From: Salinivibrio kushneri
GTDB lineage: Bacteria > Pseudomonadota > Gammaproteobacteria > Enterobacterales > Vibrionaceae
Direction: 5' to 3'
NCBI RefSeq assembly: GCF_005280275.1
Contig: NZ_CP040022.1
Location: 434,001-498,000, forward strand
Length of the DNA stretch: 64,000 nucleotides
Shown: one piece after another, positions 1 to 64,000 of the stretch
Numbering within the stretch: position 1 is the stretch's first letter
Layout: each line of letters opens with the position of its first letter
Notes under the pieces: model-generated
What the model was told of the DNA's origin: nothing
What the model saw: only the letters and a program-made list of their open reading frames with translations
Database searches by the model: none
Position numbers and translations under genes: made by a program

Positions 1-305
1 GTATTAGACCTGACGGTGCGGGCGATATGACGGTAAATATCATAATATGACTACAACTGGATACATTCGCACACCACTCTCATCGGACCTCTAACAAGGT
101 GATAACACGCATGTGGAACGGCTGGCTTGACTATGATTCATAGGTCATTAATTTAAAAGGCCAATTTTATTGGCGAATGTTTATATGCTCATACTCTTTT
201 TGAGATACTCATTTTTTTACATCTCCTTTTACCAATAAACGAACTAGTTTTACCCTCACATTAGTACTGATATTTGTGTTAATAATTTTAATGGGAGGGC
301 TTGCC
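1..305. other. Non-coding upstream region, no gene seen
   Basis: All six frames are broken by stops over the first 300 bases, apart from very short runs. The right half is AT-rich and probably holds the promoter of the downstream chemoreceptor. A small perfect hairpin (GCCAAT, three T, ATTGGC) lies at 160-174. I cannot assign a function to it. Confidence 0.5.
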
Positions 306-2063
306 ATGTTTAAGTCAAAGTTACTAAGAAAGAGTGAGGGTGCACTACAGCAAGTCCTCGATCAAGCCATCGATGCGATTGTGACGATTGACCACCACAA
401 TAACATCACCTACTACAATCCCGCCGCTGAGCGTTTGTGGGGGTATCGTCCCGATGAGGTCCTCGGTAAAAACGTGAAAATGCTGGTGCCGAGAATGTAT
501 CAGGCGAATCACGACAGCTATGTGAATAACAACCGAAATACCGGTGAGGACAAGATTGTTGGCACATCGCGCGATGTTCAGGTTGAACGTAAAGATGGCG
601 GTATCGCATGGTGTAACCTTTCGTTATCGAAAGTCCAAGTTGGCAAGCACATCCACTATACCGCGTTTGTAAAAGACATCAGCAAACAGAAAGAGTCTCA
701 AGAAATCATTAATCAAACCCTCGAACAGTGTATTGATGCAGTCGTCACGATTAACAGCAAGAATGAAGTGATCTTTTTCAATAAAGCGGCTGAAGCATTG
801 TGGGGATGTAAACGAGACGAGGTGTTGGGCAAAAATGTGAAAATGCTGGTGCCTGCTGAGATCCAATCTAGACACGATCAATTTGTGAACGCCAACAGGG
901 AAACTGGCCAAGACAAAATCGTGGGCACGTCACGCGATATTGAATTACACACTTTTGACGGCCAAACGATATGGGCAAACCTATCTCTATCTCGGGTCAA
1001 ACTCGACAGCGGTGATATTCTCTACACTGCGTTTGTGAAAGACATCGACGCGCAGAAAAAGCAGCAAGAAGAATTTAAGGTACTGTCACTGGTGGCTAAC
1101 GGGACGGATAACTCAGTGATTATCACCGACCCCAATGGCTTGGTTGAGTATGTGAACCCTGGGTTTACCAACATGACGGGCTATACCTTGGAAGACATGA
1201 TTGGCAAAAAGCCGGGGCATGTATTGCAAGGCAAGAACACAAGCCCAGAAACCGTGGCGCGTATTCGGCATAACCTTGATAATAACCAGCCTTTTTACGA
1301 AGAAATACTCAACTATACCAAAGCGGGTGAACCTTACTGGATCTCGTTATCGATTAACCCAATTTTTGGTCATGATGGTCAAGTCGAGCGGTATATCTCG
1401 GTGCAGGCGAATGTTAATGCGACCAAATCTGAAGCGGTGGAGAATGATGCTCGTCTAAAAGCGATTTCCGAAAGTAACATCGTGATTGAATGTGACTCGC
1501 AAGGACACTTTGAGTTGATCAATAGTCATGGCTTAAATGCCCTTGGAGAAAAGAGTCTGGACGCATGCCAACGCCGTTACCGCGACTTAAAAGGGTTAGT
1601 CGGTGATTACGATCTACAACGTCTCCAATCTGGCCAAGTCATTCAGCAGCATTTTACCTGTGAACATGAGCACAAGCGTGTGACGGTCGAAGCTGTAATG
1701 TCACCTGTGTTAGATGACGATGGAAAGCTTTCCAAAACTATCGTTTATGGCTCTGATGTGAGTGAACGGAACGCGGTGATCAGCGACACGCATGGGTCGA
1801 TGGTGCAAATTCTAGATAGCATTGGCACCATTACAGGGACGATTAACGGCATTTCTGACCAAACCAATTTACTTGCCCTTAATGCGGCGATTGAATCTGC
1901 TCGAGCTGGGGATGCGGGCCGAGGATTTGCTGTGGTAGCGGATGAGGTACGTGCGCTGGCACAAAAAACCACCGCATCGGCGTCAGAAATCAGTGGCCTC
2001 ATTGATGAAACCCGTACGCTCGTCGAGCGGTTGTCGCAATTTAGTGCTAACAAAGCGAGTTGA
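306..2063 (+). CDS. Cytoplasmic PAS-domain methyl-accepting chemotaxis protein
   Basis: A soluble chemoreceptor of about 585 residues with no membrane segment. Three clear PAS domains (about residues 15-130, 135-255, 260-380) and a weaker fourth PAS-like region (about 385-490) lead into a short MCP signalling domain of about 95 residues. That domain carries the conserved hairpin tip [21 protein letters not shown]1 and PAS2 look like recent duplicates: both contain [12 protein letters not shown] and [12 protein letters not shown] domains often bind haem or flavin, so redox or oxygen sensing is possible, but no ligand residue is certain. I prefer the ATG at 306 because GGAGGG lies six bases upstream; an in-frame GTG at 276 would add ten hydrophobic residues without a good ribosome site. 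The short signalling domain resembles BdlA-type receptors, so a role in biofilm dispersal is as possible as chemotaxis. Confidence 0.85.
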
Positions 2064-2121
2064 TGACTAGCATCAATACCGTCTTCAATGCCATCATTAG
2101 GGATAAACAATGACAGTAAAC

Positions 2122-2147
2122 AGCGGCACACCCATGGCCGCTTCTTC
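2122..2147 (+). terminator. Possible weak terminator after the PAS chemoreceptor
   Basis: Inverted repeat AGCGGC/GCCGCT with a nine-base loop, followed by a short pyrimidine run (TCTTC) instead of a clean T tract. It lies between the chemoreceptor stop and the glutaredoxin-like start. Confidence 0.35.
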
Positions 2148-2161
2148 AAAAAGGAAACATA

Positions 2162-2419
2162 ATGGCTGATTTGAACGGACTAAGTTTGTACCACAAAGAG
2201 CACTGCCCATTTTGCCATAAAGTGCGTGCAGTCATGACAGAGCTTAAGTTAGATATTCCGCTGGTGGATATGAACGCTAACGCCGAAGAGTGGCAACGCT
2301 TACAGGCCGAAGGCGGCAAAGGCATGGTGCCTTGTCTGCGTATTGACCAAGGCGGCGAAACCCAGTGGATGTATGAATCGGACGACATTATTGAATACTT
2401 GCGTGACAACTTCGCGTAA
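2162..2419 (+). CDS. Glutaredoxin-like (GST N-terminal domain) protein
   Basis: An 85-residue single thioredoxin-fold protein. The CPFCHKV motif near residues 15-21 is a glutaredoxin-type dithiol active site. The cis-proline region is MVPCLRID, followed by the glutathione-side motif ESDDIIEYL near the C terminus. It probably reduces glutathione-mixed disulfides or acts as a small thiol oxidoreductase in the cytoplasm. The length matches small glutaredoxins, and the C-terminal helical domain of a full GST is absent. An AAAGGAAA ribosome site precedes the ATG. The HNH-type gene follows about 70 bases later. The family call is firm; the specific partner is unknown. Confidence 0.85.
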   Translation: MADLNGLSLYHKEHCPFCHKVRAVMTELKLDIPLVDMNANAEEWQRLQAEGGKGMVPCLRIDQGGETQWMYESDDIIEYLRDNFA

Positions 2420-2488
2420 TTGAACCAGATACTGGTTATGAGGGTCGCAGTTATCGATGCGACCTTCTTTTTAAGTGTTATTACCTGT

Positions 2489-2782
2489 ATGCCTGCCTCT
2501 CCGCCTTCTTCAACGCCCTGTGCACTGTGTCAGCACCCAAGGCCGCTGACCTTCCATCACTTGATCCCCAAAACTTGTCACAACAACAAATGGTTCACTA
2601 AACGTTTTTCCCGACCTTACATGCGCGAACACGGTATTTGGGTATGCCGGCCTTGCCATGCTTTTATTCATCGCCAATTCAGTGAAAAACACCTGGGTCG
2701 CGCATTACACACCCTCGACCTTTTACTCGCTGAGCCTGTGATCCAAGACTACATCTACTGGGCCCGCAAACAGCGAGGATGA
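2489..2782 (+). CDS. Small HNH-type zinc protein (putative nuclease)
   Basis: About 97 residues when started at the ATG at 2489; in-frame upstream starts would add residues that do not look conserved. It shows a CxxC (CALC), then FHHLIPKT, an asparagine pair, and a second cysteine pair in VCRPCHAFIH. That order matches the HNH/beta-beta-alpha-metal nuclease fold with a structural zinc. The catalytic histidine would be in the FHH motif. Small stand-alone HNH proteins of this kind occur widely in gammaproteobacteria with no proven role. Its stop lies one base from the stop of the convergent diguanylate cyclase. Nuclease activity is inference from the motif. Confidence 0.6.
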   Translation: MPASPPSSTPCALCQHPRPLTFHHLIPKTCHNNKWFTKRFSRPYMREHGIWVCRPCHAFIHRQFSEKHLGRALHTLDLLLAEPVIQDYIYWARKQRG

Positions 2783-2783
2783 A

Positions 2784-4172
2784 TCATTGCTTCTCGATTC
2801 GATTGCGGCCGTTTTCTTTGGCGAGATAGAGCGCGGTATCGGCACGTTGAATGATACTGTCTTGTGTATCACCTGCCGAGAAGCCCGTATAACCGATACT
2901 GATGGTACAGCGTATGGTTTGTCCGTCGACGTGAATTTCTTCACTATGTACGCGCTCCACCAAACGTTTTAGTACAACTTCCGCACCACTTAAATCTGTT
3001 TCAGGAAGCAAGCAGAGAAACTCTTCTCCGCCCCAGCGGCCGTATATGTCATTGGTCCGTGATTCTTCCCGTACAATATTGCCAAAGCGTTGTAAGGCGA
3101 TATCGCCTGCCCGATGACCATAGGTATCGTTTAAGCGTTTGAAATTATCGAAGTCTACGATCGCCAGCGTTAAGGGATTGTTGTACCGTTTGCAGCGTGC
3201 CAACTCCTGAACGAGAGCATTGCTGAGATAGTGGCGGTTATAAAGTTGCGTCAACGAGTCAGTATTTGCTTGTATCTCGAGCAATTGCTGTGCCTGCTCG
3301 AGTGCTTCCCAGTCCCGTAGACGCGCCAGTTCATGGCCGACCCACTCGGCAAAGAGTCGCACCAATTCGTAGTCTTGTGAGACAAAGGGGCGAGTGGGTT
3401 CTGGGCTTGAAAAATTTAACGTGCCATAGCGTTCGCCATCAATAAAAATGGGGGCACCGATATATGCTTCGAGGCCGAAGTGTTCGTAGCAGGGATGGGT
3501 TTTGATATCGCTTTGCGAAACATGGTGGAAACCTTGCGCCTCATTAGTCTCGTAGACGTGATAACAGTATGTTTCTTTCAGATCAAACACCTGCCCAGAC
3601 TGCAGGGCGTTGTCGGGATGCTGCGCGTATTTTATGGTATAACGCTGGCCATTAATTTGGCTTAGTATGCCAATAGGCAAGTTAAAGTGTTTACACCCGA
3701 GAGAGAGAATGCGCTCCACGCGGCGGCAAAAATCTAAATTGCGTGCTGAAGTGATTGAGTGGAGCTGGTTGAGAGCGGATTCTACTTCTACGCGGGTGCT
3801 AATGTCTTGAATAAAAGCCACGTACATGGTGACAACTTGCTGCTCATTGCATACTGGCCCACCATGTGTTTCACCTAAAAACACATGGCCATCGGCGGTT
3901 TTATACCTCACCACATAAACGTCATAGTATGTTTGAACTGAGTGTGTATTAAAACGATCTTTGCCCGTCGCGGTAAAGTCTTCTTGTTCGGCATAAAGAA
4001 TGCGCGTGCTAGCGCCTTTGACATCGGCTAGGCTGCAACCGAACAGAGCTTCTGCTTGTGGGTTAAAAAACTGGATACGGCGATCTGTGTCGGCAATAAC
4101 AACCGCCGTATCGAGATGGCGAAAAAGCGAGGGCAGTATGGCGGTAATATATTGGTCATTGGACTGGTTCAC
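2784..4172 (-). CDS. PAS-GAF-GGDEF diguanylate cyclase
   Basis: A soluble 462-residue protein predicted to make cyclic di-GMP from two GTP. It has a PAS domain (about residues 15-130), a GAF domain (about 150-290) and a GGDEF domain (about 305-462). The catalytic motif is GGEEF in GRWGGEEFLCLL, an accepted active form. The product-inhibition I-site RxxD is present as RTND, exactly five residues before the motif. There is no membrane segment, so the input should be cytoplasmic, through the PAS or GAF ligand pockets. It is transcribed away from the aspartoacylase-like gene on the same strand, with about 90 bases between them. Activity is likely; the signal is unknown. Confidence 0.9.
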   Translation of the reverse strand: MNQSNDQYITAILPSLFRHLDTAVVIADTDRRIQFFNPQAEALFGCSLADVKGASTRILYAEQEDFTATGKDRFNTHSVQTYYDVYVVRYKTADGHVFLGETHGGPVCNEQQVVTMYVAFIQDISTRVEVESALNQLHSITSARNLDFCRRVERILSLGCKHFNLPIGILSQINGQRYTIKYAQHPDNALQSGQVFDLKETYCYHVYETNEAQGFHHVSQSDIKTHPCYEHFGLEAYIGAPIFIDGERYGTLNFSSPEPTRPFVSQDYELVRLFAEWVGHELARLRDWEALEQAQQLLEIQANTDSLTQLYNRHYLSNALVQELARCKRYNNPLTLAIVDFDNFKRLNDTYGHRAGDIALQRFGNIVREESRTNDIYGRWGGEEFLCLLPETDLSGAEVVLKRLVERVHSEEIHVDGQTIRCTISIGYTGFSAGDTQDSIIQRADTALYLAKENGRNRIEKQ

Positions 4173-4265
4173 TACTGGACTCTATACGGCTGTTTAGTTT
4201 ACTTTTAAGCGTAGTACAAATCCCAGAAGCTCGTGCTCGCTGAGCGTGTGAGGCTGTGAAACGGG

Positions 4266-5150
4266 TTATACTGTCAAGGTAAACACGTTGGCCATCGACA
4301 TCGCAATATTGTTATCGTAATAGGCTGCTTCATTAATGAAGTGCGGATAGGCCGTGTAGTCGCCTTGCCATGCTAATTCAGTGCCATCAAAACACATAAA
4401 CAAGGGTTCACCGGGCTGTATTGGCTGAAAGTCTTTGTCTTGAACGTGCTGGTGCACCATACCAATTCGCTCTCCATGCGCATTTTGTGGCAAATGCAGT
4501 GTCTCTTTGTAACGGTAGGCGGTGATGCTTTTAGGCAGCGCTGGCACCTTATCAATATTAAACAGATGCACGAAGTCCAAAATGTGTGTTGTCATTTCTT
4601 GCATCGATTCCATCACATCATGACGTAGCACCGATTGGGGCTGTGGACCCACTTCAACGATCACACCTTGCTTGCCGACTGAGCATAAAAACGCGTGCTG
4701 AATAGGTTCAATGTGATCTTCGACTAAGATGATGGCATCGGGCATACGCTCGCTAATGTAAGCGGCGAGTTGCTTATTGAACATATCAAGTGTCAAGAGT
4801 ATCAGTGTGGGGCCCATGTTGCTGGTGGTGTTATGCAGGTCGATAATAAAATCGACACGCGGATCCCCTTTTGGGCCTAATTGTTGGTTAAGGGCTTTAG
4901 CGCGACTTTGCTCGTAGTTTGCCAAGCTGTAGTCAGCCAGCAGTTTAGGATCGAATTGACGGTTAAGATCGCAGTCTACATAGCGTTTGTTGGCGCTATA
5001 AGCAGAGGGATTTGCAAACACATGTTCGGTGGAAAAACTATCGCGGGCTGTGATTGCTGGGTTGGATTGCCACTGTTTCAGCGCATAAATACCGCTAAAT
5101 TCGTTACCATGGGTGCCACCTACAATAGCAACGTTACTAAACCGACTCAT
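4266..5150 (-). CDS. Aspartoacylase-like zinc deacylase
   Basis: A 294-residue member of the AstE/AspA zinc carboxypeptidase-like family, cleaving an acyl-amino acid such as N-acetyl-aspartate into acid plus amino acid. The zinc-binding GGTHGNEFSG motif is near the N terminus, DLNR is near residue 62, and IDLHNTTSNMG carries the second zinc histidine. These match true aspartoacylases better than succinylglutamate desuccinylases. I start at the ATG at 5150, which has AGGAGC just upstream; an in-frame start at 5210 would add 20 residues. The exact substrate is not shown by the sequence. A second, more distant member of the same superfamily is encoded at 33356-34423. Confidence 0.8.
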   Translation of the reverse strand: MSRFSNVAIVGGTHGNEFSGIYALKQWQSNPAITARDSFSTEHVFANPSAYSANKRYVDCDLNRQFDPKLLADYSLANYEQSRAKALNQQLGPKGDPRVDFIIDLHNTTSNMGPTLILLTLDMFNKQLAAYISERMPDAIILVEDHIEPIQHAFLCSVGKQGVIVEVGPQPQSVLRHDVMESMQEMTTHILDFVHLFNIDKVPALPKSITAYRYKETLHLPQNAHGERIGMVHQHVQDKDFQPIQPGEPLFMCFDGTELAWQGDYTAYPHFINEAAYYDNNIAMSMANVFTLTV

Positions 5151-5369
5151 GAAAGCTCCTGATAAGTGAAGAATAAACGCATGGACTTGCCTATTGAGAC
5201 AGCTTAGCACTAACTACTCGATAGGTTAATAGCATAATTTTTCTTTATTAATGCTTTTCTATTCACTTGATCGCGAGTTGGTAGTGGAGGTCCTATGCTT
5301 TTTCGAGTCAGTTCACACTTCAGCTGAGTGGAAATCGTTAGCCTAGCGGAAGACGATACAAAGAGGTGA

Positions 5370-6803
<1,434 letters not shown>

Positions 6804-6832
6804 TGGCTTTGGTCGAGTCGTAGTAAGACGAG

Positions 6833-6859
6833 AAGGGACGCCTATTGCGTCCCTTTTAT
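6833..6859 (+). terminator. Rho-independent terminator after bglA
   Basis: A nine-base perfect stem (AAGGGACGC / GCGTCCCTT) with a five-base loop, followed by a T-rich run. It lies 30 bases after the bglA stop. Confidence 0.85.
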
Positions 6860-6942
6860 AATTATCGGTAAAGTCATTGCATCGAGGTACGCGATTTTTA
6901 CCTTTTTAGCGCGTCAAGCCTCGCCCAAGAAGGGGGGAGACG

Positions 6943-7482
6943 TTAGAGGTTGGGTTGGTAGTCGACCTCAATCACTTCTCCATACTCAATCCCCTGCTCA
7001 CGATAACCTACTAAGCTCTCAATCACGTTAAAATGCGCGATAACCGCAATCGTATTGTAGTCTTGATAGGTGTCGAGCACAGATGTCACCCGGCGATATA
7101 ACGCGGTCGCGGACTCATAACCTGCATTGGTCACTTCATTTCCATTGGCAAACAGCTCGCGATACTCAAGCCAGCGTCTATCACGTTCTGAAAGGGGGAT
7201 ATAGCTCCCTTTGACATCCGCTTGCCACTCGCGGAGATCATGCTCGACAAACAGTTCTTTTTGCAATTGACGGTTGAGGATTTCTGCTGTTTGTAAGGCG
7301 CGTGTGTAGGGCGAGGAGAGGATGATATCCGCTTGTTGTATACTCGGGTGATGGGCTAGCGATTGAATGGCCGGAATACACGCACGTTGGAGTGGCGCAT
7401 AGTCTTTTTCCAGTTGGCTCATTTGGCGAGCGTCGGCCAATGAGTAATCGGTTTTTCCGTGACGGACAAAGACGACTTTCAT
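6943..7482 (-). CDS. Histidine phosphatase family protein
   Basis: A 179-residue member of the phosphoglycerate mutase-like (branch 1) superfamily. The phosphohistidine motif is VFVRHGKTD at the N terminus. SSPYTRALQTAE carries the second conserved arginine, and the C-terminal catalytic histidine is in IAVIAHFNV. The protein is short, consistent with SixA- or CobC-like phosphatases. The substrate cannot be read from the sequence. AGGAAG precedes the ATG. It is the last gene of a minus-strand group headed by the periplasmic binding protein and diguanylate cyclase, so co-transcription with them is possible. Confidence 0.8.
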   Translation of the reverse strand: MKVVFVRHGKTDYSLADARQMSQLEKDYAPLQRACIPAIQSLAHHPSIQQADIILSSPYTRALQTAEILNRQLQKELFVEHDLREWQADVKGSYIPLSERDRRWLEYRELFANGNEVTNAGYESATALYRRVTSVLDTYQDYNTIAVIAHFNVIESLVGYREQGIEYGEVIEVDYQPNL

Positions 7483-7501
7483 AGGGCTTCCTTTTCTGCG
7501 T

Positions 7502-7648
7502 CTACAGCGTCTGAAGCGCTGCTGCTTGGGTCAGTGACATTTTATTATCCGGATAATGAGGCGGCACCCGCTTAGGCAGGTGGCCGACATATCGCTGACG
7601 AGGGTTGTAGCATACCGTCATCGGACTGTCATGACTCACGTGTGGCAT
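7502..7648 (-). CDS. Possible small ORF, 48 residues, unrecognised
   Basis: The frame between the cyclase stop and the phosphatase start is open and has a protein-like composition (for example YNPRQRYVGHLPKRVPPHY), with no low-complexity bias. An ATG at 7648 gives 48 residues ending 19 bases before the phosphatase start. No convincing ribosome site precedes that ATG, and a start inside the cyclase end is also possible. I do not recognise the family. It could be chance read-through. Confidence 0.3.
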   Translation of the reverse strand: MPHVSHDSPMTVCYNPRQRYVGHLPKRVPPHYPDNKMSLTQAAALQTL

Positions 7649-7673
7649 TGACAGTAGGGCGTGAGCAAGCTCG

Positions 7674-9509
7674 CTATTTTTCCGCTGTTTGGTCAAGGAT
7701 CCTAGTTTGGTCGCGACCTTCCTCTTTGGCTTGGTAGAGACGTTGGTCAGCCATCTCAAGCAGGTAAGAGTCAGTGGTCTCACGAGTCGGTAGGGTGATA
7801 ATGCCACCGATGCTGACAGTGATTCTGTCACCATCTGGGTTTTTCTTATGCTCGATATCAAGCTTGGCAATTTCAGCGCGAATGGTTTCGGCCAGTTGAG
7901 TTAACTTGGCGGCATAGCGTGTGGACAGCGTAATCGCAAATTCTTCGCCTCCAAACCGAGCAACCGAGCCTTGATAGCGCTCGGTTTGTGTGAGTAGCAC
8001 GCGCGCGATTCGGGTGAGAACGTCATCGCCTTTTAGGTGGCCATACTCATCGTTATATGCTTTAAAGTGATCGACGTCGATCATCATGACGGCGACAGGT
8101 AATCGGCTGGCGATGCCATGTTGGATATGATTTTTTAGCTCACGCTTGAACGGTCTTCGATTACTTAATCGAGTTAGATCATCGGTTTCTGCTTGGACTT
8201 TCAACTTTTCATTGGCGACAATCAGCTCTTCTTGCAGCTCTTCCATGGCGTAATGGTTCCGCTCGCGGATCATGACTTCACTAATGGCAGTAGCGAAACG
8301 TTTTAAAAGCAACGTTTTATTATTATCCCAGATGAAGGGTAAACGGCGATTCGCCACTGTAATCATCCCAAAGCTTTTTCTACCGTCGGTTAGCGGAAAA
8401 GCGGCAAACGATAAAATATGCCGTTGGCGCAACCAAGAGCGCTCGTTAGTTGCATCATCGCCGAGTTGTCCGACATGGGGCACGACCAGTGCGTCGGTAT
8501 CAGCCAGCCACCGTTTTATCATATGCATATCGCTTAAATCGACGGTCTGGGGCGCAAAATCAATCTCTTGTGGCCAATAACAACGGCGTTCAGCGCGGAA
8601 TGCGTCAAAGGCATACCAACCAATGGCCTCAACGCCGAGTAATGACACCATATCTGGAAAAATTTTCTCTACGTCTTCGGTAATATATTGCGAGTCTGCG
8701 CGTAAGAATTGAATTGAAATATCAGCGAGTAACGAGCTAGCGTTTGATTGCCAATTGAGTGCCTTGGTGCGTTGCTCAACTTGCTCTTTCAATAAAGTTT
8801 GATGTTGGCGAAGTTCACGCTCTGTCACGCGTTTTTGTAAAAAGTCGTCTCTGATACGCGATTGCATCGCATTGATTGAGCGAGACACTTTGCCTATTTC
8901 GTCATTACGTTGAATCAACGAGAGTGGCACACTCGTTTGGTTGGTCTTGTCAGTTTGGTAGTAATCCAGCGTATTTGATAGTTGTTGGAGGGGGCGCGAG
9001 CACAGCCGGTGGATGACCCACAGAATGAGCAGGGTAATGAGCAAGGTTTCAGTAAAATGGACGATAGCGACAGGCACGGTGCCCGTGAAGGCATCGCGTT
9101 TAATCGCACTGCGATCGAGCACAATATTCAGGGTGCCAATATTGTTTCCTTGAACGCTCAACAATGACTGATGATTGGCGTCACAATCCTCACTGCTACT
9201 ATTGACTTCAGTGATATGTGTGCCATCAAAACCTTTTACCTCAACGCGACAAATAGTGGGGAGCATCGATAACCCCTTTACACTGCGGCGTACAAGCTCT
9301 AAATCAACGACCCACAATGCGTGGCTAATCACGCGAGCCGAGTTATGGCTCCGGCTCTCTACCAGCTGCGTGGTAGCAGCCAGTGTGCGTTGGTAGTTGA
9401 TGTACATCTGCGTTAGTGTACTCCCTACCGCAAAAAGTAAGCTGATCGCGAGCACAACGAAGGCGACGCGCGCTTGAAGACCGCGTAAGTTTACATCGCG
9501 TTTTATCAC
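7674..9509 (-). CDS. Membrane diguanylate cyclase with periplasmic sensor, HAMP, GAF and GGDEF
   Basis: A 611-residue inner-membrane protein. TM1 is at about residues 12-34, a periplasmic sensor loop at about 35-148, TM2 at about 150-170, HAMP at about 172-222, a GAF-like region at about 250-420 and GGDEF at about 440-605. The active motif is GGEEF (ARFGGEEFAI). The I-site position five residues before it reads RYQG, not RxxD, so feedback inhibition by cyclic di-GMP is probably lost. The start is GTG, placed directly after the TAA of the upstream periplasmic binding protein, so the two are translationally coupled. That arrangement suggests the binding protein is the ligand receptor for this cyclase, as LuxP is for LuxQ and NspS for MbaA. 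The ligand is unknown. Confidence 0.88.
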   Translation of the reverse strand: MIKRDVNLRGLQARVAFVVLAISLLFAVGSTLTQMYINYQRTLAATTQLVESRSHNSARVISHALWVVDLELVRRSVKGLSMLPTICRVEVKGFDGTHITEVNSSSEDCDANHQSLLSVQGNNIGTLNIVLDRSAIKRDAFTGTVPVAIVHFTETLLITLLILWVIHRLCSRPLQQLSNTLDYYQTDKTNQTSVPLSLIQRNDEIGKVSRSINAMQSRIRDDFLQKRVTERELRQHQTLLKEQVEQRTKALNWQSNASSLLADISIQFLRADSQYITEDVEKIFPDMVSLLGVEAIGWYAFDAFRAERRCYWPQEIDFAPQTVDLSDMHMIKRWLADTDALVVPHVGQLGDDATNERSWLRQRHILSFAAFPLTDGRKSFGMITVANRRLPFIWDNNKTLLLKRFATAISEVMIRERNHYAMEELQEELIVANEKLKVQAETDDLTRLSNRRPFKRELKNHIQHGIASRLPVAVMMIDVDHFKAYNDEYGHLKGDDVLTRIARVLLTQTERYQGSVARFGGEEFAITLSTRYAAKLTQLAETIRAEIAKLDIEHKKNPDGDRITVSIGGIITLPTRETTDSYLLEMADQRLYQAKEEGRDQTRILDQTAEK

Positions 9510-10574
9510 TTAGTTATCCATTTTCGTTGTGGTTGAATGACAATGGCTTTCAATCCCTTTCGCCATGTTCAAAAACGAGATTTGATCCCACGCCTGCTCG
9601 CGCAACTGTAGGAAAAAAGCGGAGCCAGGTTCAATTAAGTGAAATAACTGTCCAGTGCATTGCTGTGGTAACGACCAACCTTTATCGTGAGCATAAATAC
9701 GGCTCAATGCAAGGCCAGCGGCTTTAAAGTGCCCGCCCCCAAGAGCGGAAATGTCGCCTTTTTCTCGCAAAGAAAGCACCCGCTCGGAGGTATTGACCGT
9801 GGCAAAATAGATGTCATCGCCAGGCGTTTTTCCCGCTTGTCGTGCGGCTTTCATCGCACCAAATGCCATATGGTCGTTAGCCGTCCACACGTAGCGTACA
9901 TTGGGATAGCGTTGCAATAAGGTATGCATTTGCTCCTGGCTGATGGACTCATCCCACTGACCATGAACGACTTGATGTAACGTAATGTCTGAGCGTTCAA
10001 CGAAAAAGCGTTTGCCCCCCGCTTCGCGTTTTACGGATGCGGGGGTGGTGAGATCACCTGAAATCATGACGGCTTCGCCAGGGGCGTTATCGCCTGCTCG
10101 CACCATGGCTTCGGCGATCGCATAGCCTATCGCATGATTATTGGGAATAATGCTTGGCAATAAGTATTGTTGCCAATGTGGATCTTGATAGAGTTGAGTT
10201 TTGGTCTGCTGATCGACATCATTCAAGATAAGTTGCACATAAATGGGATATTTGCTCAGTATGGGGAGTAGGTTTTTGGCCGCCAGCTTTTCATTCACAA
10301 TAATAATGTAATCAGGGTGGGTCGGTTTACTCAAGGTAGCGGCTAGGATTTGACGCACCGCGAAGTGATTGCGATCGGCGTGACGAATCGTTAGATCCAC
10401 ATTCAATGCAGAGGCTGCGGCATTGGCATATTCATCCACGTCCTGCCAGAAGCTTTCCGTTGCATAACCAGGGTTAATAAATAGTACACGGGGCTGGGCC
10501 TGTTCAGCGTGAGCGTGGATACTGAACAGCATGTATACAGAAACAACACACCACAAAACCAGTCTTCTACACAT
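9510..10574 (-). CDS. Periplasmic sugar-type substrate-binding protein partnered with a cyclase
   Basis: About 354 residues with a signal peptide (basic MCRR, then a hydrophobic run ending in HAHA-EQ). The body has the two-lobe periplasmic binding protein type 1 fold: VLFINPGYATESFWQDV at the start, then VWTANDHMAFGAMKAARQAG in the second half, typical of ribose/galactose/LuxP-like proteins. No ABC permease or ATPase gene is adjacent. Instead the stop codon touches the start of a membrane diguanylate cyclase, pointing to a signalling rather than transport role. I chose the ATG at 10574 because AGGAG lies ten bases upstream; the ATG at 10595 would put that site inside the gene. The ligand is unknown. 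Confidence 0.82.
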   Translation of the reverse strand: MCRRLVLWCVVSVYMLFSIHAHAEQAQPRVLFINPGYATESFWQDVDEYANAAASALNVDLTIRHADRNHFAVRQILAATLSKPTHPDYIIIVNEKLAAKNLLPILSKYPIYVQLILNDVDQQTKTQLYQDPHWQQYLLPSIIPNNHAIGYAIAEAMVRAGDNAPGEAVMISGDLTTPASVKREAGGKRFFVERSDITLHQVVHGQWDESISQEQMHTLLQRYPNVRYVWTANDHMAFGAMKAARQAGKTPGDDIYFATVNTSERVLSLREKGDISALGGGHFKAAGLALSRIYAHDKGWSLPQQCTGQLFHLIEPGSAFFLQLREQAWDQISFLNMAKGIESHCHSTTTKMDN

Positions 10575-10782
10575 GTAGGGAAGGCTCCTCTCCATTTGCC
10601 ATCTGTGTTAAGGATAGCGCATATGTATACGCTTGATTGCGGTAGGTTTATCATTGTCTGTCATTGGTTTAGATTGCCGCTGCTTGACACACAAATTTTA
10701 TTGGGCAAGCGAAAGCTTATACGGCATCATAGCTGTGTAGACTCGCGTGCCAGTCCATGGCGAATAAAATGAAAATAATGTA

Positions 10783-11169
10783 ATGAAATCTTACTACGAT
10801 AAGAAGAAATTTAAGCGGCATTTTCCGATGGATTTTTATGGCGAGAGTGAAGGCTGGCAGTTTGCAGTGCGCGCCTTGTCTCCCGCGCAAGTTCTATCGG
10901 CGAAACATTGGGTAGCACGATTGAACTGTCGTCGCCGAGACTTTCGGCTCGTTGACTTGGCGATTGACTGCTTCCACTTTGTGAGTGGCGGCAATGAGCA
11001 GATGCGTTTCACAGGGGTGGATTTGGGCACTAAAGTGAGTATCCGCCGGCAAGGGCAGATCGTCACTGTCGACGCGCTTAATCACCGCTATGGTGCTTTG
11101 ATAGCAAACGTCCAGTCGTCGATTTCAACCGCGTGCATAGAGCCTGCAAGCAAGGTCGCACTCTCTTAA
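10783..11169 (+). CDS. Hypothetical protein, 128 residues
   Basis: I do not recognise this family. The protein is basic at the N terminus (SYYDKKKFKRHFP) with no membrane segment or signal peptide. The mid-section (ALSPAQVLSAKHWVARLNCRRRDFRLVDLAID) looks helical and amphipathic. There is no strong ribosome site before the ATG, which lowers confidence in the start. It stands alone between a divergent promoter region and a small membrane protein gene on the same strand. Confidence 0.5.
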   Translation: MKSYYDKKKFKRHFPMDFYGESEGWQFAVRALSPAQVLSAKHWVARLNCRRRDFRLVDLAIDCFHFVSGGNEQMRFTGVDLGTKVSIRRQGQIVTVDALNHRYGALIANVQSSISTACIEPASKVALS

Positions 11170-11226
11170 GAGGCTTGTTTTTGGCGGTTTGCGTCAGTGC
11201 CATACTGAGAAAAAAGGTGGGAACTC

Positions 11227-11583
11227 ATGACGTTTATTTTGATTATTGTGCTTAGCATTCTAGGTGGATTGTTGGCGGGTGAGCATTTCCATTCTTATCT
11301 TCTTGGGTTGGGCGTCGCCAGTACAGCGGTGGGGGCTTGCTATTGGATCACGTTTCGTAGCAGCCATTATCCGCAGTTTGCTTTATTTTTGTTGTTGCTC
11401 GGGGTGGTCGCTAAGATTGCCGTGACGGCCGCGGGTGTATTGCTCGGGTTAAAAATTGCCTTGATCACCTCGCCTTTGGTCTTTTCGCTTTCGTATTTAT
11501 TTTTCCTGTTTGCCTCGACCTATTGCTATTTTCGCTATCGTGAATATTGGCTCACGCGCTTGCGCCATAGAGATTTGCAGTAA
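11227..11583 (+). CDS. Small integral membrane protein, unknown function
   Basis: A 118-residue protein with four predicted membrane segments (about residues 3-20, 24-43, 50-72 and 76-98) and a basic cytoplasmic tail rich in arginine and tyrosine (CYFRYREYWLTRLRHRD). The ribosome site AGGTGGGA is strong. I do not recognise a functional family; similar small proteins in vibrios carry uninformative names. The acetyltransferase gene follows closely on the same strand, so they may share a transcript. Confidence 0.65.
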   Translation: MTFILIIVLSILGGLLAGEHFHSYLLGLGVASTAVGACYWITFRSSHYPQFALFLLLLGVVAKIAVTAAGVLLGLKIALITSPLVFSLSYLFFLFASTYCYFRYREYWLTRLRHRDLQ

Positions 11584-11633
11584 CGGGATCGGCGGTGTGC
11601 AGTGTGATCCTTAACGAGGAACGGGTATTGGTG

Positions 11634-12188
11634 ATGTATTCAACGGCGCGACTGACGCTACGCGCATGGCAAGCGTCCGACTTGGCCCCTTTTGCGGCAC
11701 TCAATCAAGACCCAGACGTTATGCGCTATTTTCCCAGCGTGCTCTCACGCGCCCAAAGTGATGCGATGGCGGCGCATATTCAATCCAAGCTGGCGGATAA
11801 TGGGTTTGGTTTTTGGGCAGTAGAACTGACGGAGACACGGGAATTCATTGGCTTTGTGGGGTTAAACCGTCCCTCCTTCGATCTCGGCCATCAGCCGTTT
11901 GTTGAAATTGGCTGGCGTTTAGCGTCGCCACATTGGGGAAAAGGCTATGCCACTGAAGCGGCACAAAAAGCACTCGCCATCGGCTTTGAGGACGTTGAGC
12001 TCCCAGCGATTTATGCGTTTACCACCGAGAATAATCTGCCCTCACAAGCGGTGATGAAAAAACTCGGGATGACACCGGCTGCTCCCTTTACCTTTTCTCA
12101 TCCTCATTTGGCAGCAGATCATCCGCTCGCAAAGCATGTCTTATACGCGATATCGAAACCCAGCTGGCAGGCAGACCATGCTGATTAA
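11634..12188 (+). CDS. GNAT family N-acetyltransferase (RimJ/RimL type)
   Basis: A 184-residue acetyl-CoA-dependent acyltransferase. The N-terminal STARLTLRAWQASDL, the central EIGWRLASPHWGKGYATEAA (acetyl-CoA pyrophosphate loop RxxGxG/A form as HWGKGYA), and NLPSQAVMKKLGM are the classic GNAT RimJ-like signature. The substrate may be a protein N terminus, an amino group of a metabolite or an antibiotic; the sequence does not decide. I start at the ATG at 11634, which opens the conserved strand. GTG codons at 11595 or 11631 are in frame, and the GAGGA at about 11615 could serve any of these. Confidence 0.82.
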   Translation: MYSTARLTLRAWQASDLAPFAALNQDPDVMRYFPSVLSRAQSDAMAAHIQSKLADNGFGFWAVELTETREFIGFVGLNRPSFDLGHQPFVEIGWRLASPHWGKGYATEAAQKALAIGFEDVELPAIYAFTTENNLPSQAVMKKLGMTPAAPFTFSHPHLAADHPLAKHVLYAISKPSWQADHAD

Positions 12189-12348
12189 TCGCCAGTACGA
12201 TACGTAGGGGATACAGTATTTAAAGCAATATATTCAGGTTTCAACACGGCGGTCTTGGGTTCGCCATGATGAACACTATCACGTTGATTTTGCGGTGCCT
12301 TGCCAATAAGGGCAGAATAAAAACAAAAAGAAGAGACTGGGAGAAAGT

Positions 12349-13653
12349 GTGCACAAACTCGCGGATGACTTACACCAAAAACTTTTTAATGAAGAAGATG
12401 CGCGTGCCTGTAAAGACATTGATGGCAGTGCGTGTCGTGAAGTGCCGGGCAATTTTTTCCGCATTATCGTTAGCCAAGGACTCACCAAAATTGGCGACGC
12501 GGTGTCTAACCCGAAAATTGTCTTGCCAGCGCTGCTCACCGCAGTGGGCGCCCCGTTAGCGTTAATTGGCTTATTGGTACCTATTCGCGAGGCAGGCTCG
12601 TTAGTGCCTCAGTTAGGTATCGCCGGTTATGTCCGCCAATTTGCGGTACGTAAGTGGGCATGGGTGGCGGGCTCTGTCATTCAAGGGGCGTGTATCCTAG
12701 CAATGGCGATCGCCGCGTTGCTTTTAACCGGTCAAGTAGCTGGCTGGAGCATTGTTGGCTTGTTGGTAGTATTTAGTTTGGCGCGAGGCCTGTGCTCAGT
12801 TGCCTCCAAAGATGTGTTAGGGAAAACCATTCCTAAGCCGCAACGAGGACGTTTGAATGGGTGGTCGTCAAGCTTGGCGGGGGCGGTGACGATTGCCGCC
12901 GGTGTTGGATTGTTCAGTGTTTCGGATCAGCAACATGTGTGGGTTTATTGCGCGTTGTTGGCGTTCGGCGCAGTACTTTGGTGGATTGCCGCGGCGGTTT
13001 ACAGTCAGGTTGATGAGTACGAAGGAGCCACTGAAGGCGGTGCCAATGCGCTCACGCATGCGCTCTCTAAACTGCGTTTATTGGTGGATGATAGACGCCT
13101 ACGCCACTTTGTGATCACGCGTTCACTGTTACTCTGCTCGGCCCTATCTGCGCCTTATTATGTGCTGTTAGCCAGTCAGCATAGCCAAGCGCTGGCGATT
13201 ACCACCGCAAGCTTTGTCGCGATTAGCGGTATCGCAAGTTTGTTGTCGGCTCCTTTTTGGGGGCTATTTGCCGATCGCTCCAGCCGCCAAGTGATGATAA
13301 TGGCTGCGGTGGTGACGGCGTTATTGGGGCTGGTGGTAGTGAGTATTAGTCTCTGGTATCCCGCGCTTTTTTCTTTGGCGTGGGTACTGCCTGGCGTCTA
13401 CTTTGTCCTGACTATTGCTCACGAGGGTGTACGCCTTGGGCGTAAAACCTACATTGTGAACATGGCCGAGGGTAACCAGCGCACCGATTATGTCTCGGTC
13501 AGCAACACCTTGATTGGTTTCGTGCTCTTATTCATGGGCGGTGTCACGGCATGGTTGAGCCAGTGGGGATTAATGGTAGTGATTGCAGTGTTATCGGCGT
13601 TGGGTCTACTGGGTGCATTGATGGCGCGCGCACTGCCAGAAGTAGAAAGATAA
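12349..13653 (+). CDS. Major facilitator superfamily transporter
   Basis: A 434-residue polytopic inner-membrane protein, with about 40 polar residues before a run of about twelve hydrophobic segments. The first-half loop has a degenerate MFS signature, and the second half has FWGLFADRSSRQVM, matching the GxxxDRxxRR-type loop of MFS carriers. The start is a GTG preceded by GGGAGAAA. No substrate is apparent, and the neighbours do not suggest one. A strong hairpin between this gene and the convergent chemoreceptor ends its transcript. Confidence 0.78.
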   Translation: MHKLADDLHQKLFNEEDARACKDIDGSACREVPGNFFRIIVSQGLTKIGDAVSNPKIVLPALLTAVGAPLALIGLLVPIREAGSLVPQLGIAGYVRQFAVRKWAWVAGSVIQGACILAMAIAALLLTGQVAGWSIVGLLVVFSLARGLCSVASKDVLGKTIPKPQRGRLNGWSSSLAGAVTIAAGVGLFSVSDQQHVWVYCALLAFGAVLWWIAAAVYSQVDEYEGATEGGANALTHALSKLRLLVDDRRLRHFVITRSLLLCSALSAPYYVLLASQHSQALAITTASFVAISGIASLLSAPFWGLFADRSSRQVMIMAAVVTALLGLVVVSISLWYPALFSLAWVLPGVYFVLTIAHEGVRLGRKTYIVNMAEGNQRTDYVSVSNTLIGFVLLFMGGVTAWLSQWGLMVVIAVLSALGLLGALMARALPEVER

Positions 13654-13670
13654 GTCTACGGACGGAACAT

Positions 13671-13701
13671 GAAAGAGGCGCTGCTCACCAGCGCCTCTTT
13701 C
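13671..13701. terminator. Bidirectional terminator between convergent genes
   Basis: A perfect 13-base stem (GAAAGAGGCGCTG / CAGCGCCTCTTTC) with a five-base loop. It lies 17 bases after the MFS stop and 15 bases beyond the chemoreceptor stop. The stem itself ends in a T run on both strands. Confidence 0.8.
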
Positions 13702-13716
13702 ATCTGGTGTTGCCGG

Positions 13717-15387
13717 TTAGACTTTAAACTGGCTCACTAGTCGTTTGAGCTCTTCGCCTGTCTGATTCAAGTCAGTCGCCGCTTGTGCCGAGTCATTACT
13801 GGCGTTAAGTAACTGGCTCACAATGTCGCGAATCGATACCAGATTACGGTGAATGTCTTCGGTCACTGTGGTTTGCTCCGACGCAGCCGAGGCAATATAG
13901 CTGGTCATGTCATTGATTTGGGTAATGGCATTACTTACCGAATCAATGCCACTACCAATTTCGTTAGATGCTTCTGAGGTTTGTTGGCAAGTATCATTAC
14001 TTTGCTTCATTCCGTCCACAGCCTGATTAACGTATGACTGTAGCTCATCCAGCATTTCGCGAATTTCGTGAGTGCTCTTTTGCGTGCGGCTTGCAAGGGT
14101 TCTCACCTCATCAGCGACCACCGCAAACCCGCGACCCTGTTCGCCTGCACGCGCGGCCTCAATGGCAGCGTTAAGTGCCAGCAAGTTGGTTTGTTCAGCG
14201 ATATCGCCAATCACAGAAAGCACACCGGTAATTTTATGGGACTGCTCATTCAGAGAATCCACATGGCTGCTGGAGGTGTTCATTTGCTCAACCAGCGCTT
14301 GCATCGAGGTGATCGAGAACTGGACTTTTTCTTGGGCGTGACGCGCATCATCAGTAGCAGCACTGGTGGCATCAGCCACTTGGGTGGCGTTCTGAGACAC
14401 CTCCTGCGCAGCCGAGCTCATTTGGGTAACAGCGGTGACCACTTGCTCGGTCTCGTTATCATGAGTTTGTAATTGCGTGGCAACCATTTGGGTTTGCTCG
14501 TCAATTGTGCGTGCGGTGTGGCTCACTTTCTCCGTGACATCGACCACACTGCGGATGGTGGTTTGCAGCTTGTCGATAAAGCGATTAAACGCATCCCCAA
14601 GCAGCGCAATTTCGTCACTGCCTTTAATTTTCAGGCGTTGGGTTAGATCGCCATCGCCGTCGGCAATATCATTGAGGTTGTCCAGCATATCTTTCACTGG
14701 TGTTGACATCCGTTGGGCAACAAAGGCAGCCGCAACAAAGGTAAAAACTAGAATAATAATACCTGCAATGATCATTCGAGCAGTTTGTGCCGCTAATGCC
14801 TCTTCTGCATTTTCCCGGAAATCGGCAACGCGCGCCTCAATATCGTCAATGTAGGCCCCCGTTCCCAACATCCATTGGCCGTTATTAACCATGTCGGCAT
14901 AGCCAATCTTTTCGATCAGTTCATCGGTACCCGGTTTTTGATAGAGGTAGGTGAAGGAGCCATCGCCACTTTGCGCCGCGTCGAGCAGGCCTACAATAAT
15001 TTTGTTGCCCTTAGGATCAGTAAGATTAATCAAGGACTGGCCTTCTAGCTCTGGCTTTAAGGCATGGAATACGTTATTGCCTTGTTTATCGTAAATGTAA
15101 AAGTAGCCTGCCTTACCAAAGGTCACTTCACGAAGTGCGTCTTTGACATTTTGTGTGGCATCGCCGCTCGCTTGCTGCGCATTTTTTACCACTGTTGCGG
15201 CAATTTCTGTGGCTTCGCGAAGCTGCATTTTTCGCTCATCGATCAATTTGGTTCGAAAAGTGGCAATGTTCTCTTCGACCAGCTCACGCTCGTAATAGGT
15301 AGTGATAAACAAAGTCACCAGAATGGATAAGATCAAAGGGACGATGGCAAGCACTAAGAGCTTTCCGCGCAGCATTAACTTCAACAT
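13717..15387 (-). CDS. Methyl-accepting chemotaxis protein with single Cache domain
   Basis: A 556-residue transmembrane chemoreceptor. TM1 is at about residues 8-28, a periplasmic sCache_2-type domain at about 35-190 ([20 protein letters not shown], then [15 protein letters not shown]), TM2 at about 198-220, HAMP at about 221-275 and the MCP signalling domain at about 280-556. The hairpin tip is [22 protein letters not shown]. Cache_2 receptors in this group commonly bind small carboxylates or amines, but the ligand is unknown here. There is no C-terminal CheR-tethering pentapeptide (the end is SQFKV). A hairpin follows the stop. Confidence 0.93.
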
Positions 15388-15486
15388 ACCGGATACCTTG
15401 TGTTAATTGTGGTTTCTCGTTTGCTCAAGTATGGGAGATATCCTTTCCGTTTGCCGCGCAAAAAGCCCTTTTATTTGATATGGATT

Positions 15487-15498
15487 AGGATGCATCCT
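15487..15498. promoter_or_regulatory. Perfect 12-base palindrome upstream of the Cache chemoreceptor
   Basis: AGGATGCATCCT reads the same on both strands. It lies about 100 bases upstream of the chemoreceptor start, in a 220-base gap after the trpS2 stop. It could be an operator for a dimeric regulator; no regulator is known. Confidence 0.25.
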
Positions 15499-15608
15499 GC
15501 AATCTTTCACATATGTCTAATTTGTTATGCACAATAGATTGCGGTAACTATCTAATTTATAGATGATAAGTAAATATAAGCTATGTTTTACTCACTCCTC
15601 TTACCTCT

Positions 15609-16646
15609 TTATCCCACAAGCAGGCCCAACGAACGCTTAACGTTCTGGCATGTTTGGTTTGTCTGTATACTCGCCTTTTGTTGCCCATCTTTTAGGACAT
15701 CCAGCAAGTGATCAGGGGCGTTCATCAATGCTTTTCGCCGTTCTCGAATGGGTGATATCAGGGAGACTAAGCTATCGGTCAGCACGTTTTTCACTGTCAT
15801 ATCCCCCAGACCTCCGCGCTGATAATGTGCTTTGAGTTCGGCGACGTGTTGAGCGTCAGGGTGGAAAGCATCCAAGTAGGTAAAAACGACATTGCCTTCG
15901 ACTCGACCGGGATCTGAGACGCGTAGGTGTTGAGGGTCCGTGTACATGGATCGTACCGCGTCACGTATGGTGTCATTGTCATCGCTAAGATAGATGGCGT
16001 TACCCAAAGAATTTGACATCTTGCTTTTGCCATCAACACCCGGCAAGCGCGAGGCTTTGCTGGTGAGTGCGCGACATTCGCGTAATACAGGCTCGCCGAC
16101 AACGTGATTAAATTTGCGCACAATATCGTTTGTTTGCTCGATCATAGGAAGTTGATCATCGCCTACAGGCACGAGGTTAGCGCCAAATGCGGTGATGTCG
16201 GCAGCTTGACTGATTGGGTAGGTTAAAAAACCGACGGGTACTTGCTGTCCAAACTGTTTGTCGTTGATTTCGTGTTTTACCGTGGGGTTGCGGACCAGCC
16301 GCGTGTAACTGACTAAATTACTATAAAACATGGTGAGTTCTGCGAGCGCAGGAAGTTGGGACTGCTGACAAATTGTGACCTTGTCAGGGTCAAGCCCAAC
16401 CGCGAGATAGTCTGCGACCAAGCCTAAAATATGCGTTGCGACGTGACCTGGTTGATGGCCATTGTCGGTTAACCCCTGCATATCTGCGACTAGAATGGTT
16501 TGAGCACACTGTCCTTGTAAGGCAAGTCGCTGGCTGAGTGAGCCACTGTAATGACCAAGATGTAAGCGCCCTGTGGCGCGATCGCCGGTCAGAATAACGT
16601 CGTTTTTGTCGATAGAGCTTTTGTCGATAGAGTAGGGGGTGTGCAT
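15609..16646 (-). CDS. trpS2: Tryptophanyl-tRNA synthetase, second type
   Basis: A 345-residue class Ic aminoacyl-tRNA synthetase that charges tRNA-Trp. The ATP-binding HIGH-type motif is HLGHYSGSL near residue 27, and the KMSKS-type motif is KMSNS in GVDGKSKMSNSLGN. FLTYPISQAADI and LVPVGDDQLPMIE are TrpRS substrate-site segments. The sequence is clearly unlike the enterobacterial housekeeping TrpRS and matches the divergent second type. AAGGAGAC precedes the ATG. Upstream is a short leader ORF with tandem Trp codons and alternative hairpins, so expression should rise when charged tRNA-Trp falls. A divergent second TrpRS can confer resistance to TrpRS inhibitors such as indolmycin; whether this one does is inference. 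The housekeeping trpS is not in the window. Confidence 0.93.
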   Translation of the reverse strand: MHTPYSIDKSSIDKNDVILTGDRATGRLHLGHYSGSLSQRLALQGQCAQTILVADMQGLTDNGHQPGHVATHILGLVADYLAVGLDPDKVTICQQSQLPALAELTMFYSNLVSYTRLVRNPTVKHEINDKQFGQQVPVGFLTYPISQAADITAFGANLVPVGDDQLPMIEQTNDIVRKFNHVVGEPVLRECRALTSKASRLPGVDGKSKMSNSLGNAIYLSDDNDTIRDAVRSMYTDPQHLRVSDPGRVEGNVVFTYLDAFHPDAQHVAELKAHYQRGGLGDMTVKNVLTDSLVSLISPIRERRKALMNAPDHLLDVLKDGQQKASIQTNQTCQNVKRSLGLLVG

Positions 16647-16689
16647 TGGTGTCTCCTTGAGGATAAAAGCCGACGGAGACAGGGAAGTT

Positions 16690-16728
16690 GAAAACGATTC
16701 ATTGACTGCCTACCGGCGGCCAATGAAT
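16690..16728 (-). terminator. Attenuator terminator (3:4 hairpin) of trpS2
   Basis: On the minus strand, ATTCATTG pairs perfectly with CAATGAAT across a 16-base middle that holds a further GCC/GGC pairing, followed immediately by CGTTTTC as the U run. It lies between the leader peptide stop and the trpS2 start, about 44 bases before the start codon. The U run is short (four), so read-through may be substantial. Confidence 0.75.
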
Positions 16729-16761
16729 ACCCAGACTCAATGGCACGCTAAAGCGCGCGCC
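16716..16761 (-). promoter_or_regulatory. Alternative leader hairpins (1:2 protector and 2:3 antiterminator)
   Basis: Segment 1, directly after the Trp codons (GCGCGC part of 16753-16761), pairs with segment 2 (GCGTGC, 16743-16748) around a TTTA loop. Segment 2 extended (GCGTGCCA, 16741-16748) can instead pair with segment 3 (TGGCCGC, 16716-16722), giving seven pairs with one bulged U, which removes the left flank of the terminator stem. A ribosome stalled on the Trp codons covers segment 1 and frees segment 2 (antitermination). A ribosome at the stop codon covers segment 2 and lets the terminator form. A further ACCCAG/CTGGGT pairing (16766-16771 with 16729-16734) can close the leader. Confidence 0.7.
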
Positions 16762-16813
16762 ACCACTGGGTGCGAAAAATCAATAGAGTTTGTGTAGCAG
16801 ATACCGTTTTCAT
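16748..16813 (-). CDS. trpL-like: trpS2 leader peptide with tandem Trp codons
   Basis: A 21-residue ORF starting MKTVSATQTL and ending RTQWWRAL. Both tryptophans are consecutive TGG codons at 16760-16765, four codons before the stop. An in-frame TAA lies three codons before the ATG, so this is the only start of the frame. The ribosome site is weak, which is common in leaders. A possible promoter lies just upstream on the minus strand (TTGTGT, 17 bases, TAGCTT). Trp is normally about one residue in a hundred, so two adjacent Trp codons in a 21-codon ORF directly before a TrpRS gene, with matching hairpins, is hard to ascribe to chance. Confidence 0.8.
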   Translation of the reverse strand: MKTVSATQTLLIFRTQWWRAL

Positions 16814-16931
16814 AGTGGTTTAAGCTATCAGTCTTATGAGTACGACACAAGCCTCACACCCTGACGATTTTGTTGGTTTATCCGTGGGTTAAAAAGCCGT
16901 AAGGTAAAGCAAAGTCATTGAAATCGAGGGA

Positions 16932-17666
16932 ATGATGAAACTAAACGCAGACATGGGTGAAAGCTTTGGTGCGTGGACAATGGGAATGGATAGCACGCTA
17001 ATGCCGTGGATTGATATGGCTAATATTGCGTGTGGTTTTCATGCCTCTGATCCTGATGTGATGGCGGCCACGGTGGCACTCGCAGTACAGCACAATGTGA
17101 GTATTGGTGCTCATCCCGGCTACGCCGATAAGCAGGGCTTTGGCCGTCGTCATATTGATCATACCCCAGCACAAATTAGTCACCTCGTTCGCTATCAAAT
17201 CGGCGCATTACAAGGGATCTGTGCACACTTTAATGCGAGCCTTGATTATGTGAAGCCCCATGGTGCGCTGTATAACACCATGATGGTGGACAATGATTGC
17301 TTTGAAGCGGTGTTGGCTGCGGTGGCTGATACGCTGCCCAATACACCATTAATGGTACTGGCACTGCCTGATAACCGTCCGCATCGCCAGCTTGCCCAAC
17401 AAGCCGGTGTACCGCTGATTTTTGAGGCCTTTGCCGATAGAGCCTATCTGGCGTCAGGACAATTGGCGCCGCGCAGTCGACCGGGCGCTGTGTTAGATGA
17501 CGCCAACGCGATGATTGCCCAAGTGTTGCAGTTATCTCAGCATGGCTCGGTGACAACCCTTGAGGGACAAACGCTCTCGCTTGCGCCGGATACGGTGTGT
17601 GTGCATGGCGATAACCCACAATCGGTCGAGGCGATAAAACAACTCAGAAAGGCCTTAACACCATGA
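16932..17666 (+). CDS. pxpA: 5-oxoprolinase subunit A
   Basis: A 244-residue LamB/YcsF family protein, catalytic partner of the ATP-dependent 5-oxoprolinase that opens 5-oxoproline (pyroglutamate) to glutamate. The family signature is MKLNADMGESFGAWTMG, followed by NIACGFHASDPDVM and IGAHPGYADKQGFGRR, then YVKPHGALYNTM. The length is standard. GAGGGA precedes a double ATG; either could start. Its stop overlaps the pxpB start by four bases (ATGA), so the two are translationally coupled. It is transcribed divergently from trpS2 and its leader. Confidence 0.95.
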   Translation: MMKLNADMGESFGAWTMGMDSTLMPWIDMANIACGFHASDPDVMAATVALAVQHNVSIGAHPGYADKQGFGRRHIDHTPAQISHLVRYQIGALQGICAHFNASLDYVKPHGALYNTMMVDNDCFEAVLAAVADTLPNTPLMVLALPDNRPHRQLAQQAGVPLIFEAFADRAYLASGQLAPRSRPGAVLDDANAMIAQVLQLSQHGSVTTLEGQTLSLAPDTVCVHGDNPQSVEAIKQLRKALTP

Positions 17667-18358
17667 CACTCAGGGTTGAGCAGGTCAGTGAAACCACGGT
17701 AATGATCCGGTTGGGCAATAAGATCGATCTTGCCTTAGTCCCACAGTTATCTGCGCTATGTGAGCGAATCCAGCAACATTTTGGTCGTGGTGTGGTTGAG
17801 TTAATTCCCGCCTACACCAGCGTTCTGGTGGAAGTGAATGTTCGCTTACTCTCACCAGAAGGATTGAAAACGTGGGTGATGAATCAAGGCGACTCACTGC
17901 GAGTCACCCGTGACTCAGGGAGCGGAAAACAGGTGACGTTGCCGGTGTATTATCACCCCTCGGTTGGGCCCGATCTGGCTGCGGTCGCCGAGTTTGCTGG
18001 CGTGAGTGAGCAAGAGGTGATTGCGCGACACAGTCAACATACTTACACCGTTTGTGCGATTGGTTTCGCGCCCGGCTTTGCCTTTCTTGCGTCGGTGGAT
18101 GAGACGATAGCTATGCCCCGTCATACCACGCCTCGTCATCAGATCCCTGCCGGCAGTGTGGGCATTGCACAACAGCAAACCGCGGTGTATCCGGCAGCGT
18201 CACCCGCAGGCTGGCAAATTATTGGTAACTGCCCCAAGGAGCTATTCAATCCCCGTCAATCGCCCATGATGCCGTTTGATGTAGGTGATACCGTCCGTTT
18301 TGAGCCGATGTCAGAGTCTGATTACCGCGCGGCAGGAGGTCAATGGTGGCAGGATTAA
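17663..18358 (+). CDS. pxpB: 5-oxoprolinase subunit B
   Basis: A 231-residue KipI/AHS1-family protein (carboxyltransferase domain, subdomains C and D). AIGFAPGFAFLASVDETIAMPRHTTPRHQIPAGSVGIAQQQTAVYP contains the typical GFxPGFxYL and RxxPRxxVPAGSVGIA motifs. With PxpA and PxpC it forms the ATP-using 5-oxoproline hydrolase. Homologues also act as inhibitors of sporulation kinase in Bacillus, which does not apply here. It overlaps pxpA by four bases and pxpC by 16 bases, a tight operon. Confidence 0.95.
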   Translation: MTLRVEQVSETTVMIRLGNKIDLALVPQLSALCERIQQHFGRGVVELIPAYTSVLVEVNVRLLSPEGLKTWVMNQGDSLRVTRDSGSGKQVTLPVYYHPSVGPDLAAVAEFAGVSEQEVIARHSQHTYTVCAIGFAPGFAFLASVDETIAMPRHTTPRHQIPAGSVGIAQQQTAVYPAASPAGWQIIGNCPKELFNPRQSPMMPFDVGDTVRFEPMSESDYRAAGGQWWQD

Positions 18359-19293
18359 CGGTGCTTGATCCCGGCGTATTGAGTTTGGTGCAAGACACAG
18401 GGCGCTATGGGGTGGGCCAGCTTGGCTTAAGCCAAGGCGGGCCGGTCGATTGCCACGCATTTGCTTGGGCGAATTATTTACTCGATAACCCCGCAAAGAC
18501 GCCGCTGGTCGAGATAACCATGGGCCAAGCACGTTTTCGTGCTGAGCAAGCTATTTCGATCGCTATTACCGGCGCAGACATGCAACCTTGTATTAATGGT
18601 CAGCGCGTGGGTATGTGGCAGACCTTGACGCTAAATGCGGGAGATGAATTGCGTTTACGCTACGCGCGCCGTGGCTTGCGGGCCTATCTCGCGGTGCGTG
18701 GCGGGTGGACGGTCGATGGCGCATTTGGCAGTGCGGCGACGGTGATGCGCAATCAACTCGGCGGCCTGCATTCCGGATTAGGTGAACAGGCGGGAGGCAT
18801 GGCGCTCACCAAAGGAGATGTATTGCCTTACCGACCGCATGCGCTGTTGCCGAGGGGGCGCGGTGTACCGACACGTTTTATTCCTGACTACAATGCCCTG
18901 ACTCCACTGGCGCTTGTGCCGGGGTATCAGTTTGATAGCTTCAGCGCCGAGGCGCTAACGGCATTTTTTGATGGCGAATACACGGTCGATCAGCGCAGTG
19001 ATCGTATGGGCGTGCGGCTCAATGGACCGAGCGTCGTGAGCAAGCAACCGGGTATTGTCTCCGAAGGCATTGCGCTCGGGGCCGTGCAAGTGCCCCCTGA
19101 CGGTCAGCCGATTGTATTACTCAACGATCGGCAAACACTCGGTGGTTATCCTAAGCTTGGCTGTTTAACTCGTGCCAGCTTGAGCATGTTGGCGCAAACG
19201 CGACCCGGTCAGGCCGTGCGTTTTTATCCGGCGAGGCTGGCGGATGCATCGGCGCAATGGCAAGCGTTTGTGCAGTTTTTTGACTGGGTCTAG
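18343..19293 (+). CDS. pxpC: 5-oxoprolinase subunit C
   Basis: A 316-residue KipA/AHS2-family protein (biotin-dependent carboxyltransferase fold). Family landmarks are LDPGVLSLVQDTGRYGVGQLGLSQGGPVDCHAFAWAN, LRAYLAVRGG, the SDRMGVRLNGP motif and SEGIALGAVQVPPDGQPIVLLNDRQTLGGYPKLG. It completes the pxpABC operon, which detoxifies spontaneously formed 5-oxoproline. CAGGAGGT precedes the ATG inside the pxpB end. A hairpin follows before the convergent yejM gene. Confidence 0.95.
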   Translation: MVAGLTVLDPGVLSLVQDTGRYGVGQLGLSQGGPVDCHAFAWANYLLDNPAKTPLVEITMGQARFRAEQAISIAITGADMQPCINGQRVGMWQTLTLNAGDELRLRYARRGLRAYLAVRGGWTVDGAFGSAATVMRNQLGGLHSGLGEQAGGMALTKGDVLPYRPHALLPRGRGVPTRFIPDYNALTPLALVPGYQFDSFSAEALTAFFDGEYTVDQRSDRMGVRLNGPSVVSKQPGIVSEGIALGAVQVPPDGQPIVLLNDRQTLGGYPKLGCLTRASLSMLAQTRPGQAVRFYPARLADASAQWQAFVQFFDWV

Positions 19294-19312
19294 CCTGCAA
19301 AAACGGATAGAT

Positions 19313-19335
19313 GAGCCTCTGGAAGACAGAGGCTC
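19313..19335. terminator. Hairpin between convergent pxpC and yejM
   Basis: A nine-base perfect stem (GAGCCTCTG / CAGAGGCTC) with a five-base loop. Neither strand has a clear T tract, so termination efficiency is uncertain. Confidence 0.55.
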
Positions 19336-19364
19336 GCGAATGGGGGTCACGCGCAAACAGTGGA

Positions 19365-21194
19365 CTAGCGGAAACGGCTAATTTGCTCGAGGGCTTTTTC
19401 CATTTGCGCAAAGTCAGGTGACGCGTTTTCTATGGGTCGATTGGTATTATCCATGTATTGATATTGCCCCCCTGCACCCACTTCTAAAATAGTATCGTCG
19501 GTGACTAACGCATAGCCGCTATAGTTTGACGATAACACCCAATCTTGACCGGGGTTGGGTGCAAGCAAGTCATGACCGATTGCGTAGCTGGCTGGATCGG
19601 ACGTGACGCCCAAATAATGCTTCATCAGGGTGGGCGCTACATCTTGGTGGCTGGTCAGCCGCTTGCCAGTATCGACCTGTTTGGCATTGATGCCGGGGCC
19701 TATCATCGCGAAAGGCACGTGAATTTGTGGGTCAGTAAAATTGCTGTTGTGGCCCCAAAAATTCAGTTGGTTGTCATTCATCTCTTGTCCATGATCGCCA
19801 GTGAGCACCAGCAGAGTATTGTCGAATTCTCCGCTTTGTTTTAGCTCCTCAACCACTTTGGCCACCAAGCTATCAACGTAACGTACGCTGGTCTTGTAGC
19901 GATTAAAAAACGGTGTCGGATCTGTCTCGTTGTCCAACTTGAGGTAGTTAATTTCATCCAACATCGGCTGATACTTGGGGGTAAAGTCCGCAGGAAAATC
20001 ATAGCCATGTGGCGCATCGTAAAATAAAAACGAGAAGGTGGGACGATTGGGGTCACGCTGCTGGTGCCAACGGATCCAATCTTGGGTGAGATCCGCGTCT
20101 AGCTCGGCGGGAGAGTCGCCCTCAGAGCCGTTACGTAAATCGGACACCTTAGCAAATACGGTTTGATTGAATTCCGGCTTTTCCAATTGTGTCGCGGTGA
20201 ACACACCCAGTTGATAATCGAGCGCCTGTAGGCGATCCATCAGCATCGGTGATTGTTGATTGGCAAGAAAGCTGTGCCAATAGGTGCCAGGCATGCCATA
20301 AAACAGGCCAAAAATGCCGGTTCGAGTGGCGTTCCCCGTCGCGAGATGATGTGAATAGGTACGGCCATCTTGCGCCAGTGCCCAAAGGTTGGGCGTGTTG
20401 TCGGCATTGAAGGTATCTGCGCGCCATGAGTCAACCACCAAAAACATGATATTCACCGGTTGCTCAACCTCGGTCGTGTTCAGCGGTGAAAGGGGATAGT
20501 TAAGATCGGCTTCGCGATCCACATCCATGGCTTTTTGGCGCGCTAGAGCTTGTTCATCAATCCAGCCGTTTTTGCGCATCATGCTGTTGGCGGTGGCTGG
20601 ATAGAAAAGTGGCAAATAACGTTTCACCGTTGTCACGGGTTGGTACGCGTAGGCCGCGGCCCAAATATGAATCCCGTGGGTGGCGAGCAAGGTCAGAAAC
20701 GTGAGCAGCGCGAATTTTTTGCCGACTTTGCGCTGCTGGGAAAAACGTGTCCGCGACAACCCAGTGAGCAATCCCCATTGCGCCGCGAGGCAGGCAATCA
20801 CGCCCCCGATCACCATCAGCCAAGTAATGAGCGGGAAGCTAACGATCTGTCCGGCGAGGATCAGATCCAGCACCATAGCATTAATATGGAATCGGTATTG
20901 GGCAAACACGATGGTATCAATGAAAAGCGTGATCACACCCACCGAGGCAATCAAGGCGAGCAATGGTTGGCGCAACTTGGTTGGCAGGAGTAAAAGTGGA
21001 AGTGTCACCAAGCCAACAATGGCGGCGAGTAAGGCCATTTGGCTAAAGATACTGACCACGATAAAGGTGATGCCAAGTGGCTCAGTGGGAAAACTCGGTA
21101 GAAACGCAAAATAGCGGCTGGCTATTGCCATCAATACAAGGGCGTTAATGGCAATAAACCAGCTATGTGTTTGAAGTCGCGATTTAAAAGACAT
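19365..21194 (-). CDS. yejM: Inner-membrane sulfatase-like protein of YejM (PbgA/LapC) family
   Basis: A 609-residue protein with five membrane segments in the first 195 residues (DUF3413) and a large periplasmic domain of alkaline phosphatase/sulfatase fold. Conserved points include NIMFLVVDSWRADTF (position of the catalytic residue in active sulfatases), NATRTGIFGLFYGMPG, and GDHGQEMND near residue 465. In enterobacteria YejM senses periplasmic LPS and controls LpxC proteolysis through LapB; the same role here is inferred from family. It lies downstream of dgkA on the same strand, with a 65-base gap and likely co-transcription, beside a divergent glycosyltransferase, an envelope-related group. 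Confidence 0.88.
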   Translation of the reverse strand: MSFKSRLQTHSWFIAINALVLMAIASRYFAFLPSFPTEPLGITFIVVSIFSQMALLAAIVGLVTLPLLLLPTKLRQPLLALIASVGVITLFIDTIVFAQYRFHINAMVLDLILAGQIVSFPLITWLMVIGGVIACLAAQWGLLTGLSRTRFSQQRKVGKKFALLTFLTLLATHGIHIWAAAYAYQPVTTVKRYLPLFYPATANSMMRKNGWIDEQALARQKAMDVDREADLNYPLSPLNTTEVEQPVNIMFLVVDSWRADTFNADNTPNLWALAQDGRTYSHHLATGNATRTGIFGLFYGMPGTYWHSFLANQQSPMLMDRLQALDYQLGVFTATQLEKPEFNQTVFAKVSDLRNGSEGDSPAELDADLTQDWIRWHQQRDPNRPTFSFLFYDAPHGYDFPADFTPKYQPMLDEINYLKLDNETDPTPFFNRYKTSVRYVDSLVAKVVEELKQSGEFDNTLLVLTGDHGQEMNDNQLNFWGHNSNFTDPQIHVPFAMIGPGINAKQVDTGKRLTSHQDVAPTLMKHYLGVTSDPASYAIGHDLLAPNPGQDWVLSSNYSGYALVTDDTILEVGAGGQYQYMDNTNRPIENASPDFAQMEKALEQISRFR

Positions 21195-21258
21195 GGTTTC
21201 TCATCACAGTTGAGTGAATCAATCGGCAACGTATTGGGCGCGTTGCCGGGTTGTGTAT

Positions 21259-21669
21259 TTAGGTGTATGACTGAATAAGTGGCATGCCGAAGTGATGCCA
21301 AAGGGTGGCAAGCCAGACTACACCCGCCAAAAGCAAACTGACAAATACCGCCGCAGAACCAATATCTTTGGCTCTGCCACTTAGCTCATGACGCTCTTCA
21401 CCCACTCTGTCGACCACGGCTTCAATGGCGGAGTTAAGTAATTCGACGATAATCACTAACACAATGACGCCGAACATCATCAAGGATTCCGTCAGCGGTA
21501 ATTGCAGCCAGAGTAATACGACTAGCGCCGCAGCCAATAATACAACTTCTTGACGGATCGCCGCTTCATGGTGATATGCCGCTTTTAATCCAGCCCAAGA
21601 ATAGCCGGTGGCTTTAATGATACGTATGATCCCTCGCGGCTTTTCTGAGGGGGATGTATTAGCGCCCAT
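21259..21669 (-). CDS. dgkA: Diacylglycerol kinase
   Basis: A 136-residue integral membrane enzyme that phosphorylates diacylglycerol to phosphatidate, recycling lipid released by membrane-derived glycan or LPS modification. It shows an amphipathic N terminus (IIRIIKATGYSWAGLKAAYHHEAAIRQE), three membrane helices, and the catalytic ELLNSAIEAVVDRVGEERHE plus AKDIGSAAV motif. I start at the ATG at 21669. The in-frame extension to 21783 adds 38 residues, overlaps the divergent glycosyltransferase start and is not family-like. The ribosome site is weak (CGAGA). Confidence 0.93.
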   Translation of the reverse strand: MGANTSPSEKPRGIIRIIKATGYSWAGLKAAYHHEAAIRQEVVLLAAALVVLLWLQLPLTESLMMFGVIVLVIIVELLNSAIEAVVDRVGEERHELSGRAKDIGSAAVFVSLLLAGVVWLATLWHHFGMPLIQSYT

Positions 21670-21765
21670 AAATACATTCTCGTAACAATTTGATTGATAG
21701 GCTGGCATTTTACATTTAACCGAGCCAACTGCATAATCGGCGCGATAACTTAATTGGAATTTGTT

Positions 21766-22809
21766 ATGCCTCTGTTTACTCACGCCCCACGCTCCCTGTG
21801 TTTTTTACGCCTGTCTGCGATTGGCGATGTTTGCCATGCGGTGGCAGCGATTCAAGCCGTGCAGCGTCATTGGCCACAGACGCAGATCACTTGGGTGGTT
21901 GGTAAAGTCGAAGCACAGCTTTTAGCCGGGCTTGAAGGAGTGGAGCTGGTGGTGTTTGACAAAAAGGCAGGCTTGGCAGGCATGCGTCACGTCTGGCAGC
22001 AGCTGAAAGGGCGCCGGTTTGATGCGCTAGTGCATATGCAGCTTGCTTTACGCGCTAGCTTATTGACTGTGGGGATCGGCGCGCGCCATCGCGTGGGGTT
22101 TCATCGTCACCGAGCGAAAGAGGGGCAGTGGCTGTTTACCAATAAACGGATCCCCGACACCCAGTCGTGCCATGTGTTAGACAGCTTTTTCGCCTTTACT
22201 CAATACTTGGGCGTGCCGGTTACGCCGCCGCAGTGGCAACTACCACTTTCTGAAGACGATCATGCCTTTGCCAACGCGCAACTGGGTGACAAGCCTACTG
22301 TCGTGATCAGTCCTGCCGCGAGTAAAGATGAGCGCAACTGGCTGCCAGAGCGCTACGCTGAATTCGCCGACTACGTGGTCGGTAAAGGGTATCAGGTGGC
22401 CCTCTGTGGTTCACCGGCCGAGCGTGAAAAAACGCTGGCCGCGCGCATTATTGCCGACGCCAACGTACCACTGGTTAACTTGGTGGGACAAACCAGTCTC
22501 AAACAATTGGCTGCGGTGCTCGCGTGCGCCGATGCGGTGCTGGCCCCCGACTCCGGCCCCGCGCACATGGCAACCACACAAGGCACGCCCGTCTTAGGCC
22601 TTTATGGCCATAGCAACCCGAAGCGCACCGGCCCTTATAATAATCTCGCGGATGTGGTCAGTGTTTACGAAACTTTTGCTGAACAGCAACATGGCAAGCC
22701 CGTTGAGCAGCTAGCATGGAGCACACGGGTGAAAGGCGATCATGTGATGGCCGCCATCGACACTCAGCAGGTGATCGACGCGTTTGAAACCATGATGGCG
22801 ACGCAATAA
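21766..22809 (+). CDS. Glycosyltransferase family 9 (LPS heptosyltransferase-like)
   Basis: A 347-residue GT-B fold enzyme of the WaaC/WaaF family, transferring a sugar (usually heptose from ADP-heptose) to LPS core on the cytoplasmic face of the inner membrane. N-terminal LRLSAIGDVCHAVAAIQA is the acceptor-lobe signature. VVISPAASKDERNWLPERYAEFA and LAPDSGPAHMATTQGTPVLGLYGHSNPKRTGPY form the nucleotide-sugar lobe. It is not clear whether it is heptosyltransferase I, II or a paralogue acting elsewhere. I use the ATG at 21766; a non-ATG extension of four codons upstream is possible. A strong GC-rich terminator follows. Confidence 0.85.
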   Translation: MPLFTHAPRSLCFLRLSAIGDVCHAVAAIQAVQRHWPQTQITWVVGKVEAQLLAGLEGVELVVFDKKAGLAGMRHVWQQLKGRRFDALVHMQLALRASLLTVGIGARHRVGFHRHRAKEGQWLFTNKRIPDTQSCHVLDSFFAFTQYLGVPVTPPQWQLPLSEDDHAFANAQLGDKPTVVISPAASKDERNWLPERYAEFADYVVGKGYQVALCGSPAEREKTLAARIIADANVPLVNLVGQTSLKQLAAVLACADAVLAPDSGPAHMATTQGTPVLGLYGHSNPKRTGPYNNLADVVSVYETFAEQQHGKPVEQLAWSTRVKGDHVMAAIDTQQVIDAFETMMATQ

Positions 22810-22831
22810 AAAAGGCCCCGCGGGGCCTTTT
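22810..22831. terminator. Bidirectional terminator between GT9 gene and acnA
   Basis: Stem AAAAGGCCC / GGGCCTTTT with a four-base CGCG loop, giving a T run on both strands. It sits directly after the glycosyltransferase stop and 18 bases beyond the acnA stop. Confidence 0.88.
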
Positions 22832-22848
22832 GGGTATTGGTGCCAGTA

Positions 22849-25587
22849 TTAGCTAGCGAGTTGGCGCAGCACGTAGTGGAGAATGCCGCCATGGCGGTAG
22901 TAATCCCATTCAACGGCTGTATCGATGCGGACGTTGACGTCAAACTCCATGGTTTTATCATCCCGAACTGCACGTACCTTGAGGGTAGAGGGTTCGCCCT
23001 TGATCTCGTCAAAGTCGAACACTTCTGTCCCATCCAACCCAAGTGATTCGACGGAATCACCCTCTTTAAATTGTAGTGGCAACACGCCAAAGCCTACTAA
23101 GTTAGAGCGGTGAATACGCTCGAAGCTTTCAGCAATGACGGCTTTGATACCCAGCAAGTTGGTACCCTTGGCGGCCCAGTCACGGCTCGACCCTGTCCCG
23201 TACTCTTTACCCGCAAGCACGACTAATGGCGTATTATCTTTTTGATAGCGTTGGGCCGCTTCATAGATGCTCATTTGCTCATTGGTGGGCAAATAGGTAG
23301 TCATACCGCCCTCGGTGCCCGGCGCCATTTGGTTTTTCAAGCGCACGTTGGCAAAGGTGCCACGTACCATCACCTCGTGGTTGCCTCGGCGTGAGCCGTA
23401 GCTGTTGAAATCTTTTGGCTCAACGCCTTTAGATTTCAAATACTCGCCCGCTGGACTATCTGGCTTAATTGCGCCGGCGGGTGAGATGTGGTCGGTCGTG
23501 ATCGAATCACCGACTTTGACCACACAGCGTGCGCCTTTAATCGGTTTCATTTCCGGCAGTGCCATGGTCATGCCGTCAAAGTAGGTTGGTTTTTTAACGT
23601 AAGTGGAGTCAGGCCATGAATAAATCTCATCTTCAGGCACCGGCAGTTTACGCCATGCGTCTGTGCCGGCAAACACATCCGCGTATTTGTCTTGGTACAG
23701 CCCTTCCGTCATTGCGGATTGGATAGTTTGCGCCACTTCCTGCGGGGTTGGCCAAATGTCTTTGAGGTAAACAGGCTTACCGTTTTCATCTTGTCCTAAT
23801 GGCTCCTTAAGGACATCGACATTCATATTACCCGCCAGTGCATAGGCCACCACTAACGGGGGTGAGGCGAGATAGTTGGCTTTCACATCTTGGTGAATAC
23901 GGCCTTCAAAGTTGCGATTACCGGAAAGCACGCTGGTCGCAAGCAGATCCGCCGAGCGAATGGCTTCAGTGATAGGCTCAGGTAGCGGCCCTGAGTTACC
24001 AATACAGGTGGTACAGCCAAAGCCAACAATGTTAAAGCCAAGTTCGGCAAGTGGTTCAAGTAGGCCAACATTTTCTAGATAGGCAGGCACCACCTGAGAA
24101 CCAGGTGCGAGAGAGGTTTTCACCCAAGGCTTGGTGTTTAAGCCTCGCTCACGTGCTTTTTGTGCCACCAACCCTGCAGCCACCAATACGGCCGGGTTCG
24201 AGGTGTTGGTGCAGGAGGTGATTGCCGCAATCACAACGGCCCCATGCTCAAGCGTAAATCGCTCACCGTTATAGTCGACCTCCACTTTACCTTGTTCGCG
24301 AAGGCTAGGATTATCGACCGCGGTTTGTCCGCCTTCACTGGCAAAACTGGCGATCAGGTTATTTGCTGCCGCTTGCTCTTTTTCCAACAGCTGATCGAAC
24401 TGGGCTTTGGCGTCGGTTAATGCAATTCTGTCCTGTGGGCGTTTGGGGCCAGCAAGACTTGGAACCACATCGCCGAGGTCGAGATGGAGTGTGTCACTGT
24501 AATCGGCAACGGGTGCGTCGTCATCACGCCACAGACCTTGTGCTTTGGCGTAGGTTTCGACCAGTGTGATTTGCTCATCAGTGCGGCCTGTCAGGCGCAT
24601 ATAGTTGAGGGTTTCATTATCAATCGGGAAGATGCCACAGGTTGCACCATACTCGGGCGCCATATTGGCAATGGTCGCACGGTCAGCCAGCGGTAATTTG
24701 GCGAGCCCGGGGCCATAAAACTCAACAAATTTACCCACCACACCGCGTTCACGTAGCATCTGGGTGACGGTGAGTACTAAATCAGTGGCGGTAGCGGAAG
24801 CAGGCAGCTCACCTTTTAGCTCAAAACCAACCACTTCTGGGATCAGCATGGTGATAGGCTGGCCGAGCATCGCCGCTTCTGCTTCGATCCCCCCCACGCC
24901 CCAACCGAGCACGCCTAAACCGTTGATCATGGTGGTATGTGAGTCTGTACCTACCAGGGTATCTGGCATGGCTAACTTGTTGCCGCCTTGCTCTTCCACC
25001 AGTACACCCGGGGCTAAATACTCAAGGTTTACTTGGTGCACAATCCCAGTGCCAGGTGGCACTACGCGGAAGTTAGAGAAGGCTTGTTGACCCCAGCGCA
25101 AAAACTGGTAGCGCTCGCTGTTACGCTCAAACTCAATCTCGGTGTTTTTCTGCAAGGAATCAGGGTTGCCGTAGTCATCCACCATGACCGAGTGGTCGAT
25201 GACAAGATCAACCGCACCAAGCGGGTTGATTTTGGCTGGATCTCCTTTCAATTCGCGCATGGCGGCACGCATCGCCGCTAAATCAACCACCGCAGGTACG
25301 CCAGTGAAGTCTTGAAGCACGACACGAGCAGGCGTGAAGTTTACCTGATCTTGCCCAGCTTTATCGGCTTGCCATTGGCAAAGCGTACGAATATCGTCTG
25401 CGGAGACATTCTTGCCATCTTCTTTACGTAGCAAGTTCTCTAGCAGGACTTTTAAGCAGTAGGGTAAACGACTGATCTCGAAATTATCGGACAGTGCGTC
25501 CAGGCGATAGTAGTCGTAGGTTTCACCGTTGACATGTAGAGTACGTCGGGTGTTGAAACTATCTGGGTGTTGAGATGGGTTGCTCAC
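22849..25587 (-). CDS. acnA: Aconitate hydratase A
   Basis: A 912-residue aconitase of the AcnA/IRP1 type, interconverting citrate and isocitrate in the TCA and glyoxylate cycles. The [4Fe-4S] cysteines are in [10 protein letters not shown] and in [12 protein letters not shown]. Active-site arginine and serine segments include [12 protein letters not shown] and [16 protein letters not shown] in the C-terminal swivel domain. Length and N terminus ([19 protein letters not shown]) are typical. The start is GTG with GGGGAGG seven bases upstream. In gammaproteobacteria AcnA is the stress- and stationary-phase isozyme beside AcnB, which is not in the window. No prpC-like or acnM context was seen. 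Confidence 0.97.
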
Positions 25588-25763
25588 GGATGCCTCCCCT
25601 TGTCCGTTATTGTGAATAAGAGAGGCGACCTTGCCTAGAAGGCTGTCGCCTCGCTCGGGGGATTGCTTGATTTTACAGCTCTATTGTAAATGGGCTGATG
25701 ATGAAGTTAAAGCGTTGTTATCACGCTACAACCTATCACTCCCATCGGTCTTACCTTATCTTG

Positions 25764-26366
25764 TCACGGCAGAGGCTGTTTCCTTCTCGATGAGGGGGCT
25801 GATTGCTCCACATGATGAATCAGACCACGCGGACGCCCTTCACGGTCAAAAAAGACATTCGGACGATGTTTACCCAGTAGCCGTGCCCACAAGCCCTTTA
25901 CGGCAGTGATAACCATCAGGCGCAATGGAAATCTTGCGTGAACCTTGTTTGCTGTAGGCGTTGAGCGAGCATCTTGTCCTTGCACATACCAGCGAACCGG
26001 GCCGATTTCTTCTTCATTATCGCCTTCAATCTGATAGCAAGCACTCACCACGCCAACAAAAGGAATATCGGCATGAATGGTATTGGCGATAGGCGTTTGA
26101 CAACAATGGGTATACCAGCGGTATAGACCTCGTTCGCTCAGTCTCAAACAGGTTAATTGATCTCGGCCGCGATAAATGCGGAGCTGCGATGGCGTAATTT
26201 GTAGCACTTCTGTGCCGCCGCCTGGCTCGAGTTCAGTATAGTAGCCCAGTGTTTGCGCATAGGCCTGGCAATCACTGCAAAAGCACACACAACGTTGGCT
26301 TTGCTGTGCATCAATGATCTCGCCTGTCATTTGCCCACATGAACACCGAATGGCAAGACGTGCCAT
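25764..26366 (-). CDS. GFA-like zinc protein (DUF6151 type)
   Basis: A 200-residue protein with an N-terminal cysteine cluster (RCSCGQMTGEI, then CVCFCSDCQAYAQTLG) and a later THCCQTPIANT segment. That pattern matches glutathione-dependent formaldehyde-activating enzyme-like zinc folds. The C-terminal third (FPLRLMVITAVKGLWARLLGKHRPNVFF) is characteristic of the DUF6151 subgroup. Metal binding is likely; glutathione or formaldehyde chemistry is not established for this subgroup. It lies between acnA (same strand, downstream) and a long non-coding region, and appears to be a single-gene unit. Confidence 0.75.
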   Translation of the reverse strand: MARLAIRCSCGQMTGEIIDAQQSQRCVCFCSDCQAYAQTLGYYTELEPGGGTEVLQITPSQLRIYRGRDQLTCLRLSERGLYRWYTHCCQTPIANTIHADIPFVGVVSACYQIEGDNEEEIGPVRWYVQGQDARSTPTANKVHARFPLRLMVITAVKGLWARLLGKHRPNVFFDREGRPRGLIHHVEQSAPSSRRKQPLP

Positions 26367-26805
26367 ATTATTTCCCCTCGTTGCAGAGCCTATCTCATCA
26401 GTATAGCGCGAATTATGTGTTTAGACGTTTGCGATAAAACGGATATAGACCGTCGCAATCACGCGAAAACGTTATCTATAAGATCCTGTTTTATCGGATA
26501 TGGCAACTTTTCGTGACAGTAAACTGCCGATAGTGCGACTTAAAATATTGATCATTGCCTTTTAATTGGTGGTTAATGCTAATGTTTACTAATTGTTAAC
26601 TTTTGGGTTGGAGGTTTTCAATGGCTTAAGGGTTATTAGTAGGTAATCATTCTGATTGATGGTTTTAAACTCGACAAATCTAGGGTCGAAACTGGAAATG
26701 GTAGGGGATTTAGTTAAACATAACATGTAACGCATTTGTTAATATTGTGCTTGGCAATGGCCCTGGCATCAATGCGTGCTTCGGTACGGATAAAAGGAGA
26801 ACGCC
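26367..26805. other. Long non-coding leader or promoter region
   Basis: About 440 AT-rich bases between the GFA-like gene and the divergent dioxygenase gene. A nine-base inverted repeat (CGATAAAAC at 26432-26440, GTTTTATCG at 26488-26496) has both copies followed or preceded by CGGATAT-like sequence, possibly an operator pair. A weak 23-codon frame at 26659-26730 has no ribosome site. No convincing riboswitch or terminator was seen. Confidence 0.4.
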
Positions 26806-27441
26806 ATGACTACGTCTTCACTACTCATGCAGCTCAATCAACTGGATGATAACGACATCAAGCAGCTTCAACCCTCGTTTGATAATCTCCCCGGCACTTC
26901 ACATGCAGACGGCGGCTATCGACTTCGTCGTTACTCGGTGGTTCATGTTTTCAATGAAGGTGTCGAAAAACTACCACCACGGCCGTTTATGCAAACCTCG
27001 GATATCAACGAGTTCCAAGGCGATGTGGCGAGGACATTTGAAGATATTGAATCAGAAACCGTGCAAAAGCCTGGCTTTCATGCCATGTGTCGCACTTTCC
27101 GCGATATGTATCAGTTAAGCGACGGTAACGATATTGAAATCCACCAAATTCGTATTCAGGCGGATAATCAGTCGGTACAAGTCGCCCCAGAGGGGGTTCA
27201 CCAAGATGGCTTCGATCATATCGCCATTGTGAGCATTGGCCGCGATAATATTGATGGCGGTGACTTTCAGGTATTTAGTCATAAAACAAGCGCCCCGCTG
27301 TTTAGTTTGCCGCTGGCACCGGGACAAATGGCAGCACTTGATGACCGTACACTGTGGCATTACGCTGAGCCAATTACGCCCGTGGATAACCAGAAACCGG
27401 GCACGATGGATGTATTTGTACTCACAGCAACAAGGAAGTAA
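26806..27441 (+). CDS. 2-oxoglutarate/Fe(II) dioxygenase family protein
   Basis: A 211-residue protein of the 2OG-Fe dioxygenase type that includes bacterial L-isoleucine dioxygenase and BsmA. The iron site is the HQDGFDH segment (HxD) near residues 136-142, with a distal histidine in LWHYAEPI near residue 185. DGGYRLRRYSVVHV near the start and a C-terminal MDVFVLTATRK fit the family. Known members hydroxylate free aliphatic amino acids. AAGGAG precedes the ATG. The stop lies two bases before the start of a PLP-dependent enzyme gene, so the two form an operon and probably act on related amino acids. Confidence 0.82.
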   Translation: MTTSSLLMQLNQLDDNDIKQLQPSFDNLPGTSHADGGYRLRRYSVVHVFNEGVEKLPPRPFMQTSDINEFQGDVARTFEDIESETVQKPGFHAMCRTFRDMYQLSDGNDIEIHQIRIQADNQSVQVAPEGVHQDGFDHIAIVSIGRDNIDGGDFQVFSHKTSAPLFSLPLAPGQMAALDDRTLWHYAEPITPVDNQKPGTMDVFVLTATRK

Positions 27442-27443
27442 CG

Positions 27444-28691
27444 ATGACACCAGCAGGCTTTTCACCTCATGCTGTTCGGGGACACTTTCCCGCGCTTGCG
27501 CAATTGATTAACGGTCAACCCGTTGCATTTTTTGATGGTCCGGGCGGCGCGCAAGTGCCGAGTGCGGTGCTTGATGCCATGGTGGATTATCTAGGGCACT
27601 ACAACGCCAACCTTGGTGGCCAGTTTTTCTCTGGTCGTTATACCACCGAACTGATGCAGCGGGCACGTGACGTCGCGGCCGCCTTTGTGAATGCCTCATC
27701 GTCAGAAAGCATGGTATTCGGGCCTAATATGACCACCTTGACTTTCTCGTTGAGCCGCGCAATCAGTCGCGAATGGCAGGCGGGGGACGAGGTGATTGTC
27801 TCCGCGTTAGACCACTATTCAAACGTGTCTAGCTGGCAGCAAGCGGCGCACGATAAGGGTGCGACGGTGAAACAAGTACGTGTTGACGAGTCGACGTATT
27901 CTATCGATATGGCACATCTTGCCAGCCTAATGACCGATAAAACCAAGTTGGTTGCGGTGACACTCGCCTCAAACACCACAGGCAGTTTGGTCGATGTGGC
28001 AAAAGTGGTCGAGATGGCGAAAAAAGTGGGCGCCAAAGTGTATGTCGATGCGGTGCATTACGCGCCCCATCACTTGGTGGATGTACAAGCGCTCGGATGC
28101 GACTTTCTTGCCTGTTCGGCGTATAAGTTTTTTGGGCCCCATGTTGGTTTTGTGTATGTCGCGCCTGAGTGGGTACAGACATTAAAACCGTACAAAGTAG
28201 AACCTGCCACTAATCAAGGCCCTGGCCGGTTCGAAACGGGCACGCAAAGCTTTGAAGCCATTGCGGGCTTTATCGCCGCGGTTGAGTATCTTGCACAATG
28301 GGGCGATCCAACGTCTTCACTACGAGAAAGACTAGCGGCAAGCTTTGCGCAGTATCAAGCACATGAGCGGGCCCTGTCTGCTCATTTTATTCAGTTGATG
28401 CGCGCTTATCCCAAAGTACGTATCTATGGCATTACTGACGATCATCTGCTCGATAAACGTACCCCTACCTTTGCGATACGTATAGAGGGAGTTGAGCCAG
28501 CTGAGGTTGCGCAAGCACTCGGCGCGCAAAATTTTTGTGTCTGGAACGGCCACTTTTATGCGCAAGGCTTGTGTGAACAGCTTGATGTTTTAGACAAGGG
28601 CGGTGTGATCCGCATCGGTATGATGCATTACAACACGGTTGATGAAATTGATCGGCTACACCAAGCCTTATTGCCATTTATTAGCGATTAA
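27444..28691 (+). CDS. Cysteine desulfurase-like PLP-dependent enzyme
   Basis: A 415-residue aminotransferase class V fold enzyme of the cysteine desulfurase-like group. The PLP lysine is in CSAYKFFGPH, and AKVYVDAVHYAPHHLVDV holds the aspartate and histidine that contact the cofactor. The N-terminal FDGPGGAQVP and YNANLGG segments are typical. It differs from housekeeping IscS/SufS, and no iron-sulfur assembly genes are adjacent. It is translationally coupled to the dioxygenase gene; AAGGAAG lies in the end of that gene. Possible reactions are lyase, desulfurase or transaminase action on a hydroxylated amino acid; none is shown by sequence. A strong terminator follows. Confidence 0.82.
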   Translation: MTPAGFSPHAVRGHFPALAQLINGQPVAFFDGPGGAQVPSAVLDAMVDYLGHYNANLGGQFFSGRYTTELMQRARDVAAAFVNASSSESMVFGPNMTTLTFSLSRAISREWQAGDEVIVSALDHYSNVSSWQQAAHDKGATVKQVRVDESTYSIDMAHLASLMTDKTKLVAVTLASNTTGSLVDVAKVVEMAKKVGAKVYVDAVHYAPHHLVDVQALGCDFLACSAYKFFGPHVGFVYVAPEWVQTLKPYKVEPATNQGPGRFETGTQSFEAIAGFIAAVEYLAQWGDPTSSLRERLAASFAQYQAHERALSAHFIQLMRAYPKVRIYGITDDHLLDKRTPTFAIRIEGVEPAEVAQALGAQNFCVWNGHFYAQGLCEQLDVLDKGGVIRIGMMHYNTVDEIDRLHQALLPFISD

Positions 28692-28707
28692 GGTGAATGA
28701 TTCTCTC

Positions 28708-28733
28708 AAGCGGCCAAAAGGGCCGCTTTTTTT
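28708..28733 (+). terminator. Terminator of the dioxygenase-PLP operon
   Basis: Perfect eight-base stem AAGCGGCC / GGCCGCTT with a five-base loop and seven T in all, 16 bases after the PLP enzyme stop. Confidence 0.92.
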
Positions 28734-28916
28734 GGGTTTAAATTGGCTTTGATTGATGTTTAAGTGTAATTTATTCACAAAGCAACTTAGAAACGTTAGC
28801 CAGCGCATAGGCGAATGCGCGTCTGCACGTTATGATCACCGTTGTTAGTGTTGTCCAAGAAACTGTTCATAAAGAAATCATTTAAAAAGAAACCAATAAG
28901 AATCAAGGCGAGACCC

Positions 28917-29384
28917 ATGACTGAAGAACAAAACGCCTTTTGGCATCAATATCTTGCGACCCTTCCCTCGGACCAACGGCCAGCCGATGAGTACGTGGTG
29001 GTGGACACCTTAAGCCATCATACGGTGAGAGCGAATGAAGTCGCGACCTTGGTGAGCTTGAATAAAAAGAAAGCGCACTGCCGGTTGCGCAGCTCTTTGG
29101 AAGAGAAAAATGCGGTGGCCCCGCAGAAAGGTCAATACAAAATCGTGCTAAATGGTCACCAACGGCCCGTTTGTATTGTGAAAACCACTAAAGTGAGTTA
29201 TTGCCCATTTAACCAAGTCAGCGCCGAATTTGCGGCACGAGAAGGGGAGGGCGATGGTTCTTACCAGTGTTGGCACGAAGCGCATTGGGGATACTTCTCC
29301 CAATACGCCAAAACACACGGCCTGCATTTTGATGAGCACTCGGATGTGGTGCTTGAAGAGTTTGAGAAAGTCTATCCACTCTAA
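28917..29384 (+). CDS. ASCH domain protein
   Basis: A 155-residue protein with the ASCH fold related to PUA RNA-binding domains. Landmarks are the N-terminal FWHQYLATLPSDQRP, the central GQYKIVLNGHQRPVCIVKTTKVSYCPFNQVSAEFAAREGEGDGS, and the end CWHEAHWGYFSQYA. Related proteins include a bacterial N4-acetylcytidine amidohydrolase and RNA-binding candidates, so a nucleoside-deacylating or RNA-related role is possible. I start at the ATG at 28917, behind AAGGCGAG; upstream in-frame residues are lysine-rich and look non-coding. A bidirectional hairpin follows. Confidence 0.78.
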   Translation: MTEEQNAFWHQYLATLPSDQRPADEYVVVDTLSHHTVRANEVATLVSLNKKKAHCRLRSSLEEKNAVAPQKGQYKIVLNGHQRPVCIVKTTKVSYCPFNQVSAEFAAREGEGDGSYQCWHEAHWGYFSQYAKTHGLHFDEHSDVVLEEFEKVYPL

Positions 29385-29389
29385 AAATT

Positions 29390-29412
29390 AAAGCCGCGCT
29401 GAGCGGCTTTTA
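29390..29412. terminator. Bidirectional terminator after the ASCH gene
   Basis: Stem AAAGCCGC / GCGGCTTT with a five-base loop and T or A runs on each side. It separates the ASCH gene from the convergent hypothetical gene. Confidence 0.82.
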
Positions 29413-29435
29413 GGGTAATTGCTTAACTGAAGGCG

Positions 29436-29720
29436 TTACTCACCGATATCCAAATTAATTTCATCGGCCCATGGCATGTCTGGCAGGGTATCCAAGTTGG
29501 CTTCATAGCGGGACAGGGTAAATTGTCCGTTGTGATTGCTGACGTCGTAGATCTCAACCATTAATGCACAGGCAATGTACTCGATAGCTTCATCGCGTGA
29601 ATAGCCGGTCATACGTAGGCGCATCAAGGTTTCTGCTACCTTTTTAGGCTCTTGGTCGGCAATCTGGTTCTCAACCACTTCTATCAAGTTAGCGATACTG
29701 GTACTGGTTTCGTCTTGCAT
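29436..29720 (-). CDS. Hypothetical protein, about 94 residues
   Basis: I do not recognise a named family. From the ATG at 29720 the protein is acidic and helical (ANLIEVVENQIADQEPKKVAETLMRLRMTGYSRDEAIEYIACALMVEIYDV), then ends in an acidic tail. There is no membrane segment or signal peptide. In-frame ATGs at 29753 and 29816 would add up to 32 serine-rich residues that look less conserved; no start has a strong ribosome site. It is divergent from fumC, sharing the intergenic region that contains a Fur box. Confidence 0.6.
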   Translation of the reverse strand: MQDETSTSIANLIEVVENQIADQEPKKVAETLMRLRMTGYSRDEAIEYIACALMVEIYDVSNHNGQFTLSRYEANLDTLPDMPWADEINLDIGE

Positions 29721-29832
29721 GATGTTGCTCGTTATGGGTGACAATGACGCCATACTAGGAGATGCACGACGAAGAGGCACGGATTTTTTATCAACAGATG
29801 CAGTGACTGACTTCATTTAGCTACTTTAATGT

Positions 29833-29851
29833 GTTAATGATAACCATTATC
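29833..29851. promoter_or_regulatory. Fur box upstream of fumC
   Basis: GTTAATGATAACCATTATC matches the 19-base Fur consensus GATAATGATAATCATTATC at 17 positions. It ends 32 bases before the fumC start codon, where it would cover or adjoin a promoter. FumC is the iron-free fumarase and is Fur-repressed in several gammaproteobacteria, so the site makes biological sense. Confidence 0.8.
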
Positions 29852-29883
29852 GAAATGGCATGGCGACATAAAAGGATATGATC

Positions 29884-31266
29884 ATGGCGAAAACACGTAT
29901 TGAAACAGACAGTATGGGTGACGTTGAAGTGCCTGAGCAGGCTTTGTATCAGGCACAAACGCAACGTGCGGTGAATAACTTTGCGGTCAGTGATCAGACC
30001 ATGCCCGAAGACTTTATTCGCGCACTGGCGATGGTGAAATACGGTGCGGCACAAGCAAATGAGTCACTGGGGTTGTTAGAGCGTAAGATTGCCGACGCCA
30101 TTTGTGAGAGCGCACAAGAAATCATGGCGGGTAATCACTTGGATCAGTTTCCTGTTGATGTGTTTCAAACCGGGTCGGGCACCAGTTCGAATATGAATAT
30201 GAACGAGGTACTTGCTACCTTAGCCTCAGAAAAATCCGGTGAGATGGTTAGCCCCAACGATCATGTCAACATGAGCCAAAGCAGCAATGACGCCGTGCCA
30301 ACGGCCATTCAGATCAGTACCACGTTAGGCTGCGAGCAAAAACTGCTGCCTGCTCTGGCTCATTTGCGTGATGCCTTGCATGAAAAGAAACAGTCCGTTG
30401 GCGATATTGTCAAAACCGGGCGTACCCATTTAATGGACGCCATGCCAGTTACCATGGCGCAAGAACTGGATGCCTGGTCGCAGCAAATTGAACATGCCAT
30501 GGTACAAATTACCCAAAGTTTGTCGCCGGTACGCGCGTTGGCGCAGGGAGGGACAGCGGTCGGCACAGGGATCAATGCTCACCCATTGTTTGCTGAGCGT
30601 TTTGCCGAAGCGGTAGCCGCGCTGAGCAAGACGGGTTTTACGGCCAGTGAGAACCCATTCTTTGCCATTGGCAGCCAAGATGCGCTGGTGGCCCTTCATG
30701 GTCAATTAAAAACCACCGCGGTGGCAACCATGAAACTAAGCAATGATTTGCGCTGGATGAACTCGGGGCCACTTGCGGGACTCGGTGAGATCGAGCTGGA
30801 AGGGTTGCAACCAGGATCGTCAATTATGCCAGGCAAGGTCAACCCCGTTATTCCCGAGTCGGCGGCGATGGTGTCTGCGCAGGTGATGGGCAATGACACC
30901 ACGGTGACGGTGGCGGGTCAGTCGGGGAATTTTGAGCTGAACGTGATGCTGCCAGTGATTGCCGCGAATGTGTTGCAAAGTATCAACTTGCTCGCTGGCG
31001 CAAGCCGACTGCTTGCCGATAAAGCGATTCGCAGCTTTAAAGTGAGAGAAGATAACCTGCAAGCTGCGTTGTCTCGTAACCCTATCTTGGTCACCGCCCT
31101 CAACCCTGTTGTTGGGTACTTGAAAGCGGCTGAAATCGCTAAAAAAGCGTATCAACAAGGACGCCCGATTCTCGACGTTGCCGAAGAAGAGACCGATCTG
31201 GGTCGAGAGAAGCTTTCGCAGCTGCTTGATCCAACCAAGCTCACTAAAGGCGGCATCGCCGAGTAA
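29884..31266 (+). CDS. fumC: Fumarase class II
   Basis: A 460-residue fumarate hydratase of the iron-independent, tetrameric class, interconverting fumarate and malate. The superfamily signature is GSSIMPGKVNPVIPES near residue 316, with the catalytic serine in its mobile loop. TGSGTSSNMNMNEVLA and NMSQSSNDAVPTAIQ are the other two conserved regions. I start at the ATG at 29884, with AAGG eight bases upstream; an ATG at 29878 is too close to that site. Its stop is six bases from the stop of the convergent diguanylate cyclase. A near-perfect Fur box precedes it, so it should be induced when iron is low, substituting for iron-sulfur fumarases. Confidence 0.96.
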   Translation: MAKTRIETDSMGDVEVPEQALYQAQTQRAVNNFAVSDQTMPEDFIRALAMVKYGAAQANESLGLLERKIADAICESAQEIMAGNHLDQFPVDVFQTGSGTSSNMNMNEVLATLASEKSGEMVSPNDHVNMSQSSNDAVPTAIQISTTLGCEQKLLPALAHLRDALHEKKQSVGDIVKTGRTHLMDAMPVTMAQELDAWSQQIEHAMVQITQSLSPVRALAQGGTAVGTGINAHPLFAERFAEAVAALSKTGFTASENPFFAIGSQDALVALHGQLKTTAVATMKLSNDLRWMNSGPLAGLGEIELEGLQPGSSIMPGKVNPVIPESAAMVSAQVMGNDTTVTVAGQSGNFELNVMLPVIAANVLQSINLLAGASRLLADKAIRSFKVREDNLQAALSRNPILVTALNPVVGYLKAAEIAKKAYQQGRPILDVAEEETDLGREKLSQLLDPTKLTKGGIAE

Positions 31267-31272
31267 TGCGCT

Positions 31273-32685
31273 TCACGGGTCCTCCTTGGGCGCAACCACC
31301 ACACGATTGCGCCCAAGGCTTTTGGCGGTATATAGGTGATCATCAGCGCGATCAAATACCTGCTCAGGATGGCTATCGTTTGGGCAGCTTTCGGATAAGC
31401 CACAGCTGACTGTATAGGTGAGCGATTGGTTATCAAACTGTGAGGTATTCGTCGCAATACGTTGGCGAATACGCTCGGCCACGTAGTACGCATCGTGGCT
31501 GTCAGTATTGCGAAAGATAATCACAAATTCTTCCCCTCCATATCGAGCCACCAAGTCGGTTTGGCGAACGGCGCGTGTTATCTCAGCAGCAACATCTTGC
31601 AAGACGCGATCGCCGGCGGAGTGACCGTATGTATCGTTAAATTGCTTAAAGTTATCGACATCGATGACGGCGACCGTATAGGTGTATCGCGCTCGCCGAG
31701 ATCGTTCGTACTCAATCGCTAATTCAGGCAATAGGCCGTAGCGATTAACGGTGCCAGTCAGTGGATCCAGGCTGGCTTTTCGTTGCCAGCTGTCTCTTGC
31801 CGCAACGGCATTTTTATATTCCATCACTTGGATAGAAATACTGATGCTGGCCAGTACGGTGGTGAAGATAAAAATAAGCAGTGCTAACACGCCGTCATAG
31901 AGGTCAGGGATCGCGAATGCCCCCATATCGAATGGTACCCTTAAGATAGACACGATGATTAAGCCGCAAAGGCCAACCAGTAGCGTACGCCAATGGCCGG
32001 AGAACGCGATATAAATCAGCAAAGCAAGCTCAATATAAATAGCGCCTGGAAACACGGAAAAGCTGATGAGTGTCAGTGCCATAATGGCAGCGACGTAGGC
32101 TACGTTTTGCCAACGGAGTGTTGGCCAGTCACACCCCTGCCTTTGCCAAGCCGTGTACAAGCTTACCCAGAGTAGCGTTGATGTGGTGTAAGTCATGGTA
32201 AATTCAATGGTTAAGAATTGTAGGCGCCCATGAACTAACTGCTCATCGATATAAAGAGGAATGGCGACAATGGCCATCATTGCTATCGCGGGTAACAGGC
32301 ATCCGACGAGCACAAATCGAAAAAGAGCCCGCACGGTATCCAGGCAATGTGGATAGTATTTCTGCCATAGCCAAGCGGATAATGCGGAGGTGAGGGTCAG
32401 AAATATACCAAAAAACAGACCAGTAGCGAGATGCAGCGATTCGATCCGCGTAACCGCCGCCAGGCCATGACCCAACGAACCGGCCAAGATAAGAGGGAGC
32501 AGTAAACCCAGCCCTAGATGCCGGAACAATACCACGGCTAGGCCACTGGAAATATTGAGTAAGGTGACCGTATTGATATCGAGTATCGCGGATAAATAAC
32601 GCATATCCAGCCAGACGATCGCCCCGTAAATGAGGCTCCACAACAATATGTGGCGAGCGGCAGGTAAAGAACTCCCCAGTAGCAT
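31273..32685 (-). CDS. Membrane diguanylate cyclase (MASE1-like sensor plus GGDEF)
   Basis: A 470-residue inner-membrane protein with about eight hydrophobic segments in the first 300 residues, resembling MASE1-type integral membrane sensors, followed by a GGDEF domain at about 315-465. The active motif is GGEEF (ARYGGEEFVII) and the I-site is RQTD five residues before it, so both catalysis and product inhibition look intact. I start at the ATG at 32685, behind AGAGGTGAC. A longer frame to 32841 would overlap msrB and lacks a ribosome site. It lies downstream of msrB on the same strand. The signal is unknown. Confidence 0.88.
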   Translation of the reverse strand: MLLGSSLPAARHILLWSLIYGAIVWLDMRYLSAILDINTVTLLNISSGLAVVLFRHLGLGLLLPLILAGSLGHGLAAVTRIESLHLATGLFFGIFLTLTSALSAWLWQKYYPHCLDTVRALFRFVLVGCLLPAIAMMAIVAIPLYIDEQLVHGRLQFLTIEFTMTYTTSTLLWVSLYTAWQRQGCDWPTLRWQNVAYVAAIMALTLISFSVFPGAIYIELALLIYIAFSGHWRTLLVGLCGLIIVSILRVPFDMGAFAIPDLYDGVLALLIFIFTTVLASISISIQVMEYKNAVAARDSWQRKASLDPLTGTVNRYGLLPELAIEYERSRRARYTYTVAVIDVDNFKQFNDTYGHSAGDRVLQDVAAEITRAVRQTDLVARYGGEEFVIIFRNTDSHDAYYVAERIRQRIATNTSQFDNQSLTYTVSCGLSESCPNDSHPEQVFDRADDHLYTAKSLGRNRVVVAPKEDP

Positions 32686-32758
32686 GTCACCTCTGCGTCG
32701 TGCGATGCAATAGGATGGAAAAGTGGTTGATAGTGGCAGTTCGCTTATGGCTAAGTGT

Positions 32759-32788
32759 AGCAGAGCCGCGGTTAGACTCTGCTTTTTT
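32759..32788. terminator. Hairpin between msrB and the diguanylate cyclase gene
   Basis: Stem AGCAGAG / CTCTGCT with an eleven-base loop and a run of six T on the plus strand. No plus-strand gene precedes it, while the minus strand (msrB) side lacks a T tract. It may attenuate msrB read-through, but its orientation is odd. Confidence 0.4.
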
Positions 32789-32804
32789 AGTGGGGAAGGT
32801 ACGG

Positions 32805-33248
32805 TTAATCGAGCTTTTTCAACGCGACGGCGTTCATACAAAAGCGTAAGCCAGATGGCTCGGGGCCATCTGGGAATACATGGCCAAGGTGAGCGTCACA
32901 GGTGGCACAGGTGGTTTCAATTCGCGTCATTCCGTGGCTGCCATCTTTATGATAGGCGATGGCATCATCTTGCGCAGGTTGCGTAAACGACGGCCAGCCT
33001 GTCCCCGAATCAAACTTTTCATGCGCATCAAACAGCAAGGTGCCGCAGCATGTACATCCATAACGCCCTGGTTCAAAGAGCGTGCACATCCCTGAGCTAA
33101 ACGCGCGCTCTGTGCCTTTTTGGCGGGTAACACGAAAGGTCTCTTCACTGAGCTGTGCTTGCCACTCTTGGTCTGTTTTCTCAACCCGCGACGGCGGCGT
33201 GAGATTACCGTTTTCACTGCGAGCGACGATGTCTTGCCATGTCAGCAT
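32805..33248 (-). CDS. msrB: Peptide-methionine (R)-S-oxide reductase
   Basis: A 147-residue MsrB that reduces methionine-R-sulfoxide in proteins using thioredoxin. Two zinc CxxC motifs are seen (YGCTCCG and CATCDAHLGHVF). The substrate-binding FDSGTGWPSF and the catalytic cysteine in GLRFCMNAVAL are intact. The length is typical of the stand-alone form, not fused to MsrA. AGAGGAAC precedes the ATG. The downstream cyclase gene is on the same strand about 120 bases away. Confidence 0.96.
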   Translation of the reverse strand: MLTWQDIVARSENGNLTPPSRVEKTDQEWQAQLSEETFRVTRQKGTERAFSSGMCTLFEPGRYGCTCCGTLLFDAHEKFDSGTGWPSFTQPAQDDAIAYHKDGSHGMTRIETTCATCDAHLGHVFPDGPEPSGLRFCMNAVALKKLD

Positions 33249-33355
33249 GATGTCGTTCCTCTTATTGAACGGGCGGCTGCCCGTGCTACAAAACGCGTAG
33301 TGTTATGAATCTTATGGCTCGATGCAAGTAGTACGGTTTGTTTCTCGTGACGCGA

Positions 33356-34423
33356 TCATGTTGATAGGGTGCCAATTCCCCATTTTAGCTCATCATCTTG
33401 GTCGTCTTTGACTTGATCTCGATAACCTTCCAAGTGTTGTTCAATCAAATCATCAGACTGTGAGAAAAAAGCAATATGGAAGATAGCGTCACCTTCATTG
33501 ACCACGGGCAGTGTTTGCTGCCCAATGAGGATGCCGCTCTGGGGAGCGATGACCTCGACCTCTTGACTGCCTGCTGGATCAGAAATGATACCGATGACTT
33601 GTTGCTTGGAGACCATCTCACCCAGGGCAATATGGCTGCGGAATATGCCATCTGCATCGGCACGTACCCAACGGCTTGTTCTGGCTGTGACAGGTTTGTA
33701 CGGTAATTTCCGCCGCGATTGACGCAGCATGCCTAAGTGGCGCATCACGCGTATGATCCCCCTAACACCTGCGTTAATGGCGTAAGGCTCAAAGCGTAGT
33801 GCTTCGCCGGCCTCATAGGTGATCACCGGAATGCCAATCGCTTCTGCCTCTGCGCGTAAGGATCCGTCTCTTAATGCGGCGTCGACAACCACAGGGGCGG
33901 AAAATGCAGTCGCCATCGCCGCCGCCTCTTGATTCTCCAGGTTGACTCTGATCTGCGGTAGATTGGTGCGGTGGATGGCGGCGGTATGGAGATCGATCAC
34001 GTGGGTGCATTGACTGATCACTTCATTAAAAAGCTGATACGCCATGCGCCCGGCAATAGAGCCACGTTCTGAACCTGGAAAAGAGCGATTCAAGTCTCGC
34101 CTATCTGGTAGATAGCGAGATTTATGAATAAACCCAAACACGTTCACAACGGGAATCGCAATTATGGTTCCGCGCAATTTTTTTGTATCGGTTCTGGCCA
34201 TGATTTGGCGAACAATTTCGATACCATTGAGCTCATCGCCGTGAATCGCCGCACATATTAACAGTGTGGGGCCCGATAATTTGCCGTTAAGGACCTCGAT
34301 ACTCACGTTGAGCGGTGCGTGGGTATAAAGCTTGGCGATTTCCAGCTCTAGGCTGAGACGATCACCTGGGTTAACGGTCTCGCCACCGATTTCGATGGCC
34401 TTGTTTTTTTTAGCCCTTCCCAC
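33356..34423 (-). CDS. AstE/AspA-like zinc hydrolase linked to RimK
   Basis: About 355 residues, of the succinylglutamate desuccinylase/aspartoacylase superfamily. The zinc site is [10 protein letters not shown] (H and E) with [12 protein letters not shown] for the second histidine, and [12 protein letters not shown] supplies the substrate-binding arginine. The C-terminal quarter ([28 protein letters not shown]) resembles a lipoyl/biotinyl-like barrel, as in this subgroup. I prefer the GTG at 34423, with AAGGA about nine bases upstream, which overlaps the end of rimK by 14 bases; the ATG at 34507 would overlap by almost 100. As a likely amidase or desuccinylase next to the glutamate ligase RimK, it may trim or remove what RimK adds. 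That is inference. Confidence 0.8.
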
Positions 34424-35315
34424 GAGTGCGTGTCCTTTTTGAGTAAGCGTTCTTTTCGATATATTCCACGACCATGCCAGCAACATCTTTTCCGGTCGCG
34501 TTTTCAATGCCTTCTAGCCCTGGAGAGGAGTTAACTTCCATGACAAGCGGGCCACGTTCTGAGCGCAGCAGATCAACCCCGGCGACATTGAGACCCATAG
34601 CTTTGGCCGCTGCGATGGCTGTGCGTCGCTCTGCGGGTGTGATCCGAACCAAGGATGCTGAGCCTCCGCGGTGTAAATTAGAGCGAAACTCGCCTGGCTG
34701 GGCTTGACGTTTCATTGCCGCAATCACCTTGTCACCAATCACAAAGCAGCGAATATCAGCACCGCTGGATTCTTTAATGTACTCCTGCACCAAAATATCG
34801 GCTTTTAAGCCCATAAAGGCTTCAATCACACTTTCAGCTGCTTTTTTGGTTTCGGCGAGGACGACACCAATGCCTTGGGTGCCTTCCAGCAGCTTGACGA
34901 CCACAGGGACACCGCCCACCATTTCCAGCAAATCACCCACATCACCCGGCTTGCTGGCAAACCCAGTATGCGGCATACCTATGCCTTTGCGCGACAGCAA
35001 TTGCATTGACCTTAGCTTGTCTCTAGAGCGGGTGATGGCCACGGACTCATTAACAGGAAAAACCCCCATCATTTCAAACTGGCGCAATACGGCACAGCCA
35101 TAAAAGGTGACTGAGGAGCCGATACGCGGAATGATGGCGTCAAACCCCTCTAACTCCTCGCCAGCGAGATGAATCGACGGTTGTGTCGAGTTAATGCTCA
35201 TATAACAGCGTAGTGCGTCAATAATTTTATACTCATGGCCACGTTGTTCGCACGCTTCAATCAGGCGCCGAGTGGAATAGAGGTTTTTATTCCGGGAAAG
35301 GATACCGATTTTCAT
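34410..35315 (-). CDS. rimK: ATP-grasp ribosomal protein S6-L-glutamate ligase
   Basis: A 301-residue ATP-grasp enzyme that adds glutamate residues to the C terminus of ribosomal protein S6. The N-terminal domain begins [24 protein letters not shown]-binding segments include [19 protein letters not shown] and [22 protein letters not shown]. The metal-binding end is [27 protein letters not shown]. The length matches RimK. It is the middle gene of a trio (RimB-like, RimK, AstE-like) with gaps of 14 bases and an overlap of 14 bases. In Pseudomonas RimK activity is tuned by RimB and cyclic di-GMP; three cyclases in this window make such control plausible here. Confidence 0.95.
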
Positions 35316-35329
35316 TGTGGTTAGGGCTC

Positions 35330-35779
35330 TTATTTGCCAAGCAGAAATGAATGCATAGGATCGACAATGACGTTTCCCGTCATTGCGGTACGACCTAACA
35401 GCATACGAAAGCGCATGTTATCGCGTGCGGTGAGTGTCATCTCTATGGGATAACACAGTTCACCGGCTTTAAGTGTGGTCTGAATCACATAGCGAAGTTG
35501 CTCATGCCCGCCAGAGTCGCGCACGACACGACGCGCAAGCACGGGCGCTTCTGCTTGAATCACATGCTTGTCATCGCCTTGGTGAGGATGGATCCAAAAA
35601 CGAACCCAGGTGACGTCTCCTTTCTCAAACTCTTCGATTTTGAAGGTATGTAAGCATGAAGTCCGCGCGCCCGTATCAATTTTGGCTTTTATACGCGCAA
35701 TATTGAGGTCGGGGAGGCTAATCCACTCACGCCAACCTACACACACTTTTTCCGTTGATTGAACCGGCATTGTTATCAT
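35330..35779 (-). CDS. rimB: RimB-like ATP-dependent zinc protease/retropepsin-like protein
   Basis: A 149-residue protein of the family annotated as ATP-dependent zinc protease or RimK-linked RimB. It has an aspartic protease-like core: [20 protein letters not shown] contains the DTGAxT motif of retropepsins, and [16 protein letters not shown] is the C-terminal hydrophobic segment plus LGR. It is the first gene of the RimB-RimK-AstE-like operon. In Pseudomonas RimB is reported to cleave glutamate tails added by RimK. Either ATG (35779 or 35770) could start; the second fits ribosome spacing from ACGAG better. The symbol is by family and context. Confidence 0.82.
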
Positions 35780-35853
35780 TACTCGTTAGTGCTCTGCCTT
35801 GCTTTCACCATAGAAGTGATAGCGGTTATTCGTGGTAAGAATCTGAAAAATCG

Positions 35854-35945
35854 GCGATGATATGTGATAACCATCGCACACTGGAAACGGCACTATCATC
35901 GCATATAGGAGACAGCTGAGGGCCCCTGCCGGGGGCGGTTCGCTG
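35854..35945 (+). promoter_or_regulatory. Structured 5' leader upstream of mgtE
   Basis: Two hairpins lie in the 200-base gap before mgtE: GCGATG / CATCGC (35854-35877) and a GC-rich GCCCC / GGGGC stem (35922-35936) nested in a CAGC / GCTG closing pair (35913-35945). mgtE genes are often under magnesium riboswitches, but I could not match the M-box or the yybP-ykoY consensus. Confidence 0.3.
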
Positions 35946-35984
35946 GACTGCTGTGCACATGATGACCGTTGAGAAGGAAATACC

Positions 35985-37325
35985 ATGCAAACGAGTGATA
36001 GACAAGAAGTGATTGACGATTTGCTATCAAAAGTCGATCAAGATGCGCCCGAGACGATACAAGAGATAGAGCAAGCACACGGTGTGGATAGCCTCGCTCT
36101 GTTGTTGGAAGCCTTGCCCGTCAACGATCGTGTGGGCTTTTGGGAACAACTCTCTCCCTCGTTACAACTGCCAGTGTTGGCGGAAATGCGTGATGACGCC
36201 GGTGAGGCGGTGATCCGTGCCGTTGATGAGGCACAACTCCATACGCTTTTTGCTGATCTCGACGCGGACACCTTGTTGGAGTTGCAAGATGTGTTGACCG
36301 AACCGCTGCTAGAAGAAGCGCTCGGTCGTATGGACTCGGAGCAAAAGCAACGCTATGCCTCGGCACAACAGTATGCGGATAACCAAGTGGGGCATTGGTG
36401 TGATCATCAACCCTTAGTGGTGCCCGCCAAAACAAAAGTCAATGTGGTACTGCGTTTACTGCGCCGTGTGATGCCCAAATATTGTGATCATGTCTTCGTT
36501 GTCGACAGTCGAGGCATCTGGGTCGGGGCTGTCCCTATTCATAAGCTGTTCGGCGCGGACGGGGTGCTAAAAATCAGTGAGCTGGTCCGTGAACAGTTCC
36601 CCAGCTTGAACGCACGTGATGATATTTATACCAGCGCTGACACAGTCGCGAGCAGTGAAGAAATCGCACTGCCCGTGCTGGATGACGGTAATATGTTGAT
36701 TGGACGACTTGATTTGGGCACGGCTTATGAGATGCAAGCGGAACGGGCAGAAGCGCAAATTATGGCCACAGCGGGCTTGGATGAAGATGAAGATTTATTC
36801 TCCCCGGTAATGAAAAGTGCGCGCAACCGTGCGTTATGGCTTGGGGTGAACCTGATGACAGCCTTTCTCGCGTCATGGTTTATCGGTCTATTTGAAGCAA
36901 CGTTGCAGCAGGTTGTCGCGCTGGCGGTACTCATGCCCGTGGTCGCATCCATGGGGGGGATCGCCGGTAGTCAAACCTTGACGCTGATCGTGCGAGGCCT
37001 CGCGCTCGGGCAAATCTCTAAAGCTAACCTAAAGCCTCTTTTGAGCAAGGAATTTAAAGTGGGGCTGCTTAATGGTGTGCTTTGGGCGCTTGTGATTGGT
37101 GCCATTGCGGGTTACTGGTTTGAAAGCTGGGGACTTGGTGCGGTTATCGGTGCTGCGATTGTCGCCAATATCATCAGTGCGGCATTGGCGGGGATTTTTG
37201 TGCCAGTGTTATTAGAGAAGCTGAAGATTGATCCGGCACTGTCAGGCTCAGTGATTTTAACCACAGTGACGGACATCGTCGGCTTTGTCGCTTTCTTGGG
37301 CTTAGGGACGTTGTTTTTACTGTGA
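35985..37325 (+). CDS. mgtE: Magnesium transporter MgtE
   Basis: A 446-residue divalent cation channel. The N-terminal superhelical domain (about residues 1-125) carries acidic magnesium-sensing patches. Two CBS motifs follow (about 130-250), then five membrane helices in the last 180 residues, with MGGIAGSQTLTLIVRGLALG as the pore signature (P-x-x-x-x-M-G-G-N/I-x-G-x-Q). Magnesium binding between N and CBS domains closes the channel when cellular magnesium is high. GAGAAGGAA precedes the ATG. A structured leader lies upstream. The gene stands alone, divergent from the rimB-rimK operon. Confidence 0.95.
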   Translation: MQTSDRQEVIDDLLSKVDQDAPETIQEIEQAHGVDSLALLLEALPVNDRVGFWEQLSPSLQLPVLAEMRDDAGEAVIRAVDEAQLHTLFADLDADTLLELQDVLTEPLLEEALGRMDSEQKQRYASAQQYADNQVGHWCDHQPLVVPAKTKVNVVLRLLRRVMPKYCDHVFVVDSRGIWVGAVPIHKLFGADGVLKISELVREQFPSLNARDDIYTSADTVASSEEIALPVLDDGNMLIGRLDLGTAYEMQAERAEAQIMATAGLDEDEDLFSPVMKSARNRALWLGVNLMTAFLASWFIGLFEATLQQVVALAVLMPVVASMGGIAGSQTLTLIVRGLALGQISKANLKPLLSKEFKVGLLNGVLWALVIGAIAGYWFESWGLGAVIGAAIVANIISAALAGIFVPVLLEKLKIDPALSGSVILTTVTDIVGFVAFLGLGTLFLL

Positions 37326-37403
37326 GTTTTACTTGGACGTGATGCGTTGTCACTCAGTTGATCGCTTGATAGCGCGCGTGATCCTCACGAGCGCTTTATT
37401 CTC

Positions 37404-38330
37404 TCAAGCGGGTGTTGAAGGCGCGGTCGTTTCGGCCGCTGTGAACTCGGTTTGTTCGCTCAGTTTGCCGTCTGCTGCGGGGAGCAGCTTTTCGCAATAC
37501 AGCGTCATAATGTCTTCCCGTATTAATTGTTCGAGTTCGGCGGCGCGTTCGGTCGGACAGAACAGGCGGACGTGGACATGTTGCTCGCCAGTATCGGTAT
37601 GAGACAAATAGACATGAGGCTCAGGCCCAGGCAAATCCACCCCCGCATGACGTTCAATCACATGGTTATAACGTCGAGCGATATCGAGAAAATCCTCGCT
37701 ATGATCGTCGATGCGTGCCAGCAGCGCCGGAATATGGGGATATAAATTTATATCGCCCCGGATCACCAAGTGAAAATGGTGATAGACATAGCGCTTCATA
37801 AAGTTCAGGTTTTTCACTGTGGTAGAGAAAAACAGACTATTCGGTAAGGTCGCTGTTTTACCGGTATAGCAATAGTGACCATGGTGGGTATCAATCTCTT
37901 GAATTTTGGTGGCCATTAAGTTGTGCTCGATCACTTCGCCACGAGAGTTACCGACCTCAATCCAATCACCGATACGAAATGACCGTGAGCTGGCGCGTTG
38001 AATTGAGCCGGTAAAGCATAGGATGATCTCTTTGGAGGCCACCACCACCGCGACTGCAATGGCGGTGAGCGACAGGGCAAACTCGCTAATTTCTGTGTTC
38101 CAAAATAAGAACAAAAACAGTAAAAGCAGGCTAAATGCCCCGTTTTTTGTACGTGAGATCCACTTGCGTTGATCTTCACTGAGGAAGTTACTGTCGCCGC
38201 GAATATGACGTAAAATCATTCGGCGGATCACGCTAACAAAAACGATAACACCAATGGTGGTCAATAGTTTGTTTTCGACCAACAGTTGGGCGATATTTTT
38301 CAACTCAGATAACAAAATCACTCCCATCAT
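37404..38330 (-). CDS. MscS-family mechanosensitive channel
   Basis: A 308-residue small-conductance channel-like protein. Three membrane segments lie in the first 130 residues, the last being the pore helix (FALSLTAIAVAVVVASKEIILCFTGSI). The beta domain follows with FRIGDWIEVGNSRGEVIEHNLMATKIQEID and LPNSLFFSTTVKNLN. A cytoplasmic alpha-beta domain and an Ala/Thr-rich tail complete it. It probably releases osmolytes on hypo-osmotic shock; signalling or transport variants exist. It lies next to the end of the giant adhesin gene on the same strand, but a 95-base gap separates them and no link is implied. Confidence 0.88.
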   Translation of the reverse strand: MMGVILLSELKNIAQLLVENKLLTTIGVIVFVSVIRRMILRHIRGDSNFLSEDQRKWISRTKNGAFSLLLLFLFLFWNTEISEFALSLTAIAVAVVVASKEIILCFTGSIQRASSRSFRIGDWIEVGNSRGEVIEHNLMATKIQEIDTHHGHYCYTGKTATLPNSLFFSTTVKNLNFMKRYVYHHFHLVIRGDINLYPHIPALLARIDDHSEDFLDIARRYNHVIERHAGVDLPGPEPHVYLSHTDTGEQHVHVRLFCPTERAAELEQLIREDIMTLYCEKLLPAADGKLSEQTEFTAAETTAPSTPA

Positions 38331-38425
38331 GCTTCTGGCAAGTTTTGGCGCTATTCTGCCCCTTTGTTAAGCAAAATAGAACATAAACTTACTCCCACGC
38401 ATCAGATATACGCGTCAGGTGTCGA

Positions 38426-41400
38426 TTAGTCTGTCATCAGTTTGTTTTGTTGGATCATGGCATCTATCACGGAAGCGCTTAGCTCTTGGCTGCTGAGGCC
38501 ACTCATATCAATTTCGTATGCGCTAGCCATGTCTGCCACACTGAGGTTTTCAAACACCACGTGCTGGTCGATTTGATTATCGCCCGCAGAGGCGATGTAT
38601 AAAGTGGCTTCACCCTGGTCGTTGTCCTCAAGCGTCAAATAGTCTTCAAGGCTCTCTCCGGCTTGGTCTTCATCAATCAGCAGCTCGGAGAGAGCCAGTG
38701 TATCTTTTTGCACATCAAATTCAGTAATGCGATCAACTGCTTCTGCGCCGACCGACCCTTGATCGCCGCTTAAAAACGCGAAGGTATCAGAGCCAAGCCC
38801 TCCGGTCAGTGTATCGTCACCTTTCCCGCCAATTAGCAGATCATCGCCAAGGCCGCCATCAAGCGTGTCGTCGCCGTGGTTCCCGAGTAAACTATCATCG
38901 CCCGCGTTGCCAATCAGGGTATCGTCACCTGCACCGGCCGCGAGAACTTCACTTTGATAAGTACCTTCCAGCGTTTGCTCATCAATCGCAATAATATCGA
39001 CCAGTGCACTATCTATATAACTGCCATTAGAGGAGGTGTATTCAAATTGATGTTCAGGCTCTGGCAACACCGCATTAGCGCTATCCAGGGTGAGATAAAT
39101 ATCGTAGCTTTCGGTCGTATTTAATATATTATTGGACACGACCTCAAAATAGTAAGTGCCTTGCTGACCGGCCGTAAAGCTATTACTGCCCGTATCTGGG
39201 TTGAGAGTGTCCAATAGCTGTTGGTTTTCGTCATACACTCTTACGCTCAGATTATTCGTCCAATTGTCATCATCAAAGAGTAAGCTTTCGTTTTGGTAGA
39301 GATCCATTTTTGTCATGTCACTGTCGGTACCGTTTTGTACCGTCCCCGTCAGGGCGGCATTGGCACCGAAGTTACCAACATCAATGTGTGGCCACACCTC
39401 CTGGGTCATGGTCCCGAATTTACCGCGGTCTAGGCTCTGTGCCTGAGCAAATGAACCAGCGTAATCACCGAGTTCGGATTCTGCGATAAATTTAGAGTCG
39501 TTACCGATGGGGTCAAGGAAAGCTTGCGTATTCATCGCACTATCGGGTGTGAAGGTGACGTCATCCGTGCCCGTTACTGACCCTTGTACCCCGTTGCTGG
39601 TCGCCGTGATCGTACTGTCCATTGACGGAATATCGTTATGGGTTAATGCCAAACCGGGGATCACGATTGGGCTACCGTCATGAACATTGGTGATCACTAT
39701 ATCGTGATTAGCATCGAGCCGTGCCTCGTAGTAGAGGTCAATGGCAACATTCACATCACTGGTATCGCCATCGTTATCGGTAAGCGTCAGCGCGATTTGT
39801 TCTTGTTCGTTGAGAATATCTCTGTCGACCGCCACGCGGTAGTCGTACTCGCCGGTATTAAAATTGATGGTGAGGATCCCGCCCTTGGCGGTTTCAAAGG
39901 TCTGCTGCGCGCTGTCCGTGGCGGGATCATAGTTGTACGTTTGTCCATCCAAGGTGAGTGCAGAAATATAGCCATCGTCGGCGCCGAATAAGGAGACAGT
40001 ATTACCCTCATCATCCATCAGAACCATGCCACCCGAAACTTGTCCGCTCTTGATGGTTTGTAGCAGTGAGTAAGCGAGTTCATTTTCATCGGTCACCAGC
40101 AACACATTGTCACTGGTATTGCCTGAGCTACTTGCTGCTATAGGAGTCAGTGGCGATGTCGTAATGCCATCCCCGACCCCGACACTGAAGGACTCATCAA
40201 TGCCTTGCGCGCTGATATAATTTTGCCATGCACTTTGCAGGCTGGTGTTATTTTCAAAGTCATCATTGGGTATCCCATCCGAGATAAAATAGGAGATGGT
40301 TTTATCTGCGGAGGTCCCAGAGGTATCGACAGTATTGATGATCTCGTTTAGCGCGTTATCGTAGCGGGTGGCACCGCCGGCATATAGGCCCTCGATTGCG
40401 TCTAATGCGCTGTTGACATCGTTAAGTATCCAACCTGAAGACTGGGCTTCACTCGAAAATGACACAACTTGGATGTTGAGATCGCCAAGCTTATCGTATT
40501 CCTCTACCATGGATTTTAGTGCGGCTTTGGTGACTTCCATCCGAGTGGGTGAATCCGGGTCACTCGGATCAACCGGATCGGCCATACTACCCGAAAGGTC
40601 AACGGTAAGAATCAGATTAAAGGTCGAGCTACTCTCTGCCGTCGCATATAAGGCACTTTCGATGTTGTCAGAGGTCGGCGTATCATCTTGCACATTGACA
40701 GTAAAAGCCGATGAGCGATAAGCGGTGGCCGCTGTTGGATCATAAGTCGTGTAGGTGAAGGCTTCACTCACGTTATCGCCGCTGGTGGCGCTGTTGAGTG
40801 TATAAGTATAGTCACCCGCGCGATAACCTTGGCTGTTGTCTTGGTTATAAACAGTCAAGGTGCCACTGGCGGTCGTGAGGGTTAAGACACCGTCACTGCC
40901 AAAACTTTGTCCATTCACTTGATCGAGAGCGACATTGGTACCAATCCCGGTGTCATTATCCAAGAGGTTGCCTTGGGTGGAATGACTATTATCGTTGCTC
41001 ACTAACCCTTGCTCGCTGACTGAAGCGATATCGGCGTTTAACTGGGTATTATTGTCATGGCCGACTGTGAGCTGTGCCTGACTGATATCCCCATCGCTGT
41101 CGGTGAGGGTATAAGTGAATACCTCATCATCCAGGGTGCTGGCATCCGTCGCCGACGCGACTAATGATTGGTAAACATAGCTACCGTCAGACTGGATCGT
41201 TAATTGCCCTTGCGATGTGGCAATCACAGTACTGCCGTTAACCGCATAGGTGGTACCGTTGAAGCTAACCGCGGTCACCGTGGTGGTATCCGCCCCAAGG
41301 GTATCGGCGCCAGCGCCGGCAGTGATCACGTTTCCCCCTGTCGAGGCGGCAGAGGCCACGCTGTCGCTATCATCATGGGCGACAGGCGCGGAGTCGCTCA

Positions 41401-44400
41401 CATCAAAGGTCACGGTTGTCCACTCGCCATTCTCGCTGCTTTGGTACGAGAAGCTGTCATAGACTTGACCGCCGCCTGCATGATTCACTGCTGGTGCGGT
41501 GTAGGTGAAGCTGCCATCGGCACTGACCGTAATGCTGCCGCCCAGTGCGGTGGCGATGGTGGCAGGGCCGATCACAACTTCACTGTTGCCACTTTCTCCT
41601 TGGCTGGTATTGGTGGCAACGCGGGTGACCGTGGCCTGTGTGTCTGCATCGTTGCTAATCAGCCCATTGGCACTGGTAATGCTGGTGGTTTGTCCTTCGG
41701 TCAGCGCAAAGCTATCATTTTCTAGATTTAGCATGGCCGTGGTCGATGCCTGATCCGTGCCGTCGGTACTGATAGCCGTAATGGATAGGGTGACGCCAGT
41801 CATATCCGCGGGAGAGGCGAGATTAAGACCACTCAATTGCGCGTCCGTGAGCAGCCAATCGCCGGTGCTTGCCTCTTTTGTCCCCGCTGATAATACCGCA
41901 TCGTCGGGTAAGCCGCTGATTCGGTAAGTGAGTGTTTCGCCCGCTTCATTGGCGGTGCCGGAGATTGTTAAGGGCGAAAGAATGGCACGTGATCCGCCCG
42001 CTCCAGGGTCAGTGGCGGAGATTTGTCCTGTGTTATCAATATAAGTCAGTGATTGATCGCCACGACTGACCGTGAGTGTGGGGGCGGTAGCAACTCCTTC
42101 GACGTTGAAGGTGACATCGTGCGTGAGACTCGCATTTTGGGTATCGGTGGCGCGGAAGCTCACTGTCTCTGTCCCACTCCAATCGGCGACCGAAGAAATG
42201 GTTGCGATGCCACTCGCATCGACAGAGACGGAGACACCACTAGGTACATTCGCCACATCAAAGCTTAACGTATCGTTGCTATCGATATCCGAAAATACCG
42301 TATTAAGATCAATGGTGTAGCTAACAAAATCCTCTTGCAGATTTTGCGTCGAAACAGCCTGAGCCAACGTGGGCGCGTCATTGCTACCGGTAATGGTAAT
42401 GGCAATGTCCTGTGGTACACCGTTAGTAGCGGTTAGTGTGATAGTGTCGGTAACTTGATCGCCGGCGTCCAAGTTCTGCACGCTGGTCTGATCGAGGGTA
42501 TAGGTCCAATCACCGTTGACCAGCTCTAGCGAGCCATAGTTGCCTGCTTGTGTGACATCGGCAAAGCTCGGTGCATCGCCGTCATCGACATCACTGATCG
42601 CAAGGGTACCGGTGGCAGTGACCGCGGCATCGCCCACATCACCCTCGGTGACGGAACCAACAAACTCACCGCTGACGTCTGGCGCATCCTCGCTACCGGT
42701 AATGGTGATCACGATATCCTGTTGGGTGTTATCGCTCGCGGTCAGGGTAATGGTATCGGTGACTTGATCGCCGGCATCTAAATCCTGCACGGCAGACTGA
42801 TCAAGGGTGTAGGTCCAGGTACCATCCACTAACTCGAGCGAACCATAGGTGCCCGCTTCGGTGGTATCCGCAAAAGTCGGCGCATCGTCGCCATCAACAT
42901 CACTAATCGTAATCGACCCAGTGGCAGTCACAGGTGCATCACCTTCATTGCCTTCGGTCACTGAACCGACAAACTCACCGCTGACGTCGGGGTCGTCATC
43001 CGTCCCCGTAATGGTGATAACAATATCTTGTTGGGTGTTATCGCTTGCCGTCAGGGTGATGGTGTCGGTAACTTGATCGCCGGCATCTAAATTCTGCACG
43101 CTGGTCTGATCGAGGGTATAGGTCCAATCGCCATCGACCAGATCGAGCGAGCCATAAGTCCCCGCTTCGGTGGTATTGGCAAAGGTGGGATTATCGTCGC
43201 CATCAACATCACTGATTGAAAGTGTGCCACTTGCAGTGACGGCGGCATCACCCACGTCACCTTCGGTCACTGAGCCAACGAACTCACCGGTGACTTCAGG
43301 GGCATCCTCGCTGCCAGTAATGGTGATCACGATATCTTGCGGAGTGCCGTCAGAGGCATTGAGAGTAATGGTATCGGTGACCTGGTCGCCGGCGTCCAAG
43401 TTTTGTACAGAAGATTGATCAAGGGTGTAAGTCCAATTGCCATTGACTAGTTCCAGCGAACCATAGGTGCCGGACGCAGTGGTATCCGCAAAGCTCGGTG
43501 CATCGTCACCGTCGATATCACTGATCGCAATAGTGCCCGTGGCGGTGACAGGCGCATCGCCTACATCACCCTCGGTGACCGAGCCAACAAAGCTACCGGT
43601 GACCTCAGGGGCATCCTCGCTGCCAGTAATGGTGATCACGATATCTTGCGGAGTGCCGTCAGAGGCATTGAGAGTAATGGTATCGGTGACCTGGTCGCCG
43701 GCATCTAAATCCTGCACGCTGGCTTGATCAAGGGTGTAAGTCCAGTTGCCATCGACCAGCTCTAGCGAGCCATAGGTACCAGTCTCTGTAGTATCGGCAA
43801 AGCTCGGTGCATCGTCACCGTCGATATCACTGATCGTAATCGACCCAGTGGCAGTCACAGGCGCATCGCCCACATCACCCTCGGTCATTGAACCAACAAA
43901 TTCACCGGTGACTTCAGGGGCATCCTCGCTACCGGTAATGGTGATCTCGATATCTTGTTGGGTGTTATCGCTCGCGGTCAGGGTAATGGTATCGGTGACT
44001 TGATCACCGGTATCTAGGTTTTGTACAGCAGATTGATCAAGGGTGTAAGTCCAGTTGCCATTGACCAGCTCCAGCGAGCCATAGGTACCAGTCTCTGTAG
44101 TATCGGCAAAGCTCGGTGCATCGTCACCGTCGATATCATTGATCGCAATGGTGCCCGTGGCGGTGACCGCTGCATCACCTTCATTGCCTTCGGTCACTGA
44201 ACCAACAAACTCACCGCTGACTTCAGGGGCATCCTCGCTGCCAGTAATGGTGATCTCGATATCTTGTTGCGTGTTATCGCTTGCGGTGAGCGTGATGGTA
44301 TCCGTGACTTGATCGCCGGCATCCAAGTTCTGCACGGCAGACTGATCGAGGGTGTAAGTCCAGCTGCCATTGACCAGTTCCAGCGAGCCGTAAGTCCCTG

Positions 44401-47400
44401 CCTCTGTGGTATCGGCAAAGGTTGGGGTATCGTCGCCGTCGATATCACTGATCGTAATGGTGCCGGTGGCAGTCACAGGGGCATCACCGACATCACCTTC
44501 GGTCACTGAACCGACGAACTCACCGGTGACGTCAGGGTCGTCATCCGTCCCCGTAATAGTGATAACAATATCTTGTTGGGTGTTATCGCTTGCGGTGAGG
44601 GTAATGGTATCGGTGATCTGGTCGCCGGCATCTAAATCCTGCACGCTGGCTTGATCAAGGATGTAAGTCCAGTCGCCATTGACCAGCTCTAGTGAACCAT
44701 AAGTGCCCGCTTCGGTAGTATCCGCAAAGCTCGGTGCATCGCCGTCATCAACATCAGTGATTGCAATCGTGCCCGTGGCAGTGACGGATGCATCACCTTC
44801 ATTGCCTTCGGTCACTGAGCCGGTAAAGCTACCGCTGACTTCGGGGGCGTCATCCGTCCCGGTAATGGTGATGACGATATCTTGCTGCGTGTTATCGCTG
44901 GCGGTGAGGGTGATGGTATCCGTTACTTGATCGCCGGCATCTAAATTCTGCACGCTGGCTTGATTTAGGGTGTAAGTCCAATCACCGTTCACCAGCTCTA
45001 GCGACCCATAGGTACCAGTCTCTGTAGTATTGGCAAAGGTTGGGCTATTGTCACCATCCACATCACTAATCGTAATCGTACCCGTCGCGGTGACAGGTGC
45101 ATCGCCGATGTTACCTTCGGTGACCGAGCCAACAAACTCCCCGCTGACGTCTGGCGCATCCTCGCTACCGGTAATAGTGATAACAATATCTTGTTGGGTG
45201 TTATCGCTCGCGGTCAGGGTGATAGTATCCGTGACTTGATCGCCGGCATCTAAATCCTGCACGGCAGACTGATCGAGGGTATAGGTCCAGGTACCATCCA
45301 CTAACTCGATCGAACCATAGGTACCGGTCTCAGTGGTATCGGCAAAGCTCGGTGCATCGTCACCGTCGATATCACTGATCGCAATGGTGCCGGTGGCGGT
45401 GACAGGCGGATCACCTTCGTTACCTTCGGTCACTGAGCCAACAAACTCTCCGCTGACGTCGGGGTCGTCATCCGTCCCGGTAATGGTGATAACAATATCT
45501 TGTTGGGTGTTATCGCTTGCGGTCAGGGTAATGGTATCCGTCACTTGATCGCCAGCGTCCAAGTTTTGTACAGCAGATTGATCGAGGGTGTAAGTCCAGC
45601 TGCCATTGACGAGTTCCAGCGAGCCGTAAGTCCCTGCCTCTGTGGTATCGGCAAAGGTTGGGGTATCGTCGCCGTCGATATCACTGATCGTAATGGTGCC
45701 GGTGGCAGTCACAGGGGCATCACCGACATCACCTTCGGTCACTGAACCGACGAACTCACCGGTGACGTCGGGGTCGTCATCCGTCCCCGTAATAGTGATA
45801 ACAATATCTTGTTGGGTGTTATCGCTCGCGGTGAGGGTGATAGTGTCCGTCACCTGATCACCGGCATCTAAATCCTGCACGGCAGACTGATCAAGGGTGT
45901 AAGTCCAGTTGCCATCGACCAGTTCCAGCGAGCCATAAGTCCCTGCTTCAGTGGTATCGGCAAAAGTCGGCGCATCGTCGCCATCAACATCACTAATCGT
46001 AATCGAACCCGTCGCAGTGACCGCTGCATCGCCTTCATTACCTTCGGTCACTGAACCGAGGAACTCACCGGTGACCTCAGGGGCATCCTCACTGCCAGTA
46101 ATGGTGATTACGATATCTTGCGGAGTGCCGTCAGAGGCATTGAGAGTAATGGTGTCGGTAACTTGATCGCCGGCATCTAAATCCTGCACGGCAGACTGAT
46201 CGAGCGTATAGGTCCAGTTGCCATTGACCAGCTCCAGCGAACCATAGGTGCCGGACGCAGTGGTATCCGCAAAGCTCGGTGCATCGTCGCCATCAACATC
46301 ACTGATTGAAAGTGTGCCACTTGCAGTGACGGCGGCATCGCCCACATCACCTTCGGTCACTGAGCCAACGAACTCACCGGTGACTTCAGGGGCATCCTCG
46401 CTGCCAGTAATGGTGATGACGATATCTTGCGGAGTGCCGTCAGAGGCATTGAGAGTAATGGTATCGGTGACCTGGTCGCCGGCGTCCAAGTTTTGTACAG
46501 AAGATTGATCAAGGGTGTAAGTCCAGTTGCCATTGACCAGTTCCAGCGAGCCATAAGTCCCTGCTTCAGTGGTATCGGCAAAAGTCGGCGCATCGTCGCC
46601 ATCAACATCACTAATCGTAATCGAACCCGTCGCAGTGACCGCGGCATCACCTTCATTACCTTCGGTCACTGAACCGAGGAACTCACCGGTGACCTCAGGG
46701 GCATCCTCGCTGCCAGTAATGGTGATTACGATATCTTGCGGAGTGCCGTCAGAGGCATTGAGAGTAATGGTATCGGTGACCTGGTCGCCGGCATCTAAAT
46801 CCTGCACGCTGGCTTGATCAAGGGTGTAAGTCCAGTCGCCATCGACCAGCTCTAGCGAGCCATAGGTGCCCGCTTCGGTGGTATCCGCAAAGCTCGGTGC
46901 ATCGTCACCGTCGATATCACTGATCGCAATAGTGCCCGTGGCGGTGACAGGCGCATCGCCTACATCACCCTCGGTGACCGAGCCAACAAAGCTACCGGTG
47001 ACTTCAGGGGCATCCTCGCTACCCGTAATGGTGATGACGATATCTTGCGGAGTGCCGTCAGAGGCATTGAGAGTAATGGTATCGGTGACCTGGTCGCCGG
47101 CGTCCAAGTTTTGTACAGCAGATTGATCAAGGGTGTAAGTCCAGTTGCCATTGACCAGCTCTAGCGAACCATAGGTGCCCGCTTCGGTGGTATCCGCAAA
47201 GCTCGGTGCATCGTCGCTATCGACATCACTGATTGCAATCGTACCACTTGCAGTGACGGCGGCATCGCCCACGTCACCTTCGGTCATTGAACCAACAAAT
47301 TCACCGGTCACTTCAGGCGCGTCATCCGTCCCGGTAATGGTGATGACGATATCTTGCGGAGTGCCGTCAGAGGCATTGAGAGTAATGGTATCGGTGACCT

Positions 47401-50400
47401 GGTCGCCGGCGTCCAAGTTTTGTACAGCAGATTGATCAAGGGTGTAAGTCCAGTTGCCATTGACTAGCTCTAGCGAACCATAGGTGCCCGCTTCGGTGGT
47501 ATCCGCAAAGCTCGGTGCATCGTCGCTATCGACATCACTGATTGCAATCGTACCACTTGCAGTGACGGCGGCATCGCCCACGTCACCTTCGGTCACTGAG
47601 CCAACGAACTCCCCGCTGACTTCAGGGGCATCATCCGTCCCCGTAATAGTGATGACGATATCTTGTTGCGTGTTATCGCTCGCGGTGAGGGTGATGGTAT
47701 CCGTGACTTGATCGCCAGCGTCCAAGTTTTGTACGGCAGACTGATCAAGGGTGTAAGTCCAGTTGCCATTGACCAGCTCGAGTGAGCCATAGGTGCCCGC
47801 TTCGGTGGTATCCGCAAAGCTCGGCGCATCGTCGTCATCGACATCACTGATCGCAAGGGTACCGGTGGCAGTGACCGCGGCATCGCCCACATCACCCTCG
47901 GTGACCGAGCCAACAAAGCTACCGGTGACCTCAGGGGCATCCTCGCTGCCAGTAATGGTGATGACGATATCTTGCGGAGTGCCGTCAGAGGCATTGAGAG
48001 TAATGGTATCGGTGACCTGGTCGCCGGCATTTAAATTCTGCACGGCAGACTGATCGAGGGTGTAAGTCCAGCTGCCATTGACCAGTTCTAGCGAGCCATA
48101 GGCGCCCGCTTCGGTGGTATCCGCAAAGCTCGGTGCATCGTCACCGTCGATATCACTGATCGCTATGGTGCCGGTGGCAGTCACCGCGGCATCGCCCACG
48201 TCACCTTCGGTCACTGAACCGACGAACTCACCGGTGACGTCGGGGTCGTCATCCGTCCCGGTAATGGTGATCTCGATATCTTGTTGGGTGTTATCGCTGG
48301 CGGTGAGGGTGATGGTATCGGTGACTTGATCGCCGGCATCTAAATCCTGCACGCTGGCTTGATCAAGGGTGTAAGTCCAGTTGCCATCTACCAGCTCCAG
48401 CGAGCCGTAATTGCCCGCCTCTTTGGTATTGGTAAAGGTGGGATTATCGTCGCCATCGATATCACTGATCGCAATGGTGCCGGTGGCAGTCACCGCCGCG
48501 TCACCTATATTATCCTCGGTCACTGAGCCAACAAATTCACCAGTGACTTCAGGGGCGTCATCCGTCCCGGTAATGGTGATCACGATATCTTGTTGCGTGT
48601 TATCGCTGGCGGTTAGCGTGATGGTATCCTTCACCTGATCGCCAGCATCTAGGTTCTGCACCGCAGACTGATCGAGGGTATAGGTCCAATCACCGTTGAC
48701 CAGCTCTAGCGAGCCATAGGTACCGGTCTCTGTAGTATTGGCAAAGGTGGGATTATCGTCGCCATCAACGTCACTGATTGAAAGTGTGCCACTTGCAGTC
48801 ACAGGCGCATCCCCCACATCACCTTCGGTCACTGAACCGACGAACTCACCGGTGACTTCAGGGGCATCCTCGCTACCGGTAATGGTGATCACGATATCTT
48901 GTTGCGTGTTATCGCTGGCGGTGAGGGTGATGGTATCCGTGACCTGATCGCCGGCATCCAAGTTCTGCACAGCAGATTGATCAAGGGTGTAAGTCCAGCT
49001 GCCATTGACCAGCTCTAGCGAGCCGTAAGTGCCCGCTTCAGTGGTATCCGCAAAGCTCGGTGCATCGTCACCGTCGATATCACTGATCGCAATAGTGCCC
49101 GTGGTGGTGACAGGCGCATCGCCTACATCACCCTCGGTGACCGAGCCAACAAAGCTACCGGTGACGTCTGGCGCATCCTCGCTACCGGTAATGGTGATCA
49201 CGATATCTTGTTGGGTGTTATCGCTGGCGGTGAGGGTGATGGTATCCGTGACTTGATCGCCGGCGTCTAAATCCTGCACGGCAGACTGATCGAGCGTATA
49301 GGTCCAGTTGCCATCGACCAGCTCCAGCGAGCCGTAAGTGCCCGCTTCAGTGGTGTCGGCAAAAGTCGGTGCATCGCCGTCATCGACATCACTGATTGAA
49401 AGTGTGCCACTTGCAGTCACAGGCGCATCACCTTCATTGCCTTCGGTCACTGAACCAACGAACTCACCGGTGACTTCAGGGGCATCCTCGCTGCCAGTAA
49501 TGGTGATCTCGATATCTTGTTGGGTGTTATCGCTTGCGGTGAGGGTGATGGTGTCGGTAACTTGATCGCCAGCGTCCAAGTTCTGCACGCTGGTCTGATC
49601 GAGGGTATAGGTCCAATCGCCGTTGACCAGCTCTAGTGAACCATAGGCGCCAGATTTTGATACATCCGCAAAAGTCGGCGCATCGCCGCCATCCACATCA
49701 TTGATCGCAATGGTGCCGGTAGTGGTGACAGGCGCATCACCTTCGTTACCTTCGGTCACTGAGCCGATAAAGCTACCGGTCACTTCAGGGGCATCCTCGC
49801 TGCCAGTAATGGTGATCTCGATATCTTGTTGCGTGTTATCGCTGGCGGTGAGGGTGATAGTGTCGGTAATTTGATCGCCAGCGTCCAAGTTTTGTACGGA
49901 AGACTGATCGAGGGTATAGGTCCAATCGCCGTTGACCAGCCCTAGCGAGCCGTAAGTCCCCGCCTCTGTGGTATCGGCAAAGCTCGGCGCATCGCCGTCA
50001 TCCACATCACTGATCGCAAGGGTGCCGGTGGCAGTGACCGCGGCATCGCCCACATCACCTTCGGTCACTGAACCAACAAACTCCCCGCTGACGTCGGGGG
50101 CGTCATCCGTCCCAGTAATGGTGATAACAATATCTTGTTGGGTGTTATCGCTCGCGGTGAGGGTGATAGTGTCCGTCACCTGATCGCCGGCATCTAAATT
50201 CTGCACGCTGGCTTGATCAAGGGTGTAAGTCCAATCGCCGTTGACCAGCTCTAGCGAGCCATAGGTACCGGTCTCTGTAGTATTGGCAAAGGTGGGATTA
50301 TCGTCGCCATCAACGTCACTGATTGAAAGTGTGCCACTTGCAGTCACAGGCGCATCGCCCACATCACCTTCGGTCACTGAACCGACGAACTCACCGGTGA

Positions 50401-53400
50401 CTTCAGGGGCATCCTCGCTACCGGTAATGGTGATCTCGATATCTTGTTGGGTGTTATCGCTGGCGGTGAGGGTGATGGTATCCGTGACTTGATCGTCGGC
50501 ATCCAAGTTCTGCACAGCAGATTGATCAAGGGTGTAAGTCCAGCTGCCATTGACCAGCTCTAGCGAGCCGTAAGTGCCCGCTTCAGTGGTATCCGCAAAG
50601 GTGGGTGCATCGTCGCCATCTACATCACTGATCGCAATGGTTCCCGTAGCAGTGACGGGCGCATCGCCCACGTCACCTTCGGTCACTGAACCGACGAACT
50701 CACCGGTGACTTCAGGGTCATCCTCGCTACCGGTAATGGTGATCTCGATATCTTTTTGGGTGTTATCGCTTGCGGTGAGGGTGATAGTGTCCGTCACCTG
50801 ATCACCGGCATCTAAATTCTGCACGGCAGACTGATCGAGGGTGTAAGTCCAGCTGCCATTGACCAGTTCTAGCGAGCCATAGGCGCCCGCTTCGGTGGTA
50901 TCCGCAAAGCTCGGTGCATCGTCACCGTCGATATCACTGATCGCTATGGTGCCGGTGGCAGTCACCGCGGCATCGCCCACGTCACCTTCGGTCACTGAAC
51001 CGACGAACTCACCGCTGATGTCTGGCGCATCCTCGCTACCGGAAATGGTGATCACGATATCTTGTTGGGTGTTATCGCTCGCCGTCAGGGTAATGGTATC
51101 CGTGACCTGATCGCCAGCGTCCAAGTTTTGTACGGAAGACTGATCGAGGGTATAGGTCCAATCGCCGTTCACCAGCTCTAGCGAGCCATAGGTGCCCGCT
51201 TCGGTGGTATCCGCAAAGCTCGGCGCATCGTCGCCATCAACATCACTGATTGAAAGTGTGCCACTTGCAGTGACGGCGGCATCGCCCACGTCACCTTCGG
51301 TCACTGAGCCGGTAAAGCTACCGGTGACTTCAGGGGCATCCTCGCTGCCAGTAATGGTGATAACAATATCTTGTTGGGTGTTATCGCTCGCGGTGAGGGT
51401 GATGGTATCCGTGACCTGGTCGCCGGCGTCCAAGTTTTGTACGGCAGATTGGTCGAGCGTATAGGTCCAATCGCCGTTCACCAGCTCTAGCGAGCCGTAA
51501 GTGCCCGCTTCAGTGGCATCGGCAAAAGTCGGCGCATCGCCGTCATCGACATCACTGATCGCAATGGTGCCGGTGGCGGTGACAGGCGCATCACCTTCGT
51601 TACCTTCGGTCACTGAGCCAACAAACTCCCCGCTGACTTCAGGGGCATCCTCGCTACCCGTAATGGTGATGACGATATCTTGCGGAGTGCCGTCAGAGGC
51701 ATTGAGAGTAATGGTATCGGTGACCTGGTCGCCGGCGTCCAAGTTTTGTACAGCAGATTGATCAAGGGTGTAAGTCCAGTTGCCATTGACCAGCTCTAGC
51801 GAACCATAGGTGCCCGCTTCGGTGGTATCCGCAAAGCTCGGTGCATCGTCGCTATCGACATCACTGATTGCAATCGTACCACTTGCAGTGACGGCGGCAT
51901 CGCCCACGTCACCTTCGGTCACTGAGCCAACGAACTCCCCGCTGACTTCAGGGGCATCCTCGCTGCCAGTAATGGTGATCTCGATATCTTGTTGCGTGTT
52001 ATCGCTTGCGGTGAGCGTGATGGTATCCGTGACTTGATCGCCGGCATCCAAGTTCTGCACGGCAGACTGATCGAGGGTGTAAGTCCAGCTGCCATTGACC
52101 AGCTCTAGCGAGCCGTAAGTGCCCGCTTCAGTGGTATCGGCAAAAGTCGGCGCATCGCCGTCATCGACATCACCGATTGAAAGTCTGCCACTTGCAGTGA
52201 CGGCGGCATCGCCCACGTCACCTTCGGTGACCGAGCCAACAAACTCACCAGTTACTTCAGGACCATCCTCGCTACCCGTAATGGTGATAACAATATCTTG
52301 TTGGGTGTTATCGCTGGCGGTGAGGGTGATGGTATCCGTTACTTGATCGCCGGCATCTAAATTCTGCACGCTGGCTTGATTTAGGGTGTAAGTCCAATCA
52401 CCGTTCACCAGCTCTAGCGACCCATAGGTACCAGTCTCTGTAGTATTGGCAAAGGTTGGGCTATTGTCACCGTCGACATCACTAATCGTAATCGACCCAG
52501 TGGCAGTCACAGGTGCATCACCTTCATTGCCTTCGGTCACTGAACCGACAAACTCACCGCTGACGTCGGGGTCGTCATCCGTCCCCGTAATAGTGATGAC
52601 AATATTTTGTTGCGTGTTATCGCTCGCGGTCAGGGTAATGGTGTCGGTGACCTGATCGCCGACGTCTAAGCCTTGGATAACGCTACTGTTATTGTCGAGC
52701 GTATAAGTCCAGGTACCATTCACCAATGATAACTCACCATACTGACCCGACACATTGCCATCGGAAAAGCTCGGTGCATTGTTGTCATCTGCATCCGAAA
52801 TACTGAGGGAGCCCGTTGTTGCTAATGTGGTGTCTTCGATGACATTGCCGCGAGTTTGGCCACTAATCACAGGATCATCATTGGTGCCTGTGATCGTTAT
52901 CGCGATGACCTGGGTGCTGCCGTCTGATGCGGTCACAGTGAAGTTTTCCGAAACGATATCGCCTTCACTAAGAGACTGCACAGCATCGCTATCCGCGGAG
53001 TAAGTCCAGTTGCCATTGGTGAAGATGAACTCACCATACTGGCCGGATTGCGTGCTATCGATCCACGTGGGATTATCGTCGGGGTCGGAAATTGACAAGG
53101 CCCCGGAAATGGCATCTCTGGCTATCAAACTTCCGTCAGAGCCATCGATTTCACCCTCTGAGAGCGTGCCTGATGTGTCACCTGTGATGGATGCGGGATC
53201 GTCAATACGTTCCACGGCTGAGGTGAAGGTTTGAGAGGTGCTTGTTTCGCCGTCTGAGGCGGTGATCGTGAATGTCAGCGAGGCGATATCCAGTGCATCG
53301 TTATTGATTGCATCTACGCCTGCCTGAGTGAGAACGACATTATTGCCCTGCAATTCGACATAGTTTTGGCCGCCATCGGTCAACGACAGAGTGAGGACAT

Positions 53401-54298
53401 CGCCTTCTATGTCATTGGCAGACACGGTGCCGACGGTATCGCCAGCCGCAACTGCTTCCTCGGTGACCGTGGTGGCAGAAAATTGCAGCGTAGGCGCATC
53501 GTTGACTGGATTCACGGTAACCGTGATATCAGACGGCGTTTCCGCTTGACCATCAGAAACGATAACCGTGAGGTCAAGGTCGCCATTGAAATTAGGCGGC
53601 GGTGTGATGACGATATTACCAGACTCATCTTCATCGATATCGACATCTGGATTGCCACTGGTGATGGAAGCAATGGTGAGGGTGTCACCATCGGGGTCGT
53701 TGATTTGCTGTAGTATTTGATTCGGTGTCAGCACTAATGGCTGATCCTCATCGGTACTGAAAGTGAGTGATTCGGCACTCGGTGTTTCATTGGTGGCTGC
53801 GGTAGGAAATACAGCGTCAGCACTTGCCAATCTAAGTGCGGTTAGAGCAAAAAGCTGTTCGTCGCTAATGCCAAATCCTGAGCTGGCAAGCCCCTCGGTT
53901 TGAAAGCCTGCAACGATCTCGCCAATACGGCCGTTCGCTTCAATAATCGCCATGGCGGTGATCGCAGACCCAGAGGCTGCCGCACCAGCGGCGGTAGCAG
54001 CATCTTCAATAGCACTGGGATCGTCACCTTGTTGGATGGTTTCAATGATTTCAAGCACATCCTCAGGTAAATCTTGTGCCAGCGTATCGTCTTCGCCTTC
54101 GCCGACAAGCAAGGCGGACAACGCGAGGTTCGCATTGGCACCATTTTCAAGGCGCACTGAAGCTGGCTCGTTGCCGACCGCGGCGAGTAGCTCTCCTGTC
54201 GAAACCGTTTGATTAGCCTCTATTTGACGTACTTGGCCATCAGGCTGAACGGCAGCAACCGTTCCTTGTGTCTCGGTGACTTGTGTCTCTGTCGCCAT
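38426..54298 (-). CDS. Giant LapA-type repeat adhesin (RTX, type I secreted)
   Basis: One unbroken frame of 5290 residues. Domains in order: an N-terminal retention module (about 1-170) with a TAAG site at 102-105; cadherin-like domains (about 175-370); two divergent VCBS repeats; 33 tandem VCBS-type repeats of exactly 103 residues (about residues 582-3980); further cadherin/Ig-like domains; a von Willebrand A domain with MIDAS motif DLSGS; a pre-peptidase-like beta domain; RTX nonapeptides (AGAGDDTL, GGKGDDTL); and a C-terminal type I secretion region. This matches biofilm adhesins that stay anchored in the outer-membrane secretion pore until periplasmic LapG cuts them. The protein is very acidic, as expected for calcium-dependent extenders. 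AAGGAG lies eight bases before the ATG. No LapBCE exporter, LapD or LapG is in the window. Ligand and surface are unknown. Confidence 0.95.
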   Translation of the reverse strand: MATETQVTETQGTVAAVQPDGQVRQIEANQTVSTGELLAAVGNEPASVRLENGANANLALSALLVGEGEDDTLAQDLPEDVLEIIETIQQGDDPSAIEDAATAAGAAASGSAITAMAIIEANGRIGEIVAGFQTEGLASSGFGISDEQLFALTALRLASADAVFPTAATNETPSAESLTFSTDEDQPLVLTPNQILQQINDPDGDTLTIASITSGNPDVDIDEDESGNIVITPPPNFNGDLDLTVIVSDGQAETPSDITVTVNPVNDAPTLQFSATTVTEEAVAAGDTVGTVSANDIEGDVLTLSLTDGGQNYVELQGNNVVLTQAGVDAINNDALDIASLTFTITASDGETSTSQTFTSAVERIDDPASITGDTSGTLSEGEIDGSDGSLIARDAISGALSISDPDDNPTWIDSTQSGQYGEFIFTNGNWTYSADSDAVQSLSEGDIVSENFTVTASDGSTQVIAITITGTNDDPVISGQTRGNVIEDTTLATTGSLSISDADDNNAPSFSDGNVSGQYGELSLVNGTWTYTLDNNSSVIQGLDVGDQVTDTITLTASDNTQQNIVITITGTDDDPDVSGEFVGSVTEGNEGDAPVTATGSITISDVDGDNSPTFANTTETGTYGSLELVNGDWTYTLNQASVQNLDAGDQVTDTITLTASDNTQQDIVITITGSEDGPEVTGEFVGSVTEGDVGDAAVTASGRLSIGDVDDGDAPTFADTTEAGTYGSLELVNGSWTYTLDQSAVQNLDAGDQVTDTITLTASDNTQQDIEITITGSEDAPEVSGEFVGSVTEGDVGDAAVTASGTIAISDVDSDDAPSFADTTEAGTYGSLELVNGNWTYTLDQSAVQNLDAGDQVTDTITLNASDGTPQDIVITITGSEDAPEVSGEFVGSVTEGNEGDAPVTATGTIAISDVDDGDAPTFADATEAGTYGSLELVNGDWTYTLDQSAVQNLDAGDQVTDTITLTASDNTQQDIVITITGSEDAPEVTGSFTGSVTEGDVGDAAVTASGTLSISDVDGDDAPSFADTTEAGTYGSLELVNGDWTYTLDQSSVQNLDAGDQVTDTITLTASDNTQQDIVITISGSEDAPDISGEFVGSVTEGDVGDAAVTATGTIAISDIDGDDAPSFADTTEAGAYGSLELVNGSWTYTLDQSAVQNLDAGDQVTDTITLTASDNTQKDIEITITGSEDDPEVTGEFVGSVTEGDVGDAPVTATGTIAISDVDGDDAPTFADTTEAGTYGSLELVNGSWTYTLDQSAVQNLDADDQVTDTITLTASDNTQQDIEITITGSEDAPEVTGEFVGSVTEGDVGDAPVTASGTLSISDVDGDDNPTFANTTETGTYGSLELVNGDWTYTLDQASVQNLDAGDQVTDTITLTASDNTQQDIVITITGTDDAPDVSGEFVGSVTEGDVGDAAVTATGTLAISDVDDGDAPSFADTTEAGTYGSLGLVNGDWTYTLDQSSVQNLDAGDQITDTITLTASDNTQQDIEITITGSEDAPEVTGSFIGSVTEGNEGDAPVTTTGTIAINDVDGGDAPTFADVSKSGAYGSLELVNGDWTYTLDQTSVQNLDAGDQVTDTITLTASDNTQQDIEITITGSEDAPEVTGEFVGSVTEGNEGDAPVTASGTLSISDVDDGDAPTFADTTEAGTYGSLELVDGNWTYTLDQSAVQDLDAGDQVTDTITLTASDNTQQDIVITITGSEDAPDVTGSFVGSVTEGDVGDAPVTTTGTIAISDIDGDDAPSFADTTEAGTYGSLELVNGSWTYTLDQSAVQNLDAGDQVTDTITLTASDNTQQDIVITITGSEDAPEVTGEFVGSVTEGDVGDAPVTASGTLSISDVDGDDNPTFANTTETGTYGSLELVNGDWTYTLDQSAVQNLDAGDQVKDTITLTASDNTQQDIVITITGTDDAPEVTGEFVGSVTEDNIGDAAVTATGTIAISDIDGDDNPTFTNTKEAGNYGSLELVDGNWTYTLDQASVQDLDAGDQVTDTITLTASDNTQQDIEITITGTDDDPDVTGEFVGSVTEGDVGDAAVTATGTIAISDIDGDDAPSFADTTEAGAYGSLELVNGSWTYTLDQSAVQNLNAGDQVTDTITLNASDGTPQDIVITITGSEDAPEVTGSFVGSVTEGDVGDAAVTATGTLAISDVDDDDAPSFADTTEAGTYGSLELVNGNWTYTLDQSAVQNLDAGDQVTDTITLTASDNTQQDIVITITGTDDAPEVSGEFVGSVTEGDVGDAAVTASGTIAISDVDSDDAPSFADTTEAGTYGSLELVNGNWTYTLDQSAVQNLDAGDQVTDTITLNASDGTPQDIVITITGTDDAPEVTGEFVGSMTEGDVGDAAVTASGTIAISDVDSDDAPSFADTTEAGTYGSLELVNGNWTYTLDQSAVQNLDAGDQVTDTITLNASDGTPQDIVITITGSEDAPEVTGSFVGSVTEGDVGDAPVTATGTIAISDIDGDDAPSFADTTEAGTYGSLELVDGDWTYTLDQASVQDLDAGDQVTDTITLNASDGTPQDIVITITGSEDAPEVTGEFLGSVTEGNEGDAAVTATGSITISDVDGDDAPTFADTTEAGTYGSLELVNGNWTYTLDQSSVQNLDAGDQVTDTITLNASDGTPQDIVITITGSEDAPEVTGEFVGSVTEGDVGDAAVTASGTLSISDVDGDDAPSFADTTASGTYGSLELVNGNWTYTLDQSAVQDLDAGDQVTDTITLNASDGTPQDIVITITGSEDAPEVTGEFLGSVTEGNEGDAAVTATGSITISDVDGDDAPTFADTTEAGTYGSLELVDGNWTYTLDQSAVQDLDAGDQVTDTITLTASDNTQQDIVITITGTDDDPDVTGEFVGSVTEGDVGDAPVTATGTITISDIDGDDTPTFADTTEAGTYGSLELVNGSWTYTLDQSAVQNLDAGDQVTDTITLTASDNTQQDIVITITGTDDDPDVSGEFVGSVTEGNEGDPPVTATGTIAISDIDGDDAPSFADTTETGTYGSIELVDGTWTYTLDQSAVQDLDAGDQVTDTITLTASDNTQQDIVITITGSEDAPDVSGEFVGSVTEGNIGDAPVTATGTITISDVDGDNSPTFANTTETGTYGSLELVNGDWTYTLNQASVQNLDAGDQVTDTITLTASDNTQQDIVITITGTDDAPEVSGSFTGSVTEGNEGDASVTATGTIAITDVDDGDAPSFADTTEAGTYGSLELVNGDWTYILDQASVQDLDAGDQITDTITLTASDNTQQDIVITITGTDDDPDVTGEFVGSVTEGDVGDAPVTATGTITISDIDGDDTPTFADTTEAGTYGSLELVNGSWTYTLDQSAVQNLDAGDQVTDTITLTASDNTQQDIEITITGSEDAPEVSGEFVGSVTEGNEGDAAVTATGTIAINDIDGDDAPSFADTTETGTYGSLELVNGNWTYTLDQSAVQNLDTGDQVTDTITLTASDNTQQDIEITITGSEDAPEVTGEFVGSMTEGDVGDAPVTATGSITISDIDGDDAPSFADTTETGTYGSLELVDGNWTYTLDQASVQDLDAGDQVTDTITLNASDGTPQDIVITITGSEDAPEVTGSFVGSVTEGDVGDAPVTATGTIAISDIDGDDAPSFADTTASGTYGSLELVNGNWTYTLDQSSVQNLDAGDQVTDTITLNASDGTPQDIVITITGSEDAPEVTGEFVGSVTEGDVGDAAVTASGTLSISDVDGDDNPTFANTTEAGTYGSLDLVDGDWTYTLDQTSVQNLDAGDQVTDTITLTASDNTQQDIVITITGTDDDPDVSGEFVGSVTEGNEGDAPVTATGSITISDVDGDDAPTFADTTEAGTYGSLELVDGTWTYTLDQSAVQDLDAGDQVTDTITLTASDNTQQDIVITITGSEDAPDVSGEFVGSVTEGDVGDAAVTATGTLAISDVDDGDAPSFADVTQAGNYGSLELVNGDWTYTLDQTSVQNLDAGDQVTDTITLTATNGVPQDIAITITGSNDAPTLAQAVSTQNLQEDFVSYTIDLNTVFSDIDSNDTLSFDVANVPSGVSVSVDASGIATISSVADWSGTETVSFRATDTQNASLTHDVTFNVEGVATAPTLTVSRGDQSLTYIDNTGQISATDPGAGGSRAILSPLTISGTANEAGETLTYRISGLPDDAVLSAGTKEASTGDWLLTDAQLSGLNLASPADMTGVTLSITAISTDGTDQASTTAMLNLENDSFALTEGQTTSITSANGLISNDADTQATVTRVATNTSQGESGNSEVVIGPATIATALGGSITVSADGSFTYTAPAVNHAGGGQVYDSFSYQSSENGEWTTVTFDVSDSAPVAHDDSDSVASAASTGGNVITAGAGADTLGADTTTVTAVSFNGTTYAVNGSTVIATSQGQLTIQSDGSYVYQSLVASATDASTLDDEVFTYTLTDSDGDISQAQLTVGHDNNTQLNADIASVSEQGLVSNDNSHSTQGNLLDNDTGIGTNVALDQVNGQSFGSDGVLTLTTASGTLTVYNQDNSQGYRAGDYTYTLNSATSGDNVSEAFTYTTYDPTAATAYRSSAFTVNVQDDTPTSDNIESALYATAESSSTFNLILTVDLSGSMADPVDPSDPDSPTRMEVTKAALKSMVEEYDKLGDLNIQVVSFSSEAQSSGWILNDVNSALDAIEGLYAGGATRYDNALNEIINTVDTSGTSADKTISYFISDGIPNDDFENNTSLQSAWQNYISAQGIDESFSVGVGDGITTSPLTPIAASSSGNTSDNVLLVTDENELAYSLLQTIKSGQVSGGMVLMDDEGNTVSLFGADDGYISALTLDGQTYNYDPATDSAQQTFETAKGGILTINFNTGEYDYRVAVDRDILNEQEQIALTLTDNDGDTSDVNVAIDLYYEARLDANHDIVITNVHDGSPIVIPGLALTHNDIPSMDSTITATSNGVQGSVTGTDDVTFTPDSAMNTQAFLDPIGNDSKFIAESELGDYAGSFAQAQSLDRGKFGTMTQEVWPHIDVGNFGANAALTGTVQNGTDSDMTKMDLYQNESLLFDDDNWTNNLSVRVYDENQQLLDTLNPDTGSNSFTAGQQGTYYFEVVSNNILNTTESYDIYLTLDSANAVLPEPEHQFEYTSSNGSYIDSALVDIIAIDEQTLEGTYQSEVLAAGAGDDTLIGNAGDDSLLGNHGDDTLDGGLGDDLLIGGKGDDTLTGGLGSDTFAFLSGDQGSVGAEAVDRITEFDVQKDTLALSELLIDEDQAGESLEDYLTLEDNDQGEATLYIASAGDNQIDQHVVFENLSVADMASAYEIDMSGLSSQELSASVIDAMIQQNKLMTD
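38775..38945 (-). repeat. RTX calcium-binding nonapeptide block
   Basis: About six consecutive GGxGxDxLx-type units (AGAGDDTLI, GNAGDDSLL, GNHGDDTLD, GGLGDDLLI, GGKGDDTLT, GGLGSDTFA) near the C terminus of the adhesin. Such blocks fold on calcium outside the cell and accompany a C-terminal type I secretion signal. Confidence 0.92.
40050..40630 (-). other. von Willebrand factor A domain within the adhesin
   Basis: The segment opens FNLILTVDLSGSM, the MIDAS metal site DxSxS, followed by GGATRYDNALNEII (the MIDAS threonine) and TISYFISDGIPNDD (the MIDAS aspartate). All three MIDAS elements are present, so metal-dependent ligand binding is plausible. It lies between the repeat array and the RTX block, where the ligand-binding domains of LapA-type adhesins usually sit. 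Confidence 0.85.
42359..52555 (-). repeat. 33 tandem VCBS-type repeats, 309 bases each
   Basis: Counting each unit from its (E/S)F(V/T/I/L)GS(V/M)TE opening gives 33 copies. First to last base spans 10197 bases, exactly 33 x 309, so there is no insertion or deletion in any copy. The unit core is ISD(V/I)DGDDAPSFAD, YGSLELVNG, WTYTLDQ, VQ(N/D)LDAGDQVTDTITL. Two classes of unit end are seen: TASDNTQQDI and NASDGTPQDI. Nucleotide identity between copies is high, with mosaic variation. Confidence 0.97.
53984..53995 (-). other. LapG-type cleavage motif (TAAG) in the adhesin retention module
   Basis: Residues 102-105 of the adhesin read TAAG, followed by AA and preceded by a helical segment. Position and sequence match the dialanine site cut by LapG in LapA of Pseudomonas fluorescens (near residue 108). 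This is inference from motif and position. Confidence 0.75.
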
Positions 54299-54479
54299 GC
54301 TGTCGGCTCCTTCGGTAACTGCATTGTGCCAACGCGTTGTTTTTGAATGATTTACATTCTTTTGTCAACTTGTTAGGTGCAGCTTGGCGCATTATCGATA
54401 CATATACCCTCTGTAAATATAGTTGATAGTTTGCAGAGAAGAGCAAAATTTGCGGGTTTGGTCATACTCGAGTAGTGCT

Positions 54480-54506
54480 TAAAAAGCCCTTGTCGAGACA
54501 AGGGCT
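54480..54506 (-). terminator. Terminator of phoX
   Basis: On the minus strand, AGCCCTTGT pairs with ACAAGGGCT around a four-base loop and is followed by TTTTT. It lies about 55 bases after the phoX stop and upstream of the adhesin gene, separating the two transcripts. Confidence 0.9.
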
Positions 54507-54560
54507 GAGTGGTGTTGGTTAAATAGCGCGCGAACGGGAGTGTATCGCCGCGGAGGGCTG

Positions 54561-56432
54561 TTAGGTCCCGATTACGCCACCGTCGTCTTTGGTGATCATG
54601 ATAACCGAAGAGCGAGGAATGCCGTCACCGCCTGCAGGGAAGTGCGCGCCTGGATGTTGCACGCCCACAAACATAGTGCGTGAGTCGGGCGTAAAGGTCA
54701 GTCCTGTGATCTCGCATGATGTAGGCCCGGTGAGGAAGCGACGAATTTCCCCCGTTTGCGTGTCGGCACAGAGCATTTGGTTATTGCCCATGCCAGCAAA
54801 GTCGCCCTCGTTGGAGTAATCGCCGTCGGTTTGGATCCAAAGACGTCCTGCGCGATCAAAGCCGATACCATCTGGGCTGTTAAACATATTGTCTTTGTTG
54901 ATGTTATCGGTACCTGCCATTAATCCAGATTGCTTCTCGGGGTGGCCGGCCATCACGAAGATGTCCCACTCAAAGGTCGCCTGAGTATGGTCGCCTTGGG
55001 TCGGTGCCCAGCGAATAATATGACCATACGGGTTTTTGGTGCGTGGGTTGGCCGCATTTAATGGCTGGCTGTCTTTCACGCCGCGGTGTTTGTTATTGGT
55101 GAGGGTGCAGAAAACATGTTTGTTGTCGGCGTGCACGGCGACCCACTCTGGGCGGTCCATGGTGGTCGCCCCCACTTGCGTCGCGGCTTCGCGGGCAAAA
55201 ATGAGCACGCTAGCTTGATCAGGAAAGCCGTTCTCTGGCGTTAGGCCATTTTTACCAAAGGTGAGCTCTAACCACTCTCCTTGGCCTTTTAGCTCGTCGT
55301 CGCTGCCAGTAAATTTGGCGACATATAAGGTGCCATTTTCGAGCAAATCGCGATTAGCACGACCTTTACTCGGATCGTATTTTCCTTCAGAGACAAATTT
55401 ATACAGGTGCTCGCCACGTTCATCATCGCCCATATACACAACGACATGACCATCATCATTGACCGTTAGCGCGGCATTTTCGTGCTTAAATCGACCCAGT
55501 GCACTGCGCTTTTTCGGGGTTGAGTTGGGATCCATAGGATCAATTTCGACCACCCAGCCAAAGCGGTGAGGTTCATTAGGATGCTTGGCGACATCAAAGC
55601 GCTCGTCGTGTTTATACCAGTCGTATCCCCAATCACTATCGCTGATACCGTAGCGCTGATAGGTTTTGCCTAAGGTAACGGTTTTTTCGCTGGCAAAATA
55701 GCCGTTGAAGTTCTCTTCGCAGGTGAGATAGGTGCCCCAAGGCGTTTCGCCGTTGGCACAATTGTTAAAGGTGCCGAGGATCTTCTGACCCGAGGGGTCA
55801 GCCGCGGTTTTAAGCAATGAGTGGCTGGCAGCAGGACCTGTCATTGCCATTTCTGTATACGCGGTAATACGGCGGTTTAAGCGGCCTTGTGGATTCACTA
55901 CCCAACGACCATCGACTTTTTTGAGCTCAACCAAGGAGACACCGTGCGCTGCTTGTGATTTACGCGCATCATCGGCTGAGATGTTTTCTCCACTGTGCGT
56001 AAACAAATACTCATCGTTGATGTACTCGTTATTGACCGCGAGCAAGGCGCGATCATTGGCGAGCGGGAAAAATGTCATGCCATCATTATTGTCGCCAAAC
56101 TGCTGCGCTTGCGCATCGGCGTTGTTTTGTTGAGAAAACGCAGGGGCATTGGCAAAAATAGGATCTCCCCAAGACACAAGTACATCTGCCTTATAACCCG
56201 CAGGGACGCTGACTGTATCAGCGGTTGAGGTGGGGATGGCTTCAAACCCAAGCAGTTCACTTTTGCTCATGCTGCCAGCCACGGCCTTTGCGACAGGGTT
56301 AGCGGCAAAAAAAGCGACTGTACTGGCTGCGCCCGCGCCTTGTAAAAAGCGGCGACGACTGACGGCGGCATCAATAAAGCGATTGAATTCGGGTTCTGCG
56401 TCCAGCGGACGTTGGTCAATATGCTTGCTCAC
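54561..56432 (-). CDS. phoX: PhoX-family alkaline phosphatase, Tat-exported
   Basis: A 623-residue periplasmic or secreted phosphatase that releases phosphate from organic esters. The Tat signal is SRRRFLQGAGAAS, followed by a hydrophobic run ending near AVAG. The PhoX/DUF839 core has NCANGETPWGTYLTCEENF, with the iron-ligand cysteine, and SPDGIGFDRAGRLWIQTDGD near the C terminus. PhoX uses iron and calcium rather than zinc. I start at the GTG at 56432, with AAGGAA nine bases upstream; an ATG at 56501 would add 23 residues ahead of the signal. Three Pho-box heptamers lie upstream, so phosphate starvation should induce it. A terminator follows. Confidence 0.93.
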   Translation of the reverse strand: MSKHIDQRPLDAEPEFNRFIDAAVSRRRFLQGAGAASTVAFFAANPVAKAVAGSMSKSELLGFEAIPTSTADTVSVPAGYKADVLVSWGDPIFANAPAFSQQNNADAQAQQFGDNNDGMTFFPLANDRALLAVNNEYINDEYLFTHSGENISADDARKSQAAHGVSLVELKKVDGRWVVNPQGRLNRRITAYTEMAMTGPAASHSLLKTAADPSGQKILGTFNNCANGETPWGTYLTCEENFNGYFASEKTVTLGKTYQRYGISDSDWGYDWYKHDERFDVAKHPNEPHRFGWVVEIDPMDPNSTPKKRSALGRFKHENAALTVNDDGHVVVYMGDDERGEHLYKFVSEGKYDPSKGRANRDLLENGTLYVAKFTGSDDELKGQGEWLELTFGKNGLTPENGFPDQASVLIFAREAATQVGATTMDRPEWVAVHADNKHVFCTLTNNKHRGVKDSQPLNAANPRTKNPYGHIIRWAPTQGDHTQATFEWDIFVMAGHPEKQSGLMAGTDNINKDNMFNSPDGIGFDRAGRLWIQTDGDYSNEGDFAGMGNNQMLCADTQTGEIRRFLTGPTSCEITGLTFTPDSRTMFVGVQHPGAHFPAGGDGIPRSSVIMITKDDGGVIGT

Positions 56433-56530
56433 GACAATTCTTCCTTTCTGTTCGTTATCGTATTTATGATTTAGGTGATAGCGATGCGCTAGAAAGTACA
56501 TCGCAAAGTCGGTCGAAAGTGTGGCGAGGC

Positions 56531-56573
56531 AATATGAAAACGCGGTGACTACTGGGTGACAGTCTTGGGACAG
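56531..56573 (-). promoter_or_regulatory. Pho box (three heptamers) and -10 element of phoX
   Basis: On the minus strand three heptamers CTGTCCC, CTGTCAC and TAGTCAC follow each other at an exact 11-base period (positions 56567-56573, 56556-56562, 56545-56551), the spacing of PhoB half-sites. Eight bases after the last is CATATT (56531-56536), which fits a -10 element in a PhoB-dependent promoter where the Pho box replaces the -35. Confidence 0.8.
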
Positions 56574-56619
56574 TGAAGGAAGCTGGTATCAAGATCACGT
56601 ATTGGTTGGTACAGACAAA

Positions 56620-57471
56620 TTAGTGTTGGTCAAAGTAATCTTTGCGTCGGATGTATTTATCCATGTAGTGATAAGCGATGGGGCGTGCGAGCCAGCTAAA
56701 TAAAACCCGCAGCACGCGAATCAGTGACGACGTGTCGGTATAGATTTTGTTTTCATGTAGCCATAGAAGCCGACCGACATGCCAATACAGCAAAGGAATA
56801 CCGGGTAAGAAGGTAATAATGTCGACATCACAACAGATACGGTAGGTTTTGGTGTGAAAAGGATAGTGCTGCTTAAAGCGCCACATACCGGCAGCGGGTT
56901 GACCAAAGGTGACGATGCGTTTAATAGCACTGCCCATCTGTGGTTGAAGCATCGCCGCGGCAAGGACCGCCATCGCGCCGCCTGACGAGTGGCCAATAAA
57001 AGAGACTTTTTTGTTGGCCTGGACCAAAGGGGAAAGGGCGGAGCAGAGTTTATCGAGCACCGTATTGCCGTCTAAGGAAGCCATATCCGCGGCATGTGCG
57101 ACATCAGCAAACTGGCTGGTGGTCATTGCTTGGTAACGACGTTTGTGCTGTTGCCATGGCAAACTTTTTTGTGTCAGTAAGTAGTGAAACCCCCAGTGTA
57201 CGCAACAATAAGCGTTAGCCATGCGAATACGCTTAGGACCACAGGCACAATTTACCAGCCAGTCCCACAAGGTTTGCGAGCCGCGAAATACCACCACCAC
57301 ATCGTCATCATCTCGCCATAGCACGCGAATAATACAACGCCCCCAGCGATCGTAAATATCGCGTCGCCCACTCGGACTGAAGCCGTACTGCGTGTGATTA
57401 AAATAGGCAGGATAAGAGGCGCGGCATAAAATGGCATACCGCTCGTATTGATACCGCTTTAGTCGCTTCAT
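56620..57471 (-). CDS. Class 3 lipase-like alpha/beta hydrolase
   Basis: A 283-residue protein of the fungal lipase-like (class 3) family. The nucleophile elbow is FIGHSSGGAMAVLAAAM near residue 160. VVVVFRGSQTLWDWLVN supplies the oxyanion region, and RIVTFGQPAAGMWRF then DVDIITFLPG contains the likely catalytic aspartate. No signal peptide is evident, so it may act in the cytoplasm or at the membrane. The start lies in a basic N terminus (MKRLKRYQYERYAILCR). It is upstream of phoX on the same strand, but phoX has its own promoter, so a functional link is not required. The substrate is unknown. Confidence 0.82.
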   Translation of the reverse strand: MKRLKRYQYERYAILCRASYPAYFNHTQYGFSPSGRRDIYDRWGRCIIRVLWRDDDDVVVVFRGSQTLWDWLVNCACGPKRIRMANAYCCVHWGFHYLLTQKSLPWQQHKRRYQAMTTSQFADVAHAADMASLDGNTVLDKLCSALSPLVQANKKVSFIGHSSGGAMAVLAAAMLQPQMGSAIKRIVTFGQPAAGMWRFKQHYPFHTKTYRICCDVDIITFLPGIPLLYWHVGRLLWLHENKIYTDTSSLIRVLRVLFSWLARPIAYHYMDKYIRRKDYFDQH

Positions 57472-57592
57472 GGTGAACCTTGTGTCATCGTCATGGGCCT
57501 AGGCTAGCGAATAAACGTGACGAAATAGCGAAAGCAGTGTGTGATTATCAATCAGTCGATAGCTGAGATCTCTGGGCGTGGCCAAGGCATGA

Positions 57593-58093
57593 CTAATAAT
57601 TAGTAAGAAAAGGCTCGAGATGTGTATCGTAAGTCAGGGCCTGGATTGGCCCTCGGTGCGTGATCAAAAATTCCGCATTGGTGCAATTCCCGACACCGAT
57701 AATGACTTGTACCAGCAAACGTAAGTCCCTTAACCAACGTTGCGACTGCTCTTGGCTCCAATCGTCACGATACAGGCTCATGTGATAGTCCACCCACCAG
57801 TAGGCACCACGAATAAAGGCCTTCATCACTGATTCAGCCGCCAAAATTTGCTCGGCAGTCCCAGAGAAATCAAAATCAGGCGAAATGGGCTTGCCTTGTG
57901 TAAAGGCCACATAATTGCGGCAATGACGGAATAATGCGAGCTGAAGCCCTGCAGCGGAGTCGTAGTGGGTAAGCGCCAATGTGGTCACGGGGAGGTGTTT
58001 AATTGACCGACGGAATAACGCGGCAGTGCGCTTCCCGGGCATAAGGTGCTCAATCGCATAAAACAAATCTAGACTGATAAGCTGATTACTCAA
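57593..58093 (-). CDS. Hypothetical protein with faint phycobilisome-like resemblance
   Basis: A 166-residue helical protein without signal or membrane segment. I do not firmly recognise it. The stretch SQRWLRDLRLLVQVIIGVGNCTNAEFLI resembles the helix E-F region of phycobiliproteins (CLRDxxxxLRYVxYxxxxG), but the chromophore cysteine position is tryptophan. That would make it a globin-fold relative without bilin, if the resemblance is real. The start codon is TTG with GAAGAG five bases upstream; no ATG suits. It lies between the lipase and an orphan solute-binding protein gene, all on the minus strand with gaps of about 100 bases. Confidence 0.55.
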   Translation of the reverse strand: MSNQLISLDLFYAIEHLMPGKRTAALFRRSIKHLPVTTLALTHYDSAAGLQLALFRHCRNYVAFTQGKPISPDFDFSGTAEQILAAESVMKAFIRGAYWWVDYHMSLYRDDWSQEQSQRWLRDLRLLVQVIIGVGNCTNAEFLITHRGPIQALTYDTHLEPFLTNY

Positions 58094-58190
58094 AGCAACT
58101 CTTCTCTAACTGATTCAACCGACTCATCCTGCCTGAAATGGCGCGTAGAGTATACAGTACTACGGACTGAAAGGAAGCAATAAACCTTCA

Positions 58191-58925
58191 TTACTCAAGC
58201 CCATAACGCGCTTTCAGCTCAGTGACCTTGGCATGATTATCGGCTAAAAATTGGTTAAATTCTTTAATCAGTTTTGGATAGTGAATCGTCGAAAGGTGGT
58301 GTGTTCCTTTCACATGTGGGAGGGCATCATCAAATTTGACGGAGCCTTTTTTTAGCCCCATTTGGTCAAGATAAAACTGTGCGACGTCAATATTGGTATA
58401 GCCTCCATCAACGCGACCACTAATGACTTTCATTAACAGCGAATCATATTGATAGCTTTCATCAACACGTATTTTCCCTGCGTTGATGCGAGATTGATAA
58501 GGATGAGGTGTGAAGCCAGTAACGGTACCGAGTAAACGGAATTCATCCAAAGGCCGGCCATAATATTGGTCAATGACCATGACGCCATTCGTATAGCTCA
58601 CCACAGAATCACTGTATGTGACACTGGCTTTCTTTTTAATTTTTTGCCCCCAATCTGGACTGTCGGGATATTTTAGATCAAAGGCGCCTTCAACAAATCG
58701 ACGATCGAGCCGTCTTAACGGTAGCGCTTTATAAACGAAACGGTAGTGATATTCATTGGCAAACATATCCAAAAGCTCTCGGTTAAAGCCAGAATAGTTG
58801 CGATTAGAATAGGCTGAATACGGGTAATACTGTGAAAAACTCTGTACGCCAACCACATACGTGGTCTTAGCGCTCACCGGCCATGTAACCGCTAATGTTA
58901 ACAGTAACGCCCATAGTCCTTTCAT
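58191..58925 (-). CDS. Periplasmic solute-binding protein (family 3)
   Basis: A 244-residue extracellular solute-binding protein of the amino acid type. The signal peptide is MKGLWALLLTLAVTWPVSA, cleaved before KTTYVVG. The body contains the type 2 periplasmic binding features (YSGFNRELLDMFANEYHYRFVYKALPLRRLD, then VDGGYTNIDVAQFYL). No permease or ATPase gene is adjacent, so it may serve a distant transporter or a signalling receptor. I start at the ATG at 58925; a GTG four codons earlier abuts the AAGGGG ribosome site too closely. The ligand is unknown. Confidence 0.82.
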   Translation of the reverse strand: MKGLWALLLTLAVTWPVSAKTTYVVGVQSFSQYYPYSAYSNRNYSGFNRELLDMFANEYHYRFVYKALPLRRLDRRFVEGAFDLKYPDSPDWGQKIKKKASVTYSDSVVSYTNGVMVIDQYYGRPLDEFRLLGTVTGFTPHPYQSRINAGKIRVDESYQYDSLLMKVISGRVDGGYTNIDVAQFYLDQMGLKKGSVKFDDALPHVKGTHHLSTIHYPKLIKEFNQFLADNHAKVTELKARYGLE

Positions 58926-59100
58926 CACTGACTTCACCCCTTACCATTTCTACCTCTCTTCATTGTAGCCATTGCGTTTAAACCTGTCTTTGAACCTTAT
59001 TCTGTTATTTTACAACACCCACTTTCATGCCTTTTTTCTTCCGACGCCTTGGTGTTGAGGAATCATTCGGTTATCGGTCACATTTTACCCAAAAAAAATT

Positions 59101-59112
59101 GAATGAACATTC
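59101..59112. promoter_or_regulatory. Palindrome upstream of the TetR gene, possible operator
   Basis: GAATGAACATTC is a near-perfect inverted repeat (GAATG, two A, CATTC) 48 bases before the TetR start and between it and the divergent solute-binding protein gene. TetR proteins often bind such sites in their own promoter. No other copy was found. Confidence 0.4.
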
Positions 59113-59160
59113 GGTATGTTTTATTTTTTCATCTGAACTTTCACTTTTGATCAAAAAACG

Positions 59161-59751
59161 ATGAACAAAAACGAAATTGCGTCGCGTGCTATGCGCCAAC
59201 ATATTCTTTCGACTACGCTAGAAATCGTTGGAAATGAGGGGCTTGCTGCGTTAACGGCAACAAAATTAGGGAAGAAAGCCGGGATCAGTAAAGGGGCGTT
59301 GTATCATCATTTTGACAACCTTGATGCCGTCAAATATGCAGCGGTTGATGAACTAATCTCTATGTTTCTCGCCGTGGCCGAGCCTGCCAATTTTGATGAT
59401 TTTGAGAGTTATCTCGAAGTGACAGGGGATACCTTGTATCTCACCATGCAATGTGAGCCCTATGCGATGAAAGCGATGTATAGCTTTACCACCCAAGCCT
59501 TATTTGATGAACAGTTTAGGGTCGCTATTCAGCGTTTTTCTCAACATGGGTTAACGGAATATACACGCGCAATTGAGTACTTCTATCAGGGAAAAATCCC
59601 GCAGCATCAAATTGATACGGCGATTCGTGTCGTGGATGCGTTTTTCCTTGGAGCGGGGTTGCAAAGTTATGTCTTGCAGGGGGACGATCAGTTTCGTCAA
59701 AATTGGGCGTTATTTTCGCAAATGTTACTCACGCAACTGGGTGAGCGATAA
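59161..59751 (+). CDS. TetR family transcriptional regulator
   Basis: A 196-residue regulator. The N-terminal helix-turn-helix is in LTATKLGKKAGISKGALYHHFDNLDAVKYAAVDEL (about residues 33-67). The C-terminal helical domain should bind an effector that is not predictable. No strong ribosome site precedes the ATG. It is divergent from the solute-binding protein gene, separated by about 235 bases that include a palindrome, so it may regulate that gene and itself. That link is inference from position. Confidence 0.85.
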   Translation: MNKNEIASRAMRQHILSTTLEIVGNEGLAALTATKLGKKAGISKGALYHHFDNLDAVKYAAVDELISMFLAVAEPANFDDFESYLEVTGDTLYLTMQCEPYAMKAMYSFTTQALFDEQFRVAIQRFSQHGLTEYTRAIEYFYQGKIPQHQIDTAIRVVDAFFLGAGLQSYVLQGDDQFRQNWALFSQMLLTQLGER

Positions 59752-59752
59752 G

Positions 59753-59772
59753 GCGCCATGATGACATGGCGC
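59753..59772. terminator. Hairpin between convergent TetR and YebC genes
   Basis: Perfect eight-base stem GCGCCATG / CATGGCGC with a four-base loop, just after the TetR stop and 14 bases beyond the YebC-family stop. No T tract is present on either strand. Confidence 0.6.
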
Positions 59773-59785
59773 GTAGTCATTGTGC

Positions 59786-60505
59786 TTAGATTAGCTCTGC
59801 GTTGTGGTAGACATTTTGCACGTCGTCGCAGTCGTTAAGCATATCGAGGAACTTTTCAAAACGTTCAACATCGTCGCCGCTGACCTGAGTGTCGATTTGA
59901 GGCACAAAGGTGATCTCTTCAAGATCAATCGGCGTGTCGCCAAGAAAGTCACTTAGCGCATTTTTCACTTTGAAAAACTCTGTATGAGGGGCAAAAACGG
60001 TAATCACTCCTTCGTCTGCTTCGATGTCTGACACATCCACATCAGCCATCACCAAGGCCTCAAGCGTGCCTTCTTCATCCTCGCCTTTAAACTGGAAAAC
60101 AGCTTGGTGCTCAAACATATGAGACACCGCACCGGGCGTGCCAATTTTCGCATCGTTTTTCACAAAGCACTGGCGTACGTCCATATAAGTACGGCTGTTA
60201 TTATCCGTTAAGCAATCCACTATCACCGCGCAGCTACCTGGCCCAAAGCCTTCGTAACGCGCCACTTCATAGTTTTCGCCACCTGTGCCATTGGCTTTAT
60301 CGAGCGCTTTGTCGATCACGTGGCCAGGCACCTGGTCTTTTTTGGCTTTCTCAATCAAACGACGCAGTGATAGATTGCTCTCAGGATCCGAGCCACCATT
60401 TTTAGCACAGACGTAAATCTCTTTACCGTACTTTGAATACACCTTAATTTTCGCGCCCTGGGTTTTCGCCATTGACGCTTTACGAACTTCAAAACTTCGT
60501 CCCAT
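59786..60505 (-). CDS. yeeN: YebC/PmpR/TACO1 family protein, YeeN type
   Basis: A 239-residue three-domain protein. The N-terminal region ([65 protein letters not shown]) resembles E. coli YeeN more than Yeb[30 protein letters not shown] is the conserved central block. Family members are described as DNA-binding regulators and, more recently, as translation factors that relieve stalling at proline stretches. Which role applies here is unsettled. AAGAGAGA precedes the ATG. Confidence 0.9.
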
Positions 60506-60581
60506 TCGGAATCTCTCTTAATAACGCTTACGCAGAAACGGGTTGATTCTATCAAGAGAGTGATCCTTTGTACCAGTCAAT

Positions 60582-60607
60582 GCACTGACCTTGAACAAAG
60601 TCAGTGC
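60582..60607 (-). terminator. Hairpin after the dCache chemoreceptor
   Basis: Perfect eight-base stem GCACTGAC / GTCAGTGC with a ten-base loop, 33 bases beyond the chemoreceptor stop. There is no T tract, so its role as a terminator is uncertain. Confidence 0.45.
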
Positions 60608-60639
60608 GATGGGTACTCAGAGAACATGATGCCGCTCGA

Positions 60640-62868
60640 TTAGGCTTGTTTGCACTGAAATTTTTGCGTGTGGCCTTTTAGTGTATGAGAGAGTTCGCTG
60701 AGATTGTGTGTCGCTTGAGTGATTTGATCCATTGCTTGACGGTTTTCACCTGTCATGGTGTTGATCTCTTCCAAGTTTTGGTTAATCTCCGTCGCCACGA
60801 GAGATTGCTCCTCTGAGGCACTGGCCATTTGCATCGCCATGTCTGCAATTTCATCCACCGCATTCACCGCTTGCTTGAGCGACGATAAGCTTGTTTCTGC
60901 GCGTTCTGAGACATAGTTGGCGGTTGTCGCACTCTCTGAGATAGCTTGTGTTGTGGTGCTGGAGTTATGCTGAAGATTATCAATCATCTGCGTGATCTCA
61001 CTGGTCGCTTGTTGTGTGCTTTGCGACAGTGTGCGCACTTCGTCGGCGACGACCGCAAAGCCGCGACCTTGTTCGCCCGCGCGTGCCGCTTCAATGGCTG
61101 CATTCAATGCTAACAGGTTGGTTTGATCCGCAATTTGGCCAATCGTTTGCAATATGCTGGAGATATCTTCAGCGCTTTGCCCGAGCGCATCCGTTTGCTC
61201 TTTGGCGTGATTGAGACGCGTGACAAGATCTTGCATCGCATCGACAGACTCGGTCACTTGTTGATCACCGTTATGGATAAGTGAACGCGCCTTTTCGGTA
61301 GCATCCGCTGTCGAGGCGGAACTGGAGGAAATTTGATTGGCAGTCGCTGTCATTTCTTCCATCGCTGCCGCCACTTGCTCTGTCCGGGCGTTTTGGGCTT
61401 CAAAGTTAGTGAGTGTTTGCACGCTCGAGGAGGATAACTGCTCAGCCGCAGCCGCTTGTTGGTTAGTGGCGCCGATAATATCGCACACCATGGTCGTGAG
61501 GTTGGTTGCCATCGCACGCATGGAGCGATAAATCCCCGTTGCTTTAGGGCTTGCGTCAAAGCGCACTCTCAGATCACCGTCGGCAATTGTTTGTACCATC
61601 TTGGCCATCTCAGCCGGTTCGCCACCTATTGGGCGGGTAATCGAACGCGTCAATAGAATAGCAGTGACTACGATCGCAGTCACCGCAATCACCAACACGG
61701 TGATAATGAGTCCTTGCAGTTCGTTGAGTGCTGCGAACGCCTCTTTAACGTCCATTTCCGCAATGATTGCCCAGCTGAGTCCACTGACCGTCAGCGGGGC
61801 GTAGGCAGAGAGAACGGGATTACCGTTGTAATCATTAATGACATCGATCCCGGTTTCGCCTTGCATCGCACGCTCAACGGCCAGTGTTTCAACGCTGCCT
61901 TGCGCAGGTTGCATAAAGGAGGCGAAAACCGACCGATGCTCGGCATCTAAGAAGGAGTCTGAGCGCATCAAGTTATCTGGTCCGACGAGATAGGTTTCGC
62001 CTGTGTTTCCCAGTCCATCTCGCTCTGCCATAATCGCACTGAGCTTATCTATCGGGAATTGATAGGCGAGCACACCAATGACGCTACCGTCGTGATAAAT
62101 CGGCGATGCCATAAACCCTGCTGGTGCGTTGTTTGAGGCGGTGTAGGGTGAGAAATCAATAATCACGGTATCGCCATCTGCTAACGTTTTCGCTTGACGG
62201 AAAGCGTCAGCTAGGCCGGACGTACTAAACAGACCCGTTGTTAGCGACGTGCCGAAATCAAGCTCTTTAGCGGCCGAGTAAAGGATGTGGCCTTGGTTTG
62301 CTTCGATCATAAAGATGTCGTAGTAACCAAACTTTTCTTGAACATCGCGTAAGTAGGGATGGATGGTTTGATGCGCTTGATCGTACTGAGACAATTGGCC
62401 ACTGGTTTGATATGCGCCTTTTTCTCCCACGGGGTTAGGGTTGTCGATTAAGTAGGCTTTTTGTAGCGCCACCGTTTGTGGCGTTAGATTGCTCACCAGA
62501 TCCTGTGCGCTGGGTAGTGTCTCTGTGCTGATCTCATCAAGTGGATCAATGAGGTGACGCTGATAATAGCGGGTCAGTTGTGAGCTTGCCTGGGCGGTAT
62601 GAGAAGGGAGTGTCTCCATGGCATCAATCATGCTGGCCATGGTGTTGGACACGGAAGGGGTTTCAGCGGTGGTAATTATCTGTCCTTCAGCCGTTTGAAA
62701 GTAGCGTGTGACCGCTGATTGTTTTACCTCTCTCAACGCTTCTAGCTGACTAAACGTTTGATGCTCGAGTGACGACGAGGCGGTATGAAGAGAAAGCAAA
62801 CTAATGATTAACGCGGGGATGCAACCCACACCCAATAAGCTAACTAACATTTTATATTTGAGCTTCAT
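60640..62868 (-). CDS. Methyl-accepting chemotaxis protein with double Cache domain
   Basis: A 742-residue transmembrane chemoreceptor. TM1 is at about residues 7-27, and a long periplasmic region at about 30-385 contains dCache-type features ([67 protein letters not shown]). TM2 is at about 388-412, followed by HAMP and the signalling domain with tip [22 protein letters not shown]. The distance from TM1 to the first Cache module is long and helical. No CheR-docking pentapeptide is seen at the end (KFQCKQA). GAGGTGAG precedes the ATG. The ligand is unknown. Confidence 0.92.
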
Positions 62869-62981
62869 GATCTCACCTCAATATCGCACTGGATAAAAAA
62901 TAAGCAGTTTGTTGAGTAAGGATAGAAGCTTTTGGTAAATGTGTATGGGAATCTAGTCTTTTTTGTCTCCTGTTTACAAAT

Positions 62982-63005
62982 TAAAGCCCCGCACTCGGCG
63001 AGGCT
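62982..63005 (-). terminator. Terminator of the GNAT-nitrilase gene
   Basis: On the minus strand AGCCTCGC pairs with GCGGGGCT with one mismatch, followed by TTTAATTTG. It lies 10 bases after the gene stop. Confidence 0.7.
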
Positions 63006-63014
63006 GGATTAAGG

Positions 63015-64000
63015 CTACTCTTGGCTTAAATGGCTAGCATAGAGCTTGGGCCTACGGTGTTTCAAGTTCGTCACCGAGCCTCGTTCATGCAGCATTTTGA
63101 GCTTGTCCAAATCGACGTCAGCGAAAATCATCATCTCGGTATTAGCATTCGCTTCCGCAAGTGTCGCATCGTGCGGGAAATAGACATCCGAGGGTGAAAA
63201 TACCGCAGACTCAGCGTACTGGATGTCGACATTATCTACCCGAGGAAGGTTGCCCACGCTACCGCCAATCGCGACATAGCACTCGTTTTCAATCGCTCGC
63301 GCTTGGGCACAAAGGCGCACGCGCAAATAACCGTTTTTGGTATCGGTCCAAAAGGGCACGAATAGGATCTGTACACCTTGCTCGGCAAGAATACGCCCTA
63401 ACTCAGGAAACTCGGCGTCATAGCAGGTGAGAATACCCACTCGGCCCGCATCGGTTTCAATGACTTTGACCGTATCCCCGCCATCGATGACCCAGTCACG
63501 TTGTTCGTGCGGCGTAATATGGATTTTGTATTGCTCATCAATGCTACCGTCGCGATGCATTAAGTAGGAGACGTTATACAGTTTGCCATTTTCCAACACG
63601 GGCATACTGCCAGCGATAATATTGATGTTGTAGGTGACGGCCAATTGCGAAAAACGTTGCTTAATTGCTTGGGTAAATTCACTGAGAAAGCGGATCGCCT
63701 CGACGGAGCGCTTATCAGGTGCAAGCCCCATTAATGGCGCGCAGAAGAACTCGGGAAATAGCGCGAAATCTGACTGATAGTTGGCTAAGGATGAGACGAA
63801 GAATTCGGCCTGATTCAAAAGATCATCCACTGAGAGCACATGACGCATCTGCCATTGCACGACCCCGAGGCGGACGATGGTTTTTTCAATATCATGCACA
63901 GAGGATGCATCTTCTTCATAGAAGAAGTTATCCCACTCCAACAGTGTGGCATAACCCGCAGACTTATCGTCTTCGGGTAAATAGCGATTCATCAAACGCT
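63015..64000 (-). CDS. Bifunctional GNAT/carbon-nitrogen hydrolase, C-terminal part (cut by window edge)
   Basis: About 328 residues of the nitrilase-superfamily domain are visible. The catalytic triad appears as glutamate in FALFPEFFCAPL, lysine in DEQYKIHITPHE and cysteine in VGILTCYDAEFPEL. The frame runs past base 64000 with no stop. The first visible residues (LMNRYLPEDDKSAGYATLLEWDNFFYE) match the linker found in vibrio-type proteins of about 510 residues, where an N-terminal GNAT acetyltransferase precedes the hydrolase, so the real start is outside. Internal TTG or ATG codons near 63992-63995 are probably not starts. The substrate is unknown; a carbon-nitrogen bond such as an amide is expected. 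Confidence 0.88.
   Translation of the reverse strand, partial: RLMNRYLPEDDKSAGYATLLEWDNFFYEEDASSVHDIEKTIVRLGVVQWQMRHVLSVDDLLNQAEFFVSSLANYQSDFALFPEFFCAPLMGLAPDKRSVEAIRFLSEFTQAIKQRFSQLAVTYNINIIAGSMPVLENGKLYNVSYLMHRDGSIDEQYKIHITPHEQRDWVIDGGDTVKVIETDAGRVGILTCYDAEFPELGRILAEQGVQILFVPFWTDTKNGYLRVRLCAQARAIENECYVAIGGSVGNLPRVDNVDIQYAESAVFSPSDVYFPHDATLAEANANTEMMIFADVDLDKLKMLHERGSVTNLKHRRPKLYASHLSQE

Follow-up and report, generated by a model that had tools for sequence, protein, structure and literature searches.

A probable ribosome-mediated Trp attenuator with a conserved fifth RNA segment ahead of the auxiliary tryptophanyl-tRNA synthetase gene trpS2 of Salinivibrio and its relatives

The trpS2 locus of Salinivibrio

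The stretch of DNA analysed here (referred to as the window, 64,000 nt in full) belongs to the second of 2 contigs of a Salinivibrio genome, and its nearest relatives are Salinivibrio records. A reading made from the sequence alone had named a Trp attenuator in front of a second-type tryptophanyl-tRNA synthetase (TrpRS) gene, trpS2, and all the pieces that it named were recovered at that place on the minus strand by inspection of the sequence and by folding. The features are as follows.

16845..16850 (-): -35 element TTGTGT of the predicted leader promoter, read in the sequence, with a 17-nt spacer to the -10 element
16822..16830 (-): extended -10 element TGATAGCTT, ending 8 nt upstream of the leader ATG
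16748..16813 (-): leader peptide ORF of 21 codons, MKTVSATQTLLIFRTQWWRAL and stop, from the ORF reading
16760..16765 (-): tandem Trp codons TGG TGG, three codons ahead of the leader stop
16755..16771 (-): segment 1, 5' arm of 1:2, from the fold (core helix 96.1% paired, n = 51 sequences)
16735..16748 (-): segment 2, 3' arm of 1:2 and 5' arm of 2:3, from the fold (2:3 88.1% paired, n = 51)
16715..16728 (-): segment 3, from the fold, able to pair with segment 2, 4 or 5
16697..16710 (-): segment 4, 3' arm of 3:4, from the fold (3:4 79.1% paired, n = 51)
16690..16696 (-): weak U-tract CGTTTTC, 3' of 3:4, read in the sequence
16668..16682 (-): segment 5, CTGTCTCCGTCGGCT, pairing with 16721-16706 or in part with the Shine-Dalgarno sequence (SD), from fold and covariation
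16650..16656 (-): segment 6, GGAGACA, containing the trpS2 SD, complement of TGTCTCC at 16681-16675
15609..16646 (-): trpS2, TrpRS-II-type tryptophanyl-tRNA synthetase of 345 aa, from sequence comparison and structure search

The leader peptide (ATG 16813-16811, TAG 16750-16748, minus strand) ends in QWWRAL directly before its stop; its 21 codons and adjacent Trp codons are as first described, the pair lying three codons ahead of the stop. Folding confirmed that hairpin 1:2 (16771-16755 with 16748-16729) overlaps the leader stop, and the alternative 2:3 antiterminator turned out to be longer than had been claimed, with 12 pairs between GCG-GCCA-TGAGT (16748-16735) and ATTCA-TGGCCGC (16728-16716). 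Hairpin 3:4 (16728-16715 with 16710-16697) is strong, at -17.7 kcal/mol with a z-score of -4.35; the U run with which it was said to end is only CGTTTTC, with 4 T in 8 nt. The partner of segment 5, 16721-16706, consists of the end of segment 3, the apex, and the start of segment 4, and this helix folds at -21.8 kcal/mol (z -4.06). The whole leader folds at -52 kcal/mol (z -5.44) with 0 of 200 shuffles as good, while the stretch 16717-16759, which includes part of segment 1, gives a z-score of only -1.61. Upstream, the 118 nt of 16814-16931 are common to the trpS2 leader promoter and to a divergent plus-strand run of three ORFs (16932-19293), which look like the 5-oxoprolinase subunits pxpABC.

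The enzyme encoded by trpS2

A search of solved structures revealed chains 1yi8 and 2a4m as the best matches of the trpS2 product (E about 5e-105), the latter Tryptophanyl-tRNA synthetase II by name and both presumably the Deinococcus radiodurans enzyme; 8i1w, which we take to be E. coli TrpRS, matched with an E-value of 3.1e-28. The product is nearest to TrpRS II rather than to the housekeeping bacterial TrpRS, and shares 28% identity with the other TrpRS of its genome. A DxQ sequence is present in 68 of 68 gammaproteobacterial trpS2 rows (some of them from the same genome), the other TrpRS of the genome having DLH. Gln occupies the same position in 22 of 22 rows from alphaproteobacterial, betaproteobacterial, Deinococcus, and other loci, in one Acinetobacter row, and in 67 of 68 rows from Firmicutes, Bacteroidota, and Coriobacteriia (the remaining one having a gap), and the low-identity relatives from the class, which have no leader, carry His there in 10 of 14 cases. 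We assume this to be the position of Bacillus stearothermophilus His43, which is linked with indolmycin sensitivity.

The H43N substitution in Bacillus TrpRS is reported to confer indolmycin resistance (PMC4899734), and from Salmonella transposon data other authors suggest that trpS2 may substitute for trpS (PMC3487940). On these two grounds, the Gln-for-His position and the Salmonella suggestion, trpS2 is likely to be a backup synthetase, and the emergency role that the sequence-only reading had assigned to it is plausible. A role with NO synthase has also been reported for TrpRS II (PMC9437257).

Distribution of trpS2 and conservation of the leader

Within the genus, 4 of 8 genomes have trpS2; at family level (Vibrionaceae) the count is 142 of 329, and samples of the order and the class gave 66 of 394 and 16 of 369, respectively. 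Under a stricter limit, the gene was found in 17 of 299 genomes from the phylum. Conservation of the tandem Trp codons among orthologues, which had been named as expected support for attenuation, was borne out. Of the 195 distinct trpS2 upstream sequences in the order group, 186 have a leader with adjacent Trp codons (WW leader; the script allowed up to 6 codons between WW and the stop, and 2-4 were observed), where shuffles would yield 0.66 and the reverse strand yields 0, the count leaving out sequences with less than 200 nt upstream or with long N runs (L003 was kept). Among the nine misses, L145, L164, and L268 do have a WW leader, with 8-9 codons after WW, L113 has a single Trp codon, the contig of L124 ends a short way upstream, and one is an Acinetobacter locus that the group takes in. 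Single-Trp-codon leaders lie upstream of trpS2 in both L113 and L308, and their downstream hairpins are alike by eye. The Acinetobacter trpS gene L289 (2998-4011) encodes the same protein type, and the 420 nt inspected ahead of it are free of WW codons. Partial trpS2 matches still lie behind WW leaders at G102:C131:68704-69429 (L248), G169:C74:176038-176523 (L250), and G209:C2:41616-42257 (L249); genomes G209 and G250 have two trpS2 matches each.

Beyond the order group, a WW leader was found in 15 of 21 distinct upstream sequences of other groups, a count made without the one E. coli plasmid locus (itself a match) that this second group of 22 held. These leaders include records of Rhizobium, Methylocystis, Agrobacterium, Roseibium, Bosea, Variovorax, Burkholderia, and Deinococcus; in a second Rhizobium record the WW leader is absent upstream of trpS2. 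None was found in 66 upstream sequences of trpS2 relatives from Firmicutes, Bacteroidota, and Coriobacteriia, nor in those of 14 low-identity relatives from the class and 5 from the order. A WW leader is also present at a Salmonella trpS2 locus.

A covariance model of the leader found a single strong place in its own genome, the trpS2 leader (9.6e-18), and 28 other genomes of 295 gave a match at 1e-4 or better, in every case immediately upstream of trpS2, the model having been built partly from those same sequences, that of the Salinivibrio window included. Four further matches were weak (25.9-28.6 bits), and leaders of the f25 type were not found by this model.

A promoter abutting the leader start codon

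In 205 leaders, the commonest triplet at -35 to -33 of the leader AUG is TTG (frequencies 0.76, 0.70, and 0.58), and the commonest sequence at about -15 to -7 is TGnTAnnTT; in the Salinivibrio window the same elements sit two bases further up. The promoter score of 60 representatives is highest at 6, 7, and 8 nt upstream of the leader ATG (z 7.2, 9.3, and 4.8), and the best promoter site of the nearest 60 lies 4-11 nt before the AUG in 38 of them, compared with 8 by chance. SD-like letters precede the leader AUG in 4 of these 60 and the trpS2 AUG in 54. From the position of the promoter and the scarcity of SD-like letters before the leader AUG, the RNA is predicted to start at or within a few nt of this AUG, and hence to be leaderless. 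At Rfam Trp_leader loci an SD-like 4-mer was found in 10 of 29, which makes them a poor SD control, and the mean promoter score there has no single peak at 6-8 nt.

Stall-dependent pairing and covariation

The trpS2 start was located in 199 of the 205 leaders, and 189 leaders were folded as RNA emerging past a ribosome. Helix 1:2 of at least 5 pairs formed in 187 of these 189, and helix 2:3 of at least 5 pairs in 185 with the ribosome at WW versus 43 with the ribosome at the stop, so that folding around a ribosome, a check proposed along with the original claim, favoured it. Segment blocks were matched in 138 of the 199 leaders, and L286, L269, and L180 were left out before clustering to 51 sequences; the enteric row L288 was kept among the alignment rows, its block 5 being probably misplaced. 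For 1:2, 2:3, 3:4, and (3-4'):5, none of 500 shuffles reached the percentage paired or the covariation score observed over these 51 sequences, as would be expected of compensatory changes in segments 1-4. When a protein tree of 54 rows was taken into account, each single pair had the backing of 1-3 independent row pairs, and none reached significance. Taken together, the conservation of the leader, the modelled stall-dependent 2:3 pairing, and the covariation strongly support Trp attenuation of trpS2.

A conserved fifth segment

Without a structure being given, RNAalifold predicts 1:2 together with a long helix in which segment 3, the apex, and the start of segment 4 pair with a stretch shortly upstream of the SD, referred to here as segment 5. 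This (3-4'):5 helix is 92.5% paired, and 9 of its 13 pairs are changed on both sides, with 60 cells versus 21.7 in shuffles (n = 51). In a complementarity test of segment 5 and the SD that took in 185 leaders, (3-4'):5 lay below 5% of shuffles in 119 of 122 Vibrio-type, 17 of 17 other gammaproteobacterial, 16 of 19 f25, 9 of 11 alphaproteobacterial, 3 of 3 betaproteobacterial, and 1 of 1 Deinococcus leaders; the figure is 0 of 3 for f25 representatives, and only 3 of 12 for Enterobacteriaceae-type leaders, where the test window cut the apex. A cruder automatic test, which used 192 of 199 trpS2 leaders, found segment 5 in 98 of the 192, or in 38 of 58 when representatives are counted. The same test found it in none of 30 Rfam Trp_leader loci of the family, these being the locus of the same genome and 29 among the matches listed, assigned by their Rfam match alone. 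Three Trp_leader loci that were inspected have textbook tails such as GCGGGCTTTTTT.

Segment 5 as a terminator marker (3:5 followed by T) was considered and dropped, the alignment having no consistent U-tract after segment 5; the uncontrolled T count in the 8 nt after block 5 is mostly 3-6.

Pairing with the Shine-Dalgarno sequence

A portion of segment 5 can alternatively pair with the trpS2 SD, through 7 complementary positions in the Salinivibrio window. This 5:6 helix was 54.9% paired at the first count and 88.5% at a slide of -2 (n = 51), a register chosen after that count and a figure favoured by the choice; in the chosen register the percentage paired and the covariation score exceed all 500 shuffles, and pairs changed on both sides are no more frequent than in shuffles (2 versus 2.1). 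One segment-5 base covaries with both of its partners, being Watson-Crick in 124 of 138 leaders with the apex and in 108 of 138 with the SD side, compared with 82 and 76 in shuffles.

Based on this pairing, the leader might act mainly on translation, with 1:2, 3:4, and 5:6 hiding the SD, 2:3 and 4':5 freeing it, and little or no termination taking place, which would be a narrower form of the explanation preferred below and which we regard as a serious contender, at a little under an even chance. For 5:6, 100 of 122 Vibrio-type and 10 of 17 other gammaproteobacterial leaders have a complementarity below 5% of shuffles. The latter group has few U-tracts (2 of 17), and in 11 of its 11 representatives SD accessibility lies under the mean of the shuffles. 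In full-length folds the minimum contains 3:4 in 124 of 138 and 5:6 in 121 of 138, the two occurring together, and (3-4'):5 lies a median of 4.35 kcal/mol above it. When 2:3 is kept and the SD is yet to be made, segment 5 pairs with the apex or segment 4 in 130 of 134 models. These results favour a mainly translational switch. Against it, in the prefix with the ribosome at the stop segment 5 pairs with segment 3 or the apex (above 0.5) in 122 of 134 models and 3:4 survives in only 6 of 134. The 5:6 complementarity is moreover rare in the remaining groups (4 of 11 alphaproteobacterial, 2 of 19 f25, 2 of 12 Enterobacteriaceae-type, 0 of 3 betaproteobacterial, and 0 of 1 Deinococcus leaders).

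Equilibrium folding likewise weighs against a mainly translational output, SD accessibility under ribosome masks being about equal in the on and off states, with a mean of 0.19 stalled versus 0.15 at the stop in 198 leaders, and 0.15 in both states in 189 leaders when 2:3 is kept. With 2:3 kept, 5:6 beats 4':5 by 4.1 kcal/mol on average. The folding energies thus give no clear on/off difference for the SD with and without a stall, and the model does not separate the two states because segment 5 pairs with segment 3 or the apex in either of them. Compared with shuffles, accessibility is modestly lower in the Vibrio type (0.16 versus 0.26) and higher in the Salinivibrio window (0.39 versus 0.28) and in the alphaproteobacterial, betaproteobacterial, and Deinococcus leaders (0.32 versus 0.27). 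A kinetic effect on SD exposure is possible, and the output of the trpS2 leader may be partly translational; that the attenuator hands its signal on to translation we propose tentatively, as somewhat short of probable.

Hairpin 3:4 as a terminator

A terminator scan that asks for 5 T in 8 nt did not report 3:4 in the window, the tail of which has 4. Hairpin 3:4 is followed by a tail with at least 4 T in its first 8 nt in 62 of 123 Vibrio-type, 2 of 17 other gammaproteobacterial, and 6 of 15 alphaproteobacterial, betaproteobacterial, or Deinococcus leaders, in all 4 Salinivibrio sequences, and in 9 of 12 Enterobacteriaceae-type and 15 of 19 f25 leaders; L301 and L311 have terminator-like tails. 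These counts replaced an earlier terminator search over the whole leader, which took the 3:5 hairpin in several loci. As a terminator, 3:4 is therefore weak or doubtful on these counts, and the read-out of the switch may differ between lineages.

The tails in Salinivibrio, the Enterobacteriaceae type, f25, L301, and L311, together with the strength of 3:4 itself, are what a simple transcription attenuator of four segments, like that of the trp operon, would show, with 3:4 as its terminator and segment 5 and the SD hairpin idle. This second narrower form of the preferred explanation has difficulty with the strong covariation of (3-4'):5, its complementarity in most groups, and the occurrence of segment 5 at trpS2 leaders compared with none of the Trp_leader loci, and we consider it a substantial if somewhat doubtful possibility. 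The classical mechanism put forward in the sequence-only reading holds as ribosome-mediated Trp control; its purely four-segment design, with an intrinsic 3:4 terminator, is not supported, because U-tracts are weak or missing in many orthologues and a fifth segment is conserved.

Proposed control of trpS2

We conclude that a ribosome-mediated attenuator reading Trp codons very probably sets the level of the auxiliary synthetase trpS2. Briefly, transcription would start at or beside the leader AUG, as the promoter position suggests. When Trp-tRNA is sufficient, the ribosome would get to the stop, with segment 2 covered or back in 1:2, so that 3:4 could form and expression would stay low, presumably through weak termination at 3:4. 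When Trp-tRNA is scarce, through Trp starvation or inhibition of the main TrpRS, a ribosome stalled at WW would cover segment 1, allowing 2:3 to form in place of 3:4. In Vibrio- and Shewanella-type leaders the SD hairpin 5:6 may add a translational block, which pairing of segment 5 with the 3/4 apex would lift. In its widest form this would be a leaderless six-segment Trp attenuator in which stalling is relayed via segment 5 to the SD, which controls both a weak terminator and the translation start across Pseudomonadota, on chromosomes and plasmids, and which switches on a TrpRS that inhibitors of the main enzyme do not affect; for this complete scheme we claim possibility, slightly less than evenly weighted.

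Relation to known systems

The trpS2 leader resembles the trp operon leader (trpL; RF00513) in its short ORF, whose tandem Trp codons lie a few codons upstream of the stop, and in its 1:2, 2:3, and 3:4 alternatives; it differs in the weak U-tract, the extra segment 5, and the promoter abutting the AUG. RF00513 did not match at the trpS2 leader at the gathering score, at a relaxed threshold, or in a search of its own genome at E 0.001. In that genome it matched another place at 46.6 bits and a second at 32.7 bits, below the cut-off. The Trp_leader locus of the same genome (L303, G000:C1:1115891-1115985), whose peptide is MNSVALIWWHGSSRAV before the stop, has the textbook terminator tail GCGGGCGTTTTTG.

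Attenuators of trpS are known from Streptomyces, namely of S. avermitilis trpS2 (PMC1262725) and of S. lividans, whose trpL2 (PMC8079986) lies before trpS; for the latter the peptide MMTRTCTQLWRAA ending at a stop, a leaderless transcript, and two hairpins without a uridine-enriched stretch are described (PMC8079986). As far as these descriptions go, they share with the present system a Trp leader peptide ahead of a trpS gene, and differ in belonging to another phylum, in having one Trp codon in S. lividans, and in that the consulted part of its description does not mention a fifth segment or SD pairing. By description there is also a likeness to the trpS mRNA of Caulobacter crescentus, for which a small putative leader CDS was found by ribosome profiling (PMC4117421). 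TrpRS II (2a4m and 1yi8) provides the closest solved relatives of the protein, and a Deinococcus plasmid relative (L301) also has a WW leader. In the limited library searched, no attenuator was met for a gammaproteobacterial trpS2, in agreement with the earlier judgement that it is little described there, nor any that has a fifth segment. For trpS, Trp attenuation is already known from Streptomyces, and what is new here, as far as the literature was searched, is the gammaproteobacterial trpS2 and the conserved fifth segment.

A leader peptide or short terminated RNA acting in trans, like peTrpL/rnTrpL of Sinorhizobium meliloti, with trpS2 control as a secondary matter, has a precedent in a leaderless trpL small ORF with trans roles (PMC7298713), and is very improbable here, where the peptide N-termini vary and it is the WW-to-stop distance and the RNA helices that are kept. 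To a T-box or other ligand-binding leader upstream of trpS2 we give practically no credence: some lactobacillar TrpS2 relatives do have T-boxes directly upstream, but no Rfam family matched in the window at the gathering score, nothing relevant lay near the leader at the relaxed threshold, and RF00230 (T-box) went unmatched at the leader at both.

T-boxes before trpS2 of the lactobacillus type lie at L064 2707-2912, above the Rfam cut-off, and, below it, at L004 2749-2926, L007 2787-2957, and L008 2765-2929. Rfam found no T-box in L015 and L023; L006 and L009 were scanned at the gathering score only. A T-box motif pattern search in L004-L071 found nothing, although Rfam later showed T-boxes there. 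Given the T-boxes before this enzyme class in lactobacilli, it appears that one spare enzyme has been put behind unrelated sensors of tRNA charging.

Implications and occurrence on plasmids

The attenuator of trpS2 looks like a general emergency control. Control of the spare enzyme by a sensor of charged tRNA would suit a reserve that is induced when the main synthetase fails. It could also account for the retention of trpS2 as an accessory gene by many Vibrionaceae and by some plasmids of Klebsiella and E. coli. Natural TrpRS inhibitors would be linked to a backup TrpS2 in a way that can be tested, and the conserved fifth segment raises the question of whether a ribosome-mediated attenuator can pass its signal to a translation start.

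On Klebsiella and E. coli plasmids trpS2 and its WW leader were found together (L292 3547-6017 and L287 6010-7017). In L292 trpS2 adjoins a tryptophan permease gene (mtr) between IS1 copies, and L287 lies near IS26 and IS1; given these IS1 and IS26 surroundings, the unit of trpS2 and WW leader seems to be mobile. On an E. coli plasmid from river water (L293 2565-3987), the neighbours of trpS2 and its WW leader are a predicted match to a fosfomycin thiol transferase (74.65% identity) and a transposase gene of IS3000.
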